This document shows, piece after piece, positions 1-64,000 of a DNA stretch of 64,000 bases. This stretch comes from Nostoc sp. UHCC 0870 (GTDB taxonomy: Bacteria > Cyanobacteriota > Cyanobacteriia > Cyanobacteriales > Nostocaceae), in assembly GCF_022063185.1 (NCBI RefSeq), contig NZ_CP091913.1, positions 3,918,001 to 3,982,000 of the forward strand, read 5' to 3'. The translations under genes were made by a program, and so were the position numbers. The notes beneath the pieces are model-generated. The model did no database searches. It saw only the letters and a program-made list of their open reading frames with translations, and was not told where the DNA came from. Position 1 is the stretch's first letter; each line of letters begins with the position of its first letter.

Positions 1-16
1 AATTAAATTACTGGGA

Positions 17-244
17 ATGACTGAAACTCAGGACATTAATGTTTTATCTCTTTATGAAGAAGAATATGAAACTCAACGCAACAGTATTTTTGAAGAATAT
101 GCAAATGGTGGGCTAGAGATACTTCAAAATGAGTTGCGTGGAGCAGTAGATTATTCAGAGCGAATTTTATTATTTCTTAGTTATGAACGCAATCAGAAAG
201 ATGAGAAAGAAGAGGAATTTGATCTAAGTAAATTCCTCTCCTAA
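17..244 (+). CDS. Hypothetical small acidic protein (possibly the 3' end of a longer gene)
   Basis: This 75-residue product is rich in Glu and probably helical, and I do not recognise it. The reading frame has no stop between its ATG and the left edge of the window, so it may be the C-terminal end of a longer gene or a free small protein. The ribosome binding site (CTGGGA) is weak. It converges tail to tail with dndB, about 70 bases away, so it may belong to the neighbouring part of the same island. Confidence 0.45.
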   Translation: MTETQDINVLSLYEEEYETQRNSIFEEYANGGLEILQNELRGAVDYSERILLFLSYERNQKDEKEEEFDLSKFLS

Positions 245-313
245 CTTACGTTATGTTTAATTAGTAAGAATTACTCCATCCGAGTCTGAACTTAACTGTC
301 TTAACTACCTTTA

Positions 314-1915
314 TTAATTAAGAATAGGTGGAAGTCCTACTTCTTTGGGTTCGACAAACTCACCATCAAACCCTATCGTTTTATCTTCTACAGTTCTCGC
401 ACTAGCAAAAGCCTTGCGAAGTTCCGCAATTTCCATTGGGTCTTGAAGTCCACCCAGAATATAAATCAATAACTTAGCAGCTAAATCTTTTCCAGCCACC
501 TGTACCCGTTTTTTATTTGGGTCATATAAAATCCCATACCAGAGTGACTGGGGATACTCCATACCAGAAAAGCCACCTTGCTGGTCAAACTTCCGCAACT
601 TCTTAAAAATACTAGCTAAGGAAAAACGCTTTTTAAATACTAATAATCCTAAAGCTTGCGCTATAGCAACTTGCGCTACAGGACGGAAAAGTATATTCGC
701 TTCACCACCACCCTTTTCAAAACTAAACCTTCTTAAAACAGGCGTATCTTCATGTTCTAAAATTTTTAAACTAGGTAGGCTTGCCAAATTATCAAAAAGT
801 TTTCTGAATTCCTCAATTCCCTGTTCAATTTCCTCGTCTTCTGGGCGCATGGGAATTAAACCCTTCTCAAAAGGTTTCCAGTGGGGGAACTTTTGACCCA
901 AGTATCTTTCTGACATATCTTGTAATGCTTGCAGCGTCGTTAACACCGTAGCATTCGCTGCTACTGTTGCACTGTTCCAATTAACGCGAGGGTTACGATT
1001 TGGTTTCTGTTCTAAAAGCGGATGAGTAACAGCAATTTTTCGCGCCACAATTGCAAAACCATCATCTTCATTTAGCTGTGCTAACTGACCTTTAGTTAAC
1101 GGTGCAGCCATCAAGTTAACATGAACAAAAACCGAACGCACCCTCCGTCTTGCTTCAGTGCGAGTTTCCCCAGCATTCACCGCACAAATAAATTCAATCC
1201 CGATTTTTTCCTTGGGTAAGCTTTGTAAATAAGTAGGGTCTACTTGATATTGCTCTGTTAAATCTGACACGGTGATAAAACTATCATCAGCCGCTTTATC
1301 TTTTTTATATCGCTGGAGTTTGCCGGTTTTGATTAACTCTATTAACCCTTGCACCCCCATTAGTCGATGTTGACCATCTAGTGCATAAATGGTGACGTTC
1401 TCTTCAGAAACACTCAGTAAACCGACTTTACCATCTTTATCTAGAGGGGTAAAATCAGTTGTAGATTTTTTCGCACGTCCTTCACTGTCCCACTCAGAAG
1501 CTTTGGGGTCATCCACCCAAGGCTGACTAATTACCACCAGCACCGGCGGAAACTTATGATTTTTTCTAGCCGCCAAATACTGAACTAACGGTGCTTGACG
1601 CGACCAGTCCAGAGGACGTTGTTGAATCTCATCGATACTATCTGCGTCAATTTCAATATTATCTGTCTCTGGATTGTACTTTTTTTGCAGTAGGGGTAAA
1701 CCAGAGGCGAAGTGAACCCGACCCCCAAACCATTCTAGAGTTACAGAACCCACATAAGCCTCAGTTCCGCCCATTTGCGTCTTTTGAACTAAAATATGGT
1801 CTTTTTTATCTAAAAAGCTGCCTAAAAGTAAAGATAATACTTGCTTTTCCTTGTTTTCTCGTTCCAGATACTCTCTAGCGATGTCAGAAGTTGGATCAGA
1901 TGCACTGTCTTTCAT
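314..1915 (-). CDS. dndB: DndB-like DGQHR-domain protein of the DNA phosphorothioation system
   Basis: The 533-residue protein carries the family's DGQHR motif at residues 180-184 after a stretch of strands (TIYALDGQHR). DndB is known as a regulator of the dnd operon and is not essential for sulfur incorporation. Here it is divergent from dndC with a 295-base shared control region, which fits autoregulation. It is longer than the roughly 360-residue DndB of Streptomyces and Salmonella, and the extra length is mostly in the C-terminal half. The ATG start is chosen because no in-frame start lies upstream. Alternative: a DGQHR paralogue not strictly orthologous to DndB; the dndCDE context makes DndB most likely. 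Confidence 0.85.
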   Translation of the reverse strand: MKDSASDPTSDIAREYLERENKEKQVLSLLLGSFLDKKDHILVQKTQMGGTEAYVGSVTLEWFGGRVHFASGLPLLQKKYNPETDNIEIDADSIDEIQQRPLDWSRQAPLVQYLAARKNHKFPPVLVVISQPWVDDPKASEWDSEGRAKKSTTDFTPLDKDGKVGLLSVSEENVTIYALDGQHRLMGVQGLIELIKTGKLQRYKKDKAADDSFITVSDLTEQYQVDPTYLQSLPKEKIGIEFICAVNAGETRTEARRRVRSVFVHVNLMAAPLTKGQLAQLNEDDGFAIVARKIAVTHPLLEQKPNRNPRVNWNSATVAANATVLTTLQALQDMSERYLGQKFPHWKPFEKGLIPMRPEDEEIEQGIEEFRKLFDNLASLPSLKILEHEDTPVLRRFSFEKGGGEANILFRPVAQVAIAQALGLLVFKKRFSLASIFKKLRKFDQQGGFSGMEYPQSLWYGILYDPNKKRVQVAGKDLAAKLLIYILGGLQDPMEIAELRKAFASARTVEDKTIGFDGEFVEPKEVGLPPILN

Positions 1916-2210
1916 GTTAGTTTTTGAAAACTCTAAACTATAAAATAAAATTTTTCTAAAAAAAATTACATAATAATTGTAAAATTTTTAAAAAATAGCA
2001 GTAAATATATATAAGGTTAATCAAATATTTACTGCTTCAAGCAGACTCATCAAGTTTTGCTCCTCAAAGTAGAGGACTTTAGCTAAACAAACAAATTGAG
2101 CCTACACGGAATAAAATCTGTGTGGGCTAGTCTTGCCTGTTTAGTCAGAAATTGCATTTGTTTGGATGTAATAGATGAGGTGAAAATCTTGTTTTCCGAA
2201 GGAGGGAGAA
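1916..2210. promoter_or_regulatory. Divergent dndB/dndC control region with hairpins in the dndC leader
   Basis: AT-rich region between the two divergent genes. Three inverted repeats are visible: TCCTC/GAGGA (2061-2065, 2072-2076), CTAAACA/TGTTTAG (2083-2089, 2138-2144), and nested inside the latter AGCCTACACGGA/TCTGTGTGGGCT (2099-2110, 2117-2128). They lie upstream of dndC and would form a structured leader. A strong ribosome binding site (GGAGGGA) precedes the dndC ATG. The AT-rich half next to dndB (1930-2030) is a likely promoter zone, but no exact box can be assigned. Confidence 0.45.
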
Positions 2211-3836
2211 ATGAGTACAGCACAAAAACCAGAAACTAAAGGTCAGCAAACACGTACTGTATCAGAGTTCGTGGAAGATATCCAAGCTCTCACGACGGAA
2301 ATTCAAGAATTGTATTGTTTGGATGCAATACCTTGGGTTGTAGGTTATTCGGGTGGAAAAGACAGCACTGCTACTTTACAGTTGGTCTGGAATGCGATCG
2401 CCGAACTCCCTCCAGAAAAACGAACTAAGACAATATATGTGATCACTACAGATACCCTGGTAGAAAATCCTATCGTTGCTGCTTGGGTACGTAATTCTCT
2501 CAAACAGATGAAATCTGCGGCGCAAGCGCGAGAATTACCATTTGAACCTCATCTATTACAGCCAGATTTTAAAGAAACATTTTGGGTTGGTTTTATTGGT
2601 AAAGGTTATCCAGCACCAAGAGGAAAATTTCGTTGGTGTACAGAACGCCTCAAAATTAATCCGTCAAATCGCTTTATTCGTGATGTGATCCGAGCCAGTG
2701 GAGAAGCTATTGTCGTGCTGGGTACTCGCAAAGCTGAAAGCACAAGACGTGCTAGCAGAATGAAAAAATTAGAAGCTAAACGGGTACGCGATCACCTCAG
2801 TCCTAACATGAATTTGCCCAATTCTTTAGTTTATAGCCCTATCGAAGACTGGCAAAATGATGAAGTTTGGATTTATTTAATGCAGTGGGAAAATCCTTGG
2901 GGATACAGCAATAAAGACCTATTTTCTATGTATCGAGGTGCTTCTGCTGATAATGAATGTCCTTTAGTTGTTGACACAACTACACCTAGCTGTGGAAGCT
3001 CTCGTTTTGGTTGTTGGGTGTGTACTTTAGTCAGTCAGGATAAATCTCTGGCGGCGATGATTCAGAATGACGAAGAAAAAGAGTGGATGCAACCTCTACT
3101 CGATTTCCGTAAAGAATTGGATGCAGAAGAAACCCGCGATCGCCGAGATTTTCGCCGTAGAAGTGGGGTAGTTCAACTATATGAGCGTAACTTAGAGAAT
3201 GAAATATCGATTGAGCCTATTCCTGGCCCTTATGTCAAAGAAGCACGGGAAGATTGGCTGAGAAAATTACTTACAGTCGAAAAACAAATCCGTCAAACAG
3301 CACCAGAAAATATGCGCGATATTACTCTTATTTCTCTAGAGGAACTAAGTGAAATTCGCCGTATTTGGTTGGAAGAAAGACATGAATTTGATGATAGTCT
3401 ACCTCGTATCTATCAAGAAATAACAGGTCAAGAATTTAAAGACCCCCGTCCTGGGGCTGACCATAAACTACTAGGTAGTGATGAATGGTCTGTATTAGAA
3501 GAAATCTGTGCAGATGATGGTATGCACTTGGAACTGATGGCGAAACTTTTAGACACAGAACGCCAATTTCGGAAGAAAAGCAAGCGCGTAGGAATTTACG
3601 AAAGCTTAGAGAAATGCTTTGATACTAGTTCCCGTTCCCCAGAAGAAGCCATTAGAAATGCTCATTTAAAACGCGACTTAAGAGAAGCTGTTAGTCAAGG
3701 TGACATAGCCACGGTGAAAGAAAAAGTCAAGCAGCTAACTTTGGGTGATGCTGTCGATGAGCCTAAAAATGAAACTGACAAGCCTTCAACTTGGGGAAAT
3801 ATGAAGTTTAAAAATAAACAAGTAAAGGGCGATTAG
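2211..3836 (+). CDS. dndC: DndC, PAPS-reductase-like sulfurtransferase of DNA phosphorothioation
   Basis: 541 residues. The PP-loop SGGKDST lies at residues 47-53 after a strand (WVVGY), as in PAPS reductase/ATP pyrophosphatase folds. Cysteines at 143, 250, 261, 268 and 271 (last three in CGSSRFGCWVC) match the iron-sulfur ligands expected in DndC. In the known pathway DndC works with DndD and DndE, using sulfur mobilised by DndA or IscS, to replace a non-bridging phosphate oxygen in DNA. First gene of the + strand operon, with a strong ribosome binding site. Its last residues (KGD) and TAG stop come from a dispersed repeat that also supplies the end of the next gene, so the native C-terminus may have been altered. 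Confidence 0.94.
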   Translation: MSTAQKPETKGQQTRTVSEFVEDIQALTTEIQELYCLDAIPWVVGYSGGKDSTATLQLVWNAIAELPPEKRTKTIYVITTDTLVENPIVAAWVRNSLKQMKSAAQARELPFEPHLLQPDFKETFWVGFIGKGYPAPRGKFRWCTERLKINPSNRFIRDVIRASGEAIVVLGTRKAESTRRASRMKKLEAKRVRDHLSPNMNLPNSLVYSPIEDWQNDEVWIYLMQWENPWGYSNKDLFSMYRGASADNECPLVVDTTTPSCGSSRFGCWVCTLVSQDKSLAAMIQNDEEKEWMQPLLDFRKELDAEETRDRRDFRRRSGVVQLYERNLENEISIEPIPGPYVKEAREDWLRKLLTVEKQIRQTAPENMRDITLISLEELSEIRRIWLEERHEFDDSLPRIYQEITGQEFKDPRPGADHKLLGSDEWSVLEEICADDGMHLELMAKLLDTERQFRKKSKRVGIYESLEKCFDTSSRSPEEAIRNAHLKRDLREAVSQGDIATVKEKVKQLTLGDAVDEPKNETDKPSTWGNMKFKNKQVKGD

Positions 3837-3837
3837 T

Positions 3838-3892
3838 AAAAGGCGATTAGAAATCGCGGCTACACAGACAAAACCCGCCTGCGCGGGTTCAA
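3838..3892 (+). repeat. REP-like palindromic repeat, copy 1 (left of the RAYT gene)
   Basis: The unit begins GGCGATTAGAAATCGCGGCT (3842) and ends in a 7-bp stem AACCCGC/GCGGGTT with a 4-base loop (3872-3889). A second direct copy and an inverted partial copy lie on the other side of the transposase gene, which identifies them as the repeats served by that transposase. Confidence 0.8.
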
Positions 3893-3897
3893 GGAAA

Positions 3898-4329
3898 ATG
3901 AGAGCAAATTTTACGCAATTATATCTACATTACGTTTGGGCAACTTGGGATAGATTACCTCTAATTACACCTGATATTCAAAAGTTAGTTTATGCAGCAA
4001 TTATTAAAGAATGTGAACAGTTAAAATGTACTGTAATTGCAGTTGGTGGTATTGAAGACCATGTTCATCTACTAACAGGTTTTCCTGTAACTGTGAGTGT
4101 GTCTGAATTAATTAAACAGATTAAAGGTAGTTCTTCTCATTTTATAACTCACGAAGTCAAGCCAGGCGATTTTTTCAAATGGCAAGGTAGCTATGCCGCT
4201 TTTACTGTTAGCCATGATGCAATCAATAGCGTGGCTAATTATATCAGAAATCAAGCTAATCATCATCAACAAAAATCTCTTATTTCTACTTGGGAATTAA
4301 ATTTACCGGGCGATTTAAAGGGCGATTAG
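3898..4329 (+). CDS. REP-associated Y1 (IS200-like) transposase, RAYT
   Basis: 143 residues. The HUH metal-binding motif is at 55-57 (DHVHLLT) and the candidate nucleophile is Tyr115 in YIRNQANHH, the standard arrangement of IS200/RAYT single-strand transposases. The length is typical and the gene appears intact. It sits between dndC and dndD in the same direction, with 61 bases upstream and 144 downstream, flanked by palindromic repeats rather than IS605 partner genes. The stop codon lies inside the downstream repeat (GGCGATTAG). It is probably carried passively in the dnd transcript. Whether it disturbs dndD expression cannot be told from the sequence. Confidence 0.88.
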   Translation: MRANFTQLYLHYVWATWDRLPLITPDIQKLVYAAIIKECEQLKCTVIAVGGIEDHVHLLTGFPVTVSVSELIKQIKGSSSHFITHEVKPGDFFKWQGSYAAFTVSHDAINSVANYIRNQANHHQQKSLISTWELNLPGDLKGD

Positions 4330-4442
4330 AAATCGCGGCTATACAAACAAAACCCGCGCAGGCGGGTTAAATATTTCATTTCTACTTTCTTAATAGTCCG
4401 CGTAGGCGGACTTAGCCTGTGTAGCCGCGAATTTCATTCGCC
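4317..4442 (+). repeat. REP-like repeat cluster, copies 2 and 3 (direct plus inverted)
   Basis: Copy 2 (4321-4368) repeats the left unit with the stem AACCCGC/GCGGGTT (4351-4357, 4362-4368). A second hairpin GTCCGC/GCGGAC follows (4396-4401, 4406-4411). Then comes an inverted partial copy of the outer part (4417-4442, TGTGTAGCCGCGA...). Copies 2 and 3 face each other, making a BIME-like cruciform just upstream of dndD. Confidence 0.75.
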
Positions 4443-4473
4443 TTGAACTGTGTAGCTATAACCATAAAGACAA

Positions 4474-6462
4474 ATGATATTTCTAGAACTCGTATTACAA
4501 AACTTCGGACCTTATTCTGGCAGACAAGTAATAAATCTTGATACAAGAAGTGAAGAAAACCACCGTCCAATTGTCTTATTAGGTGGGATGAATGGCGGGG
4601 GAAAAACTACTCTGATGGATTCTATCCGCCTAGCTCTCTATGGACAACGCGCTCAATGTTCTACTCGTGGTAACTTGAGTTATAGTGATTTTTTAACTCA
4701 ATGCGTTAATAATAAAGCAACCCCTGCGGAAAAAACCCGCATTGAATTACTTTTTGAACACATTGAAGACGATAAACCAGTCAAATATCGTATTGTCAGA
4801 ACTTGGGAAAAAAACCCAAAAGACGGTAAAGACACACTAGGGATTTTAGGTGATGATGACACCTGGCCTGTTGATTCTTTAGTAAATATCTGGGATGACT
4901 ATATAGAAAATCTCCTACCAATAGGTATTTCTAACTTATTTCTCTTTGATGGAGAACAAGTTAAAGAACTTGCAGAACAGGAAACACCACCACCAATAGT
5001 TATCGAAGCTATTCGCGGACTCTTAGGGTTAGAGTTGTCCGATAAATTGGCAGTTGATTTAGAAATATTAGTAAACCGCAAACGTAAAGAAGTCGCGGAA
5101 ATTAAAGATTTAGCTAATTTAGAAGAAATTGAAAAACGATTAACACAATATCAGGAAGATTATCAAGAAATAGAATCAGAATTAGCAAAGCTAAATAATC
5201 AAACTGAAGAACTAGAAACTCAACAGCGAGAAGCTTTAGATAAGTTCATTTCTGAAGGCGGTAAAATAGCCGCCGAACGCAATCAATTAGAACAACAACA
5301 GAAAGATAAGTTATTAATAGTAGAAGATATCAGACAGTCAATGGGTGAATTAGCTGCTGATGTTTTACCCCTAGCATTAATTCCCAATTTACTAAATCAA
5401 GTTCAAGCGCAGGGAACACAAGAATTTCGCTATCAACAGGTACAGTTATCTAAAGATGTCTTAATTGAGCGAGATCAACGCTTACTAAATTGGCTGAATC
5501 AATTAGCAATTAATTTAGAACAGGTTGATCAGATTCAATCTTTTCTTAAGGAAGATGCAGAGAGTTTATATACAGGTTACGCTCAATCAGAAGCACCTTG
5601 GCTATTAGCAGATGAGGAAAGTTTGAGCCAACTAGATAATGTGAGATATCATTTGCAAAATGCTAAGAAATCTGCTCAACAACACTTAACTAAGTTGCAA
5701 GGTGTAGAAGAAGAAATTATCACTTTAGAAAGACAAGTACAGACAGCCGCAGAACCGGAAGCATATCAAAAGCTACGCGAGACTGTGGAAGATGCACAAA
5801 ATCAAGTTTCTCAAGCTAAGGCTAAATGTGAAATAACTCGCCGCAAATTTGCGGAATTAACAGATGTAATTGAACGGACAAAGAAAGAATTAAAGGAATA
5901 TACAGATAAAAATCTTGATAGTAAAAATAGACAACATATTATTACTTCAGTCGCAAAAGTCCAAGAGACATTGAAACTTTTTCGAGAAAAATTAACTCTG
6001 AAAAAACTGAATAAATTAGAGGAGGAAGTGAAGAATTGTTTTCTCTATCTGCTACACAAATCTGATTTAGTGCGTAGCATCGCCATTGACACCAAGACTT
6101 TTAGTTTGTCTATTTATGATTTCAATGGTAAACCAGTTCCCAAACATCGCCTGTCAGCAGGGGAAAAACAACTACTAGCGATCGCATTTCTCTGGGGACT
6201 AGCCAAAGTCTCAGGACTTCGCCTACCAGTAGCCATTGACACACCCCTCGGTAGACTCGATTCTTCCCACCGCAACAATCTAGTAGAGAAATACTTTCCC
6301 TCCGCCAGTCATCAAGTTATTTTGTTATCCACTGATACGGAAATCGGTAAAAAAGAAGTCGAAACACTACGTGAAAATGAAGCGATCGCCCGTGAATACC
6401 TCCTCAAATACGACTCACACAACCGCGAAACCACCGTCATAGAAAATCAATACTTTTGGTAG
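4474..6462 (+). CDS. dndD: DndD, SMC/RecF-like ATPase of DNA phosphorothioation
   Basis: 662 residues. Walker A is GMNGGGKT at 38-45. A long coiled coil rich in Glu, Gln and Lys fills roughly 190-540. The ABC signature LSAGEKQLLAIAF starts near 559 and Walker B with the D-loop (VAIDTPLGRLD) lies near 587. This is the head-coil-head layout of RecF/SbcC-type ATPases and the usual size for DndD. DndD has ATPase activity and is thought to open or scan DNA for sulfur insertion by DndC. All ATPase motifs are intact. The gap to dndC holds the transposase and its repeats. Confidence 0.94.
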   Translation: MIFLELVLQNFGPYSGRQVINLDTRSEENHRPIVLLGGMNGGGKTTLMDSIRLALYGQRAQCSTRGNLSYSDFLTQCVNNKATPAEKTRIELLFEHIEDDKPVKYRIVRTWEKNPKDGKDTLGILGDDDTWPVDSLVNIWDDYIENLLPIGISNLFLFDGEQVKELAEQETPPPIVIEAIRGLLGLELSDKLAVDLEILVNRKRKEVAEIKDLANLEEIEKRLTQYQEDYQEIESELAKLNNQTEELETQQREALDKFISEGGKIAAERNQLEQQQKDKLLIVEDIRQSMGELAADVLPLALIPNLLNQVQAQGTQEFRYQQVQLSKDVLIERDQRLLNWLNQLAINLEQVDQIQSFLKEDAESLYTGYAQSEAPWLLADEESLSQLDNVRYHLQNAKKSAQQHLTKLQGVEEEIITLERQVQTAAEPEAYQKLRETVEDAQNQVSQAKAKCEITRRKFAELTDVIERTKKELKEYTDKNLDSKNRQHIITSVAKVQETLKLFREKLTLKKLNKLEEEVKNCFLYLLHKSDLVRSIAIDTKTFSLSIYDFNGKPVPKHRLSAGEKQLLAIAFLWGLAKVSGLRLPVAIDTPLGRLDSSHRNNLVEKYFPSASHQVILLSTDTEIGKKEVETLRENEAIAREYLLKYDSHNRETTVIENQYFW

Positions 6463-6550
6463 TAGATATTGTCTAAAAAATTGAGTCTAGCAATTTATTT
6501 CAATCTAGATAGTTACAATATATTTAAATAGCATAGGAAAATCAATCACT

Positions 6551-6793
6551 ATGGTATCACCACATTTATTAGAAATAGAGCGTGACTTATGTGCTTTATC
6601 ATTAGAAGAACTACAATGGCTCTTAGAACGTATTCAAAAGCAAATGCAAGAAAGACAGCAAACATCAGATAAGTTAACTCATCAAAAATACATGAATGCA
6701 CAATTAGCAGCAATGGCTATTGATGCAGATATTCAAACAGAAATTACTGCAATCCATCAGGAGTTTCTTGTGACTGACATGGATGGATTATAA
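6551..6793 (+). CDS. Small antitoxin-like protein, no toxin partner next to it
   Basis: 80 residues, helical. It resembles, from memory, a cyanobacterial small-protein family that ends in a conserved 'MDGL' tail and often lies immediately upstream of a MazF/PemK-type toxin gene. Here the gene ends in the expected tail (TDMDGL), but only about 50 non-coding bases follow before dndE and no toxin frame is present. It is either an orphan antitoxin left after toxin loss or a gene with another role in the operon. The assignment rests on recalled family resemblance only. Confidence 0.55.
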   Translation: MVSPHLLEIERDLCALSLEELQWLLERIQKQMQERQQTSDKLTHQKYMNAQLAAMAIDADIQTEITAIHQEFLVTDMDGL

Positions 6794-6845
6794 AATCGCT
6801 ATTGTTTGGGTTTGTAACCAATAAATTCGATATTTACTTAATGTT

Positions 6846-7247
6846 ATGGAATCTCCAATAGAAAGAATTAAACTCTCCCAAACTGCAAAAGAGCAATTAC
6901 TTAAACTCAAACGCAACACTAAAATCGACCAATGGAATATTCTTTGTCGTTGGGCTTTTTGTCGTTCCCTTGCAGAATCTACCCCACCTTCCCCCGTTCC
7001 ACTTCCCCAAGATAGTAACGTCGAACTAACTTGGCGCGTCTTTGGTGGCGAAATATCCGATATTCTCCTCCTCGCCCTCAAACAACGCTGTCATAATGAT
7101 GGCTATCCCACGGATAAAGAAACCCTAGCCACCCAATTCCGTCTACATTTGCATCGCGGTATTGGTTACTTAGCCGGCGACCCAAATATCAAGAAAATTG
7201 AAGATTTAATTGAACTGGCAATAAAAGGTGGAAAGGATATTAAGTAA
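6846..7247 (+). CDS. dndE: DndE, small DNA-binding component of DNA phosphorothioation
   Basis: 133 residues. It begins with IERIKLSQTAKEQLLKLKRNT and includes a Trp-rich segment (DQWNILCRWAFCRSL) and a C-terminal region RLHLHRGIGYLAG, all typical of the DndE family. DndE is known to bind nicked DNA and to be required together with DndC and DndD. It follows dndD after the antitoxin-like gene and precedes the associated methyltransferase by about 40 bases, so it is probably co-transcribed with both. The frame is intact and the length normal. Confidence 0.9.
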   Translation: MESPIERIKLSQTAKEQLLKLKRNTKIDQWNILCRWAFCRSLAESTPPSPVPLPQDSNVELTWRVFGGEISDILLLALKQRCHNDGYPTDKETLATQFRLHLHRGIGYLAGDPNIKKIEDLIELAIKGGKDIK

Positions 7248-7289
7248 CAGTAACTGATAACTGTTAACTGATCACTGACAACTGATACT

Positions 7290-8741
7290 ATGCCTGAAAC
7301 GGTAGAAATCGAGCGTCATAGAGCCGCGATCGCTCGCAATGAAATCTCTCGTCCTGTACGATTGGCTATAGAATGGGCAATCCTCAACCAAGACACCAGT
7401 TTTTTCGATTACGGTTGCGGCTATGGTGGGGATGTGCAACGTGTAGCTAACCTCGGCTACACCAGTTTAGGCTGGGACCCTTATTACTACCCCGATGAAC
7501 CAATCACCTCTGCTGATGTGGTTAATTTGGGTTACATCCTCAACGTCATAGAAGATATTGAAGAACGTCGCCAAAGTCTCATCCAAGCTTGGGAACTCAC
7601 CGGCAAAGTTTTAATTGTCGCCGCACAAGTATTAATTAATGCTCCCAGCAAAGCCCAACTAGCTTACAGTGATGGTATCGTCACCAGGCGGAATACTTTC
7701 CAAAAATATTACGAACAAGAAGAACTCAAAAAATATATTAATGAAGTCTTAAATGTAGATGCAGTTCCAGTAGCACTGGGTGTCTACTTTGTCTTCCGAG
7801 ATGAAGCTGAAAAAGAAAGTTTCAAAGCCATCCGCTTCTTTTCCCGCACCTCTACACCACGCGTCCGCATCCCCATCAAGCGGTTTGAAGACTACCAAGA
7901 ACAACTCCAACCCCTGATGGAGTTTTTCACCCAACGCGGTAGATTACCCGTCAAAGGTGAATTAGCCACAGCACAAGAACTACTGGGGGAATTTGGTAAC
8001 TTCCGCCGCGCCTTTAATGTCATTTTACAAGCTACCGACGAAGCCGAATGGGATGCGATCGCCTACCGTCGTTCTTTAGATATTCAAGTCTACCTCGCCC
8101 TCACCCACTTTGATCAACGTCCCAGATTCTCGCAATTAGCCCCAACCATGCGCCACGACATCAAAGCTTTCTTTGGTAGCTATGAGGAAGCGTGTGAAGT
8201 CGCTGACCAAAAATTATTTAGTCTAGGTAAACCAGGAATAATTAAAACCGCCTGTGACAAAAGCAAAATTGGGAAACATACACGGGGTGCGCTTTACGTC
8301 CATGTTTCCGCTTTATCAGCCCTAGACCCCTTACTACGCATTTACGAAGGTTGCGCCAGCCGCACCATTGGACGTGTTGATGGGGCTACGTTAATCAAAT
8401 ATCACATTGATAAACCGCAAATATCCTATCTTTTTTACCCAGAATTCGACACAGACCCCCATCCAGCCCTCACAGCTAGTATCACAATTGACTTAAAAAC
8501 TTTGTATATCACTCACCGAGATTACAGTGACAGGGCAAATCCTCCCGTACTGCACCGCAAGGAAACCTTTGTTACAGCTAGTTATCCTCTGTATGAACAG
8601 TTTGCCAAACTCACCCAGCAGGAAGAGGAATTGGGATTACTGCAACAGAAAAGCGAAATTGGTACGCGTGAAGGTTGGAAGAAATGCCTAGCTGCACACG
8701 GAGTAGAAATTAGGGGACATGAAGTTGAACAAATTAGGTAA
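7290..8741 (+). CDS. DNA phosphorothioation-associated putative methyltransferase
   Basis: 483 residues. An N-terminal SAM-binding motif of the Rossmann methyltransferase type is visible at 40-47 (DYGCGYGG), followed by the acidic second strand (LGWDPYYYPDEP). This matches the family found next to dnd operons in cyanobacteria and other bacteria (known as TIGR04096), whose substrate is unproven. It lies 42 bases after dndE in the same direction, so it probably works with the phosphorothioation enzymes. No target recognition domain is obvious; the large C-terminal half is family specific. Confidence 0.85.
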   Translation: MPETVEIERHRAAIARNEISRPVRLAIEWAILNQDTSFFDYGCGYGGDVQRVANLGYTSLGWDPYYYPDEPITSADVVNLGYILNVIEDIEERRQSLIQAWELTGKVLIVAAQVLINAPSKAQLAYSDGIVTRRNTFQKYYEQEELKKYINEVLNVDAVPVALGVYFVFRDEAEKESFKAIRFFSRTSTPRVRIPIKRFEDYQEQLQPLMEFFTQRGRLPVKGELATAQELLGEFGNFRRAFNVILQATDEAEWDAIAYRRSLDIQVYLALTHFDQRPRFSQLAPTMRHDIKAFFGSYEEACEVADQKLFSLGKPGIIKTACDKSKIGKHTRGALYVHVSALSALDPLLRIYEGCASRTIGRVDGATLIKYHIDKPQISYLFYPEFDTDPHPALTASITIDLKTLYITHRDYSDRANPPVLHRKETFVTASYPLYEQFAKLTQQEEELGLLQQKSEIGTREGWKKCLAAHGVEIRGHEVEQIR

Positions 8742-8781
8742 CTGTGAAAGTTTATTAACCCCACTCTCAGGAGAAACAATT

Positions 8782-9015
8782 ATGGAAAGTATTAAAATAC
8801 GTTCTCATGTAGGTGCAGATGGGATTTTACATCTTGATATTCCAATAGAAATGGCAAATACAGAAATTGAAGTTACAGTAACAATTCAAACAGTATCACC
8901 ACAACAAAGAGGCTGGATGCCGGTTTTTTTTGAAGAAGTAATTGGTGGTTGGGTAGGAGAACCCCTAGAAAGACCAGAACAGGGAGAGTATGAAACTAGG
9001 GAGCATTTATTTTGA
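8782..9015 (+). CDS. VapB-like antitoxin of a type II toxin-antitoxin pair
   Basis: 77 residues from the ATG at 8782, preferred over an upstream ATG at 8719 that would overlap the methyltransferase end, because AGGAG stands just before it. The N-terminal strand (IKIRSHVGADGILHLDIP) resembles AbrB/VapB swapped-hairpin antitoxins. Its TGA stop overlaps the ATG of a PIN-domain toxin by one base (TGATG), the coupling usual for vapBC. The toxin is truncated, so this antitoxin no longer has a working partner here. Confidence 0.65.
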   Translation: MESIKIRSHVGADGILHLDIPIEMANTEIEVTVTIQTVSPQQRGWMPVFFEEVIGGWVGEPLERPEQGEYETREHLF

Positions 9016-9125
9016 TGTATTTGCTCGATTCAAATGTCTGTATACGGTTAATTAATAATACTAGCCCTGCGGTCACAAGGCGACTGGCAAACCAGCAACC
9101 AGAGGATATTGTTGTTTCAACTATA
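9015..9125 (+). pseudogene. VapC PIN-domain toxin, 5' remnant cut by a TnpB element
   Basis: The frame reads MYLLDSNVCIRLINN... and then ...EDIVVSTI, the clear N-terminus of a PIN-domain VapC (first catalytic Asp in LLDSN). Homology stops after about 37 codons, exactly where the left end of the TnpB element begins, and the frame closes shortly after inside the element (LLNRR, then TGA at 9140-9142). No 3' part of vapC is found on the far side of the element, which is followed at once by the ampG leader. The toxin is therefore lost, not merely interrupted. Confidence 0.75.
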
Positions 9126-10573
9126 CTCCTAAACAGGAGGTGAGTAAAGATTGTACAGAACAATTCCAATCAGAGCTAAATTCACTGATGAAGAAAAAAC
9201 TTTTTGGGTTGACCAATGCCAACACTCAAGCAGCTTAATAAATTGTGCAATTTACCATACTCGCCAAAGTCATTACGCAAGATTAGAAAGCATGGATAAT
9301 GCTTTTACAACTTACTGGTGCGGTGACGAATTGCGTAGTGGATGGAAAACTTATTATTGTCAAACAACTTATCCTGAATTAGATAAAGCTCTTAAGGAAA
9401 ATCCACATTACAAAGGTTTAGCCGCACAAGCAGCACAACAAACTTTGAAATTAGTTGGCGAATCAATAACTAGCTACAACGGATTAGTTAAGGCTTACTA
9501 CAACAGCGAAGTTGATAAACCTTCGTTGCCTAAGTATCGCAAGAAAGGAGGTTTGGCAGCAGTAACATTTCCTCGTCAAGCACTGACTTTTAAAGATGGT
9601 TATTTCCAGCCATCAATTAGTAAAGAAACTAAACCAGAATTAATCACAGATATCAAACTACCTTTGCCTGATTTTATTGATTCTGATTGGGTAAAGGAAG
9701 TAAAAGTTCGTCCTTATTATGGCGAGTTCTGGATTGACTGGGTGATTGATGATGGTAAGCAACCGATTAAAAACAACCCACATCTCGATTACTCCCAGGC
9801 ATGGGGATTTGACCACGGGGGGACAAATTGGCTGACTGGAGTTGCTACACTGGGTAAAAGCTTGATTATTGATGGCAGAAAACTCAAGTCAATGAATCAA
9901 GGTTATTGTCGTTTAGTCGCCAAATACAAGCAAGGTAAATCTGATTTTTATTGGGATGCTAAACTTGACCGCATTCAGCGTAGGCGCAATAACCAAATGC
10001 GAGATACAATCAACAAGGCAGCTAGATTTATTGTTAACCGATGCCTAAATGACCGAATAGGAAATATAGTTATTGGCTGGAATGAAGGGCAAAAAGTTAA
10101 CGCTAGTTTAGGTAAAGCAAATAATCAAAACTTTGTCCCAATTCCAACAGGTAGACTAATTCAAAGATTAAAGCAGTTAGCTAGTGAATATGGAATTATT
10201 GTTACCGTAACAGAAGAAGCTTACACTTCAAAAGCGTCTTACCTAGATGACGATAACCTCTACAAGCATGGTGAAAAACCCGCAGGATGGAAACCGTCAG
10301 GTCAAAGGGTAAAACGTGGATTATATCAATCAGCTAAAGGATTATTAACCTCCGCAGATGCACAAGCAGCAGCAAATATTTTAAGAAAAGTAGCCACACA
10401 GCTAGGTTTATCTTTAGCCGAGGTGGGTAGGGCATCTTTGACTGTGCCACAACGATATGACTTGTTTAAGAGGTTAAATAAATCATATCGTAAACGTTGC
10501 GTAGCGTGTCTGAAGACGCAAGTAGCAACATCAGTTTAGAATCCCCTGTGATTCCATCCAGGGGAGAAGTCAA
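9126..10573 (+). mobile_element. IS605-family element carrying only tnpB
   Basis: Left end: a small hairpin CTCCT/AGGAG (9126-9139) directly after the vapC remnant. Right end: a hairpin CCCCTG/CAGGGG (10543-10548, 10559-10564) followed by AGAAGTCAA, typical subterminal structure of IS200/IS605 elements. There is no tnpA inside, so the element depends on a transposase elsewhere. In TnpB elements the 3' end of tnpB plus the right end gives the guide RNA, so the guide would be read from about 10574 onward. Exact ends are estimated from the hairpins. Confidence 0.65.
9151..10539 (+). CDS. tnpB: TnpB, RNA-guided nuclease of an IS605-type element
   Basis: 462 residues, TTG start 11 bases after AGGAGG. 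RuvC-like Asp at 221 (WGFDHGGTNW) and at 403 (SADAQAAANI) are present, with the family blocks GWNEGQK, TSKASYLDDD, GEKP and GQRVKRGLY. The usual RuvC-II Glu position reads IGWNEG (309-313), with no acidic residue where many TnpBs have Glu. Glu355/Glu356 in VTEEAYTSKAS may act instead, as proposed for Fanzor and some TnpBs. The zinc-finger cysteines are absent, as in related cyanobacterial TnpBs. The frame is intact. Confidence 0.85.
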   Translation: MYRTIPIRAKFTDEEKTFWVDQCQHSSSLINCAIYHTRQSHYARLESMDNAFTTYWCGDELRSGWKTYYCQTTYPELDKALKENPHYKGLAAQAAQQTLKLVGESITSYNGLVKAYYNSEVDKPSLPKYRKKGGLAAVTFPRQALTFKDGYFQPSISKETKPELITDIKLPLPDFIDSDWVKEVKVRPYYGEFWIDWVIDDGKQPIKNNPHLDYSQAWGFDHGGTNWLTGVATLGKSLIIDGRKLKSMNQGYCRLVAKYKQGKSDFYWDAKLDRIQRRRNNQMRDTINKAARFIVNRCLNDRIGNIVIGWNEGQKVNASLGKANNQNFVPIPTGRLIQRLKQLASEYGIIVTVTEEAYTSKASYLDDDNLYKHGEKPAGWKPSGQRVKRGLYQSAKGLLTSADAQAAANILRKVATQLGLSLAEVGRASLTVPQRYDLFKRLNKSYRKRCVACLKTQVATSV

Positions 10574-10610
10574 GGCAAGATAACTGCAACTCACAAATAA
10601 AAACAGATAT

Positions 10611-10766
10611 ATGAATCCAGTGCGATCGCTGTTGCAAGTTTTTGGTAGCCGGAAGATGGCGGCTTTGATATTACTCGGTTTTTCATCTGGTTTGCCATTA
10701 TTCTTGACTAGTAAGACCTTGCAAGCTTGGATGAATGTCGAAAAGGTCAATTTAACAGCATCATAA
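10611..10766 (+). pseudogene. ampG-like MFS transporter, 5' fragment
   Basis: The frame MNPVRSLLQVFGSRKMAALI ... SGLPLFLTSKTLQAWM matches the start of the AmpG family of muropeptide (anhydromuropeptide) permeases. It ends at codon 51 (NLTAS, then TAA), just after the first membrane helix. The matching C-terminal end lies at 12323-12547 on the far side of the symporter gene. The central part of the transporter is absent, so this is a gutted gene, not a simple insertion. Confidence 0.75.
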
Positions 10767-10783
10767 ATTACACCCCACAACCT

Positions 10784-12322
10784 ATGAGTATCATTGATTG
10801 GTTCATTGTTGCAGTTTACGCCTTGATTGTCACAGGCATCGGAATTGTAGCCAGTCGCAAGCAAAACAATACAGATGAATATTTTCGAGGCTCACGGCAG
10901 CTACCTTGGTGGGCAATTGGTTTATCAATTATTGCAACCTCTTTCTCTGCCGCTTCCCTCCTTGGCGGTCCAGGAGAGGGCTATGAGCATGGTTTTCTCT
11001 ATCTACAGCTACAGTTCGGTGACTTGATTGGCTATGGACTAGTCATCTTGATATTTCTACCATTTTTTGTGGGACTGAATCTAACCACAGCCTATGAGTA
11101 TCTGGAAAAACGCTTTGATGCCAAAACTCGCTCTCTTGGTTCGCTGTGTTTTTTACTGTTTGTGATTGCCCGTTTAGGAGGACTTTTATATGCTGCCGCC
11201 CTAGTTGTTTCAACAATTACAGGGCTGCCTGTGTATATCGCTATCTTACTCGTTGGGGTCATCTCCATTATCTATACTGTAGCAGGTGGTATTACAGCAG
11301 TAGTTTGGACTGATGTATTTCAGTTTGGGATGATTTTCGTTGGCTTGGCAGCAGGTATTTGGGCTGCTGCATCAGCAGTTCCGGGAGGCTTGGGAGAACT
11401 TTGGCGTGCAGCCAGCGCAGGGGGAAAACTCGCTGTAGTAAACTTATCCTGGGAACCAGAATCAATTCGCTCACTACCAACGGCATTATTAGCTTATGGG
11501 ATGTTGGCCTTTGCTGTGGCAGGAACAAACCAGCAATCTGTACAGCGATATGTCTCCTGTGCCGATGTCCCCTCAGCACGTAAGGCAATTTTGCTGGGTT
11601 GGTTTTCTGGCTTTGTAGGTGTTGCTGCTACACTCCTGCTTGGTGTTTTGTTGTTTGGTTTTTATTCCCTTAATGCTGGCCTGCCAGCTAATGTCAAACC
11701 AGATGAAATTCTGTCTTATTTTATAGTTAATCAAGTTCCACCGGGGGCTTCAGGATTGTTAGTAGCTGCCATTTTTGCTGCTGCTATGTCATCTATTGAT
11801 TCGGCACTTCATTCCCTGGCTACGTGCATGACAGTTGATTTTTATGACCGTTATGCCAAATCAGAATATAGTGAATCTCGATCCTTGAAGGTTGCCCAAT
11901 GGTTGATTGTAGTCTGGGGTATTCTGGGTATAATCTCGGCGTTTTTTGTTGCCTCAACAGGAAAATCTTTACTTCCATTCCTGGTGACATATACCACCAT
12001 GTTTTTAGGCCCATTGCTGGGAATTTTCCTTATGGGAGTTCTCTTTCCCCGCATTAATGCTACTGGGGCATTTTACGGTACTGTTCTGGCAGTTATCCTC
12101 ATTGTGGTTGGCTCAGAAAATAACTGGTTCAGCTTTCCGGGAATTTGGCGTTCGGCGATTACTGCCCCGGTTGCAATCATATTAGGTCTGGTGATTTCTC
12201 TAGTTGGTAGCGAACCACCAGAACGTTCTCTGCAAGGACTGACATTTTGGAATAATGGCGGTGGGTTAAAACGGATGAATCGTCCTGGATTAGATGATGA
12301 GGAGCAAGAGACTTCCAAATAA
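10784..12322 (+). CDS. Sodium/solute symporter (SSS family) inserted in ampG
   Basis: 513 residues from ATG 10784 (MSIIDWFIVAVYALIVTGIG); an upstream TTG is less likely because it starts inside ampG sequence. About 13 hydrophobic segments and the family block SFSAASLLGGPGEGYEHGF fit the solute:sodium symporter fold. An internal GTNQQSVQRYVSC motif is also characteristic. The substrate cannot be predicted. The gene occupies the position of the missing middle of ampG and ends in the same frame as the remaining ampG tail. The GCATC pentamer occurs at both junctions (10758-10762, 12326-12330), which suggests short-homology replacement. Confidence 0.85.
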   Translation: MSIIDWFIVAVYALIVTGIGIVASRKQNNTDEYFRGSRQLPWWAIGLSIIATSFSAASLLGGPGEGYEHGFLYLQLQFGDLIGYGLVILIFLPFFVGLNLTTAYEYLEKRFDAKTRSLGSLCFLLFVIARLGGLLYAAALVVSTITGLPVYIAILLVGVISIIYTVAGGITAVVWTDVFQFGMIFVGLAAGIWAAASAVPGGLGELWRAASAGGKLAVVNLSWEPESIRSLPTALLAYGMLAFAVAGTNQQSVQRYVSCADVPSARKAILLGWFSGFVGVAATLLLGVLLFGFYSLNAGLPANVKPDEILSYFIVNQVPPGASGLLVAAIFAAAMSSIDSALHSLATCMTVDFYDRYAKSEYSESRSLKVAQWLIVVWGILGIISAFFVASTGKSLLPFLVTYTTMFLGPLLGIFLMGVLFPRINATGAFYGTVLAVILIVVGSENNWFSFPGIWRSAITAPVAIILGLVISLVGSEPPERSLQGLTFWNNGGGLKRMNRPGLDDEEQETSK

Positions 12323-12547
12323 AGTGCATCTTCATTAGGAAATGGTATCAGCCGTGATATTTTGGTTGCACCAGCCGGCAGCCTAGCAAAAAGTACGGGT
12401 TGGCCTTTATTTTTCGTGATTAGTATTATAGCCGCAGTCCCCGGATTGCTTTTATTACCATTTTTTGCCCCCTGGAATCAAAAACCAGTGGCAGTAAACA
12501 GACCAGGAATTGAGCCAGAAGACGAGGATTTATGGGGAACCAAATAG
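12323..12547 (+). pseudogene. ampG-like MFS transporter, 3' fragment
   Basis: In the same frame, directly after the symporter stop, it reads ...SRDILVAPAGSLAKSTGW then PLFFVISIIAAVPGLLLLPF, the penultimate-helix motif and last helix of AmpG-type permeases, ending DLWGTK. It has no start of its own apart from an internal TTG at 12362. The last 16 bases overlap the start of the next gene, a relic of the original coupling. Confidence 0.75.
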
Positions 12548-12957
12548 TAATTCTTATCGGCACATTTATTCTTTTACTCACCGGATTGTTACTTGGCTAC
12601 GTTCTTTCACAATTAGTTTTAGGTTATCTAACATTTAACCTCCTCACCTTTTTTGGAACAATCAGCCTAATTTTAATTTTTGGCACACTCTATTACGTAT
12701 TGTTCTGGCAATTGAAGCGAGGAGAAACCCAATCCCAAAAATTACCACAACCGATTCCTGAGCCACTTAACGAGCCAATCAATGAACCCGCATTTGAGAA
12801 CCAAAACTATCTCAAAAACAAACTCATTTCTAAATTATCGGGTGATGCCGCCGCCGCAGAACGTTTAATTGAGCAAGCCAGAGAAAACTATCCTGGAATG
12901 CCAGACAATTGGTATTGCGAGAGAGTTCTAGACGACCTAGACCGAGATACCCGCTAA
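12532..12957 (+). CDS. Hypothetical membrane protein
   Basis: 141 residues. Two strongly hydrophobic segments (about 5-27 and 34-61) are followed by a Pro/Glu-rich linker (PQPIPEPLNEPINEP) and a soluble C-terminal helix region with AAAERLIEQARENYPGMPDN. It overlaps the end of the ampG remnant by 16 bases, so it was once coupled to ampG. I do not recognise the family. The frame and codon use look normal. Confidence 0.7.
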   Translation: MGNQIVILIGTFILLLTGLLLGYVLSQLVLGYLTFNLLTFFGTISLILIFGTLYYVLFWQLKRGETQSQKLPQPIPEPLNEPINEPAFENQNYLKNKLISKLSGDAAAAERLIEQARENYPGMPDNWYCERVLDDLDRDTR

Positions 12958-13093
12958 TAACTCTCCGCGTCCCTCCGCGTTTAAAATTCCCCCCTCCTAG
13001 CACGCAATGCCCAAAACTCGCTAAAATTAAGTCAAGTAAAATTCACAAATCTTTAATTAGGTTTTAAAACCTCAAGCGATCGCACACAAAAAT

Positions 13094-13246
13094 ATGTCTA
13101 TCTTTCGTCAATACATTGCCCCCTTACTAGTCGTGTTAGTCTTCATTGTTGCCCTAGTAGCAGTCAGCGCACGCATATTTTTACCCTCCGACATGGCAGC
13201 ACCAGCACCGATTGAAGAAGTGGGAATGGTGATAGGTGACAGGTGA
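13094..13246 (+). CDS. Small single-helix membrane protein ending in a heptamer repeat
   Basis: 50 residues: MSIFRQYIAPLLVVLVF..., one membrane helix (about 8-30), then LPSDMAAPAP and a short acidic tail. The N-terminal three quarters looks like a conserved cyanobacterial thylakoid-type miniprotein, but I cannot name it. The last residues (VIGDR) and the TGA stop are encoded by the first units of the GGTGATA/GGTGACA array, so the native C-terminus may have been replaced or extended. Confidence 0.6.
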   Translation: MSIFRQYIAPLLVVLVFIVALVAVSARIFLPSDMAAPAPIEEVGMVIGDR

Positions 13247-13323
13247 TAGGTGATAGGTGACAGGTGATAGGTGACAGGTGATAGGTGATAGGTGATAGCT
13301 GACAGGTGACAGGTGACAGGTGA
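13228..13323 (+). repeat. Tandem heptamer array GGTGA(T/C)A, 13 units
   Basis: Thirteen contiguous 7-bp units from 13228 to 13318 plus a partial one, mixing GGTGATA and GGTGACA, with one GCTGACA variant. It overlaps the stop codon of the small gene at 13094 and lies just upstream of the acetyltransferase. This is the short tandemly repeated repetitive (STRR) type common in heterocystous cyanobacteria. No spacers, so not a CRISPR. Confidence 0.95.
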
Positions 13324-13338
13324 GTAAAATTTTGAATT

Positions 13339-13869
13339 TTGAATTTTGAATTGTTAATACCGGGCTATTATATTCGTCGTGGTTCTACCTTGGAGCGATC
13401 GCTGCTAGTCAAATTCATGCAGCGCACCTACCAAGACATATATCCAGAACAGGATTTTGCCCATCTAGCCAGAACCGTTGAGCAATACTTCTCCAAAGAT
13501 ACCCCCTTGTGGTGGGTGGATTTTTTGGGTGAGGATGTAGGAGAGCAGGGAAGCCAGGAAGATAAAGCAACATCATCCCCCTTTTCTCCTCCCTCTCCCG
13601 TCGCCTGTCTCTGGGTAGGAAATGCTATAGATCAAGTGACCGGCACACGCCATCCTCACATTTTTTTACTTTACGTCCTCCCAGAACATCGACGGCGGGG
13701 CGTTGGTACAGCATTAATGCGCTATGTAGAGAATTGGGCAATTCAAAGAGGCGATCGCCAAATCGGATTGCAAGTATTTAAATCCAACCAAGCCGCCCTA
13801 AATCTCTACAATCAGCTAGGTTATCAAACCCAATCTCTCTGGATGCTAAAGCAACTTGATAGTCATTAG
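13339..13869 (+). CDS. GNAT-family N-acetyltransferase
   Basis: About 172-176 residues. The acetyl-CoA binding motif of the GNAT fold is clear: LLYVLPEHRRRGVGTALMRYVENWA, then the beta-bulge strand and SNQAALNLYNQLGYQ. The substrate is unknown; RimI-like protein or small-molecule acetylation are both possible. The start is uncertain: only TTG codons are available (13339 or 13351). The first lies in a TTTTGAATTTTGAATT repeat preceded in frame by TGA, so a repeat insertion may have replaced the original start region. An insert of low complexity (SSPFSPPSP) occurs mid-domain. Confidence 0.8.
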   Translation: MNFELLIPGYYIRRGSTLERSLLVKFMQRTYQDIYPEQDFAHLARTVEQYFSKDTPLWWVDFLGEDVGEQGSQEDKATSSPFSPPSPVACLWVGNAIDQVTGTRHPHIFLLYVLPEHRRRGVGTALMRYVENWAIQRGDRQIGLQVFKSNQAALNLYNQLGYQTQSLWMLKQLDSH

Positions 13870-14042
13870 TCATTAATTAATGGGGATTGGGGATTGCTTT
13901 CTCTCCTACTCCTAATTCCCAATTCCCAACTCACCCCGTATGAGATGGATGAGAAAGTGTACAATGGTTACGATAAAAATAAAGCTTTAATAAATTAGTA
14001 CGGATGGTTATGTGTAAATACCACTCCGCAAGATAAAAGTAT

Positions 14043-14807
14043 ATGTATGACGAAGAAGAACTAAGTATACTCGAACTCGATATCGAGGAGGATTTAGAGA
14101 GTCCCTTAGATAAACTAGAACCAATCACGGCTGAGTCAGAATTGCCAAAACCTGACCCAGACGAAATGTTAGCACTGCTGCAAAACCCCCAACGTCAACA
14201 AAGGATGTTGGCTGCTCGTGCTTTTTGCGATATTGAAGACCCACGCGCTACTCCCCTTTTAATAGACCTATTGACTGATACTTGTCCATTAGTGCGGGTG
14301 AGTGCAGCTTATGGTATTGGGCGCAATCCCAGTACCGATGCAGTTGAACCATTAATTAACCAGCTAAATCGAGACTGGAACGGCTATGTACGCAAAGGTG
14401 TAGTCTGGGCTTTAGGGAATTGTCGCGATCGCCGTTGTTTAGCACCCCTAGCAGATGCCTTAAGAACCGATATTTCCGCCGTGCGTTTGTGGTCTGCTAG
14501 TGCCTTAGCACAAATGGCAGATGTCGGTTACGAAGCAATTATCGGAGCAATACCCCCCCTAATTGAAGCCTTATTTCAAGACCCAGTAGCAGCAGTCAGA
14601 AGTAACAGTGCGTGGGCTATAGGACAACTGTGTAAAGAACTACCCTCTAATGTAGTTTATGCCGCAGCGATCGATGCTTTAATCCAGTCCTTTGCCGAAG
14701 AAAAAGACTTAGGCGTGCGGGAAGACTCCAAAGCCTCACTATTAGGTGTAGGCGACCCCCGTGGCTTGCAGCTAATTGAAACCTTAGAACAAGAAGGATG
14801 GTTTTAG
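14043..14807 (+). CDS. HEAT-repeat protein
   Basis: 254 residues. An acidic N-terminus (EEELSILELDIEEDLE) is followed by about five HEAT/PBS-lyase-like repeats of roughly 30 residues: MLAARAFCDIEDPRATPLLIDLL, VRVSAAYGIG, VRKGVVWALGNCRD, VRLWSASALAQMAD, VRSNSAWAIGQLCKEL. Such proteins in cyanobacteria act as scaffolds or in phycobilisome metabolism; bilin lyase activity cannot be inferred. The ATG at 14043 is favoured over a second ATG-like start because it gives the conserved acidic N-terminus. Tandem low-complexity repeats follow the stop directly. Confidence 0.85.
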   Translation: MYDEEELSILELDIEEDLESPLDKLEPITAESELPKPDPDEMLALLQNPQRQQRMLAARAFCDIEDPRATPLLIDLLTDTCPLVRVSAAYGIGRNPSTDAVEPLINQLNRDWNGYVRKGVVWALGNCRDRRCLAPLADALRTDISAVRLWSASALAQMADVGYEAIIGAIPPLIEALFQDPVAAVRSNSAWAIGQLCKELPSNVVYAAAIDALIQSFAEEKDLGVREDSKASLLGVGDPRGLQLIETLEQEGWF

Positions 14808-14810
14808 AAG

Positions 14811-14933
14811 AGGTAGGGGTGTGGGGGTGTGGGGGTGTAGGGGTGTAGGGGAAGGAGACAAGGGAGAAAGAAAAAATTATTCCCCCAATCCCCAATCCCC
14901 AGTCCCCAATCGCCAATCGCCAATCCCCAATCG
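14811..14933. repeat. Low-complexity tandem repeats after the HEAT gene
   Basis: Units of GTGGGGGT/GTAGGGGT type (about 14815-14850) are followed by CCCCAATCCCCAATC-type repeats (14883-14930). The same two repeat families occur elsewhere in the window (after carB; near nadB; after mutT; near 43740). Confidence 0.85.
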
Positions 14934-14936
14934 CTT

Positions 14937-15341
14937 CTACTTCTCAGCCACAGGCTTAACCACATTTAAATCATAAGGACGTTCAGTATCATCCTCGCCC
15001 AAATATTCACCATTTTGAATTTCCAGAATGACTAAGGGAATAGACCCTGGATTTTCAACCTTATGCAGCGTTGCAGCTGGTACATAAGTTGATTGGTTAC
15101 GGTTTAGTAAGACTTCTTCATCTCCGCAAATCACCTTAGCCACACCAGAGACTACAACCCAGTGTTCATTGCGGTGATAATGGATTTGTGGCTTAATACC
15201 GTGTCTGGGCTTGATTTCAATGCGACTAATTCTATAGGTTTCTCCCTCTTCTATGACTTCTACATTACCCCAGTAACGCGAGCCTGAGTGACAGGAAGAC
15301 TCATTGCTATTTAATTGAGCGTTATCTTCATTCTGAGTCAT
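14937..15341 (-). CDS. Cupin-domain protein, mannose-6-phosphate isomerase type II-like
   Basis: 134 residues. Double-stranded beta-helix core: RYWGNVEVIEEGETYRISRI, KPRHGIKPQIHYHRNEHWVVVSG with metal-binding His/Glu (HYHRNEHW), and the second cupin motif STYVPAATLHKVENPGSIPLVILEIQ. This is the C-terminal phosphomannose isomerase domain usually fused to GDP-mannose pyrophosphorylase; here it is free-standing. It may isomerise mannose-6-phosphate or be a small sugar-binding cupin. Minus strand, converging on the HEAT gene. An ATG is in place (MTQNEDNAQLN). Confidence 0.8.
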   Translation of the reverse strand: MTQNEDNAQLNSNESSCHSGSRYWGNVEVIEEGETYRISRIEIKPRHGIKPQIHYHRNEHWVVVSGVAKVICGDEEVLLNRNQSTYVPAATLHKVENPGSIPLVILEIQNGEYLGEDDTERPYDLNVVKPVAEK

Positions 15342-15496
15342 AACTAAAATTTTTGAGCTAAAAGAATATTACTGTTTTCCAGAAACCTAACTGAAACCAG
15401 ATAAAACTAAGCGCAATCCGCAAAAATATTATCTATAAGTAAGGGCTGCTGTCACCTACCCTTAGATAATAAATTGTCTCGAATTAGTCATTCGTT

Positions 15497-16574
15497 CTAT
15501 TCGCTAACTCCTGTATACTGAATCCGATAAATCCGATTATTAGCTTCCTCTGTAACTAATAAACTCCCATCAGGTAAAACTAATAATCCCACAGGTCGCC
15601 CCCAAGTGCTGGGAATAGAAGGGTTAAGCAAAAACCCAGTTAGAAAGTCTTCATAGTAGCCTTGTGGTCGTCCTTGAGTATTAAAGGGAACAAATACAAT
15701 CTTGTAACCAGTACCGCGATCGCGATTCCAAGAACCACGAAAAGCTACAAAAGCCCCATTACGATACTTTTGGGGAAAAGTCTCACCATCATAAAATTGC
15801 AACCCCAAGGCGGCTGAGTGGGCTTGAAATAATACATCAGGGTTACGGGTACGGGCTGCTAAATCTGGACGTTTACTTTTACCATTCGCTGTTTGACGAG
15901 GATCAAGATTACTTGGTTTGAAGTAAGTATAAGGCCAGCCGTAAAACTCCCCCTGTCGAATGCGCGTCAAGTAGTCGGGAACTAAATCATCTCCAATCCC
16001 ATCCCGTTCATTCACTGTGGTATAAAGTTCCTTGGTGACTGGGTGAAAGTCTAGACCAACGGGGTTACGTAAACCAAAAGCAAAAGTCTGCTGCTGAGAA
16101 CCATCTAAGTTCATCACCTGTACCGAAGCCCGTGGTAATTCCTCTTCATCCACATTAGAACGAGAACCCACAGAAACATATAGCTTGTTACCGTCAGGTG
16201 AAACTACTACATTCCTTGTCCAATGCTGATTGTAACCACCACCAGGAAGATCAGCGATTTTTTCACCATTACCCGTTAGTTGCTGTTGTCCTTGACTATA
16301 AGGAAACCTTAAAACCGCATCGGTATTACCCAAAAAGAAGGAATCACCACTAAAAGCCATACCAAAGGGAATATTCAGCCCATTGGATGCACTAGCAAAG
16401 GTCTGACTGACATCAGCCACCCCATCACCATTGGTATCTCGCAACAAACGAATCCGATTTTGTCTAGTCTCCGTCACCAACACATCACCGCTAGGCGTTA
16501 AAGCTAACCAGCGTGGTGCATTTAAACCATCAGCAAAAACATTAACTGTAAAACCCGATGGTACTTTGAGTATT
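15497..16574 (-). pseudogene. PQQ-type sugar dehydrogenase lipoprotein, 3' part split by an IS
   Basis: Most of a glucose/sorbosone dehydrogenase-like beta-propeller: LKVPSGFTVNVFADGLNAPR, TRQNRIRLLRDTNGDG, QHWTRNVVVSPDGNKLYVSVGS, FAFGLRNPVGLDFHPVTKELY, and the end GSLLVTEEANNRIYRIQYTG. The frame is interrupted at its 5' side by an IS at 16575. The missing N-terminus, including a lipoprotein signal, lies at 17718-17989. Removing the IS and one copy of the 3-base duplication rejoins both parts in frame into a 448-codon gene. The open frame that continues into the IS would encode an unnatural N-terminus. Confidence 0.9.
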
Positions 16575-17717
16575 AGACATCTCCAAAATAGTATTATTCT
16601 GTGATAAAAGAACATTAAAGCGTTATTTTGACACAGAAGCATGAGCAATATACTGAATTACATTGAAGAGAATCCTAAACAAACCCAAAGGTTAATAGGT
16701 CTGGAATATGAACAGTTACAACAATTAATCATAAATGGGGAAAGATTATATCATGAAAAAAAAGCTTTACTGGAATCTAAGAAAGTGAGAATTATTGCTG
16801 GTGGAGGAGGTCGGAAACCAAAATTATCTATTTCTGAACAAATCATTTTAACTTTAGTGTATCTCCGACATCTGACAACCTTTCAACTTCTAGGTATTCA
16901 GTTTGAAGTAAGTGAGTCTACAGCCAACGATACGTTTAACTATTGGTTGCCTAACTTGCGAGAATTACTGCCATCAAGTTTGCTTGAACAAGTAAAAAAA
17001 AACGCTTCTGACTATGAAGTAGTAAAAGAAATGCTCACAGAATATGAATTAATAGTAGATAGCTATGAACAAGTCAGAGAAAGACCTAGAGACAATGATG
17101 AACAAAAGAAATATTTTTCAGGTAAGAAGAGTAATCATACATTTAAAACTCAAATGATTATTTTACCTGATGCTAGTGATATCGTTGATGTTGTGGCAGG
17201 TGAACCTGGTCCAAAAAGCGATATAACTTTGTTCCGAGAATATCGTTCAGAGTTTGATGCCAAACAAAGATTTAAAGGAGATAAGGCATATCTTGGAGAA
17301 GATTTAATTACAACTCCAATTAAGAAACCAAGAAATCAAGAACTAACAACTGAACAGAAAGAACAGAACAAAATATTTTCATCTAAACGAATCTTTGTTG
17401 AACATCGAATACGGTCAGTCAAAATCTTTCGAGTTGTCCAAGAGAGATTTAGGTTAAATACCCGCAAATATAAGCAAGTAATTTTGACGATTTGTGGGCT
17501 AGTAAGGTTACGGATTCGAGGGCTAATATTACCATTAGAAATATCAGCTATATCATCAGGTTAAAATTATCGCATATAACTAGATATTTTTGCCTAATTA
17601 TCAACAGCAAATATCTCAAAGTCTTATTTCATCGTACAGAATAGCTAATTTAAGATGATTGCATTTAGTGGCTACAGCCTAGCCAAACAAAGGCTTTGAC
17701 TGTTTTCGGAGATGTCT
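16575..17717 (+). mobile_element. Complete IS5-type insertion sequence (1143 bp) with 3-bp target duplication
   Basis: Terminal inverted repeats AGACATCTCCAAAA (left) and the complement AGACATCTCCGAAAA (right) bound the element. ATT flanks both ends (16572-16574 and 17718-17720). A 3-bp ANT duplication is characteristic of the ISL2 subgroup of IS5. One intact transposase gene fills the element. Intact ends, duplication and transposase indicate a recent insertion. Confidence 0.92.
16641..17564 (+). CDS. IS5-family DDE transposase (DDE_Tnp_4 type)
   Basis: 307 residues, single frame, no frameshift. An N-terminal helix-turn-helix-like region (KLSISEQIILTLVYLRHLTTFQLLGIQFEVSES) is followed by the catalytic core: Asp in LIVDSYEQ, Asp in FKGDKAYLG, and Glu in FVEHRIRSVKIFR. 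The frame is complete and the element's ends are intact, so transposition is probably possible. Transcription is opposite to the dehydrogenase it interrupts. Confidence 0.93.
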   Translation: MSNILNYIEENPKQTQRLIGLEYEQLQQLIINGERLYHEKKALLESKKVRIIAGGGGRKPKLSISEQIILTLVYLRHLTTFQLLGIQFEVSESTANDTFNYWLPNLRELLPSSLLEQVKKNASDYEVVKEMLTEYELIVDSYEQVRERPRDNDEQKKYFSGKKSNHTFKTQMIILPDASDIVDVVAGEPGPKSDITLFREYRSEFDAKQRFKGDKAYLGEDLITTPIKKPRNQELTTEQKEQNKIFSSKRIFVEHRIRSVKIFRVVQERFRLNTRKYKQVILTICGLVRLRIRGLILPLEISAISSG

Positions 17718-17989
17718 ATTGGTTTTTCGGGAACTGGTACAACTTGAGGCGGTTTGGATGCGCTATCTGTGGCGAAGGGTGCAGGTAAATTCTGCAAGTT
17801 GATGCGGATGGGTTGGGGTGAAAGTGTTTCCGTCGGAATGACATCTTTTACCTGTGTAGAATTCTCTGCCATTTGAGCCGCAGGAGTAGATGCTTGCAGT
17901 ATGGGATTATCTAAAGAGGTGCGATTTTGGTCACAACCTGTTGCGATGAATAAGCAACCCAGCAACAATAAATATTTAGAGACATTCAT
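17718..17989 (-). pseudogene. PQQ-type sugar dehydrogenase lipoprotein, 5' part
   Basis: MNVSKYLLLLGCLFIATGCD is a lipoprotein signal with lipobox ATGC, followed by a Pro/Ser-rich linker up to VVPVPEKP. At this point the IS begins; the codon split by the duplication (CCA ATA) continues into CTC AAA GTA of the 3' part. As it stands, the frame reads about 15 residues into the IS and stops, giving a 105-residue secreted fragment without the catalytic propeller. Confidence 0.88.
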
Positions 17990-18166
17990 GAAATTAAAAA
18001 CATATACACAATTTTCTAAATTTAGAATCGAAATTCAGTTATTGTCACCTCTCAAAAGTCCGATTTTTGGGTAGGTGGATAGCCAATTTTTTCTTAATCA
18101 TTTCAGCAAGGACGCGAATATTACTGTGGTGATTCACTACTAGATTAACTAATCAGACAATTTAGA

Positions 18167-18724
18167 TTGAATATGAATGAGAGTTTAGCAACTACATTAG
18201 GAGAACTACAAGCACAAATATATTGGTTACATGATGCTGAAAAGTTTACAGAATTAGCTTCAGCAGCAGCTACCATATATATGAAGCTTGGTTATGCTCA
18301 ACAGCAGGCAGAAACGGCAGGTAATTTAATTAGTGAAGCTTATCAATTATCTGATATGGCTGTTTTAGTCCAAAAAGCTGGTGATTATGATCAGGAAATC
18401 TCTTATTACTATCAAATTAAAGATAAATTTACTCAAGTAGAAACAATATTAGGTTATCGCACCAGTATCGCTATTCATCAAATTAAATGGTGGATGTATT
18501 TTCGTCATCAACAAAAACTCAAAATTTTAGTACATTTGTTTTTACAACATTTTAAAGCTTTAGGTTTTATTCATTTATTAAGTGCTATCAAACTTACATA
18601 CTGTATTTGGGAAATAGCTAGAGTTCACAAATTGCGTGACACAAAAACCACTCAAAATAATGCTATAAGATACTGGGAAGAATTACTAAAAATAAAACCA
18701 TCACAATACCCTTATATTGGCTAA
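18167..18724 (+). CDS. Hypothetical helical protein
   Basis: 185 residues, probably all helical. The first 100 residues have TPR-like spacing (AEKFTELASAAATIYMKLGY, AETAGNLISEAYQL, QKAGDYDQEISYYYQIKD). A hydrophobic middle (about 115-150) includes LVHLFLQHFKALGFIHLLSAIKL. I do not recognise the family. It is isolated, about 180 bases downstream of the dehydrogenase remnant on the other strand. Confidence 0.6.
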   Translation: MNMNESLATTLGELQAQIYWLHDAEKFTELASAAATIYMKLGYAQQQAETAGNLISEAYQLSDMAVLVQKAGDYDQEISYYYQIKDKFTQVETILGYRTSIAIHQIKWWMYFRHQQKLKILVHLFLQHFKALGFIHLLSAIKLTYCIWEIARVHKLRDTKTTQNNAIRYWEELLKIKPSQYPYIG

Positions 18725-18788
18725 AATACTCATGTAAAGACGCGATTTATTGCAACTAAGGGACTTCCAGATAAAAAATATCCAAATT

Positions 18789-18853
18789 GTAGGGTGCGTC
18801 AGTGCGATAGAACCTAACTATACTCAGAAATTATTCATACTGACGCACCCTAC
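18789..18853. repeat. Palindromic miniature repeat with 15-bp arms, copy 1
   Basis: GTAGGGTGCGTCAGT at 18789-18803 and its exact complement ACTGACGCACCCTAC at 18839-18853, with 35 bases between. A second copy of the same family lies at 59431-59494. There is no coding capacity; it looks like a MITE or transcribed hairpin. Confidence 0.9.
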
Positions 18854-18943
18854 CCAACCATCAATTGCGGATAATTTATTTTTTGGTGTTCCCTAACAAG
18901 ACCAATTATATACACAAAAACACCTTAATTATTGCAATTTTCT

Positions 18944-19393
18944 TCATGATTTCCAAGACCTAATTTTTGTCAATACAGGTTTGTTTGGTGTGGACAAATT
19001 GAGTCGATATTGGGTTATTGGTACATAAGAACCATTACCATAACGGACGGTAACAAGAAAGGCTGTTTTATTGCGTGGATCTTTAGCAATTTTATCGATG
19101 TAACCAGATTGTATTTGTTGCATTTTTAAGGTTTTTGCTTGTCTAAATTCTGATCGAGAAATACACACAATTGGAGAACCATCTATATACTGACCTGAAT
19201 AAAACCAATAACTTCTTCCTTGGGCTTGAAATTCATATTTGGAAATAACTGTAAATCTATCAAACTCGTCTAATTGCTGATTTTGTTTGCACGTACTGTC
19301 AATATATATTTCTTGAGCAATGGCTGGAGTAGTAGAAAATAAACTCAACATTAAACTAATAACTAATCCATGTTTCAGTTTTATTTGAGACAT
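18944..19393 (-). CDS. Hypothetical secreted protein
   Basis: 149 residues. A signal peptide is clear (KHGLVISLMLSLFSTTPAIAQE, cleavage after AIA or AQ). The rest is a small beta-rich domain with two cysteines (STCKQNQQLDEFDRF and IVCISRSEF). It is separated by only seven bases from the NACHT gene upstream on the same strand, so the two may be co-transcribed. Function unknown. Confidence 0.65.
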   Translation of the reverse strand: MSQIKLKHGLVISLMLSLFSTTPAIAQEIYIDSTCKQNQQLDEFDRFTVISKYEFQAQGRSYWFYSGQYIDGSPIVCISRSEFRQAKTLKMQQIQSGYIDKIAKDPRNKTAFLVTVRYGNGSYVPITQYRLNLSTPNKPVLTKIRSWKS

Positions 19394-19400
19394 AATATTA

Positions 19401-21710
19401 TCAATATTCTCCTATTAAAAACAAATTTTCTTCTATTGTCCTTTTAACATTAGAACTAACATTAGTAGCACTATTGAGGCACTCTAACAGTAATTTATTA
19501 GCATCCCAATACTGTTGTATACAATGCCAATCCTGCTCATTGAACTGCCAATTATAACCAATTTGGCGAGTGTTAATCATGAGCGATCGCAATTCCTCAG
19601 TCCAAGCTTTACCATGAGTTTGCCACCATATTTTCAGTGTATCTCTATCTTGATGGGGATGAGGTAGTTGATTAGCTAAATCTTGTAGAGAAAGTTGCCA
19701 AGATGGTTGATTAGTTAGTAAATATTTCAAGTCAAGAGACAACCTTAAAACCACAAGCCGTTGAAAAAAAATATCAGCAGTCATAGTGAGACTCACAGCC
19801 AGTGCATGAGTCAATGCTAAATCTATAGCTAAATCTCCAGCCAAATTACCAGCTAGTTGGTGATCCAAAGATATCGCCAAATCTTGATTGCAGGCTAGAG
19901 GATGTTCTGGAGGAAGAGCAATTGTCAAATAAAAAGCACGCACACTAGCACAGTGATAAGCAGCTATTACTTGAGAAGATTTTTCTTTTAACCATTTTAA
20001 AAATTCATATAATTGATGGCTATGACTCGCCAAACTATCAATTTTCTCCTTCATTAATTGCAGCAAATCATCGGCAGGATTTAACATTCCTACACTAAGT
20101 AAAAAAACCTCCCGCCAACGCTGCTCATGTAAATGATTGACAAATTCTTGGAGTATTTCGCTGTTGGCATTAGCAACAATTTCTCTAGCTGTAAAATACT
20201 CTTGAAAGCTTAAATGAGAAAAAGAATAGATTCCTCTTGCACGTTCAATGAGTAACCCATGTTGAATTTCAATAGCTCTTAAAACAGCTATACTGGCGAT
20301 TTCTAAAGCATCTGTATCAGTGATGCTATTAGGTAAACTAGATAGGTAATCAGCAATAATTTGCTGGATTTTAGTTGCAGTGATAAAGTAAGTCCCTTGC
20401 TTAAAACTAATGGCAGCAATATGGCTAAGTAACTTAATTTTATCTAGCAAAGACAAGTCACGATAAATTTGATCTCGTTTGATTCCTCTGGCTTCGTCCC
20501 ACCTTACCAGTAACACATCCAATGCTTGTTTATAAAGTTCCGAGTGGTTAGCGGGAAAATCCTCTACAGATTTAAAAACTAAGCAAGTGAGATTTAATAA
20601 AATTGGTGTAGTGGCTAACTCTAGAAGTTGAGCATTTTCTGCTAATTCCAGTTTTCGCATAAACTTATGTGCCAATATATGCGCTTGCAATGGCGAATTT
20701 TTTGCAAATGCCAAAAACCATCGGTGAGCAAAAGCAGCTATTTGCTTTTTATTAAAATCAGCAATTTCTACTTCTGTAAATCCATATAAATTAAGATATT
20801 GAGAAGTTAGACGACAAGTAATAATTATCTGATTTTTGTAAAATTTATTAATAAAACTGCGTATTTTATTAATCAGAATTTCTGCATCTTCTCCTATGAC
20901 TTCATCTAAGCCATCTAATAAAATTAAAGCTTTCCCATGATACAAAACTGTAGTTAATTCTGTTTCAGAAAAACCAAAATTAATAAAATCTTCATGGATA
21001 TAATTTAATAAACTAATTTTGCTGGACTCTCTAATTTCTTCAGCAAAGTTTTTTAAATTGATAAAAACTGGCAGATAATCAGGTTGAAAAAATCCGCGAT
21101 CGCAACTTATAGCTATTGATTGTAAAAATGTAGTCTTTCCAGAGCCTGGTTTGCCTAAAACTAGCATTTTCGAGTGTTTTTTCACAGCATCTAAGCCAGA
21201 AACTCTTTCTTGGCATACTCTACTTAAACCACTACCGTTGACTTCATAGGAGTCTAAATTTTGTAAATCAGCAATTTTCAGCCATCTTCTGCTGCTAATT
21301 TCCTCACAAATATTCACATCAATATATAGATCATTGAGGTTAATCGGCTTGGCAATATCTAAAAGGTGCAAAATACCACACTGAGCTTGAATCCTCTCAT
21401 GATGAACAGAGCGCAACTTTTGTACTAAGACATCAATATCTAAGGTGCTATTGTCAGGGGTATCTAAAGGCGCAGCTTCATCTACAGGAGTATTTTGGGC
21501 AATTTCTGATGTTTCTAGATCAAGAACAAAGCAGATATCATGGAAGACATGGCGATCAACTGGTTTACCAGTAAAAAACTTCCAAATTGGTTGACGCGTT
21601 TCTAAACCTACCTCAGCCGCTAAGTATTCTTGCGTCCAACCTTTGCGCTTAAAAGCACGTTTAGCTTTTCTAATGCCTTCATCCGATGCTTGGAGCGATC
21701 GCTTTGCCAT
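19401..21710 (-). CDS. HTH-NACHT NTPase (STAND family), candidate defence protein
   Basis: 769 residues. Residues 10-65 form an XRE-like helix-turn-helix (GWTQEYLAAEVGLETRQPIWKFF by sequence pattern). The NACHT core follows: Walker A GKPGSGKT at 186-193, Walker B ALILLDGLDEV at 261-271, then ITCRLTSQY (sensor) and the winged-helix part SHLSFQEYFTAREIV. The C-terminal region has Leu/Ala/Asp-rich near-repeats (LAGDLAIDLALTHALAVSL). Bacterial NACHT proteins include demonstrated antiphage proteins, but roles in transcription control are also possible given the HTH. Immediately upstream of a secreted protein gene. Confidence 0.88.
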   Translation of the reverse strand: MAKRSLQASDEGIRKAKRAFKRKGWTQEYLAAEVGLETRQPIWKFFTGKPVDRHVFHDICFVLDLETSEIAQNTPVDEAAPLDTPDNSTLDIDVLVQKLRSVHHERIQAQCGILHLLDIAKPINLNDLYIDVNICEEISSRRWLKIADLQNLDSYEVNGSGLSRVCQERVSGLDAVKKHSKMLVLGKPGSGKTTFLQSIAISCDRGFFQPDYLPVFINLKNFAEEIRESSKISLLNYIHEDFINFGFSETELTTVLYHGKALILLDGLDEVIGEDAEILINKIRSFINKFYKNQIIITCRLTSQYLNLYGFTEVEIADFNKKQIAAFAHRWFLAFAKNSPLQAHILAHKFMRKLELAENAQLLELATTPILLNLTCLVFKSVEDFPANHSELYKQALDVLLVRWDEARGIKRDQIYRDLSLLDKIKLLSHIAAISFKQGTYFITATKIQQIIADYLSSLPNSITDTDALEIASIAVLRAIEIQHGLLIERARGIYSFSHLSFQEYFTAREIVANANSEILQEFVNHLHEQRWREVFLLSVGMLNPADDLLQLMKEKIDSLASHSHQLYEFLKWLKEKSSQVIAAYHCASVRAFYLTIALPPEHPLACNQDLAISLDHQLAGNLAGDLAIDLALTHALAVSLTMTADIFFQRLVVLRLSLDLKYLLTNQPSWQLSLQDLANQLPHPHQDRDTLKIWWQTHGKAWTEELRSLMINTRQIGYNWQFNEQDWHCIQQYWDANKLLLECLNSATNVSSNVKRTIEENLFLIGEY

Positions 21711-22165
21711 TACCTTGCCACCAACCTAGAATATTTAATTCCCGTTTAAAATACAAATCATACAATTTATACACTAAGTTCTACAAAAACTGAACGCGAT
21801 CGCAAACATCGATTCTTCATAATGGTATTTGAGTCAGCCAAATCTACATACCCAACTAGCTTACGGCATTGCCTAACCGAGCGATCGGATTTTGAGCAGT
21901 GCCAAAGCTTTTATTCAACTGACTTGTATTACAGCTATTAATACAGAAAGCCCATAACTTTGCACAAACAACGGGGACAGAGGATAGGTGACACTTCCCT
22001 GTCCTCTGTCATATCATATCCGCTTGATTGCTACCCGAAGAACCCCACCCCGCCAAAGGGATGGCTTTGTCTCCCCTCCCCGTTCACGGGGAGGGGATTA
22101 AGGGGTGGGGTGTAAGGACTGTGGGAAACATAACTAATTATCCGAACTTGATAATCGGTGAAAGG
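21711..22165. other. Intergenic region with a nested G/C palindrome
   Basis: No gene seen. It holds a nested inverted repeat: outer ACCCCACCCC/GGGGTGGGGT (22042-22051, 22102-22111) and inner CCCCTCCCCG/CGGGGAGGGG (22073-22082, 22087-22096). A degraded relative (CCCCACCCCC ... CTAGCGAGGAGGG) occurs near 61480-61515. The rest is AT-rich, with one HIP1 site. Confidence 0.75.
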
Positions 22166-23317
22166 TTAAGGTAATTGCACTTTTGTGTGGTCAATCACTA
22201 ATGCTTTTTCATAGTAGGCATTTTCCTCACTACAAGGCAATATCACCTGAACCAGAGTTTTTTGTTGTGGTTGACTCTGGATTGTGAGTTTACCACCGTG
22301 CAATTCTGCCAAACGTTTAACAATGGTTAACCCTAATCCTGAGCCTTGCTGCTCATAAAGTTTGCGTTCAAACTGCCGATAAGCTCCCAGTTCGGCAATT
22401 TGAGCAGCAGTCATTCCCCGTCCTTGATCAGTAAAAGATAAAACTAACATATTGTTGATAGCTTTACTTTTAACTTGAATTAAAGTTCCTGGTGAAGAAA
22501 ACTTCAAAGCATTATCAATTAATTCTTCTACAATCTTAGAAATTCTCTCTGGAGAAATTTTGATATAACAGGGATATAAATCTATCTGTAAATCCTCCTG
22601 TCTTCCTGATTTTGCAGCTTTTTCGGTAATGATATCAATCAATTCCAATGTAGGAAATTTTGTGGTTTTACTTTGCAGAACTTTTAATTGTTGTGTATCT
22701 GTGGCAATAATTTCTAATTCTGCATACAGTAAAAAATTTTGAATTAATCTAAATAAACGTTCACCAGAACAATAAATTGATTCTGCCATTTCCCGGATCG
22801 CGTGTGAGTCAAGATACTCACTTTCTTCCATCAGAATTTGTGAAAAACCTAAGATACCATTCAGAGGGGTTCGCATTTCATGAGGTAGCGACAGCGCAAT
22901 GCTATTACGTAAATTATCTAGTTTTTTCTGAGTTTCTTGGTGAATAGTAGATTGCTTGGCTAATCTACAAGCGATCGCAGCTAACAACTCGGCTCTGGTA
23001 AACGGTTTGACGATATAATCATCTGCACCCATTTCCATACCTTGGCGAAAGTCGGTTTTGTCAGATTTAGCCGTGAGAAATATTAAAGGAATCATTGCTG
23101 TTGTCGGATTTTGACGCAATCCCTTTAATACTCCATAACCATCTAATTCTGGCATCATGACATCACACAGAATCAAATCAGGCATTTCCGCTAGGGCTAA
23201 ATCTACGCCAATTTGCCCGTTTTCAGCTTCAATTAAGTTAAAGCCTTCATTATCGAGTAGTTCTAAAATATTTTGGCGTACATTTATATCATCTTCAATA
23301 ACTAAAACTTTGCTCAT
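22166..23317 (-). CDS. Response regulator-histidine kinase hybrid (REC-HisKA-HATPase)
   Basis: 383 residues. REC domain 1-120 with phosphoacceptor Asp in LILCDVMMPELDGYG and Lys in FLTAKSD. HisKA near 145-210 with His in SLPHEMRTPLNGILGFSQ. HATPase 250-370 with N-box IVEELIDNALKF, G1 DQGRGM and G2 GSGLGLTIVKRLAELHGG. All catalytic motifs are intact and there is no sensor or membrane part, so it is a cytosolic relay kinase. It is the third gene of a minus-strand cluster, about 220 bases after the REC-EAL gene, and its REC domain is very similar to that of its neighbour, which suggests duplication. Confidence 0.93.
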   Translation of the reverse strand: MSKVLVIEDDINVRQNILELLDNEGFNLIEAENGQIGVDLALAEMPDLILCDVMMPELDGYGVLKGLRQNPTTAMIPLIFLTAKSDKTDFRQGMEMGADDYIVKPFTRAELLAAIACRLAKQSTIHQETQKKLDNLRNSIALSLPHEMRTPLNGILGFSQILMEESEYLDSHAIREMAESIYCSGERLFRLIQNFLLYAELEIIATDTQQLKVLQSKTTKFPTLELIDIITEKAAKSGRQEDLQIDLYPCYIKISPERISKIVEELIDNALKFSSPGTLIQVKSKAINNMLVLSFTDQGRGMTAAQIAELGAYRQFERKLYEQQGSGLGLTIVKRLAELHGGKLTIQSQPQQKTLVQVILPCSEENAYYEKALVIDHTKVQLP

Positions 23318-23495
23318 ATTTTTTGAAAAATAATATTTCCTTAAAATCCAAATGCTTTAAATTAAATCATCTATACTATTTAAAATTGAGTAATTGGTAA
23401 GCGACTATATTCTGCCTAATTTTATTTAGCACCAATTACCAAACTTAAAAACTAATAACTCGAAGCCGAATGGAACACACATAAAACCAATTCGC

Positions 23496-23523
23496 AATGG
23501 ACTAACGTCCCGCTCCGCTAACG
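23496..23523 (+). repeat. Dispersed 28-bp repeat, copy 1
   Basis: A 28-base sequence containing GGACTAACGTCCCGCTCCGC is found identically at 37462-37489. Both copies are intergenic. Function unknown; it is a common type of interspersed repeat in Nostoc-like genomes. Confidence 0.8.
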
Positions 23524-23540
23524 CAATAAATAATGAATCG

Positions 23541-24752
23541 TTATACAGATAATTGTTTCTTACTCCATAAGAAACTCTCAAATTCTATTGATGGCAATGC
23601 TCGACTAAATAAGAATCCTTGCATGGAATCACAGTGATTTTCTCGTAAAAAACATAATTCTGCTTCTGTCTCGACACCTTCAGCTATCACCTGCATATTC
23701 ATGTTATGTGCCATTTCGATTAAAGCTTTTGTAATTGCAGATTTATGAGGATCTTGTGCGACATTATGGATGAAATAACGGTCAATTTTCAGGGTATTAA
23801 CAGGCAAATTTTTCAAATAAACTAAAGAAGAGTAGCCTGTACCAAAATCATCAATAGCAATTTTAACTCCTAGAGATTGCAATTCATGAATAGTAAAGAT
23901 TGCATTATTTAAATCCTGCATAATCATACTTTCGGTTAGTTCTAATTCTAAATATTTCGGATCTAAATTATTTTTCTTTAAAACATTAGTTATTTTTTTA
24001 ATTAAATCTGGTCTATTAAATTCTATTGCTGATAAATTTACACTAAGAGTCAAAGGGTCTATACCTGCATTCTGCCAAGTCCTGATTTGCTGGCAAACAT
24101 TTTCTACTACCCATTGGCCAATTGTAATAATTAACCCTGTAGACTCTGCCAATGGAATAAATTCTGCGGGAGACACCAAACCTAATTCAGGACTTTGCCA
24201 ACGTAATAAACTTTCAGCCGCAACAATTTTACCAGATTTCACATCGACTATCGGTTGGTAATGTACCTCAAATTCTTGAAAGTTTTGTTTTTTAATAACT
24301 TGATTGAGACTCATCGCTACTAACTGCATTTTCGGCGATGTAGTTTTAATTGGGTTTTGATTGATGAAGTATTTCTTCAAAGTGGCTTGTCTTTCTAAAC
24401 GGTTCATCACCGCACTTAATAATTCTGCTCGTGTAAATGGTTTAGTCAGATAATCATCTGCACCCATATCCATCCCTTGACGAAAATCTGCTTTGGCAGA
24501 TTTTGCTGTCAAAAAAATAAAGGGAATCGCCGCAGTTGATGGTTCTTGACGCAATGCTGTGAGTACGCCATAGCCATCAACTTCTGGCATCATCATGTCA
24601 CACAAAATTAAATCAGGAAATTCTTCTAGAGCCAAATTTATGCCGATTCTGCCATTGGCTGCTGCTACAGTTTCAAAATCTTCTGCTTCTAGTAAGTCTA
24701 AAATGTTTTCACGTACTAGCTCTTCATCTTCAATGACTAAAATCTTGATCAT
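23541..24752 (-). CDS. Response regulator with EAL domain (c-di-GMP phosphodiesterase)
   Basis: 403 residues. REC at 1-120 (LILCDMMMPEVDGYG, FLTAKSA), short linker, EAL domain at about 155-400. The EAL residues needed for hydrolysis are all visible: Glu in AAESLLRW, Asn in LSVNLSAIEF, Glu in ELTESMIM, Asp-Asp in AIDDFGTGYSS, Lys in TLKIDRYF, Glu in VIAEGVETEAEL, Gln in MQGFLFS. It should lower c-di-GMP when phosphorylated. It starts 13 bases after the giant histidine kinase on the same strand, so that kinase is the likely phosphodonor. Confidence 0.94.
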   Translation of the reverse strand: MIKILVIEDEELVRENILDLLEAEDFETVAAANGRIGINLALEEFPDLILCDMMMPEVDGYGVLTALRQEPSTAAIPFIFLTAKSAKADFRQGMDMGADDYLTKPFTRAELLSAVMNRLERQATLKKYFINQNPIKTTSPKMQLVAMSLNQVIKKQNFQEFEVHYQPIVDVKSGKIVAAESLLRWQSPELGLVSPAEFIPLAESTGLIITIGQWVVENVCQQIRTWQNAGIDPLTLSVNLSAIEFNRPDLIKKITNVLKKNNLDPKYLELELTESMIMQDLNNAIFTIHELQSLGVKIAIDDFGTGYSSLVYLKNLPVNTLKIDRYFIHNVAQDPHKSAITKALIEMAHNMNMQVIAEGVETEAELCFLRENHCDSMQGFLFSRALPSIEFESFLWSKKQLSV

Positions 24753-24764
24753 TATTGCCTCAAT

Positions 24765-27700
24765 TTATATTTGATTATTTAAGGGCAGATTAACAGTAAA
24801 TACTGTACCAACTCCTAGTATACTTTTGACAAAAATTTCACCTTTATAAATATCTACACATTTTTTTACAATAGCTAATCCCAATCCAGTGCCTAGGATA
24901 TTGCCTACATTACTAGCACGATGAAAAGATTCAAATAAATGGGGAATATCTTCTGGGGGAATCCCAATTCCTTCATCTTGGATTTCAAATATAGCTTGTC
25001 CATTTAAAGTCTTCAGCATAAATTTTATATGGCTATTAGCAGGTGAATATTTGATGGCATTAGATAGTAAATTACTGAGAATATGTCCTAGCAATTTATC
25101 ATCCATACAACATTCAATAGATTCTTTTTCACTGGTAAAATCAATTTGGTAATTACTAAAATGTACTTGAGTTTCTTCGACTAAATGACGGCAATATGCA
25201 ACTAAATCAAAGGATTGGGGTACGAACTCTAGTTTTCCCGCTTCTGCCTTACCAATGATCAAAACATCATCTAACATTTCAGTCATGCGCTTAACAGCAG
25301 TTTGAATCCGGTTTAGATGTGTAAGTTGTTTTTCCGGTGTCAATTTGTGGTGGTAATGTTCTAGTAACTCTGAGGAAGACAGAATAATACTTAAAGGAGT
25401 GCGAAATTCATGGGAAGTCATGGAGACAAAGCGGGATTTGAGTTCGCTAAGTTCTTTTTCTTTCTCTAGTCCTACTTTTAATTCTTCTTCTAGTTGTTTG
25501 CGATCTGTAATATCTGCCCTGTAGCCGACTAGTTCCACTGGGTTACCGATGTCATCTCGCACTACCTTGCCTTTATCGTATAGCCAACGATAAGTCCCAT
25601 CTTGATGTAAAAAGCGGTATTCCAGCTTATAATGCCCTTGCTGTAAGACATTGGCAAGATTGGCAACCACTTGCGGGATATCTTCTGGGTGGATACGACT
25701 TATCCAAAAGCTAGAATCTTCTGTAATTTGCGCTGCTTCATAGCCAAGTAGAGTGCTGACATTTTCGCTGATAAACAAAGCACCAAAATCGCCAGAGGTT
25801 TTGCAAGCATAGATAATGGCTGGGCTAGATGTCAGTAAATATTGGAGTCGCTGTTGGCTAATTAGTAGTGCTGTTTCTGCTTGTTGACGTTCAGTGATAT
25901 CTGTTTGAATGCCAATGTAATGAGTGAGTTTATCTGTATGATCGTAAACTGGGGAAATATTTAACTCACTCCAAAATAAACTGCCATCTTTACGGTAGTC
26001 GCGGAGGATGACAGTACCAGCCTTTCCAGTTTGCATAGCAGCATTAAGTTCTTGTAACCCTGGTTGATTAATCTCTGCACTATGGAATAAGCGAAAATTT
26101 TGTCCAATCACTTCTTCGTAGGAATAGCCAGTGATTCTCTCAAAGGCAGGATTAACATAAATGATTGGCCCGTTGGGGATACTCGCATCGGCAATGATAA
26201 TGCCATTACTGCTAGCAGCGATCGCCCGATCGCGCAGTCGTAATCCTTCCTCTACTTGCTGACGCTTGGTAATGTCAGTGTGAATACATACTGTGCCGAA
26301 AATTTTGCCCTTAGTATCTTTAATGGCATCAATGCGGAGGTCAACTTGCAAGATTTGACCTGTGCGCGATCGCATCGTCACTTCACCGCGCCAAGACTGT
26401 CCCCGATGGATAGCAGTTAATATTTGTTGACTGTCTTGAGGCTGTTGGGAAATCACCCAAGTTCCCCCAGCCGCCTCTAGTTGCTCTAGATTATAACCAT
26501 ATAATCCCACAAAGGCTGGGTTAACATAAATACTTACACCCCTAACGTCAGTGATGACAACAGCATCACTCGTACTTTCTATGGCTTTTTGAAAACGTAA
26601 TAGAGATTCTTCTGCTAATTTGCGATCGGTAATGTCGCGGGTTACTTTAGAAAATCCTCGCAAATTGCCGCTTGCATCTCGTAATGCCGTTAAAATACAG
26701 TTTGCCCAAAAGTTTGAGCCATCCTTGCGAACAAAAATACTCTCACATTCACATCTACCCTGGGCTGCTGCCATCTCTAACTGTTGCTGTGGTATATCTT
26801 GAGCAATCTCTTCTGGTGGGAAAAAACAGGAAAAATGCCGCCCAACGATTTCTGGGGTTTGATATCCAGTAATACATTCTGCACCAGAGTTCCAACTCAT
26901 GACTTGACCTTGGGGGTCAAGCATATAAATTGCATAGTCTTTAATGCTTTCTACTAATAAGCGAAAATATTCTTCACTTTGACGCAGTTCTTCTTCAGCC
27001 CGTTTGCGGTCTGTAATATCTGTAGATATACCACAGACAGCATAAGAAACACCATTACTATCTTTTAAAGGAAACTTAACAGAAATGTAGGTGTATAAAC
27101 CATCTTCTTGAGGGACTATTTCTTCTACTTCGATGGGATTACCACCTGCAATAACCAAGTGGTTATTAACTGCAAAGCCATCAGCAACATGACGAGGCCA
27201 AACATCGTATATGCTTTTGCCTACAATTTCGTCTTGAGTGGTATGAAATAGTTTTTCGTATTGGTGATTAACCAGTACAAATCTATTTTGAGTATCTATT
27301 AAGTAAATGACCGCCGGTGAGTTATCCAAAATCGCCTGTAGTCGCGCCTGTATCTCCCGCAATTTCGACTCAGCTTGTTTACGAGCCGTGACATCTCGAT
27401 CTATGCCTCGGTAGCCACAAAATTTCCCCTCAGCATTAAATATTGGTACGCCACTAGTTTCTAGAGTTACTAGATGCCCATCTTTATGGAGGTTAATGTT
27501 TTCTAGACATTTAAATGGTTGTTGAGCAGCTGCAATTGGCTCAAAGATGCTCAATACACGTTCCAATTCTTCAGGCGGTAACAGTTCTAAGGGACTTTTA
27601 CCTAATAATTCCTGTGGTTCATAACCTAAAATATCTCTGATTTTGGGACTGACATAGGTATAGATAATGTTTTCATCTACTTCCCACACCCAATCACTGC

Positions 27701-30002
27701 TAGTCTCCACCAAGTTACGGAATCGTTCTTCGCTTTCTTGTAGGGCTACTTCAGCTTGTTTGCGTTTGATGCCAATAGCTATTTCGTGAGCAGCAATACC
27801 CAAGGCAGTAAAGGTAGATTCTCTGAGGATTTGGCGAGAAAACAGGGCTATGACTCCCAAGGTTTCCCCTTCTACTATTAAGGGATAGCCAGCGAAAGCA
27901 ACCATACTTTCCTGTTTAGCCCACTCTTTATTACTGATGCGGGGGTCGTCCTGTACAGAGTTGGTGAGATAGGGTTGACCTGCTTGAGCAATTAAACCAA
28001 TTTTGAACTGACCTAATGGTACAGACCTATGTTGCCCATCAATGTGGGTGTATATCCCTGAACTGACCTGTAATTCTAAGACATTGTTTTGGGGGTTTAG
28101 TAGCCAAATCCGGGCAAAGGCAGCATCCAAATTTTTGACTAGAGCCTCGGTGCAGTGGCGCATCATCTCTTGTAAGGTGGAACTTTGAGTCAGAATAGTA
28201 TCAACTTCACCCCGAAAGTCTGCTAACCTGACTCGTTCTGCCAAAGCTTCCTCTGTGCGTTTATGATCGCTAATGTCGGTAATTGTGCCAACATAACTAA
28301 GAATGTTGCCTGTCTCTTCTTTCTCGGCAACTGCCTGACCAATAACCCAACGGTAACTACCATCAGGACGTTGAAATCGATACTCTGAACGAAATACTTG
28401 GTTGTTGGCTACCGCTTCATACCACTGTTGCCATACGTGTTCTTGGTCGGCGGGATGAATAGCCCGAACCCAGCCTTGACCCGCCGCCTCTTGTGGGGTC
28501 ATCTGGGCAATTTCACACCAACATTGATTGACATAGATACAATTACCACTAACATCTGTGCGGAAAATGCCTACAGGAGAGATTTTCGCTATGGTTTGAT
28601 AGCGGCTTTCGCTCTCTCTCAAGGAAACTTTGGCTGTAACAAGATCGTGAATATCGGTGTTAGTACCAAACCAGTTGACTATATTACCTTCATGATCTCG
28701 TAAAGGTAAGGCGCGTCCTAAGTGCCAACGATAGGTGATAGCATCTGCCGACAACAGCCGCAGTTCTATTTCGTAATTAGCACCTGTAGCTAGGGAATGA
28801 CTCCAAGCAGCTAGACACCTTTCCTGATCGTCGGGATGGACAAATTTCTCCCACTGCCAACCCAATATTTGTTCTGGAGTAGTGCCGAAATAGTCCAGGG
28901 TGCGTTGGTTGACATATTCACAATAACCATCTGCTCTAGTAATCCACACTTGTTGGGGGATAGATTCTGCCAGAAAACGAAAACGTTCTTCACTTGTGGC
29001 TAAAGCTGTTTGTTCTGCCAGCAGTTGCTCATTTTTTTGTTGCAGGGCGATCGCGCGTTCTGCTAATTGCATTTCTAGCTCTTGGTTCGCTTGTGTTAAG
29101 CTAGCCTGTGCTTCTAGGCGATGGTCAATATCCATCGTGACTCCAATCATCCGAGTGGGTCTACCTATCCTATCTCTTAGGACTGTTCCCCTGGCTAAAA
29201 CCCTTTTATAAGCAGATGTTTGTCCTGAAATGAGTAACCGATGCTCTATCTCAAATGAACCAAGATTAGCGATCGCTGATTGGTTAGCCAGCTCAACTAT
29301 TTCTCGATCATCAGGATGTACTAAAGTCATCACTTCATCCCAATAAACTGTCCCCTTTGCTTCTGGCTCACTACCCACAACAACATTATTCAAGAAATAG
29401 ATTTGATTATTAGTAAGATTCCGTTCCCAATAAATTGTTTTGGTTGTCTCCAGTGCTAACTTTAATTTGGCTGTGTTCTCTTCATTAACATCTATGCTTT
29501 GCTGTCCCCAAAATTCATTTAAGGTACTAGCTTCAGTCTTGAATATCGCCTCTGAAACATTCCCTACTACTGATTCTGGTGTACTACTATCTGCTGGTAT
29601 TTCCAGAGATTGCAAAATACTTTCAGCTGTGACTGTTCCTATTAGTTTACCTTGTTCATCTATAACTAATAAGCAACTTGATTGATATTGATGTAACCGT
29701 GAAAGTACGGTGGCTATATTCAGCAATTGGCAAGGTTTGATTGTCATTGCTGTGTGCTGTTGCATGACAGCAGAAATTTTCGTTGTTGTACAGTCAACAC
29801 CCAACGCCATAAGCTTGACCAACTGTTGTGCTGATAACCACCCTACTACCTGTGAATCAGCAACTACAACGATACCAGTCCCTCCCTCATCCATTTGTGA
29901 GATTGCCTCTGACACTAGTGTTTCTGGCTCAACCGTCAGTGGTGAACAGTTAATAATTGATTGTAAGCATCGTAGCCAGAGAAGCTGAGGTAATGAGGGC
30001 AT
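24765..30002 (-). CDS. Giant cytosolic histidine kinase with CBS pair, many PAS domains and GAF
   Basis: 1745 residues, no membrane segment. By sequence: CBS pair about 15-135; a PAS near 190-305, then a short coiled coil; two PAS to about 585; GAF about 590-755 (REVDTILTQSSTLQEMMRHC); six more PAS domains to about 1515, each closing with a PAC-type ending such as DITDRK. HisKA has its His near 1529 (SMTSHEFRTPLSII), and the HATPase (1640-1745) has DEGIGIPPEDIP and GTGLGLAIVKK. The catalytic parts are complete. Such kinases integrate redox, light or small ligands. The CBS pair at the N-terminus suggests adenylate sensing. It heads the cluster with REC-EAL and REC-kinase genes. Confidence 0.94.
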   Translation of the reverse strand: MPSLPQLLWLRCLQSIINCSPLTVEPETLVSEAISQMDEGGTGIVVVADSQVVGWLSAQQLVKLMALGVDCTTTKISAVMQQHTAMTIKPCQLLNIATVLSRLHQYQSSCLLVIDEQGKLIGTVTAESILQSLEIPADSSTPESVVGNVSEAIFKTEASTLNEFWGQQSIDVNEENTAKLKLALETTKTIYWERNLTNNQIYFLNNVVVGSEPEAKGTVYWDEVMTLVHPDDREIVELANQSAIANLGSFEIEHRLLISGQTSAYKRVLARGTVLRDRIGRPTRMIGVTMDIDHRLEAQASLTQANQELEMQLAERAIALQQKNEQLLAEQTALATSEERFRFLAESIPQQVWITRADGYCEYVNQRTLDYFGTTPEQILGWQWEKFVHPDDQERCLAAWSHSLATGANYEIELRLLSADAITYRWHLGRALPLRDHEGNIVNWFGTNTDIHDLVTAKVSLRESESRYQTIAKISPVGIFRTDVSGNCIYVNQCWCEIAQMTPQEAAGQGWVRAIHPADQEHVWQQWYEAVANNQVFRSEYRFQRPDGSYRWVIGQAVAEKEETGNILSYVGTITDISDHKRTEEALAERVRLADFRGEVDTILTQSSTLQEMMRHCTEALVKNLDAAFARIWLLNPQNNVLELQVSSGIYTHIDGQHRSVPLGQFKIGLIAQAGQPYLTNSVQDDPRISNKEWAKQESMVAFAGYPLIVEGETLGVIALFSRQILRESTFTALGIAAHEIAIGIKRKQAEVALQESEERFRNLVETSSDWVWEVDENIIYTYVSPKIRDILGYEPQELLGKSPLELLPPEELERVLSIFEPIAAAQQPFKCLENINLHKDGHLVTLETSGVPIFNAEGKFCGYRGIDRDVTARKQAESKLREIQARLQAILDNSPAVIYLIDTQNRFVLVNHQYEKLFHTTQDEIVGKSIYDVWPRHVADGFAVNNHLVIAGGNPIEVEEIVPQEDGLYTYISVKFPLKDSNGVSYAVCGISTDITDRKRAEEELRQSEEYFRLLVESIKDYAIYMLDPQGQVMSWNSGAECITGYQTPEIVGRHFSCFFPPEEIAQDIPQQQLEMAAAQGRCECESIFVRKDGSNFWANCILTALRDASGNLRGFSKVTRDITDRKLAEESLLRFQKAIESTSDAVVITDVRGVSIYVNPAFVGLYGYNLEQLEAAGGTWVISQQPQDSQQILTAIHRGQSWRGEVTMRSRTGQILQVDLRIDAIKDTKGKIFGTVCIHTDITKRQQVEEGLRLRDRAIAASSNGIIIADASIPNGPIIYVNPAFERITGYSYEEVIGQNFRLFHSAEINQPGLQELNAAMQTGKAGTVILRDYRKDGSLFWSELNISPVYDHTDKLTHYIGIQTDITERQQAETALLISQQRLQYLLTSSPAIIYACKTSGDFGALFISENVSTLLGYEAAQITEDSSFWISRIHPEDIPQVVANLANVLQQGHYKLEYRFLHQDGTYRWLYDKGKVVRDDIGNPVELVGYRADITDRKQLEEELKVGLEKEKELSELKSRFVSMTSHEFRTPLSIILSSSELLEHYHHKLTPEKQLTHLNRIQTAVKRMTEMLDDVLIIGKAEAGKLEFVPQSFDLVAYCRHLVEETQVHFSNYQIDFTSEKESIECCMDDKLLGHILSNLLSNAIKYSPANSHIKFMLKTLNGQAIFEIQDEGIGIPPEDIPHLFESFHRASNVGNILGTGLGLAIVKKCVDIYKGEIFVKSILGVGTVFTVNLPLNNQI

Positions 30003-30242
30003 AGATGGTTAATATAGCAAGTATCAAAAGATAGATTTCTCACGTATATGCTTTCGGTATTGTATCTATTTTGCTGCTAAATAAATAATAATATCTCTCG
30101 TATAAATACCATAATTTTAGTATGAAGAAATACAACAATCAAGACTAGCCAATTTGAAGCTGTAATTTGCTGATTTTGCATGGGGCTATGCTGCTGCTAT
30201 CGCTAGCTTTTAGGATTAAAACGATATAAATCGAGAAATTGA

Positions 30243-32948
30243 TCAAAATTTCGGACTTTGATTAGTTCTCTGCTGAGAATTTAGCTCTAACCGCTTCTCA
30301 CCATACCGTAACAGCCTTTCTATAGTGGATAGACGATTTTCCCAAGCTTTGATTTGGTAACTATTACTAATATTTTGGTCGCGCATCCACACCCGAAACT
30401 GAGATTGGAAGCGTGTTAGGCTGGATTTAGCAACGAGCAATTTCCTGGGAGAAGGTGAAGTTGCTAATTGAGTTAAAGCATTTTGTAATACTTCCGCCTG
30501 GCTGTGAAACTCTGAAATTACCTTGGGCGATATTTGTAATTTTTCTTGATGTAAAACTAAACGCCATTCTCTCTGTAGTGCATTATACCTAGTTACAGCC
30601 GATTGTAAGGGGTCACGATGGGGTATAGGTTCATTAATTACAGATGCAAACTTACCTTGAGTGTTAACAAAGAGCTTGTGTAATTCATGGTTAACATTTT
30701 CGGCAGCAAAAAGAGCATAACCACCAACTGGCAAATCCCTGACCAATTGCAGTTGGTCTAATGTTCCTAGGGTAGGTAAAGAAAGCAGGCGAATTCCTGG
30801 TATTAACAAGGTAGAGCCTAACTGAGTCGAAGCGATCCAAGGTTGCGCTAGCTGTTGAAAGCGCACAGTATCTTGGGCATAAGTCATGGGAATAATTAAA
30901 TCAATATCCCCTCGTCGCGCCCACACTTCCCAGTGTTGTTGCAATTTCTGGATACGTTCTGCTTCTGGTAGCGGAAAGACAGCCACCGACAAAATCAAGT
31001 TAGTTCGCTTTTGGCGCATCATCTGTGATACTTCGGTCACAAAGCTATCTACTTGCTGAGTGCGAAATGCTGTCCACTGTTGCCACAATTGAGCTTGACT
31101 TGGTGTAATAGTTACTGGGTCTACCCCTGTGAGTTTTTGAAATTCCCCTCTAGCAGCTTGACCATAACCATAAGTCCGACCGGCGGCTGGGTCTTGAAAA
31201 GGATAGCGAATATAGTCTAGTTGTAGTCCATCTACCTTGTAGCGGGTGACAATCTCCTCATACAATTTGAGTAAATACTGCCGCGCTTCGGGATTAGCTG
31301 GGTCAAGAAATGGCTTGGTCTGACCTACAGGAATAATTTTGCCCTGGTTATCGTAGTTAGCCCAACCAGGATGAGCCGCCAGCACTGGCCCGGGATAATC
31401 AGGATTGATGTTGAGCAGTTCATTATGACGCTGATTTCCCACAGCAAAAGTCCACACCCAAGCGTGTAACTCCATCCCGCGCTCATGGGCTAATTTCACC
31501 CCCACAGCCAAAGGGTCCCAATCCCGAATTAATGGGTTTTGCTGTGGTGCAACTTGGCTGGGATAAATGGGATAACCAGCATTGACAACTTCAAAAAAAA
31601 TAGTATTGATACCAGATTGTGCTAGGCGGTCAAAAACTTTACTTAGTCCTTGTTCGCCACCTGCACGGACAATTGTCCCTCGGTCTAACCACACAGCCCG
31701 AATTTCGGCTGGTGCTAATCTCCGATCAACGGGAAACTGTTTCCACAAGTTATTTCTAGCTACTAGCCATTGTTGACGAGCCAGGGCGTAATTTTTATTG
31801 GCAATCAACCGAGGTAAGTTGTTAACTATGACCCTAGCTTGTGCTAAAACTTGCTCTTGATTAGGTATGGGCGTAACCAATCTAGTAGTAGCCAATTGTC
31901 TATCTTCTCCCTTGACAGACTGGGATACGTCAGACTTCGGAGCATTGGCTAAAGCTGCTAAATGTGCGCTTTCAACTCGACCAATGAGATTTTCTAGCTG
32001 TTGTTGCATGGCGGCTGCTTCGCCAGCATTAATAGGTTCATGAGAATTAGGGACAACATCCCAACGGACTGTTTGTTCTAGTTGGTCTATAGCCTCATCC
32101 TGTTTCCTTGTAGAGACAGGATTTATCGCGTCTGTTGGGGACGTGGGAGAAGTAGAGGGAGTCTTAGCGATTGGTGCAGGGCAATTTGGGGCAGATTCTG
32201 TGATTTTTTGATTACCATTGGCTGGTGTGGAGATATGACGATTGAGCGCAACTTGTAACCAAGCCGTATCTAATTCAGCAGAGGAAGCTGCATCTGTTCC
32301 CCACCGCCAACCCAACAAAGTAGAACGTTCTGTACTCACCACCGCAGCCGCGTTATCTTGGGAATTCCAAACAGCCACAGCTTTGCTAGCACCATCATTA
32401 GGAACTAAAACACCGCCATGCACCTGACCAAAAAGTCCCTTTTGGTTTACCCAGGCTGGAAGTTGAGTTTTTGGTGGTTTAAGTTGCTGTTTATTATTGA
32501 GGCTAAATCCCCAATAGCTTCCCAAGAGGTTTTTCAACAACTGACGCACTCCGGGGGCTGAGAGACTACCTACCGCACCGCTAGCAATCAAATTACCGCC
32601 TTTGTTTGTCCATCTTTCTAGAGCGATCGCTTGCTCTGCTGTTAGTGTTTCAATATTGGGTAAGAATAACACCTGGCGATCGCCCCAATCTGCTGCACTC
32701 TTCACGTTCTCTAGGGGAAGTACACAATAGGGTACGCCAATAGTTTGTAAGCGTTTGGTAATTCCTATCCAATGCTGTGTATTTTCTGGGCTTTGTACCA
32801 CACTCAAAACAGGTGCTGGTGTAGCGGCCTTGACTGACACAATATTTAAACAGTTAACAATAATAAATTGAGCTGTAAAAATGAAGAATCTGTGATTTTT
32901 TAATAACAATTTGGGATTCTTTTTATTGTCTAACACCTGACTCTTCAC
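30243..32948 (-). CDS. Secreted GHL10-type glycoside hydrolase-like protein
   Basis: 901 residues. A hydrophobic signal segment is near 27-42 (FIFTAQFIIVNCLNIVSVKA). Residues about 45-240 resemble a glutamine-amidotransferase-like/DUF4350-like fold. A large TIM-barrel region (about 415-740) has the GHL10 motifs EIRAVWLDRG, GINTIFFEVVNAGYPIYPS, MELHAWVWTFAVGNQRH, GLQLDYIRYPF and IDLIIPMTYAQD. Family members are thought to act on peptidoglycan or other envelope glycans, unproven here. The C-terminus is helical. The N-terminal ATG gives the signal peptide a long basic lead. Single gene, no obvious operon partner. Confidence 0.85.
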   Translation of the reverse strand: MKSQVLDNKKNPKLLLKNHRFFIFTAQFIIVNCLNIVSVKAATPAPVLSVVQSPENTQHWIGITKRLQTIGVPYCVLPLENVKSAADWGDRQVLFLPNIETLTAEQAIALERWTNKGGNLIASGAVGSLSAPGVRQLLKNLLGSYWGFSLNNKQQLKPPKTQLPAWVNQKGLFGQVHGGVLVPNDGASKAVAVWNSQDNAAAVVSTERSTLLGWRWGTDAASSAELDTAWLQVALNRHISTPANGNQKITESAPNCPAPIAKTPSTSPTSPTDAINPVSTRKQDEAIDQLEQTVRWDVVPNSHEPINAGEAAAMQQQLENLIGRVESAHLAALANAPKSDVSQSVKGEDRQLATTRLVTPIPNQEQVLAQARVIVNNLPRLIANKNYALARQQWLVARNNLWKQFPVDRRLAPAEIRAVWLDRGTIVRAGGEQGLSKVFDRLAQSGINTIFFEVVNAGYPIYPSQVAPQQNPLIRDWDPLAVGVKLAHERGMELHAWVWTFAVGNQRHNELLNINPDYPGPVLAAHPGWANYDNQGKIIPVGQTKPFLDPANPEARQYLLKLYEEIVTRYKVDGLQLDYIRYPFQDPAAGRTYGYGQAARGEFQKLTGVDPVTITPSQAQLWQQWTAFRTQQVDSFVTEVSQMMRQKRTNLILSVAVFPLPEAERIQKLQQHWEVWARRGDIDLIIPMTYAQDTVRFQQLAQPWIASTQLGSTLLIPGIRLLSLPTLGTLDQLQLVRDLPVGGYALFAAENVNHELHKLFVNTQGKFASVINEPIPHRDPLQSAVTRYNALQREWRLVLHQEKLQISPKVISEFHSQAEVLQNALTQLATSPSPRKLLVAKSSLTRFQSQFRVWMRDQNISNSYQIKAWENRLSTIERLLRYGEKRLELNSQQRTNQSPKF

Positions 32949-33040
32949 TACACGCCCTCATTTATTAATTAACTTTTCTTTATTATTTATGAGGCAAAAT
33001 CACCATATTTTACCTCCGAAAAACGACTGAGATTTACTAA

Positions 33041-34381
33041 TTAAATTTTCACGGTATCACTAATACAAGTATTGATCAGTTCTTCTACCCCTGCTACTGG
33101 CAAAATTTTTGTATTTAATTGCTGCGCTACTTCTGCCACACTCATGTCATCTAAAAATACTAATTCTCCATGTTTAAGCATGACATTAGGCAGCAAAATT
33201 CCCTCACCTAAATCTTGCCCTTTTAAGTTTATAAGTAAGTCATGGCCTGTAATTAAGCCTGTAACACTAATAGCTTGTCCCCAATAATTACTATTTAATG
33301 CCTGCATATTCACTTCCAAACCTGCAACATTATTTAATCGTTGCACAATTGGTTGGAAAGCTTTTTCCACAGCATTACCAACAACCCAAGTTAATTTTCT
33401 GGTAGATGGAATTTCGTCTGGCAATAATTCTGCCGCCGCCGTTTCAAATTGCTTAATAAATAAGCGAATTGAACCCACCCCGTTATCAATTTGCGGATAC
33501 TCTTCATATTCAGATTCACTGGGTAATTCTGCACCACCGATCAAAAACCATTCATCAGCTAACCAAGCAATATTAGAACCAGACTTTTGCCGAAATTCTC
33601 GTGTCAGTAATTGCACTTGAGCAATCACTTCTTGAGCTTTTTCTGGGGTTACAGGTACTAGTTCATCTTGTTCAGGACGGAATCTTGTCAAACCTACTGG
33701 TACGACTGCCACCGATGCTACAGTAGGAACTTCATCAGTATAAAATGACGCTAAATCTCTTAGGGTTTGTTCCAGGTGTTGACCATCATTTATCCCCGGA
33801 CAGACGACGACTTGAGCATGAATTTGCAACCGTCTTTTTTGAAACCAGCGCAACTGTTCTAAAATTTGTCCCCCACGCTGATTTTTTAGCAGTCTAATTC
33901 TGATGTCCGGTTCTGTCGCATGAACGGAAACATACAAGGGAGACAACCGCATCTGCTCAATTCGTTGCCATTCCCTTTCCGGTAAATTGGTAAGAGTTAG
34001 ATAAGAGCCATATAAAAAGCTCAAACGATAATCATCGTCTTTGAAATACAAGCTAGAACGTTTACCTGGGGGTTGTTGATCGATAAAGCAAAACGGACAA
34101 CGGTTATTGCACTGAATCAGACCATCAAACAACGCAGTCTCAAACTCTAACCCCAGGTCTTCGTCGTAGTCCTTTTCAATTTCAACATAATGAGTTTTGC
34201 CAGAAGCATCTAAAACTTCTAATTCTAAAAATTCGTCTGAGCAGAGAAATTTATAATCAATTAAATCACGGGGCTGTGTGCCATTGATAGCTGCGATCGC
34301 ATCACCGACTTCAAAGCCAATTTCAGCTGCGATCGAGTCTGGTAATACCTTAGTAATTTTGGCAGGACGAATAGTAGTCAT
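33041..34381 (-). CDS. Cyanobacterial radical SAM protein with PDZ and DUF512 (TIGR03279-like)
   Basis: 446 residues from the ATG at 34381 (MTTIRPAKITKVLPDS). A longer start at 34402 would be inside a heptamer repeat and is rejected. An N-terminal PDZ-like domain (IAAEIGFEVGDAIAAINGTQPRDLIDY) is followed by the iron-sulfur motif CNNRCPFCFIDQ and a DUF512 C-terminal region. This family is conserved in cyanobacteria and its reaction is unknown; the cluster spacing CxxxCxxC is that of radical SAM enzymes. It shares its strand with uppP upstream (about 70 bases). Confidence 0.9.
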   Translation of the reverse strand: MTTIRPAKITKVLPDSIAAEIGFEVGDAIAAINGTQPRDLIDYKFLCSDEFLELEVLDASGKTHYVEIEKDYDEDLGLEFETALFDGLIQCNNRCPFCFIDQQPPGKRSSLYFKDDDYRLSFLYGSYLTLTNLPEREWQRIEQMRLSPLYVSVHATEPDIRIRLLKNQRGGQILEQLRWFQKRRLQIHAQVVVCPGINDGQHLEQTLRDLASFYTDEVPTVASVAVVPVGLTRFRPEQDELVPVTPEKAQEVIAQVQLLTREFRQKSGSNIAWLADEWFLIGGAELPSESEYEEYPQIDNGVGSIRLFIKQFETAAAELLPDEIPSTRKLTWVVGNAVEKAFQPIVQRLNNVAGLEVNMQALNSNYWGQAISVTGLITGHDLLINLKGQDLGEGILLPNVMLKHGELVFLDDMSVAEVAQQLNTKILPVAGVEELINTCISDTVKI

Positions 34382-34390
34382 GAGTCCAAC

Positions 34391-34424
34391 GTCAACGGTC
34401 AACAGTCAACGGTCAACAGTCAAC
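34391..34424. repeat. Short heptamer array GTCAAC(G/A)
   Basis: Nearly five 7-bp units (GTCAACG and GTCAACA alternating) stand directly before the start of the radical SAM gene. They are responsible for a false N-terminal extension of that frame. Confidence 0.9.
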
Positions 34425-34449
34425 TTAATGACTCATGACCAATGATCTA

Positions 34450-35442
34450 TTAACTATTGTTCAACAGTCTGGCACTGATTGCACTTAAAATTACTACACC
34501 AAATACCAATCGATACCAAATAAACACCCAAGTGCTTTGAGTTTTGAGGAAACGCAGTAACCCTGCGATCGCAATATAAGAAAAAATCGCCGCCGAAATT
34601 ACTCCCGCTACTAGGGGAATAATTGCCCCATCTCCTAAACTTGTATCTAATACATCTTTTAATGAAACTAACCCCGCTAAGGTAATGGCGGGAATCCCTA
34701 ACAAAAATGAAAACCTCGCGGCTGTTTCCCGTTGTAAACCCATAAATAACCCTGAAGTGAGGGTAGAACCGGAACGCGATACCCCAGGAACTAAAGCCAA
34801 GGCTTGAGCTAAACCCATTAGTAGCCCATCTTGCATTGTCAAGTGTTCAAAATCTCGCTGACGCTGACCGAGTTTTTCTGCCAAGCCTAGTAAAATTGAC
34901 ATGAAAATTGAGGCAATGGCGATCGCTCCTAGGCTTCTAATGGGTGAATTATCAAAGTCGGGAATAAATCTTTTAATTAACAGTCCAAAAAAGACTATTG
35001 GTAAAGTTCCTAACAGAATACCCAATAACAAGCGGAAGTCATAATCATTGTAATCTTTCAAGGCGATCGCTCTGGTAGCTCCCTTCATAATTCTGGTCAA
35101 ATCTCCCCAGAAATACGACAACACGGCGGCTATACTACCTAGCTGAATAATGGCAGTAAACGCCACCCCCGGATCACCCCAGCCCAACGCTACGGGTACG
35201 ACTTTTAAATGGGCTGTGCTGCTAATAGGCAAAAACTCAGTCATTCCCTGCACAAAGCCTAAAACAATCGCCTGCCAAATATTCATCGCTTTTACCCCAA
35301 CTGTACTGACACTATCTGGGGTACTGAGAACTTTGATTGGAAATGCTGCTACCGATAAAACAGCAGAGACTGCACCAAGCAGCACAAACCACCGACGTTT
35401 CAATAAAGTCATAAGTCTACCTGCGATCGCTATGATTACCAA
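34450..35442 (-). CDS. uppP: Undecaprenyl-diphosphatase
   Basis: 330 residues, about eight membrane helices. The two BacA/UppP signature blocks are present: GMTEFLPISSTAHL and PGVSRSGSTLTSGL. The enzyme dephosphorylates undecaprenyl pyrophosphate to recycle the lipid carrier for peptidoglycan and polysaccharide export. The first 40-50 residues (LKRRWFVLLGAVSAVLSVAAF) form an extra hydrophobic segment beyond the usual length of about 270. The true start may be downstream, for example at MNIWQAIVLGF; both are possible. Confidence 0.93.
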   Translation of the reverse strand: MVIIAIAGRLMTLLKRRWFVLLGAVSAVLSVAAFPIKVLSTPDSVSTVGVKAMNIWQAIVLGFVQGMTEFLPISSTAHLKVVPVALGWGDPGVAFTAIIQLGSIAAVLSYFWGDLTRIMKGATRAIALKDYNDYDFRLLLGILLGTLPIVFFGLLIKRFIPDFDNSPIRSLGAIAIASIFMSILLGLAEKLGQRQRDFEHLTMQDGLLMGLAQALALVPGVSRSGSTLTSGLFMGLQRETAARFSFLLGIPAITLAGLVSLKDVLDTSLGDGAIIPLVAGVISAAIFSYIAIAGLLRFLKTQSTWVFIWYRLVFGVVILSAISARLLNNS

Positions 35443-35536
35443 TAATTAAACAAACATATCTCTCAAGAACTTGCCAGGAAAATTACCCAACAAAGCATCT
35501 CATGTTCTAGTTGGCTGTGCAAGGGACTGGGGACAA

Positions 35537-35600
35537 ATCAATTCAAAATTCAAAATTCAAAATTAAATAACTGGGGATTGGGGACTGGGGACTGGGAAGC
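35537..35600. repeat. AT-rich and GGGACTGGG low-complexity repeats
   Basis: CAAAATT repeats (about 35540-35566) are followed by GGGGATTGGGGACTGGGGACT. The same families recur at 42607, 44890 and 58813 (AT-rich), and 43740 (G-rich). Confidence 0.8.
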
Positions 35601-35607
35601 AATTTTG

Positions 35608-35754
35608 CACCTGTCACCTGTCACCTGTCACCTGTCACCTATCACCTGTCACCTATCACCTGTCACCTATCACCTGTCACCTGTCACCTGTCACCTATCA
35701 CCTGTCACCTATCACCTGTCACCTGTCACCTGTCGCCTGTCACCTATCACCTAT
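35608..35754. repeat. Tandem heptamer array CACCT(G/A)T, 21 units
   Basis: Twenty-one contiguous 7-bp units, with one CGCCTGT variant. It is the inverse of the GGTGACA/GGTGATA array at 13228 and the GGTGACA/GGTTACA array at 46816. It lies upstream of both uppP (minus) and the DUF3120 gene (plus). The apparent 89-codon frame through it is an artefact of repeat sequence without stops on this strand. Confidence 0.95.
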
Positions 35755-35851
35755 CCCACGCAAAACCGTAGTAAAATAAAAATGCCCCAGGGGGGGATTT
35801 TGGCGTATGGTATTTTGGTTAATATAAAGTTTAGTAACAATTATTAAAATT

Positions 35852-36631
35852 TTGATTAATAATACTTTTTCCTCTTACACTACTTCGACCACAGCGATAA
35901 ATACAGAATTAAGCCCAAAAGAGACAGAACCAAGGGAGATTGAGGAATTAGAATCAACGCTACAAGCTTCGGCCTCTTTCCCCCTGGTTGTACCTAGGCG
36001 GCAAACTTGGTTAATATTTGCCGCCGCCGTGTTTTTAGTCTCAGTGCCAGTATTTATTGAAGCACCACTGGTGCGATCGCTGCCGGTTGTTAGTTTAGCT
36101 ATGACCGGATTTTGGGTATGGCTGAGTTTTAAATTAATGTCACGCCCTGCTACTTATCTTTGGGGCGATTTGCTCTTAGGCTTTAGCTGGAGTTGGTTAG
36201 CAGGGGGAATTTACTGGGGTTGGTTGCGTTTTGAGCCTCTATGGCATCTACCAGTAGAATCAATAGGTCTACCCTTTGCCTGTTGGTGTTTAGCTCGTAA
36301 TTGGGGCAAAGTTGGTAACTGGTTTTATTTAGGTTCTTTACTCGGTACAGTCTTAACAGATATTTACTTTTATTTAGTAGACTTAATACCCTATTGGCGG
36401 CAAATCATGCAGGTAGAACCCAGCAAGGTGTCACCGATTTTACAGGCTGCCGTTACACAAGTACAAACTCCTTGGGGTGTATCCTGGGCAATTATTTTAG
36501 CTATCGTCTTGCTAGTTGCAGGTGTCATCCCTTTAAGCCAAAAGCAGCGACACTTGTATGCTTTTGGTGGTGCAGTTTTAAGTACAATTTTGGTAGATAG
36601 TCTATTTCTTTTAGCAGCTTTGTCCGCCTAA
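35852..36631 (+). CDS. DUF3120 membrane protein
   Basis: 259 residues from a TTG start. A Thr/Ser/Glu-rich N-terminus (STTAINTELSPKETEPREIEE) is followed by about seven hydrophobic segments from residue 52 on. The match to the cyanobacterial DUF3120 family is by overall pattern (RQTWLIFAAAVFLVSVPVFIEAPLVR and FSWSWLAGGIYWGWLRFEP). Function unknown; conserved in cyanobacteria. The exact start is uncertain because the region upstream is repeat sequence. Confidence 0.8.
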   Translation: MINNTFSSYTTSTTAINTELSPKETEPREIEELESTLQASASFPLVVPRRQTWLIFAAAVFLVSVPVFIEAPLVRSLPVVSLAMTGFWVWLSFKLMSRPATYLWGDLLLGFSWSWLAGGIYWGWLRFEPLWHLPVESIGLPFACWCLARNWGKVGNWFYLGSLLGTVLTDIYFYLVDLIPYWRQIMQVEPSKVSPILQAAVTQVQTPWGVSWAIILAIVLLVAGVIPLSQKQRHLYAFGGAVLSTILVDSLFLLAALSA

Positions 36632-36930
36632 GAATAGGAAAATCGTTAACTATCCTTAAATAAACAGTATTTTCCCCTGTCTCTCTTCTCTTCCTGCTCC
36701 AGTATCTAGCCTAATTTATATTGCCAACCAAGTAGCAGCAAAGATTGTGGCCATTAATAAGCTGTATATTAGTTTCTGATGGCTGCTGTGTGTAGATTAA
36801 GCCATCAGTTTTTAGTCAACAGTTAATAATCGAGAGTCAATAGTCACAACTATGGATGATGGACTAGATATTGTTGGCAGCTGTGAGCTTAACGCTGTTA
36901 TTTCAGTTTGATGGAAAGAGGTAAAAAATC
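36632..36930. promoter_or_regulatory. psbU upstream region
   Basis: 299 bases without a gene. It presumably contains the psbU promoter; TAGTCAACAGTTAATAATCGAG and similar AT-rich runs are present but no box can be assigned. AAAGAGG stands before the psbU GTG. Confidence 0.35.
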
Positions 36931-37359
36931 GTGAAAGGATTGGCGCGTTTATTAACAGTATTTAGTTTGTTGCTTGGTTGTTGGGGATGGTTGGGAACAA
37001 CTCAGATTGCCCAAGCTGCCAATTTACAAAGTTTCGTTATGCCTCAAGTCCCAGTTTTAGCCGTAGAACGGACGAATAAAGCAGACAACAAACTAGGAAC
37101 AGAGTTCGGTAAAAAAGTTGATTTGAATAATACCAACGTCAGAGCTTTTCAACAATATCCAGGTTTATACCCCACTCTGGCGAAAAAAATCATCAAGAAT
37201 GCTCCTTACTCTAAAGTAGAGGATATCTTGGATTTGCCTGGATTGAGCGATCGCCAAAAGCAATTGCTGCAAGCTAATTTTGATAACTTCACTGTGACAG
37301 AACTAGAATCTGTCTTCAATGAAGGCGATGATCGCTTTAACAACGGTATCTACAGATAA
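36931..37359 (+). CDS. psbU: PsbU, photosystem II extrinsic protein
   Basis: 142 residues with a GTG start preceded by AAAGAGG. Signal peptide 1-29 ([23 protein letters not shown]), so the mature protein goes to the thylakoid lumen. Mature domain with helix-hairpin-helix-like repeats ([43 protein letters not shown]), as in PsbU. It stabilises the Mn4CaO5 cluster and chloride/calcium retention with PsbO and PsbV. Length is normal; followed by a clear terminator. Confidence 0.97.
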
Positions 37360-37383
37360 CTTTTTGTGTAGTTACTGTCAAGA

Positions 37384-37426
37384 AGACTCACCCACTCTCT
37401 ATCCCAGGGGGTGGGAGTCTTATTAT
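37384..37426 (+). terminator. psbU terminator
   Basis: Inverted repeat AAGACTCACCCAC (from 37384) and GTGGGAGTCTT (to 37422) with one bulged base, followed by ATTATT. It lies 25 bases after the psbU stop. Confidence 0.75.
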
Positions 37427-37461
37427 GTGATCAGGGAATAAGTTACTAATTCGTAATTCGT

Positions 37462-37489
37462 AATGGACTAACGTCCCGCTCCGCTAACG
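37462..37489 (+). repeat. Dispersed 28-bp repeat, copy 2
   Basis: Identical to the 28-base sequence at 23496-23523. It is flanked here by TAATTCGTAAT repeats between psbU and nadB. Confidence 0.8.
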
Positions 37490-37577
37490 TAATTCGTAAT
37501 TAAGATTGGGTATTCCGTCCCCAGTCCCCAGTCCCCAATCCCCAGTCCCCAATCCCCAGTCCCCCAATTCCCCAACC

Positions 37578-39251
37578 TTGGAAATAGACATCCCTAGCCA
37601 ATTTGACGTTTTAGTAGTCGGTGCTGGTGCAGCTGGACTTTATACAGCTTTGTGTCTGCCAGAATCTTTGCGTGTCGGCTTGATTACTAAAGAAACAGTT
37701 TCTCTCTCAGCCAGTGATTGGGCGCAAGGTGGTATAGCCGCCGCGATCGCGCCTGATGATTCTCCTGCCCTTCATATTGAAGATACACTCCAAGCAGGCG
37801 CAGGTTTATGTGATGTGGAAGCTGTAGAGTTCCTCGCCCAACACGCCCCTAGTTGTATTCAATCTTTGGTAAACTTGGGGGTAGCTTTTGACCGTCACGG
37901 GCAAGCCCAAGCTTTAGCATTAACTTTAGAAGCAGCCCACTCTCGTCACCGGGTTCTTCATGCTGCTGACACCACCGGTAGAGAAGTGACAACTACTCTC
38001 ACCGCCCAAGTATTGCGTCGTCCAAATATTCAAGTAATTCAGCAAGCTTTAGCTTTGAGTCTGTGGCTAGAACCTGAAAGTGGTAAGTGTCAGGGAATTA
38101 GTCTGTTTTATCAAGGTGAAATTCGCCCCATCAAAGCTAGGGCTGTGGTACTAGCTACAGGTGGCGGCGGCCAGGTATTTGCCCAAACTACTAACCCAGC
38201 CGTCAGTACCGGCGATGGAGTGGCGATCGCTTGGCGGGTGGGAGCAATTCTCCGCGATTTGGAATTTGTCCAATTTCACCCCACGGCTTTAACTAAACCC
38301 GGACGTTTCCTGATTAGTGAAGCTGTCCGTGGGGAAGGCGCACACCTAATTGATGATGAAGGACGGCGGTTTGCTTTTGACTATCACCCCTCTGGTGAAC
38401 TTGCACCCAGAGATATAGTCAGTCGAGCCATTTTCAGCCATCTGCAACGTACCGCCGTTGATCTGGCTACGGCTAATGTGTGGTTAGATATGCGCCCTAT
38501 CCCCCCTGACAAAATTCGCCAGCGTTTTCCCAACATTCTCAAAGTTTGTCAGCATTGGGGGATTGATGTCTTTCATCAACCCATCCCCGTCGCCCCAGCC
38601 GCCCATTATTGGATGGGTGGAATTGCCACTGATTTAATGAATCGTACCAATATACCGGGATTATACGCAGTGGGAGAAACTGCCAGTACAGGGGTACACG
38701 GGGCTAACCGCCTAGCGAGTAATTCCCTGCTGGAATGTATTGTTTTTGGCGCACAGTTGGCACAAATCCAACTTCCTGATTGGGAAGATTCACAATTACC
38801 AGCATTACCAGCACGGGAATTTAATACTGATCTTCAGGAATGGCAAAACCAACAAACACAGCTAGCCACCATCAGGGAAAAATTGCCCCGTCTAGTTTGG
38901 CAAAGTGCCGGCATTTGTCGGGAAGAGTCAAGTTTATTAAGTGCGATCGCTACGGTAGAATCTTGGCGGCAAGATTTCGCGGCTTTACCTTTGAGTCAAT
39001 TCTTGCTGGCGTTACATCCCAACGAACCCGTGAAATTCCATTTTCCCGACGTTGATCAACAAGTTCGATTATGGTCAGAAACTGGCAATTTACTAGATGT
39101 AGCTTATCTCATCCTCAAAAGTGCTGCCTTTAGAACTGAAAGCCGGGGTGGACATTATCGCTTAGACTACCCCCACCCCAATCCTGATTGGCAAATTCAC
39201 ACTTTAGTACATAAGTACCTATGGAGTAAATCGCCCATCGTCAAATCTTAA
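37578..39251 (+). CDS. nadB: L-aspartate oxidase
   Basis: 557 residues from TTG 37578 (MEIDIPSQFDVLVVGAGAAG). An upstream start at 37506 would add 24 residues of repeat-encoded SPVPSPQSP and is rejected. FAD-binding GAGAAG, the SDWAQGGIAAA block, HRVLHAADTTGRE and the C-terminal succinate-dehydrogenase-like domain with GVHGANRLASNSLLECIVFG are all present. It oxidises aspartate to iminoaspartate, the first step of NAD synthesis with NadA. Monocistronic, no partner genes nearby. Confidence 0.95.
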   Translation: MEIDIPSQFDVLVVGAGAAGLYTALCLPESLRVGLITKETVSLSASDWAQGGIAAAIAPDDSPALHIEDTLQAGAGLCDVEAVEFLAQHAPSCIQSLVNLGVAFDRHGQAQALALTLEAAHSRHRVLHAADTTGREVTTTLTAQVLRRPNIQVIQQALALSLWLEPESGKCQGISLFYQGEIRPIKARAVVLATGGGGQVFAQTTNPAVSTGDGVAIAWRVGAILRDLEFVQFHPTALTKPGRFLISEAVRGEGAHLIDDEGRRFAFDYHPSGELAPRDIVSRAIFSHLQRTAVDLATANVWLDMRPIPPDKIRQRFPNILKVCQHWGIDVFHQPIPVAPAAHYWMGGIATDLMNRTNIPGLYAVGETASTGVHGANRLASNSLLECIVFGAQLAQIQLPDWEDSQLPALPAREFNTDLQEWQNQQTQLATIREKLPRLVWQSAGICREESSLLSAIATVESWRQDFAALPLSQFLLALHPNEPVKFHFPDVDQQVRLWSETGNLLDVAYLILKSAAFRTESRGGHYRLDYPHPNPDWQIHTLVHKYLWSKSPIVKS

Positions 39252-39446
39252 ATCTTTCTTAAGTAAATTCTACTAAGTGCTTTCATTGACTATACTCTTT
39301 TAAAAAGAGCAAGTAGAAATACTGAATGTTCTCTAAACCTAACATACCCTAGCTTTTGTGTTGGAACAAGATAATTTTGTCGCAAGAACCACCTTGTGAC
39401 TAATCTTTATTTGTTTGTACATTCCAAATTTGTCCAAAAAAAAGAT

Positions 39447-39683
39447 TTAACGAGTACCACTCCCATATTCGCTGTCTGGCCCTCCATAATTTGGCGGGAC
39501 GTAAGTGTTAACTAAATCTTTTGGCTCATCTTCACGAGCTGTTGTAGCCTTACTAGCAGGATGATTAGAAGCAAGATTTGGTAAATGATGGAGAGTAGCT
39601 GTAGCGTCAGCAACCTTTGGTATTACCAAAAAAGCACTGAGACAGAACATCACAGCACTGATGATTTGCAATTTTGTCGTCAT
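39447..39683 (-). CDS. Hypothetical small secreted protein
   Basis: 78 residues. N-terminal signal segment (LQIISAVMFCLSAFLVIPKVADA), then a hydrophilic tail with DLVNTYVPPNYGGPDSEYGSGTR. The tail pattern (VPPNYGGPDSE.GSGTR) recurs in small secreted cyanobacterial proteins as far as I recall. Function unknown. The ATG and a leader region of AT-rich sequence suggest a free-standing gene. Confidence 0.7.
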   Translation of the reverse strand: MTTKLQIISAVMFCLSAFLVIPKVADATATLHHLPNLASNHPASKATTAREDEPKDLVNTYVPPNYGGPDSEYGSGTR

Positions 39684-40295
39684 AGGTTTTTGTAAACGGA
39701 AGATATTGTGAATTTATTGAGGCTGTTTTGTTAAATACAGGAAACTGAATTACTTTTCCAAAAAGACAATTTTGGTAAATTTATTGCGTTTCCACTGAAA
39801 AATAACTACTTAACTGACAAGTATCTAGTAATAAAGGTCATCCGAAATACGGATTTTAGTCTTCAAACAAGCTTGACAATTAAGAAATACAACTTAAGGC
39901 AAGTGCTTAACATCACTCTAAAGTTAGAAGTAATTCTCTGCCTAAAGTTATATATGTTCATTAAGTACCACAAAAGAATTATCTACGCCATATTTATTTA
40001 ATAAAATCTTAAGATTTTCATGTGTAAATACTCACATAAATCAGTATTTATCCTGTAAAATCACTTAGAAAAATTTGCACTACTGATAGTATATTTCTAT
40101 AAAAATTAGGCAACTCTGGGTAGTAGAGTAGCTCTTTTGTAAATTTTTCATGAATTTTTATTCATAAAAGTTACTGAAACTTCAAAAATGAATTTCCCCA
40201 CTCCCCACTCACCACTCACTACTCACCACTCCCCACTTACTACTCACTACTCCTCACTCAGCACTCAGCACTCAGCACTCCTCACTCAGCACTCC
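39684..40295. other. Long AT-rich intergenic region ending in CACTCA repeats
   Basis: No gene recognised. The first 500 bases are AT-rich and hold the promoter of the small secreted protein gene. From about 40197 to 40292 it is a low-complexity array of CACTCACCACTC and CACTCAGCACTCAG type on the + strand, the inverse of the GAGTGCTGAGTAGTGAG array after mutT. Confidence 0.7.
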
Positions 40296-42590
40296 CTAAG
40301 AAAATTCATAGCAATTTTTCCCCAGGTTCTTAGCACGATACATAGCAGCATCTGCTTGTTTCAGCAATGTATCCGCATCTTGTCCGGTTATGGGGTAAAT
40401 ACTGATGCCGATACTAGCGGAAACTTTAGTAGTATATCCAGCTAAAACGATTGGTTCAGTGATACTAACTAAAATTTTATCAGCGACTTTAGCCGCTACT
40501 TGCTGATTAGGTATCGCGCGTAAAAGCACTGTAAACTCATCGCCACCCAAGCGAGAAACAGTATCACTAGCACGTAGAGAATTGCTTAATCGCTGACCAA
40601 TAATTACTAACAGGCGATCGCCCATTTCATGACCTAGGGTATCGTTAACTTGCTTAAAACCATCCAGGTCAATAAACAGTATCCCCAGTAATAAATGATT
40701 ATTGTGCGCCCAGTCGATAGATTCTTGCAGTTGTTCAGCGAAAAATTTACGATTAGGTAGCCCGGTCAGAGAGTCATGATAGGCTAAATAACGCAAACGG
40801 TCTTCTTTGAGTTTAAGTTCACTATTAGAGCGATACAACTCAGCCGCAGTCCGGCGGAGTTCATCTTCCATCAACTTGCGCTGTGTAATATCTCGAATCA
40901 CCCCTACTAAAAAGAAGTTTCCAGCTGCATCTTTATGGAGCGATCGCTTAGTAGCAATTAGGTGAGTCTTCCCATAAGCATCAGTAAATTCTTCTTCATT
41001 TTCCTGGGGTAGCTGTGTCAATAAAACTAACTCATCTTGCTCACGGAAGACATCAGCTTCATGTTTCGGGAAAAAATCAACATCAGACTGATCAATCAGC
41101 ACAGTATCAGGATGACCAATAAATTCACAATAAGCTTGATTTAACACAATCCACTGACGTTGCTCATTTTTCACGAAAATGGGGTCAGCGATCGTATTGA
41201 TGACTTGCTGTAAAAACTCTCTAGAGCGTTTCAACTCTTCCTGCATATAAGCCAAATGATAAGTTATCCAGATGACTGAACCACTAAATGTCATTAGTGG
41301 CGGAATCAGTGGTATCCACCAACCGGACAAGAAAGCTAGATATGCACCTATGATCAGCACCAAAAAAGAAAGTATCACACTGACAGCACTTTTCATGTAA
41401 GTGAAATACAAAACTACACTACCCGCATTCTTGCTAATAGGAAGATTGCGAATAAGCTTACTCCACTGATCTGCAAATTTCTGGAAAAATCTAGGTAGAG
41501 GCCGCCGGATTCGCCATTTAGTTGCAGTTCCGATATAAGACCAAGCAAAAATCCACAAATATTCCCAAAAGTCTGGCCAGACTTTTAATAATGGTCTTCC
41601 ATCTAAAGCTGCTGAGATTAATTGATCAACAAAATAGGCTTGCAATACAATCCCAGGTATAGGCTTTGCTCCTGTCATCAGCCCATTAGAATAGGGAATA
41701 AATACAACTTCCTGAAGACTAGAAGCAGTAGAGCCAATTAAAACAATCCGATCCTTAATCAAGCTAATTGGCACTCGATTATCTAACACATCTGCCATAC
41801 TAACTTGGCGATAACCACAGTTTTTTTCCGGCGTATTATCACAACCAGGTTTGGGAAAATTTGATAAAATTTGATAGCCTTTGGCATCCGCTCTCACATA
41901 AGCACCATCATTCTCTTGAAAGCGGTGAAATACTTTCTTCCCTAACTGTAAATACTTCGGGTTACTAGCTGCACCCTGGGGAACAATACCCTCTGATTTT
42001 AAATACAACAATGCTAGTTTTAAAGCAAAGCTTTCGTGTAAATTATCGCCAATATGCCAATACAACAAACTCCGACGTACTTTGCCATCAGGGTCATACA
42101 GTATATTGTTAAAGCCTACCTGTTGACGATTTAATTCTGGTGGAGGTAAAACAGTCTGTTTACCGTTAGGTGATAGCAGTTCAATACCAATTAAATTTGG
42201 CATTGATTTATATGCTTCAACTAAAGCTGCATGACCATCTTTTATCGGCACATCCCGATAGATATCTAAACCAATAGCACGGGGTTGATGAGCTTGTAGT
42301 TTTTGCAATAATTCAGCAATCACACCATCTGCAATGGGGAATCCTTCGCGTAAAGAAGCTTCATCAATGGTGACTATCGTAATTCGATGATTGGGAGGCT
42401 CATATGGACGTAACTGAAAAAATTGATCTAATACCGCTAACTCTAAGGATTGTAATAATCCCAAATAGCGTAAACATAAGACTAAAATGACAACGCCAGA
42501 GGTAATAATTAATTCTTTATTGACTCTACTAAGCGATGCTTTCAGCCCCAAAATTAATTTTACGAGACGCTTCCTGAGTTTCTGACTCAT
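40296..42590 (-). CDS. CHASE2-PAS-GGDEF membrane diguanylate cyclase
   Basis: 764 residues. One N-terminal helix (ITSGVVILVLCLRYLGLL), then an extracytoplasmic CHASE2 domain (RPYEPPNHRITIVTIDEASL ... GYRQVSMADVLDN), then two or three helices around 345-440 and a PAS domain about 465-585. The GGDEF domain has SRLGGDEF intact and RASD five residues upstream, a product-inhibition I-site. It should make c-di-GMP in response to an external signal. Together with the REC-EAL gene at 23541 it shows opposing c-di-GMP activities in this window, though the two genes are 16 kb apart. Confidence 0.94.
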   Translation of the reverse strand: MSQKLRKRLVKLILGLKASLSRVNKELIITSGVVILVLCLRYLGLLQSLELAVLDQFFQLRPYEPPNHRITIVTIDEASLREGFPIADGVIAELLQKLQAHQPRAIGLDIYRDVPIKDGHAALVEAYKSMPNLIGIELLSPNGKQTVLPPPELNRQQVGFNNILYDPDGKVRRSLLYWHIGDNLHESFALKLALLYLKSEGIVPQGAASNPKYLQLGKKVFHRFQENDGAYVRADAKGYQILSNFPKPGCDNTPEKNCGYRQVSMADVLDNRVPISLIKDRIVLIGSTASSLQEVVFIPYSNGLMTGAKPIPGIVLQAYFVDQLISAALDGRPLLKVWPDFWEYLWIFAWSYIGTATKWRIRRPLPRFFQKFADQWSKLIRNLPISKNAGSVVLYFTYMKSAVSVILSFLVLIIGAYLAFLSGWWIPLIPPLMTFSGSVIWITYHLAYMQEELKRSREFLQQVINTIADPIFVKNEQRQWIVLNQAYCEFIGHPDTVLIDQSDVDFFPKHEADVFREQDELVLLTQLPQENEEEFTDAYGKTHLIATKRSLHKDAAGNFFLVGVIRDITQRKLMEDELRRTAAELYRSNSELKLKEDRLRYLAYHDSLTGLPNRKFFAEQLQESIDWAHNNHLLLGILFIDLDGFKQVNDTLGHEMGDRLLVIIGQRLSNSLRASDTVSRLGGDEFTVLLRAIPNQQVAAKVADKILVSITEPIVLAGYTTKVSASIGISIYPITGQDADTLLKQADAAMYRAKNLGKNCYEFS

Positions 42591-42659
42591 TCCCCTTACC
42601 CACTGAACAATTCAAAATTCAAAATTCAATACATTAAAACCTATAATTTACGATAATTC

Positions 42660-42692
42660 AGAACCCCGATTTCTTTGAGAAATCGGGGTTCT
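42660..42692. repeat. Perfect 15-bp-arm palindrome AGAACCCCGATTTCT
   Basis: AGAACCCCGATTTCT and its exact complement with a TTG loop between the VKOR end and the cyclase start. A relative with GCTTTCTT arms lies at 50548-50580. No T-run follows on the strand of the VKOR gene, so it looks like a dispersed palindromic repeat that may also work as a terminator. Confidence 0.85.
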
Positions 42693-42729
42693 TGGCTCTC
42701 ACGAGGAATTTAGGATAAAGATGGCGATA

Positions 42730-43725
42730 TTATCTAAAGTATTTGAAGTTACTCAGACCTGTATAACCTGTCACCTTGGCTAGTTCTGAGAGGTCTTGGA
42801 CTCCACTGTAAGGTTTACCGTTGATAATCCAAGTGGGGAAGCCTGTGATCTGTGCAGCTTTACACAATTCAGGTTTACTATTAGGGCTATCAGGAGCGCA
42901 TTCTACCTTGACCTGATTCTCTTTGAGGATATCGTAAGCTTCTTTGCCAAACAACTGTTTTTGGTCATGACAGTGAGGACACCAATAAGCTACATACTCT
43001 TTAGCACCTACCTGAACTAAGTGGCGTGCTAAAGCAATTTCTGCCTCACCAGAAGTAGTAGTGATTTCCCAACCGAATTTAGGGTCAGGCTTGCTCTGGG
43101 GAACAAAGGGGGCAAGTCTTCCAGGCGGTACACTAACTTGAGCATTGGGGGTCTGAGGATTGGTATTGATATCTTGATAAACAATCAAAGTAGCAATTAT
43201 TGTCACCATCCCGACAATTAGCGCAGTCAATAAGATTTGTCCGATGTCCTCCCAGGTGCGACCAATAATAGTCACTACCAAAAGACTAAGGGAGAACAAC
43301 GCCGAGGTAATGCAATAAGGACAAACAGCTTTTAGTTGAAAGGCTAGTACATACATTAAGTAGCCACTAAAAACAGACATGGCGATCGCGCCTACCAACA
43401 GTAACCACCAAGTCAAGTTTTCTAGTTGTTTGGGGCCTTTGTTTTCGGTTGTTTTTAAAACCACAGGTGCTAAAGCCAAAACCAGCATACCGATGTAGGC
43501 GAAAAGCCCAAATAAGGCGAGTGGTTGTCCGAAAACTGTTCCCCAAGGGCTAGCAAGTACATCAGTACAACCCTTACCAACAGCATCTACTGGACAAGTA
43601 ACAGTACGTCCGGTTAACTTTTCGATAGTTAAATAGCCAGTATTCAAAGCACCAAGTCCAGCGATCGCGGCAATTATTATCCGTGACCACTTATGAATCC
43701 AGGGAGTAGAACGGCGGCGAATCAT
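42730..43725 (-). CDS. Vitamin K epoxide reductase-thioredoxin fusion (disulfide-forming)
   Basis: 331 residues. N-terminal VKOR domain with about five helices; Cys pair CPYC in KAVCPYCITSALF and upstream loop cysteines (VTCPVDAVGKGCTDVLAS). The C-terminal thioredoxin-like domain (about 235-331) has CPHC in AYWCPHCHDQKQLFG and a cis-Pro region GFPTWIING. Such fusions oxidise cysteines in exported and thylakoid lumen proteins in cyanobacteria. All redox motifs are intact. Gene has its own ATG and is followed by the palindrome at 42660. Confidence 0.94.
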   Translation of the reverse strand: MIRRRSTPWIHKWSRIIIAAIAGLGALNTGYLTIEKLTGRTVTCPVDAVGKGCTDVLASPWGTVFGQPLALFGLFAYIGMLVLALAPVVLKTTENKGPKQLENLTWWLLLVGAIAMSVFSGYLMYVLAFQLKAVCPYCITSALFSLSLLVVTIIGRTWEDIGQILLTALIVGMVTIIATLIVYQDINTNPQTPNAQVSVPPGRLAPFVPQSKPDPKFGWEITTTSGEAEIALARHLVQVGAKEYVAYWCPHCHDQKQLFGKEAYDILKENQVKVECAPDSPNSKPELCKAAQITGFPTWIINGKPYSGVQDLSELAKVTGYTGLSNFKYFR

Positions 43726-43805
43726 AAACTGTGAATGGGGGATTGGGGATTGGGGATTGGGGATTGGGAATTGGGGACAATTATCTACTCCCTACTTCCT
43801 AATTT

Positions 43806-44660
43806 TTAAGAATGTAACTTTACTTGTTTTGCTGATTTGCTGTCACTGTCACTTTTGGAGTTCCAACTCCGACGAGCAGCTTCCACAAATTGACTGACGC
43901 GAATGGGGTCAATTGGTTGCTCAATCCGACCTTGGCGTTTTAATGAACTAGAAACAATTACACCATTAGCGGCCTGCAACAGTGTAGCAACATTTTCCCA
44001 ATTTGCCCCACTGCCAATAAATACCGGCGTATCATTAGCTGCACTACAGGCCAGTTCTAAATCTTCTTGGTTGGGGGGACTACCCGTAGCCCAACCCGAT
44101 AAAATCACTGCATCTGCCAAACCACGCTCAATGGTGTCTTTGACAGCAACAGTGAGATTGGGGGAACTCAGGGGACGGGCGTGTTTTACTAAAACATCCG
44201 CCAGAATTTTGACATCAGTACCTAACTCTCGACGATAGCGGAGTAATTGATGGGCTTCCCCTTCAATTAATCCTTGGTCGGTAGCCATTACCCCTGTCAA
44301 AACATTCACACGGATAAATTGCGCCCCTACACAACTAGCGATCGCCATTCCACTATGACCATCGTTTCGCAAAACATTGATCCCTACAGGCAACATCACC
44401 AAATTCTGGATACGCTGCACTACTATAGTCATGGCACTCACAACGGCTGGATCGACATGATTTTTAGTGAACGGTGCATCGAAAAAATTTTCTACAATAA
44501 TACCGTCAACTCCGCCACTGGCCAGAGCCGTTGCTTCTTGTTCGGCGCGGTCAATCACTGCTTTGAGGCTACCTCCCCAACGAGGTGAAGTCGGGAGGGG
44601 TAGCAAGTGTACTACGCCAATAATTGGTGTTCGAGTTTTAAATAGCTTTACTAAGTCCAC
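43806..44660 (-). CDS. btpA: BtpA-family photosystem I biogenesis protein
   Basis: 284 residues from GTG 44660 (VDLVKLFKTRTPIIGVVHLL). A start at 44732 would add a repeat-derived peptide (SYAPFPIPDALT) and is rejected. TIM-barrel-like core with GGVDGIIVENFFDAPF, GAQFIRVNVLTGVMATDQGLIEG, LADAVILSGWATGSPP and FIGSGANWENV, all matching BtpA. The protein stabilises the PsaA/PsaB core of photosystem I in Synechocystis. Tail 'KLHS' is unusual but common in the family. Confidence 0.93.
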   Translation of the reverse strand: MDLVKLFKTRTPIIGVVHLLPLPTSPRWGGSLKAVIDRAEQEATALASGGVDGIIVENFFDAPFTKNHVDPAVVSAMTIVVQRIQNLVMLPVGINVLRNDGHSGMAIASCVGAQFIRVNVLTGVMATDQGLIEGEAHQLLRYRRELGTDVKILADVLVKHARPLSSPNLTVAVKDTIERGLADAVILSGWATGSPPNQEDLELACSAANDTPVFIGSGANWENVATLLQAANGVIVSSSLKRQGRIEQPIDPIRVSQFVEAARRSWNSKSDSDSKSAKQVKLHS

Positions 44661-44732
44661 GTCTTTTACTATTGTGAGGGCATCAGGTATTGGGAATGGG
44701 GCATAGGACATGGGGCATAGGACATGGGGCAT

Positions 44733-45380
44733 TTAGTTGCTCTTCTCTGCTCCTCTGCTTCCTTGTCTCCCTTCCAAATCTTTTTGAATTTTGCGAAAAG
44801 TTCTGTAGGCGGGTTTCCCGCCGTAGGAACGCCACTTGCTACAAGCCGGGAAACCCGTCCAACGCAGTGGCTCAACTTTTCAAGAAGAATTTTGAATTTT
44901 GAATTGATTCGTCCCCAATCCCTTCTTATCATTAAAGTCTGTTTTATTTTGCTTGTTTTACTGCTTCCACCTGAAGATAGAATTTAGCGTAAAACTTACC
45001 ATAAGATATGTTAAGATAAAACCTGGCTATAAGAGGAGTTTGCCACTCACAACACGCAAGGCAGCTTCCCTTGGTTAGGCACTTTGCCAGCGCATCGTCG
45101 TGGGCATAGCCTGGACATTAGGGTAGCATTATTGCTTCATTGGGCGTAGTCGCGAATGCGATTTCCCTGAGGGTAGCGACTTCTCATAAACAGCCCTTTG
45201 GGCGGCTTCCCGATGGGTAAATTAACAACGCACACGCTGCGGTAGTGTAAAATACCAACAGGCGATTTGTTAAAAAAGATTACAAGTGTCAAATGTACCC
45301 AAAGACACTTAATTTTTACCTGGGAAACAGACTAATAAAAACATCATAACATGACCTGAAGATAACTAAGGTCATAGGTT
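44733..45380. other. Repeat-rich intergenic region upstream of rimO
   Basis: No gene recognised across about 650 bases. It includes low-complexity CATAGGACATGGGG (44700-44732), an imperfect palindrome around GGCGGGTTTCCCGCC (44811-44825) with a related GGGAAACCCG (44849-44858), and AT-rich TTTTGAATTTTGAATTG (44889-44905). A stretch with HIP-like and hairpin-like fragments from 45050 to 45260 looks like debris of dispersed repeats. No open frame above about 70 codons here is convincing. Confidence 0.55.
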
Positions 45381-45450
45381 TGAGGCGGTTACTGACAGTG
45401 GAAACACCCCACCGGAGCAATGTAACTGCTAGGGTGCGAACCACAAAGAG
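45381..45450 (+). ncRNA. Candidate structured RNA upstream of rimO
   Basis: A long interrupted stem can be drawn: GTGG (45397-45400) with CCAC (45440-45443), CACCC (45404-45408) with GGGTG (45431-45435), and AGCA (45415-45418) with TGCT (45426-45429). The internal loops are AAA opposite CGAA. The GTGGAAACA segment resembles the exposed GGAAACA sequence of the cyanobacterial Yfr2/Cyano-1 family, from memory only. It lies about 60 bases before the rimO ATG and could be a free small RNA or a 5' leader element. Confidence 0.35.
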
Positions 45451-45508
45451 CAAAATTACTGCTGTTTGTGTTTGACAACAAGCAAAAACCGGAAAATTTT
45501 TTCAAAAT

Positions 45509-46834
45509 ATGGGTGAAAAGCCAACAATAGCAATTTCTCACTTGGGCTGTGAGAAAAATCGAATTGATACAGAACATATGTTAGGGCTGCTGGTAGAAGC
45601 AGGATATGGTGTAGATGGAAATGAAGAGTTAGCAGATTACGTTATAGTCAATACTTGTAGTTTTATTGAAGCAGCTAGGGAAGAATCTGTTAAAACATTA
45701 GTAGAACTCGCAGAAGCAAACAAAAAAATAGTAATTACAGGCTGTATGGCGCAGCACTTCCAAGGACAATTGTTGGAGGAATTGCCTGAAGCCGTGGCTG
45801 TAGTTGGCACTGGAGATTATCATCAAATCGTCAATGTCATTGAAAGGGTAGAGCAAGGGGAGCGAGTTAAACAGGTTAGTGCCGAACCAACCTATATTGC
45901 GGACGAAACAACACCGCGCTACCGCACCACTACCGAAGGAGTTGCTTACCTGCGAGTCGCAGAAGGGTGTGATTACCGTTGTGCATTTTGTATTATTCCC
46001 CATTTGCGTGGTAATCAGCGATCGCGTACCATAGAATCTATAGTTGCTGAAGCCCAGCAACTAGCCTCTCAAGGGGTGCAAGAGATCATTCTCATTTCCC
46101 AAATCACCACTAACTACGGGTTAGATATTTACGGTAAGCCCAAATTAGCTGAATTGCTGCGGGCTTTGGGGAAAGTGGATGTACCGTGGATTAGGATGCA
46201 CTACGCCTATCCCACTGGGCTAACCCCAGATGTCATAGCGGCAATTCAAGAGACACCTAACGTCTTACCTTACTTGGATTTGCCCCTGCAACATTCTCAT
46301 CCAGAGATTTTGCGGGCTATGAACCGTCCCTGGCAAGGGCGAGTGAATGATGAGATTATCGCTCGCTTGAAAACAGCCGTACCAGGTGCAGTGTTGCGGA
46401 CAACATTAATAGTAGGCTTCCCTGGAGAGACAGAAGCGCATTTTGAGCATCTACTTGAGTTCGTGCAACGGCATGAATTTGACCATGTGGGAGTCTTTAC
46501 CTTTTCAGCAGAAGAAGGAACAGCCGCATACACACTACCAAATCAATTGCCACAAGCTGTCATGGATGAACGCCGCGATCGCATTATGGCCATCCAGCAA
46601 CCCATATCTTGGCAAAAAAATCAGCAGGAAATCGGCAAAATCGTTGAAGTCCTGATTGAGCAAGAAAACCCTGGAAGTGGGAAATTAATTGGCCGTTCTG
46701 GCAGATTTTCCCCAGAAGTTGATGGTCAGGTCTACGTTGGTGGCGAGGCCAAGTTAGGAACTATCGTACCCGTCCAGATTCACGGCGCGGATGAGTACGA
46801 TCTGTTTGGTCAAGTGGTGACAGGTGACAGGTGA
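45509..46834 (+). CDS. rimO: Ribosomal protein S12 methylthiotransferase RimO
   Basis: 441 residues. N-terminal UPF0004 domain with Cys14, Cys50 and Cys79 ([19 protein letters not shown]) for one [4Fe-4S]; radical SAM motif CDYRCAFC near 154; C-terminal TRAM domain ending [12 protein letters not shown]. It adds a methylthio group to Asp of ribosomal protein S12. The [11 protein letters not shown] start distinguishes RimO from MiaB. The last residues (VTGDR) and TGA come from the first units of a GGTGACA array, so the C-terminus is repeat-derived. The UTR holds a candidate structured RNA. Confidence 0.96.
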
Positions 46835-46871
46835 CAGGTTACAGGTTACAGGTTACAGGTTACAGGTGACA
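46816..46871 (+). repeat. Heptamer array GGTGACA/GGTTACA, 8 units
   Basis: Eight 7-bp units from 46816, four of them GGTTACA. The array overlaps the last six codons and the stop of rimO. Confidence 0.95.
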
Positions 46872-46985
46872 GGAGGGAAAAAGGTTAAAAGATTTATTCT
46901 TTACCCAGTCCCCAGTCCCCAGTCCCCTAGCAATAGATTTCAATTTACAAATTTCAAAGTAAAAAAACACAATCGAGGAGATTTG

Positions 46986-48524
46986 ATGAATCTTTCTTTT
47001 CAAGAACTAGGCATTTCACAAGAACGCGTTGAACACTTAGAAAAACTTGGTTTTACCGAACCTACCAACATTCAAGCGCAAGCTATTCCCCAACTGTTGT
47101 CGGGTAGAGATGTAGTAGGTCAATCACAAACGGGTACAGGCAAAACAGCTGCCTTTTCCCTACCAATGCTAGAGCGGATCGATGTTCAGCAAAGAGGTGT
47201 GCAAGCCGTAGTTTTAACACCCACCCGCGAGTTAGCTATTCAAGTTCATGATGCCATGAGCCAATTTGTTGGTCATACTGGCTTACGGGTATTAGCAATT
47301 TACGGTGGTCAATCAATTGATCGCCAAATTATGCAACTCAAGCGTGGTGTGCATATAGTCGTCGGTACTCCCGGACGAGTAATTGACTTACTAGAACGGG
47401 GTAATCTGAAACTTGATCAAGTCAAGTGGTTTGTATTAGATGAAGCCGATGAAATGTTGAGCATGGGCTTTATTGATGATGTTGAGAGAATTCTTTCTCA
47501 AGCACCCCAAGATCGTCAAACTGCTCTATTTTCAGCTACCATGCCACCATCAATTCGGATGTTGGTAAACAAGTTTTTGCGATCGCCTGTGACAGTCACA
47601 GTTGAGCAACCAAAAGCCACCCCCAACAAAATCAATCAGGTAGCTTATCTCATTCCTCGCCACTGGACAAAAGCCAAAGCATTACAGCCAATTCTGGAAA
47701 TGGAAGACCCAGAAACCGCTTTAATCTTTGTCCGTACCAGACGCACCGCCGCCGAACTCACCAGTCTACTGCAAGCTGCTGGTCACAGTGTCGATGAATA
47801 TCACGGCGACTTATCCCAACAAGCACGGGAACGCTTACTAAATCGCTTCCGTAATCGTCAGGTACGCTGGGTAGTAGCTACCGACATTGCTGCACGGGGT
47901 TTAGATGTCGATCAACTGTCCCATGTGATCAACTTCGACCTTCCCGATAGCGTTGAAACCTACGTTCACCGCATTGGCCGGACAGGTCGCGCTGGCAAAG
48001 AAGGTACAGCAATCACCTTAGTACAACCCTTCGAGCGTCGCAAACAGCAAGTCTTTGAACGCCATGTGCGGCAAAATTGGCAATTGCTTTCCATTCCCAC
48101 ACGGGCACAAATCGAAGCACGCCACATCATGAAATTGCAAGGTCAAGTCAGAGAAGCTTTGGCTGGTGAACGTTTAGCTTCATTCTTGCCAATTATCAGC
48201 GAACTGATTGAACAATACGACGCACAGGCGATCGCAGCTGCGGCACTACAAATTGCTTACGATCAAACTCGTCCCGCGTGGTTAAGTTCGGATGTTGAAA
48301 TTCCTGAAGAAACCACATCATCCCCCAAACCCAAACTCAGCAAGCGGCGTGAATTTCCTGGTGACAGAAACCGTTCTAACTGGAACAGATCCGATAATAA
48401 CAACGGTGACGAAGACAGACGTGGAAGTTCCAAGCCAAAACTACGCTCAGGTCGTCGTGAGCCTTCGGTTTCCTCTGGTAATCAAAAGTTAGGCTCATCC
48501 GCAACTAGAGAATCAGCTTCATAG
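46986..48524 (+). CDS. DEAD-box RNA helicase (CrhR/DeaD type)
   Basis: 512 residues from ATG 46986, preceded by GAGGAG; an upstream start at 46824 would run through repeat sequence and is rejected. Motifs in order: Q-motif (GFTEPTNIQAQAIPQLL), I (SQTGTGKTAAF), Ia (PTRELAIQV), II DEAD (VLDEADEM), III (FSATMP), IV (LIFVRTRR), V (ATDIAARGLDVDQLSHVIN), VI (HRIGRTGRAG). The Ser/Arg/Asn-rich C-terminal tail (NRSNWNRSDNNNGDEDRRG) is typical of cold-stress CrhR-like helicases. It follows rimO by about 150 bases and may be co-transcribed. Confidence 0.95.
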   Translation: MNLSFQELGISQERVEHLEKLGFTEPTNIQAQAIPQLLSGRDVVGQSQTGTGKTAAFSLPMLERIDVQQRGVQAVVLTPTRELAIQVHDAMSQFVGHTGLRVLAIYGGQSIDRQIMQLKRGVHIVVGTPGRVIDLLERGNLKLDQVKWFVLDEADEMLSMGFIDDVERILSQAPQDRQTALFSATMPPSIRMLVNKFLRSPVTVTVEQPKATPNKINQVAYLIPRHWTKAKALQPILEMEDPETALIFVRTRRTAAELTSLLQAAGHSVDEYHGDLSQQARERLLNRFRNRQVRWVVATDIAARGLDVDQLSHVINFDLPDSVETYVHRIGRTGRAGKEGTAITLVQPFERRKQQVFERHVRQNWQLLSIPTRAQIEARHIMKLQGQVREALAGERLASFLPIISELIEQYDAQAIAAAALQIAYDQTRPAWLSSDVEIPEETTSSPKPKLSKRREFPGDRNRSNWNRSDNNNGDEDRRGSSKPKLRSGRREPSVSSGNQKLGSSATRESAS

Positions 48525-49298
48525 AGTGCTGAGTATTATTTTGTCTACTCGGAACTCATGACTTATGACTCCTTGTGTTGACTAATTGTTTTGATCAGCT
48601 TGTAGGAACATAGATAGTGATGCAATATTTCTAGTCTGATGTTCACAATCTCATTCCTTAGAGCAGCTACAAGCTGAACATCCAGAATGGCAGATGGAAC
48701 TAGTGGACGGTAATATCCTGGTTATATAACCATCGGATTATGCTCCAGAAAAAATAGGTGCTGAGTTAATTCGATTACTTAGCAACTGGGTACGTCCGCA
48801 TAAACTTGGACGAGTAACTAGTTCGAGTGCTGGTTTTATTCTGCCTAACCTGGAAACAAAAAACGGTATTAACAATTCAAAATTAAAAATCTTGTCCAAC
48901 CCGCAGAACTGCGTTCCATCCGTGAAAAGTTTGGTGGTGGTGGTTCATGGGTGCGGTAGAGTTTGGCTAGCCTATTGTAGTCATAGTCACGACATACAAG
49001 GCTACATATTCCCAACGAAAAAATTTTAGCATTCCAGCATAAGGTATTAGCTGATTAATACAGATACGGCAAATCAGGATCAAGAGATCGCTTCAGCAAT
49101 ATCTTGTAATTAAAATGCTGTAGCCTCATGGGTATTTTTTAGGACTAAAGTCTTTAGTACAAATAGCAAGTGAGGAATTTGCAAAATATCTTCATGTAGA
49201 TATATGAACGCTAAAACTATAGTTTTTGCAAACTCCTCGCAAATTTTACAGCCGAGTATTAAGGGAACACACTAAATCCCTCTTAAAAGAATTTATCA
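48525..49298. other. Gene-poor region with decayed sequence
   Basis: Apart from the Uma2-like relic (48660-48860), nothing convincing is seen. A short frame ending SIREKFGGGGSWVR (about 48907-48960) is probably another fragment. The rest (48960-49298) is AT-rich without features. Confidence 0.6.
48660..48860 (+). pseudogene. Uma2-family endonuclease-like gene, decayed
   Basis: The + frame reads LEQLQAEHPEWQMELVDGNILVI then a TAA stop (48727-48729) and continues PSDYAPEKIGAELIRLLSNWVR, PHKLGRVTSSSAGFILPNLET, the N-terminal part of the Uma2 (DUF820) family. The internal stop, the missing start and the missing catalytic C-terminal half show that it is dead. The homology ends where an AT-rich dispersed repeat begins (about 48870). 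Confidence 0.7.
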
Positions 49299-49925
49299 TT
49301 AAATTGCTGATACTTTAGCAAAAGCTTCATTTAAATTTTGTTGAAATATTGCTGGTTGCTGTTCTTCTCGATGACGACGAGCAAAGTGCTTATCCATTAA
49401 TAACGGGACTTGATCAGCTTGAATGCGGCTGTAGCGAGTTTTATCTGGCATGACTATGTTCGGCCCACCTTTGCAGTTTTTCATACAGCCAGTCGCTTTA
49501 ATAGTAACTTGGTCTTCTAATCCGCGATCGCTCAATGCCGCCTCTAGTGCTTGACAAAGGGTTTTACCACCACGTTTCATGCAATCAGACTTTTGACACA
49601 TTAAAATTGTGGCTTTTGTCTTAGGGGGTTGTGTCTGAGTTGGTGCAGAGGTGTTAGCTGTAGCAGCCATCACACGTTCAGCTTTGAGACTCACTTTACC
49701 AGCTTTGCGATCGCACTTTTTTTCCCCAACTACTTGTAACCACGTTCCTGGCAGCAAACGCAAGTCAAAATTATACCTTAAATCTTTAGCGAGTTTAATA
49801 TAATATTCACCGTCATAAGTACCTAGCAACAAGCCTTTGAGCTTGTATCCGTCCTTAATTACAAATTCAATAAATCTACCTTCAAGACAAAATTGTGATA
49901 CTTCTTTGCTTTGGCATACACCCAT
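49299..49925 (-). CDS. Thioredoxin-like [2Fe-2S] ferredoxin-domain protein
   Basis: 208 residues. Residues 1-90 form a small beta-rich domain of unknown role. A thioredoxin-like ferredoxin domain (about 105-185) has Cys110, Cys115, Cys147 and Cys151 (LMCQKSDCMKRGG and ATGCMKNCKGGPNIVM), the cluster-ligand pattern of NuoE/Shethna-type [2Fe-2S] proteins. An electron transfer role is inferred. Short Ala/Thr/Pro linker between domains (TANTSAPTQTQPP). ATG start; lone gene, about 65 bases from the next gene upstream. Confidence 0.85.
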   Translation of the reverse strand: MGVCQSKEVSQFCLEGRFIEFVIKDGYKLKGLLLGTYDGEYYIKLAKDLRYNFDLRLLPGTWLQVVGEKKCDRKAGKVSLKAERVMAATANTSAPTQTQPPKTKATILMCQKSDCMKRGGKTLCQALEAALSDRGLEDQVTIKATGCMKNCKGGPNIVMPDKTRYSRIQADQVPLLMDKHFARRHREEQQPAIFQQNLNEAFAKVSAI

Positions 49926-49991
49926 ATTCTTTTACCCTTTTTTAACTAACTTTAAGCCTGAGTCATTTGGTAGAGTCGGTCAAAACAGCTA

Positions 49992-50279
49992 TTAGTAGCT
50001 TTGCCAACTTAGTTTCAGAGTCGAAATTAAATCTTGACGAGAAGCAGTGAACTGCTTCATTACGCTCCATATCTGAATAGCAGCCACAGGAGAGCTAATT
50101 TCAACTGTCAATGGTTGATTAGCCTCACACGAACAGGGAATTTCTAACTCCTGCAACCGTTGATAAACCTGCCAACGGTCTAGCCAATCCACTTCTACAA
50201 GGTACGTTTGCTCGATTTGTGAGAGGAATGAATTCAAGTGAATAGCCCTCAAAGTGCAACTAAATTGCAATAAATACAA
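49992..50279 (-). CDS. Hypothetical small protein conserved in cyanobacteria
   Basis: 95 residues, alpha/beta. Features: SQIEQTYLVEVDWLDRWQVYQRLQELEIPCSC, a hydrophilic loop, AAIQIWSVMKQFTASRQDLISTLKLSW. No catalytic motif seen. It precedes the ferredoxin-like gene on the same strand and may be co-transcribed. The first 15 residues are uncertain because a downstream start is possible. Confidence 0.7.
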   Translation of the reverse strand: MYLLQFSCTLRAIHLNSFLSQIEQTYLVEVDWLDRWQVYQRLQELEIPCSCEANQPLTVEISSPVAAIQIWSVMKQFTASRQDLISTLKLSWQSY

Positions 50280-50898
50280 TACAGCTACTCCCCATATTTA
50301 AAATTTTTGTAGGTGCAGCCTCTTTTATTTAGAATAACCTAAGTGCAAACAATTCTCAGTTGGTTTGCAAAAAAAAATAAAAATTTTGTAATAATTCTCT
50401 ACTAAAGCCAATAGTGACACTCACGCAGCATAGTGATTCCAGAGAATCTGCCTAAATTTTTCCAGATTTATGTAGATATATATGAAAAGTGAAAATAATC
50501 ACACTTAATAGCCCCATCTGCTCTAGTGATAAGAATTTATGGCTATGAGAACCCCGCTTTCTTGAAGAAAGTGGGGTTCTGGGTTGATTTTGAACTGTCT
50601 TAATAGACATTTATCTTACAGGAAAATATATCACTGACCAGAGATATAAGCCTTTACCTATGTATAGATAGCTTAACTACAAAAAAACTCAAAATATAAC
50701 TCAATCGCTAACTAGCGTTAATCAAATATTAATTAACGTATGTATATTCATTTGATTTAAGATAATTAGCTAGGAAATTTTAGTAAAAAAAACTTCCAAA
50801 ATATATGCTATTGATAGAGGCGGATTTCATTTCTATGATGTTAGTATGTTAAGAAATGAACAGTTACAAAATTTGACTGTTGATCAGAGAGGGGAACA
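50280..50898. other. Regulatory and repeat-bearing region upstream of dps
   Basis: No gene. It contains an almost perfect palindrome at 50548-50580 (AGAACCCCGCTTTCTT with one G-T pair in its partner AAGAAAGTGGGGTTCT), a relative of the one at 42660. The 150 bases before dps are AT-rich and must hold its promoter; dps has the site GAGAGGGG before the ATG. Confidence 0.6.
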
Positions 50899-51453
50899 AT
50901 GACTGATACACAAACCTTATTGCAAAATTTTGGTCAAGTTTACGACAATCCAGTATTACTAGATCGCAGTGTAACTGCTCCAGTAACTGAAGGATTAAAC
51001 GTTGTTTTGGCTAGCTTTCAAGCATTGTACGTGCAGTATCAAAAGCATCATTTTGTAGTGGAAGGTGCAGAATTTTACTCACTGCATGAATTTTTTAATG
51101 ACAGCTATAATCAAGTTCAAGACCACGTCCATGAAATTGGTGAACGATTAAATGGATTAGGTGGTGTACCAGCAGCTACTTTCAGCAAGTTGGCAGAATT
51201 AACCTGTTTTGAGCAAGAATCTGATGGTGTCTATTCTTCTCGCAAGATGCTAGAAAATGACCTAGCAGCAGAACAGTCTATCATCAACGTCATCCGCCGC
51301 CAAGCTGCTCAAGCAGAGAGTTTGGGCGATCGTGGTACACGCTATATGTACGAAAAAATTCTGTTAAAGACTGAGGAAAGAGCTTATCATTTATCTCACT
51401 TCTTGGCTAAAGATAGCTTAACCTTGGGTTTTGTTCAACCTGCTCAGAATTAA
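50899..51453 (+). CDS. dps: Dps-family ferritin-like DNA-protection protein
   Basis: 184 residues. Four-helix Dps fold with ferroxidase residues His and Asp/Glu at the dimer interface: [18 protein letters not shown] and [20 protein letters not shown]. Dps oxidises and stores iron with H2O2, protecting DNA under oxidative stress. The N-terminus is short. The gene is monocistronic with its own terminator. From memory the order dps-carB-sigma factor is found in Nostoc PCC 7120 (alr3808-alr3810). Confidence 0.93.
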
Positions 51454-51526
51454 TGTTGAGATAATTTAGGTTCAGTCAACTATAGACTGAATTTAATTTT
51501 ACAGGACTGCGTTTTACAAGAAGATG

Positions 51527-51564
51527 AAAAGAGGCGGAGGATATTAATACTCTCCGCCTCTTTT
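51527..51564 (+). terminator. dps terminator
   Basis: AAAAGAGGCGGAG (51527-51539) pairs exactly with CTCCGCCTCTTTT (51552-51564), a 13-bp hairpin ending in a T run, about 75 bases after the dps stop. Bidirectional in form. Confidence 0.9.
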
Positions 51565-51925
51565 GTTATGGTTATTAAAATGAAACAATTGCAAAATATT
51601 AGCAATATCCCATTGAAGAAATATTTGCACTTTTTAACCTGGATATATTTCCTAATTGCATATATCTAAAAACCTAGTTTTGATGTTCAAAAATATTAGA
51701 TTAACCTAGCGATCGCACTGGTAAGAAATTTGATTATTGAGAATTATTTTGAATTATCTTGAGTAAGAAATTCAATTTAATTAGCATAAAGATAAAAGCA
51801 TTCATAAATCATTAGTTAAAGCCAAGAACTCCTGTTTCTCAAAGAATGCAGGATTCGGAAGTTTCATAATTATCAAAACAGGGGCTTCTAGACCTTATGC
51901 TGGGAGGTGAGGGTCAAAAGAGGTA

Positions 51926-51951
51926 GCCGTGCTGTACTAGTACAGCACGGC
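51926..51951. repeat. Perfect 26-bp palindrome upstream of carB
   Basis: A 26-base sequence identical to its own complement: half-site GCCGTGCTGTACT followed by AGTACAGCACGGC with no loop. It lies 180 bases before the carB start in a region without genes (51565-52129). Low-complexity AT sequence surrounds it. It could be a protein binding site, a cruciform, or part of a dispersed repeat. Confidence 0.85.
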
Positions 51952-52129
51952 GTAACTAAACAGATCATTCTCAATCGTTCAAAGCCTTAAGATATAGAAC
52001 TTTTGACTTCCGCCTTGCGGTACTAGTGTGTTAACGAACCTAGAAAACTTAATAATAAACAACACTACTAGAGGGAAAGACCCTTAAAATAATCAGGACT
52101 TTGTATTCTCGTACTAAAACCCAAAGACT

Positions 52130-55100
52130 ATGCCCCGCCGTCAAGACATCCAGAAGATACTGTTATTAGGATCTGGCCCCATTGTGATTGGCCAAGCCTG
52201 TGAATTCGACTATTCTGGCACTCAAGCCTGTAAAGCACTGCGAGAAGAAGGTTATGAAGTGGTGTTGGTCAACTCCAACCCGGCGACAATCATGACCGAC
52301 CCGGAAACAGCCGATCGCACTTACATCGAACCCCTAACACCAGAAATAGTTGCCAAAGTCATCGAGAAAGAACGTCCAGATGCTTTACTCCCAACGATGG
52401 GTGGACAAACAGCCCTCAACCTAGCTGTCGCTTTGGCCAAAAATGGAGTGTTAGATCAATATAACGTTGAATTAATTGGCGCGAAGTTAGAGGCGATTGA
52501 AAAAGCTGAAGACCGGAAATTATTCAACGAAGCAATGGCGAAGATTGGGGTGAGTGTTTGTCCCAGTGGTACAGCCTCATCCTTAGAAGAATCAAAAGCG
52601 ATCGCCAAACGAATCGGCACATATCCTTTAATTATTCGCCCAGCTTTTACAATGGGTGGTACGGGTGGCGGTATCGCCTACAACCAAGAAGAATTTGAGG
52701 AAATGGCACAAGTCGGGATTGATGCAAGTCCCGTTTCCCAAATTCTCATTGACCAGTCCCTCCTCGGCTGGAAAGAATATGAATTGGAAGTGATGCGCGA
52801 CCTTGCAGATAACGTTGTAATTATCTGTTCCATCGAAAATATCGACCCGATGGGGATTCACACCGGCGATTCCATCACCGTTGCACCAGCCCAAACCCTC
52901 ACCGATAAAGAATATCAACGGCTGCGGGACATGGCGATTAAAATCATCCGCGAAATTGGTGTAGAAACTGGCGGTTCTAATATCCAATTTGCCGTTAACC
53001 CAGTAGATGGGGATGTTGTCGTCATTGAAATGAACCCCCGCGTTTCTCGCAGTTCCGCTTTGTCTTCCAAAGCTACGGGTTTCCCAATTGCGAAGATGGC
53101 GGCGAAGTTGGCTGTCGGTTACACCTTGGATGAAATTAAAAACGACATCACCAAGAAAACCCCAGCTTCCTTTGAACCAACCATTGATTACGTTGTTACC
53201 AAAGTCCCCCGCTTCGCTTTTGAAAAATTCCCCGGTTCAGAACCCGTCCTGACCACCCAAATGAAATCTGTCGGGGAAGCTATGGCTATTGGGCGGACTT
53301 TTAACGAATCCTTCCAAAAAGCCCTGCGTTCTCTGGAAACCGGCCGCGCGGGTTGGGGTTGTGACAAAGCAGAAAAATTGCCCAGTGGCGAACAAATTCG
53401 CGCCCAGTTACGCACACCGAACCCCGATCGCATTTTTGCGGTGCGTCATGCTTTGCAATTAGGGATTAGCAGTGAAGAAATCTATGAACTTACTGGGATT
53501 GACCCTTGGTTCTTAGATAAAATGCAGCAACTTTTAGAGGTGGAAAAATTCCTCAAGCGCACACCTCTAAAACAGTTGACAAAGGAGCAAATGTATGAAA
53601 TTAAACGCGATGGATATAGCGATCGCCAAATTGCCTTTGCTACCAAAACCACCGAAGATGAAGTCCGCACCTACCGCAAACAATTAGGTATCACACCTGT
53701 TTACAAAACTGTCGATACCTGCGCGGCGGAGTTTGAAGCCTTTACACCTTATTACTACTCAACCTACGAAGAAGAAGATGAGGTCATCCCAGCTACCAAA
53801 CCCAAAGTGATGATTTTGGGAGGCGGACCCAACCGCATCGGCCAGGGAATTGAGTTTGACTATTGTTGCTGTCACGCCGCCTATGCCTTGAAGGGTGCAG
53901 GCTATGAGACAATTATGGTCAACTCTAACCCAGAGACAGTATCCACCGATTACGATACTAGCGATCGCCTTTACTTTGAACCGTTAACTAAAGAAGATGT
54001 CCTCAACATCATCGAAGCGGAAAATCCAGTCGGGATCATCGTTCAGTTTGGCGGACAAACGCCTTTGAAACTAGCTTTACCATTGCAGGCATATTTGCAA
54101 CAGCTAGAGGCGGCGGAAGATTCCCCATCCTCAGTCACCAAAATTTGGGGAACATCACCCGATTCTATTGACAAGGCTGAAAACCGGGAACGGTTTGAGA
54201 AGATTCTCAAACAGTTAAATATTGCTCAACCGCCGAATGGGATGGCGCGGAGTTATGAAGACGCGCTGATTGTGGCTAAACGCATTGGTTACCCGGTGGT
54301 AGTGCGTCCTAGTTACGTGTTGGGTGGTAGGGCGATGGAAATCGTCTACTCTGATACAGAATTGGAACGTTATATGACCTTTGCGGTACAGGTCGAGCCA
54401 GAACATCCAATTTTAATTGATAAGTTTTTAGAAAACGCCATTGAAGTTGATGTAGATGCGATCGCCGACCACACCGGGCGAGTAGTAATTGGCGGCATCA
54501 TGGAACACATCGAACAAGCGGGTATTCACTCAGGAGACTCAGCTTGTTCTCTGCCTTCAATCTCCTTACCGCCAGCCGTGCTACATCAAATCCGCACTTG
54601 GACGGTAGAACTAGCACAAGCCCTTTCTGTGATTGGATTGATGAATATTCAGTTTGCCGTCGTCGGTGCTAGCAGTTATTCGCCCCAAGTATATATTCTG
54701 GAAGCTAACCCCCGCGCTTCTCGGACAGTCCCCTTTGTCTCGAAAGCTACAGGTGTACCCTTGGCGAAATTAGCATCCTTAATTATGTCTGGCAAAACCT
54801 TAGAAGAACTCAATTTCACCCAGGAAGTCATCCCCAAGCACATTGCAGTCAAAGAAGCCGTGTTGCCCTTTAATAAATTCCCTGGAACTGATACAATATT
54901 AGGCCCAGAGATGCGCTCCACTGGTGAGGTAATGGGCATAGATAGCGATTTTGGTCGCGCCTTTGCCAAAGCAGAATTAGGTGCTGGAGAGCGTTTACCA
55001 CTAACAGGAACTGTGTTTGTCTCCATGAGCGATCGCGATAAAGCCGCCGCCGTTCCTGTCGTGAAAGAATTTCTTGACTTGGGCTTCCAGGTGATGGCTA

Positions 55101-55405
55101 CCTCTGGTACACGCCAAGTTTTAAGAGAGCATGATTTAAATGTCGAGTTAGTGCTGAAACTGCACGAAGGTCGTCCCCACGTCATCGATGCCATCAAAAA
55201 TCAGAAAATTCAACTGATTATTAACACGCCTTCTGGAGAAGAAGCCCAAACTGATGCTAGATTAATCCGCCGCACAGGTTTAGCCTACAAAATCCCCATC
55301 ATCACCACTATCGCCGGGGCTAAAGCTACCGTCGCGGCAATTCGTTCCATGCAAAATACGACTTTAGACGTAAAAGTCATTCAAGACTACTGCTCAAATC
55401 TGTAG
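52130..55405 (+). CDS. carB: Carbamoyl-phosphate synthase large subunit
   Basis: 1091 residues. Two homologous ATP-grasp halves: the first from [20 protein letters not shown] with [10 protein letters not shown] and [18 protein letters not shown]; the second from [20 protein letters not shown] with GGRAMEIVY and [18 protein letters not shown]. The C-terminal allosteric MGS-like domain reads [14 protein letters not shown] ... [12 protein letters not shown]. It makes carbamoyl phosphate with CarA for pyrimidine and arginine synthesis. All key residues appear present and the length is close to the E. coli enzyme (1073). The stop is two bases before a tandem repeat array. Confidence 0.98.
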
Positions 55406-55406
55406 C

Positions 55407-55548
55407 TAGGGGTGTAGGGGTGTAGGGGTGTAGGGGTGTAGGGATGTAGGGGTGTAGGGGTGTAGGGGTGTAGGGGTGTAGGGGTGTAGGGGTGTAGGGG
55501 TGTAGGGGTGTAGGGGTGTAGGGGTGTAGGGGTGTAGGGGTGTAGGGG
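55407..55548 (+). repeat. Octamer array TAGGGGTG, 17 units
   Basis: Seventeen contiguous 8-bp units (55407-55542) plus six bases, with one variant TAGGGATG at 55439. It starts one base after the carB stop. A shorter relative follows the HEAT gene near 14815. Peptide-like frames on the minus strand (HPYTPTPL repeats) are artefacts. Confidence 0.96.
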
Positions 55549-56194
55549 ATATTTTACCCCAGTCCCCATTGCCCCTTATCCCCAGAGGGGACCCCGAGTT
55601 CCCCAATCCCCAGTCCCCATATCGAATCTACACAAAGCAGTATTTACTAGGAAAATTAAGTAATTATTATAGAAAAATAATTATGGTTTTCATTGAGATA
55701 TTTTAACAAATATGAGGAAGTGATCATTCTCTGCGGAAACTTCATCCACAAGTAAGAGTCAAAGGAATTCAGTGCATTTGGTCGCCAGAGGAGAATAACT
55801 ACTGTGTAAGACCTAAAACAGAAAATATCACGACCATTTATTGATTATGAGTGGGATGTGTATTTGCAGTTTTTGTACTATTTTAGTAGTACACTGAGAT
55901 AGATTGATTTACCTAAATCTTGATGCCTTCAAAAATTTATGATTACCCAGTACACCAAAGCCTCTCATAAATGTTACAATTGTTAACAAATATTTAGATA
56001 CAAAAATGTTCACCCCGCTACCTGTTATCTAACCCTAGATACTTGCGCGGACTAGGAAATAACTGTAATTTCTAGCAGTTAAAGACCCACTTAGATTGAT
56101 ATAACAGCCGAAGCTCATCGGTTGTATAAATTCCCAAACATAACAAACACCCCAGCTTGACTGGGTAGCACCGGCAAAGAGCATCTATCAGTTA
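55549..56194. promoter_or_regulatory. sigD upstream region
   Basis: 646 bases without a gene. CCCCAGTCCCC-type repeats up to 55620, then AT-rich sequence with HIP-poor composition that should contain the sigma factor promoter. No operator can be assigned with confidence. Confidence 0.4.
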
Positions 56195-57193
56195 ATGACC
56201 CTACCAACAAGTCCAACATTACCAAAGAGTAGCGCCATGAAGACCGCTCAGACAGCCACAGACCTCGTGCGGACTTACCTGCGTGAGATTGGCCGTGTAC
56301 CACTCCTAACCCACGAGGAAGAAATTTTTTATGGTAAACAGGTACAGCGTTCATCCACATTACAGGAAGTGCGCGAGGAACTGTTCAATAAGTTAGGTTA
56401 TGAGCCGAGCTTAGAAGAGTGGGCAAAAGCGGCAGAGTTAGACATAGCACAATTAAACGAAGTGATAGCGGAAGGCGAAATTGCCAAACGCAAAATGGTA
56501 GAAGCCAACTTGCGGCTTGTGGTATCCGTTGCCAAAAAGTACATTAAGCGCAATGTCGATTTACTGGACTTAATCCAAGAAGGCAGTATTGGAATGCAAC
56601 GGGGTGTAGAAAAGTTTGACCCCACCAAAGGGTATAGATTTTCTACCTATGCCTATTGGTGGATTCGCCAAGCCATCACCCGTGCGATCGCAGAAAAAGC
56701 GCGTACTATCCGCCTACCAATTCACATTACCGAAAAGCTTAACAAAATTAAAAAAGCGCAACGCCACCTGTCTCAAAGACTAGGACGCGCTCCCACAGCA
56801 TCTGAGCTAGCCAGTGAATTAGAATTAACACCTAGGCAGGTACGAGAATACCTAGAAAAAGCACGCTTGCCCTTATCTTTAGACTTACGCTTAGGAGATA
56901 ACTACGACACCGAACTAGGAGAAATGCTAGAAGATCCTGGTGCTTCTCCAGAAGATTTTGTCATGCAATCTTCCCTATCTTATGACCTAGATCGCCTCAT
57001 GGAGCAACTTACCCCTCAACAAAGAGAGGTGATTAAACTCCGTTTTGGATTAATGGATGGACAGGCTTTAACTTTGGCAAGAATAGGTGAGATTCTCAAC
57101 ATTAGCCGCGAACGAGTACGGCAAATTGAAAGAGAAGCTTTAACTAAACTACGTAAATCTAAAGCCTGTATGGATGAATATTTGGCAAGTTAG
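56195..57193 (+). CDS. sigD: Group 2 RNA polymerase sigma factor, SigD-like
   Basis: 332 residues. Region 1.2 [21 protein letters not shown]; 2.1-2.4 [57 protein letters not shown] split by usual motifs; 3 [17 protein letters not shown]; 4.2 [23 protein letters not shown]. It lacks the long acidic region 1.1 of the principal sigma factor, so it is group 2. The position after dps and carB suggests the SigD gene of Nostoc (alr3810 from memory), but SigB/SigC/SigE paralogues cannot be excluded by eye. Group 2 factors respond to nutrient and light stress. Confidence 0.9.
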
Positions 57194-57220
57194 TCAACCA
57201 ATTTTAGGTTTTGGATTTTA

Positions 57221-57282
57221 GTAGGGGCGGTTTCACAGATATCCTCAATTATTCAGGATGATTCGGGTAAACCCGCCCCTAC
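57221..57282. repeat. Palindromic miniature repeat GTAGGGGCGGTTT
   Basis: GTAGGGGCGGTTT (57221-57233) and AAACCCGCCCCTAC (57269-57282) are complementary with one extra base, and an inner ATCCT/AGGAT stem lies between. It is 28 bases after sigD and may also terminate it. Confidence 0.8.
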
Positions 57283-57527
57283 GACTTCCCTCAATATACA
57301 AGGTCGGGTTGACGCAAGGAAACCCAACACCTTGATCAATTTGTGGTGTTGCCAAGTCTCACTTTAGCCCAAGAATCACCCCACTTTTAGGGCGGTGATT
57401 GTCAACTCGTGTCTTAACAGACTATACTGCTAATGACTATAAGGCGTGAAAATCCCCTCCTTAATGTACGGTTACACCGACTCCTGATGACAAATTAACT
57501 TGTTACATTATTTGACAGGAACACTAA

Positions 57528-57620
57528 ATGGCTTCGGGAGTCAAGTTAAAGAAAAGACCTCAGCCTACTAAAGTCACTAACACCACATTCAACTGTGGTA
57601 GTACAGGAGGTACAAAGTGA
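57528..57620 (+). CDS. Possible 30-residue leader peptide coupled to the DUF760 gene
   Basis: ATG after AGGAAC, then MASGVKLKKRPQPTKVTNTT, FNCGSTGGTK and TGA. The stop overlaps the GTG start of the DUF760 gene (GTGA), the usual sign of translational coupling. AGGAGG for the next gene lies within its last codons. Basic, low complexity. It could be a real small protein or chance. Confidence 0.4.
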   Translation: MASGVKLKKRPQPTKVTNTTFNCGSTGGTK

Positions 57621-57961
57621 GTAATTCATCTAACCGAGTTTCAGAATTTTTTGACAGTGAATCAGAAACAAGCAATTTACTCTGGCAGTATGTTAAGTCA
57701 TTAAACCCAGAGACAGTTAACCAGTTATCCAAACCAGCCTCTCCTGAAGTTTTTCAAGTCATGGAGCGTAATATAGTAGGGCTGTTGGGAAATCTGCCTT
57801 CTGAACACTTTGACATTACTATTACTACCAATCGCGAAAGCTTAGGACGGATGTTAGCATCCGCAATGATTAGCGGCTATTTCTTACGCAATGCCGAGCA
57901 AAGAATGAACTTTGAAAAAGTAATGCACGGAACTGAAAGTAATAATCACGAATTTGAATAG
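57617..57961 (+). CDS. DUF760 protein
   Basis: 114 residues with a GTG start after AGGAGG. The fold core reads LWQYVKSLNPETVNQLSKPASPEVFQVMERNIVGLLGNLPSEHFDITITTNRESLGRMLASAMISGYFLRNAEQRMNFE in two blocks, the DUF760 signature being the SLGRMLASAMISGYFLRN segment. The family is restricted to cyanobacteria and plastids and its function is not established. Genomic neighbours (sigD upstream, mutT downstream) suggest a conserved block but not a function. Confidence 0.88.
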   Translation: MSNSSNRVSEFFDSESETSNLLWQYVKSLNPETVNQLSKPASPEVFQVMERNIVGLLGNLPSEHFDITITTNRESLGRMLASAMISGYFLRNAEQRMNFEKVMHGTESNNHEFE

Positions 57962-58189
57962 CAATTTCATTGTGTCACACAGTAGTTCAACAGTGAAATT
58001 ATCAAGGCAAGATACTCAAGAGCCATGTCATAGCCAAATTATCAGATGATTCAAACAAGCGTTAGCGAAATTTGGCAGCCATATCTTAAATGCTAACGCT
58101 GCTTGTCTGTGATCATAGATATGGGAAATAAACAACTTAATTAAATGTGTAGATAAGCTAAAAGCAGTTTATATTTTTAAATGAGTGAG

Positions 58190-58223
58190 ACTCGGTAGAT
58201 ATTAAAGGATCTGCCGAGTTTTG
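58190..58223 (+). terminator. Terminator upstream of mutT
   Basis: ACTCGGTAGAT and ATCTGCCGAGT pair (one G-T) around ATTAAAGG, followed by TTTTGTT. It lies about 230 bases after the DUF760 gene and 35 bases before the NUDIX start. Confidence 0.8.
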
Positions 58224-58253
58224 TTATTGGTCAATAGTTAGTAGTCAATATTC

Positions 58254-58673
58254 ATGAACAAAACCACGACTCTACCACCACACAAAATTATTGGTGTTGC
58301 CGTAATTTGGAATGATCAGCAGCAAATTTTAATTGATCGTCGTCGCGAAGAAGGCGCAATGGGTGGTTTATGGGAGTTTCCCGGTGGTAAAATTGAGTTC
58401 GGCGAAACCGTTGAAGAGTGTATTAAAAGAGAAATTTACGAAGAACTAGGAATAGTAATTGAGGTAGGAGAGCATCTGATTACTATTGACCACACTTATA
58501 CTCATTTACGTGTCACCTTGACAGTACATCACTGTCGCCTGCTTTCAGGTGTTCCTCAACCTCTAGAGTGTGATGAAGTTCTTTGGGTGAATTTAGATGA
58601 GTTAGAAGAATTTACTTTTCCCCAAGCAAATACGCAGATTATTGCTGCATTGAAAGGGAGTGGTGAGTGCTGA
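58254..58673 (+). CDS. mutT: NUDIX hydrolase, MutT-type 8-oxo-dGTP diphosphatase
   Basis: 139 residues. NUDIX box GGKIEFGETVEECIKREIYEELGI with the catalytic REXXEE is intact, and the MutT-like GGLWEFPGG precedes it. Probably hydrolyses 8-oxo-dGTP to prevent mutations; other NUDIX substrates cannot be excluded. The last residues (GSGEC) and TGA stop are encoded in a GAGTGCTGAGTAGTGAG repeat, so the C-terminus may differ from relatives. From memory this gene follows the DUF760 gene in related genomes. Confidence 0.88.
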   Translation: MNKTTTLPPHKIIGVAVIWNDQQQILIDRRREEGAMGGLWEFPGGKIEFGETVEECIKREIYEELGIVIEVGEHLITIDHTYTHLRVTLTVHHCRLLSGVPQPLECDEVLWVNLDELEEFTFPQANTQIIAALKGSGEC

Positions 58674-58845
58674 GTAGTGAGTGCTGAGTAGTGAGTAGTG
58701 AGTAGTGAGTAGTGAGTAGGGAGTGCTGAGAAAATTTTACCTTGTCTCCCTTGCTTTTTCCCAGTCCCCAGTCCCCAATCCCCAATCCCCAATCCCCAAT
58801 CCCCAGTTATTTAATTTTGAATTTTGAATTTTGAATTTTGAATTG
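58663..58845 (+). repeat. Low-complexity repeat cluster after mutT
   Basis: Three repeat families in a row: GAGTGCTGAGTAGTGAG units (58663-58731), CCCAATCCCCAATCC units (58760-58808), and TTTTGAA heptamer-like units (58813-58845). Each occurs elsewhere in the window. The first overlaps the mutT stop codon. Confidence 0.9.
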
Positions 58846-58947
58846 ATTTGTCCCCATTACCGTAACAATGTATTAACTCAATCAGGTTGAGTCACTGAAT
58901 TTTCTACAATATTCGCAGAGACTGTGATCAAGGGTGTAAGTAAATCA

Positions 58948-59412
58948 ATGCCTAAAAGCGTTGCCGATATAATGAGTCCTGAGCCAATTGCTGTCGGGCC
59001 AGCTACTCCACTTCAAGAAGCGATCCAAATTCTGGCAGAACGACGCATCAGCGGCCTACCCGTTGTCGATGATGTAGGTAAATTGTTGGGCATTATTTCA
59101 GAAACTGACTTAATGTGGCAAGAAACTGGTGTAACACCTCCGGCATACATCATGTTTTTGGATAGTGTGATTTATTTAAAAAATCCTGCTGTCTACGAAC
59201 GCGATCTGCATAAAGCTTTAGGACAAACCGTTGGGGAAGTGATGAGCAAAAATCCTGTTACTATCACTCCCGATCAAACTGTAAAACAAGCAGCACAAAT
59301 AATGCACGATCGCAATGTTCATCGCTTACCCGTATTAGATAACACAGGTAAAGTTATCGGGATTGTTACCCGTGGCGACATTGTGCGGGCGATGGCTGCT
59401 AGTCAAGATTAG
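58948..59412 (+). CDS. CBS-domain pair protein
   Basis: 154 residues from ATG 58948 (MPKSVADIMSPEPIAVGP). A GTG at 58924 would add eight residues and is less likely. Two CBS domains (ADIMSPEPIAVGPATPLQEAIQIL and GEVMSKNPVTITPDQTVKQAAQIM) bind adenine nucleotides in the family. No enzymatic domain fused. It may sense energy state for an unidentified partner. Located between mutT and the NblB-like gene. Confidence 0.88.
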   Translation: MPKSVADIMSPEPIAVGPATPLQEAIQILAERRISGLPVVDDVGKLLGIISETDLMWQETGVTPPAYIMFLDSVIYLKNPAVYERDLHKALGQTVGEVMSKNPVTITPDQTVKQAAQIMHDRNVHRLPVLDNTGKVIGIVTRGDIVRAMAASQD

Positions 59413-59430
59413 TTATTAGTCATTAGTCTT

Positions 59431-59494
59431 GTAGGGTGCGTCAGATATCAAAAATATGTTTATTGACAGCATTTAAGCAGTCTGACGCACCCTA
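59431..59494. repeat. Palindromic miniature repeat with GTAGGGTGCGTCAGA arms, copy 2
   Basis: GTAGGGTGCGTCAGA (59431-59445) and TCTGACGCACCCTA (59481-59494) with about 35 bases between. It has the same arm core GTAGGGTGCGTCAG as the copy at 18789-18853. Confidence 0.9.
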
Positions 59495-59564
59495 ATAATA
59501 TGCTGGACAATTGACCATTGATTTTAGACTTTTTTAAACCACTTTGAGAAATTAGGATAATTAG

Positions 59565-60230
59565 ATGAGTAAAACTCCTGAGTCTGTGAGACAATTGCTC
59601 AGTTCTGAAGATTTGGGCGATCGCTTGCGTGCTGTGAATCAAATCCGTGAACTTGAACCTGCGACTGCGTTTGAATTAGTGCAAATTGCTATTGGGGATA
59701 GTAATTCCCGCGTTCGCTATTCAGCAGTGAGTCAGTTCGATACTCTCGGAACTCAGGACTTAGACTTATCGCTGGATTTATTGCGTGCTTTATTAAGTGA
59801 CCCAGAAGCTGATGTGCAAGCAGCCGCAGCAGATTGTCTAGGTGCGTTAAAGTTACACGCTGCTTTTGAAGATTTGCAGCAACTTTATCACAACACCCCT
59901 GAGTGGCTAGTACAATTTAGTATTATTGCTGCCCTGGGAGAATTGGGAGATCCGCGATCGTTTGAATTATTGAAGCAAGCACTTTCGTCTGATGTGGAAT
60001 TAGTGCAGACTGCGGCAATTAGTTCTATGGGTGAGTTAGGAGATTTACAAGCAGTTCCTCTGTTAGCTTCCTATGCTACCAACCCTGATTGGCAAATGCG
60101 TTATAGAGTAGTGCAGGCTTTGACTCGTTTGGGTGGTGCAGAAGCTAAGTCTATTTTAGAAACTCTAGCAAATGATGAAGTAGAAGCGATCGCTACTGAA
60201 GCTAAAAAATCTTTGGCTTCAGCTGAATAA
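59565..60230 (+). CDS. nblB: HEAT-repeat protein of the NblB/phycobilin lyase-like family
   Basis: 221 residues of HEAT-like repeats: DRLRAVNQIRELEPATAFELVQIAIGDSNSRVRYSAVSQF, ADVQAAAADCLGALKLHAAFEDL, ELVQTAAISSMGELGDLQAVPLL and WQMRYRVVQALTRLGGAEA. NblB proteins take part in phycobilisome breakdown during starvation. The size and order of repeats fit, and a neighbour in the related gene order of Nostoc 7120 (alr3814, from memory) has been treated as NblB. The bilin lyase CpcE/F family is the other possibility. Confidence 0.75.
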   Translation: MSKTPESVRQLLSSEDLGDRLRAVNQIRELEPATAFELVQIAIGDSNSRVRYSAVSQFDTLGTQDLDLSLDLLRALLSDPEADVQAAAADCLGALKLHAAFEDLQQLYHNTPEWLVQFSIIAALGELGDPRSFELLKQALSSDVELVQTAAISSMGELGDLQAVPLLASYATNPDWQMRYRVVQALTRLGGAEAKSILETLANDEVEAIATEAKKSLASAE

Positions 60231-60292
60231 TAATCTCAGAACTTACGCAAGATTCAACCCAAAAGCTTATTCTTGCGTAGCGTTCATAAGTC

Positions 60293-61127
60293 TTATACTG
60301 TTTTAGTTTTCATCTGACGACGGCGCACCAACATCAGCCCAGCCACTGCACCTAAGCCAATCATAGTTGTAGGTTCGGGTATTGGTGTGCAGCAAAAAGA
60401 AGTAGTAGCAAACACTTTGAAATCCGGGCCGTTAAAGCTGGTCTCAGATATTAATTTCAGGCCGCTCAATACTATATCAGAATTCAATCCTAAATCTGCA
60501 TAGCTAACTCCCCAAGATCCTACAGGTTGTGCGCCTGAAACTTCTGTTGTATCGATACTGTAGCCAGCAGATTTCCAGAGGTCACGAGTAATTGTATAGT
60601 AATTACCCACTAAATTTCCGTTAGTGTCTATCCCTTGCACCTTGATATCACTGTTCAGCCCACGCTCAAAAAAGAAGAAACTGTCTAATCCTCGCCTACC
60701 TGATGCAATGGGAGATTCAAAAAAAAACATCAATATCAAACTTACCAGTATCTTCAGAATCGATGATATTGTTTAAGTTATAGTTACCTAAGTATGCTGC
60801 AATTTCTCCTGCTGTTGGATCTTCATTTGGGGCAGAACCAGGATCACTAGCCAGCTTACCTCTAGAAGTGCTGGCTGCACCACTGTTAATGGCAGGAGTT
60901 TTTGGTGTATTAAAATTTATTTTAGCGTCCTTGACTAAAAGAAGGGTTGTTTCCGCAAAAAGGGTCACTCCACCCTGCTCAATAGATGTCAAGAAAATAT
61001 CTTCTTGGGGATTAGCAGGATCTGGAATAAAGTTGGTTGTGAAGCTAGCAGCTTTAGCAGAGTTACACATAGCTAAAGCTGTACTCAAAGCTATTACACC
61101 AGATGTGAGTATATTTTTAACTTTCAT
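60293..61127 (-). pseudogene. PEP-CTERM exported protein, frameshifted in a T9 run
   Basis: The first part (61127 to 60718) has a signal peptide (VKNILTSGVIALSTALAMCNSAKA) and the second (to 60293) ends with the PEP-CTERM signal (IPEPTTMIGLGAVAGLMLVRRR). They are in different frames. On the gene strand GAT-GTT-TTT-TTT-TGA ends the first part at a run of nine T (60719-60727). With eight T it reads DVFFESPIASG straight into the second part. The complete protein (about 277 residues) would be sorted by a cyanobacterial exosortase. Either a sequencing error, a mutation, or a switchable tract. Confidence 0.85.
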
Positions 61128-61838
61128 TTATCTTTACCCAAAATTTTGATTTCAGCTATTTTAGTCAGAGAATAACCGTTTAAACCTTTACTGTATCTGA
61201 TGTTTAAAAATTGAACTAGATTTTTTTCGACCAGAATAATATAAAGACCGTTACTTCCATTACAGAGTTTATCACCTCAAAATTACTTAAGTAATACGTA
61301 TTTATTGAAAATTATGTAAGCTATCGCTTTGCTGTTGCCAAAATCGACAATCATATCCCAACGCTCCTCATCACCATTTTTATGATTGCTGGTAAGGAGT
61401 AGCCTTTGCGACATAGGATAGGAGCGTCACCCCGGAGAGTGGAATTTATAGCGTTTCTCGGTTGAGTGAAGTACAAGAACCCCACCCCCAACCCCCTCCC
61501 CGCTAGCGAGGAGGGCGATTATATATCTATGAACTAAGTGTTTTCAAATAAAAATACTATAAATAGTTTGTATTATTGTATTTAATAAAAGCGGAAATCT
61601 TCCGTAATACTATCTTATTTAAAAAGATTAGTTATAGCTTTATTGCATATTTATTCTTAAATTAAGTGCTTATACCATAAATTTTATATTGCGTAGATGT
61701 CCCCTGGCTTTTCTCAATATTCAAGAAGAAAATAAAGAAAAAGTTAATTTTGTTTCCGTTGTTGTAAAAAACTAGTTTTTTGCATAGATGAAAGGGTGCA
61801 GATTCCCCGATTTTATAACTATGTAAGCAAGGATATTT
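61128..61838. other. Long intergenic region before the calpain-like gene
   Basis: 711 bases without a gene. A palindrome-like GAACCCCACCCCCAACCCC followed by CTAGCGAGGAGGG lies at about 61477-61515, related to the one at 22042. The rest is AT-rich and should hold the promoters of both divergent genes. AAGCAAGG precedes the calpain-like ATG. Confidence 0.6.
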
Positions 61839-62200
61839 ATGCCTTTTGATAATGCAGGTAACACATTAAATACTGCGAGAAAATTAGCCCTCACTACTAA
61901 TATTCAGACTCTCACCGACTGGGTGGGTTCGTCAGATATTGACGATTTCTATAGTTTTAATCTGACTGGTCGCAGTAGCGTTAATATCACTCTTGATGGG
62001 TTGAGTTCAGATGCAAATGTACGACTAATCAAAGATGCCAACAATAATGGATTCGTTGAGAATAATGAGACTATTGTTGGTTCTTACAAGAGTGGAACTG
62101 AAATTGATTCAATTCAGAGAACTTTAGATCCTGGAAATTATTTTATTAAAGTCTACTTCAAAGGTAGTGACACTAACTACAACCTAAAAGTATTTGAAAA
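61839..62200 (+). repeat. Intragenic duplication, unit 1 (PPC module)
   Basis: 362 bases repeated at 62559-62920 with only scattered changes (about 95 percent identical by eye), exactly 720 bases apart, which keeps the frame. Both copies begin ATGCCTTTTGATAATGC. Confidence 0.92.
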
Positions 62201-64000
62201 TGTTGCCCCAACTTCACTACAGTTTAATCTCAATAGCACCAGCCTTAATACAACGGACACTCTCAGCATCAACAATGCTTGGGTATCAGATGCAAACGGT
62301 GTTAGTGACATCTCAAAGGTAGACTTCCGCATTCAAAAAGCTGGTGGTAAATGGCTATCTGTGGCTGATGCTACGGTATTTACTCCTGATGCTAGCAATG
62401 GAAATAGGGCAAGTTTTAACTATAGTTTATCCCTCAAAAATTTCAATTTTGGGGCTGGTCAATATATTCTTCAAGGGATAGCTTACGACCAGACTGGTGC
62501 TACCAGCAATGTATTCAAGCAGACATTTACAATAATTACAGAGCAAAACAATACAACCATGCCTTTTGATAATGCAGGTAACACATTAAATACTGCGAGA
62601 AAATTAGCCCTTACCACTAATATTCAGACTCTCACAGACTGGGTGGGTTCGTCAGATATCGATGATTTCTACAGTTTTAATCTGACTGGTCGCAGTAGCG
62701 TTAATATCACTCTTGATGGGTTGAGTTCAGATGCAAATGTACGACTAATCAAAGATGCCAACAGTAATGGATTAGTTGAGAATAATGAGACTATTGTTGG
62801 TTCTTACAAGAGTGGAACTCAAATTGATGCAATTCGGAAGACTTTAGATGCTGGAAATTATTTTATTAAAGTCTACTTCAAAGGTAGTGACACTAATTAC
62901 AACCTGAAAGTATTTGCAAATACAGTAACGACCACAGCACTAACTCCAGCACTAACTCCAGCACCGACTCCAGCACCGACTCCAGCACCAACTCCGGTTC
63001 AAGATTGGTTTAGTAAAAATCTACTTGACCAACAAATTATTACATTGGCGCGGAACTTAGCATCTGATAGCGATTTAAGTCGTCAGGATATGCTGAGTAT
63101 CTTTAGAAATGCTCAAGATAATTCTGCAATTGATGTTAATGAGGTAAAAGACCTTAAGACATTGTTAGGTGCAAGCACACCTTTCACTATGCAAGATTCT
63201 GTGAAATGGTTATCCAAACAGGTGAGTAATGGTGCATCTGTCAATATGAGTGCTACTGATTTTGAGTCTAATTTAGTTGGTCGTTGGTTTTTAGGAACAA
63301 TAGCACCGACACCTGTATTTAATGGTAAAAACCTCTCTTACACTGTGGTGAAAGGTAGTCTGTATGGTAGTTCCGGCGAAGCGCGAATTGGTGATATTGA
63401 TCAAAATAAACTAGGTGATTGTACATTTTTAGCCGCTTTAGGTGCAACCTTTGGTCGCCAGTCTGATGATGCAGGCAACACTTCTAGTTATTTGATTAAT
63501 AGCATGATCACAGATAATGGTGATAACACCTACACTGTGCGCTTTTACTCCAGAACATCTTTTGATCCTGGTGAAGCACAATACGTGACCGTTGATCGTC
63601 GGATTGCTACCAGTATTGCCGCTAAGAGAAATAACGGTGTTCTTTGGGTAGCTTTAGTTGAAAAAGCTTATGCTCAATGGATCGAATGGAGAACAGGTGT
63701 AGCTGGTTATAATGCAATAGGTAACGGCAGCAATCTTTCTGCTCCTCTCCGGTATGTTACAGGACAAGAAACCACTAACTATAGTATCAAACAAGTTAGT
63801 TTTTCGACGCTAGAAACAGCTTTAGTAAACGGTCAGAGTGTGACAGCAGCAAGAGCGGGTACTAAAGATAGCAAATATATTGTCAGTAATCACGGTTATT
63901 CATTGACAAATACCTATATCGACACTAGCGGTCAGCAACGGGTTGTAGTGCGAAATCCCTGGGGTATAGATGGTAAGTCTCTAAGTGGTAGCAACGACGG
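61839..64000 (+). CDS. Calpain-like (C2 family) cysteine protease with PPC modules, 3' end beyond the window
   Basis: Open from ATG 61839 to the window end (720 codons, no stop). Two PPC-type modules (residues about 1-121 and 241-361) with near-identical sequence flank an Ig/cadherin-like module (about 125-238); a Thr/Pro/Ala linker (366-386) leads to a protease region. The papain-fold calpain triad is visible: Cys528 (LGDCTFLAAL), His685 (SNHGYSL), Asn706 (VRNPWGID). No signal peptide is evident; secretion could be through a type I route with C-terminal repeats not seen here. The substrate is unknown. Calpain-like proteases are rare in bacteria but occur in cyanobacteria. Confidence 0.85.
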   Translation, partial: MPFDNAGNTLNTARKLALTTNIQTLTDWVGSSDIDDFYSFNLTGRSSVNITLDGLSSDANVRLIKDANNNGFVENNETIVGSYKSGTEIDSIQRTLDPGNYFIKVYFKGSDTNYNLKVFENVAPTSLQFNLNSTSLNTTDTLSINNAWVSDANGVSDISKVDFRIQKAGGKWLSVADATVFTPDASNGNRASFNYSLSLKNFNFGAGQYILQGIAYDQTGATSNVFKQTFTIITEQNNTTMPFDNAGNTLNTARKLALTTNIQTLTDWVGSSDIDDFYSFNLTGRSSVNITLDGLSSDANVRLIKDANSNGLVENNETIVGSYKSGTQIDAIRKTLDAGNYFIKVYFKGSDTNYNLKVFANTVTTTALTPALTPAPTPAPTPAPTPVQDWFSKNLLDQQIITLARNLASDSDLSRQDMLSIFRNAQDNSAIDVNEVKDLKTLLGASTPFTMQDSVKWLSKQVSNGASVNMSATDFESNLVGRWFLGTIAPTPVFNGKNLSYTVVKGSLYGSSGEARIGDIDQNKLGDCTFLAALGATFGRQSDDAGNTSSYLINSMITDNGDNTYTVRFYSRTSFDPGEAQYVTVDRRIATSIAAKRNNGVLWVALVEKAYAQWIEWRTGVAGYNAIGNGSNLSAPLRYVTGQETTNYSIKQVSFSTLETALVNGQSVTAARAGTKDSKYIVSNHGYSLTNTYIDTSGQQRVVVRNPWGIDGKSLSGSND
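62559..62920 (+). repeat. Intragenic duplication, unit 2 (PPC module)
   Basis: Second copy of the 362-base unit. It begins with ATGCCTTTTGATAATGC, so an internal start is possible in principle, and it is followed by the proline-rich linker. Confidence 0.92.

Follow-up and report, generated by a model that had tools for sequence, protein, structure and literature searches.

The gap between dndC and dndD, two of the genes that put sulfur into DNA (phosphorothioation), is probably occupied in Nostoc sp. UHCC 0870 by a REPtron-like element, that is, by a single subclass 1.2-like Y1 HUH transposase gene (tnpA) with its cognate GTAG-tagged REPs, which has been a long-term resident of this position in the Nostocaceae. 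The gene lies between its two neighbours and on the same strand as both (Table 1; coordinates refer to the window, the whole 64,000-nucleotide stretch that was analysed). Judged by comparison with relatives, it is not a recent insertion, and it has been in the dndC-dndD gap since deep in the history of the family. Curated Pfam/NCBIfam profiles match dndC, dndD and dndE and identify the locus as a dnd operon; the profiles and the repeat coordinates agree with the initial annotation, which had placed a transposase and repeats within it.

Table 1. Coordinates of the dnd genes, tnpA and the flanking repeats in the window
Feature	Coordinates	Strand	Remarks
dndB-like (DGQHR domain)	314..1915	-	Pfam/NCBIfam; divergent from dndC
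dndC, 541 aa	2211..3836	+	TIGR03183 9e-217; final codons GTA AAG GGC GAT TAG
Partial REP left end (TAAAGGGCGATTAG)	3823..3836	+	Contains dndC stop codon; three-copy family
Upstream REP	3837..3892	+	Hairpin GCGATTAGAAATCGC 3843-3857; CTAC (complement of GTAG) 3860-3863; second hairpin 3872-3889
tnpA, Y1/HUH transposase, 143 aa	3898..4329	+	Pfam Y1_Tnp 1.1e-23
REPIN/BIME	4321..4442	+	Direct REP from 4321; hairpins 4351-4368, 4395-4412; inverted GTAG-tagged REP ~4421-4442
dndD, 662 aa	4474..6462	+	TIGR03185 1e-232
dndE	6846..7247	+	PF08870 4e-45

An 80-aa ORF between dndD and dndE (window 6551-6793) has a counterpart in several relatives, with 61-65% identity, and a long ORF right behind dndE (window 7290-8741) looks methyltransferase-like. 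In four congeners (G003, G005, G004 and G009; loci L056, L057, L058 and L059) dndC is present and dndD does not adjoin it; in G005 the two genes are on different contigs.

Sequence comparison across our main sample, 118 genomes of the family with dndC in 115, dndD in 114 and the two adjacent in 107, shows that tnpA resides in the gap and is co-inherited with dndD. A tnpA homologue about 79-88% identical to that of the window was found in 19 of the 107 adjacent pairs, from 17 genera and always on the dnd strand; by name, the carriers include Nostoc, Trichormus, Cylindrospermum and Roholtiella records. None of the 118 genomes has a tnpA at least 78% identical outside the gap, and the homologues that do occur elsewhere in them are more distant (mostly 59-77%). 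In a phylum-wide sample, tnpA likewise adjoins dndD in two more carriers (G234 and G466). Outside this clade, a Xenococcaceae MAG (71%) again has the order dndC-REP-tnpA-REP-dndD, and homologues with 75-81% identity in Planktothrix, Microcoleus, Plectonema LEGE 06105 and one Richelia MAG are not beside dnd on the stretch seen. A second cassette, an apparent reverse-strand HTH gene with a small forward ORF, also recurs between dndC and dndD (L051 7950-8700, and the gaps of G002, G038, G045, G089, G013, G085 and G110); in G007 that forward ORF, too, terminates within a REP, its last residues being PGD*. The gaps of G037 and G119 contain other genes.

Pairwise distances of tnpA and dndD are correlated (r=0.64, p=1e-4), much as those of dndC and dndD are (0.66). 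The tnpA alignment reaches a logL of -1590 on the dndD topology, against -1685 for the best of 150 label-shuffled topologies and a mean of -1748, so that each of the 150 trails the dndD topology by at least some 95 log units. Exact identity of the tnpA and dndD trees is rejected by the AU test (p 0.005) but not by the SH test (0.375). The dndC topology fits the same alignment poorly (logL -1726 versus -1590 for dndD) and co-inheritance is thus with dndD only. Median dS is 1.05 for tnpA, 1.08 for dndC and 1.15 for dndD, and a dN/dS of 0.096 in tnpA, the lowest of the three (0.15 for dndC/dndD), indicates purifying selection; each of the 17 copies examined has kept the HUH, WQ and Y motifs. Monophyly of the dnd-resident tnpA clade has a support of 93/84 in one tree, and in a wider tree the clade is without resolution, with monophyly not rejected (p 0.44). 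The presence of tnpA is scattered on the dndD tree. It takes a minimum of 13-16 changes, and a single gain would call for 40 losses, so that the gene has probably been regained in some cases through recombination or insertion; allelic exchange via dnd homology could restore it. Loss, too, appears to be recurrent, because 11 of 90 empty gaps hold a REP, a scar hairpin or a tnpA remnant (first codons), as against 0 of 1800 shuffled gaps, a control that covers the motif searches and not the tnpA BLAST. In two filled/empty pairs (G125/G112 and G102/G120) the alleles are, as read by eye, joined inside the outer REP arms. Empty alleles may always be scars, or may sometimes be targets. As for dndC itself, its topology in the 17 carriers is in strong conflict with both dndD and tnpA, which points to separate exchange of dndC.

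A 14-mer unit resembling TAAAGGGCGATTAG occurs at 3823, 3837 and 4316. The 56-nt direct repeats at 3837-3892 and 4316-4371 share 86% identity, and ahead of dndD (start 4474) there is an inverted copy at 4398-4449. The GTAG-tagged REPs are direct at 3842 and 4321 and inverted ahead of dndD. Read on the reverse strand, the REP unit is TGTGTAGCC-GCGATTTCTAATCGC-C, in which GTAG precedes a stem-loop and a linker leads on to a second, GC-rich hairpin. The upstream REP has a DNA fold z of -3.9. The downstream structure, which overlaps the tnpA stop, folds as a long stem with two arms, and the 158 nt at 4316-4473 have an RNA fold of -60.1 kcal/mol (z -7.0), matched by none of 200 shuffles; Rfam gave no match. 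This inverted pair of REPs round a short spacer, together with three complete 117-nt copies elsewhere in the genome, qualifies as a REPIN, and the BIME-like arrangement of direct and inverted copies that had been proposed ahead of dndD is confirmed. The 17-mer core GATTAGAAATCGCGGCT has six copies in the 7.17-Mb genome and none for the reversed control, and a wider REP pattern has eight genome-wide matches against none in the control; the repeat is not private to the locus, as it would have had to be for the initial annotation to fail.

REP numbers follow tnpA. Outside the gap, no dnd-tnpA carrier has fewer than 4 REPs and the median is 13, compared with a genome-wide median of 1 in genomes without any close tnpA (p 1.7e-8), a comparison without phylogenetic control that overstates significance; in the weaker paired test, the tnpA-bearing genome has more REPs in 13 of 16 phylogenetically independent pairs (p 0.02). 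The type of the flanking REP shifts with the tnpA clade, as read by eye, and some genomes hold REPs without this tnpA.

By profile the protein is a Y1/IS200-type transposase, with Y1_Tnp and IS200 scores above their cut-offs, and its confident AlphaFold2 model (pLDDT 86) has IS608 and ISDra2 TnpA as best Foldseek matches, with the REP transposase structure 4er8 ranking after them. Its motifs are D54-H-V-H57, W95-Q and Y115-IRNQ-xx-HH123, and by this signature (DH[VI]H, WQ, Y---Q--HH) it is classed as TnpA-Y1 subclass 1.2-like. One close tnpA per genome in the dnd clade agrees with the low copy number of that subclass, and Flavobacterium and other Bacteroidetes are among the distant matches, Cyanobacteria and Bacteroidetes being the taxa of subclass 1.2. 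The nearest paralogue in its own genome is only 39% identical, in place of the near-identical multiple copies of an IS200/IS605 element, and no TnpB-like ORF is found beside tnpA in the window ORF listing. Subclass 1.2 has been described as being without REPs (PMC6006769), yet the Nostocaceae tnpA is REP-flanked and REP counts go with it; the assignment thus stands by motif, and the published negative feature fails. REPs with GTAG beside a stem-loop, as expected of a RAYT, flank the gene in the window and in relatives. The name RAYT, given initially, does not hold in the strict class 2 sense. The Y---NP signature of the catalytic helix is absent from 17 of 17 TnpA copies, which have Y[IV][RK]NQ..HH instead, and with the RAYT family profile REP_Tyr_transpos (NF047646) the protein reaches 26.5 bits where the cut-off is 80, which together rule out a canonical class-2 RAYT/TnpA-REP.

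The sequence GGCGATTAG gives dndC and tnpA the same KGD* end; the codons AAG GGC GAT TAG are read in both, as had been noted at the outset, a side effect of the left end of a REP meeting the end of each gene. About four DndC residues are repeat-derived. Past a conserved W..xKF motif the DndC tail differs in every genome compared, and REP-like endings are found elsewhere (PGE* in G023, LGD* in G045, KGE* in G106 and G121); orthologues do not, then, all end in KGD, an outcome that would have spoken against a contribution from the repeat. The closest relative by dndD, G008, is without tnpA but has the same REPIN, which aligns closely with the window together with the dndD start. Its dndC ends KFKK*, followed by 9 nt and then a full REP from the same point, so that dndC of the window is about six residues longer and stops in the REP left end. 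A frameshift of dndC caused by the insertion was considered and set aside: at the dndC end G008 differs from the window by one A in a run and by TAA/CAA, and whether the window lineage lost an A, extending dndC, or G008 gained one, truncating it, is ambiguous given another lineage in which DndC ends KFKNKQTKL*. GTAG REPs often supply stop codons to adjoining ORFs, according to a 2013 survey (PMC3733652). Among the fetched loci, only 4 of 109 REP copies end an in-frame ORF of at least 90 codons, three of the four being tnpA itself, and stop supply is therefore not a general rule of this REP family. The REP-supplied stops of dndC and tnpA are real but minor, and of a kind already known for GTAG REPs. 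In the Plectonema locus (L271, ~3112-3330) several tandem REPs lie upstream of the tnpA homologue, some of them crossed by an open frame.

The initial proposal was that a RAYT/REP insertion, read here as a recent one, rewrote the end of dndC and split the gene from dndD. In the window a REP does supply the stop of dndC, in relatives that lack it DndC ends KFKK* or KFKNKQTKL*, and the separation is real, the gap being enlarged to 637 nt as against 118-250 nt in tnpA-less congeners (975 in one). The small change to the tail therefore stands. As an account of the transposase, however, the proposal is highly improbable: its presence in 17 genera, its co-inheritance with dndD and its dS mark tnpA as old in the gap, G008 has the REPIN at the same point with no tnpA, and the DndC tail is variable everywhere. 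A rival reading is repeated independent insertion, in which the gap, or a REP already in place there, is a preferred target into which tnpA homed many times. The patchy presence of tnpA on the dndD tree, near to that of shuffled labels, would be explained in this way, as would near-identical dndD sisters that differ in tnpA (G084/G039, G125/G112), and where an empty allele holds a single REP-like hairpin, this could mark a target instead of a scar. Other inserted genes are also found in the gap, which seems to tolerate insertions generally. We nevertheless regard repeated insertion as unlikely, given that tnpA distances and topology follow dndD, that its dS equals that of its neighbours, unlike copies of a mobile pool, that tnpA remnants persist in G070 and G114, and that the 118 genomes hold no close copy elsewhere to serve as a source.

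The close clade resides exclusively in the dnd operon, is co-inherited with dndD and is under stronger purifying selection than the dnd genes, and the Xenococcaceae MAG has the same arrangement. This might instead indicate that TnpA was recruited to the Dnd system, as a Y1 single-strand nuclease that acts together with the Dnd machinery or upon it, for instance in processing or regulation at phosphorothioated DNA, or in control of the operon via the REP hairpins. Such a partnership is decidedly unlikely, however, since 88 of the 107 adjacent dndC-dndD pairs do without tnpA, since genomes of another family of the order have dndD and yet carry their homologues at other sites, and since no mechanism is known.

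We therefore favour a long-resident REPtron-like element. Within 3700-4600, a scan limited to the sigma-70 consensus found no promoter-like site, and there is no plus-strand terminator-like site, which fits expression of tnpA by read-through from dndC; the gene is probably transcribed in this manner, from the dndC promoter, as part of the dnd operon. By analogy with REPtrons (PMC8266576), TnpA would bind the REP hairpin on single-stranded DNA with GTAG as a guide, cut via Tyr115 and join REP DNA, and so might copy REPs and REPINs round the genome at a low rate. The element would be lost via deletion between REP arms, and the dnd operon would provide it with shelter and expression, with no demonstrated benefit for the dnd genes. 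We infer, then, that TnpA may be active and expressed, and any role in phosphorothioation would be putative. The locus is a clear case of a transposase kept at one operon position over many genera; filled alleles occur next to empty ones, which makes domestication versus parasitism of REP-linked transposases testable.

Cyanobacterial dnd operons have been described as dndBCDE in Nostocales, with largely vertical inheritance (PMC8569181), which agrees with the present locus, but a resident transposase is not mentioned in that paper; a REP system tied to the dnd phosphorothioation operon is a link that we did not find in the literature searched. The element shares with REPtrons and RAYTs with REPINs (PMC2817692, PMC8266576, PMC8049555) a single-copy, long-inherited HUH transposase, flanking GTAG-tagged inverted REPs and non-autonomous REPINs elsewhere in the genome. 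It differs from them in that TnpA is of class 1, without Y---NP and with a RAYT score below cut-off, in having few REPs per genome (6-53, one pattern) and in its site, a DNA-modification operon. The GTAG-12/15/16 REPs of filamentous cyanobacteria (PMC3733652), likened here by description, also have GTAG beside a stem-loop, whereas the TAG used here lies within the palindrome (GGCGATTAG) and is not that of the GTAG tag. With IS200/IS605 elements (IS608, ISDra2) TnpA shares a predicted Y1 HUH fold, its best structural match, but tnpA has not spread in multiple copies, and its ends are REPs, not typical subterminal IS hairpins. Subclass 1.2 TnpA-Y1 (PMC6006769) has in common with it the motifs, a short protein, low copy number and occurrence in Cyanobacteria. 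Here, in contrast, the gene is flanked by REPs, its host genomes hold more of these REPs and it keeps a fixed place in one operon, and the association with REPs is thereby extended to a TnpA subclass reported without them.
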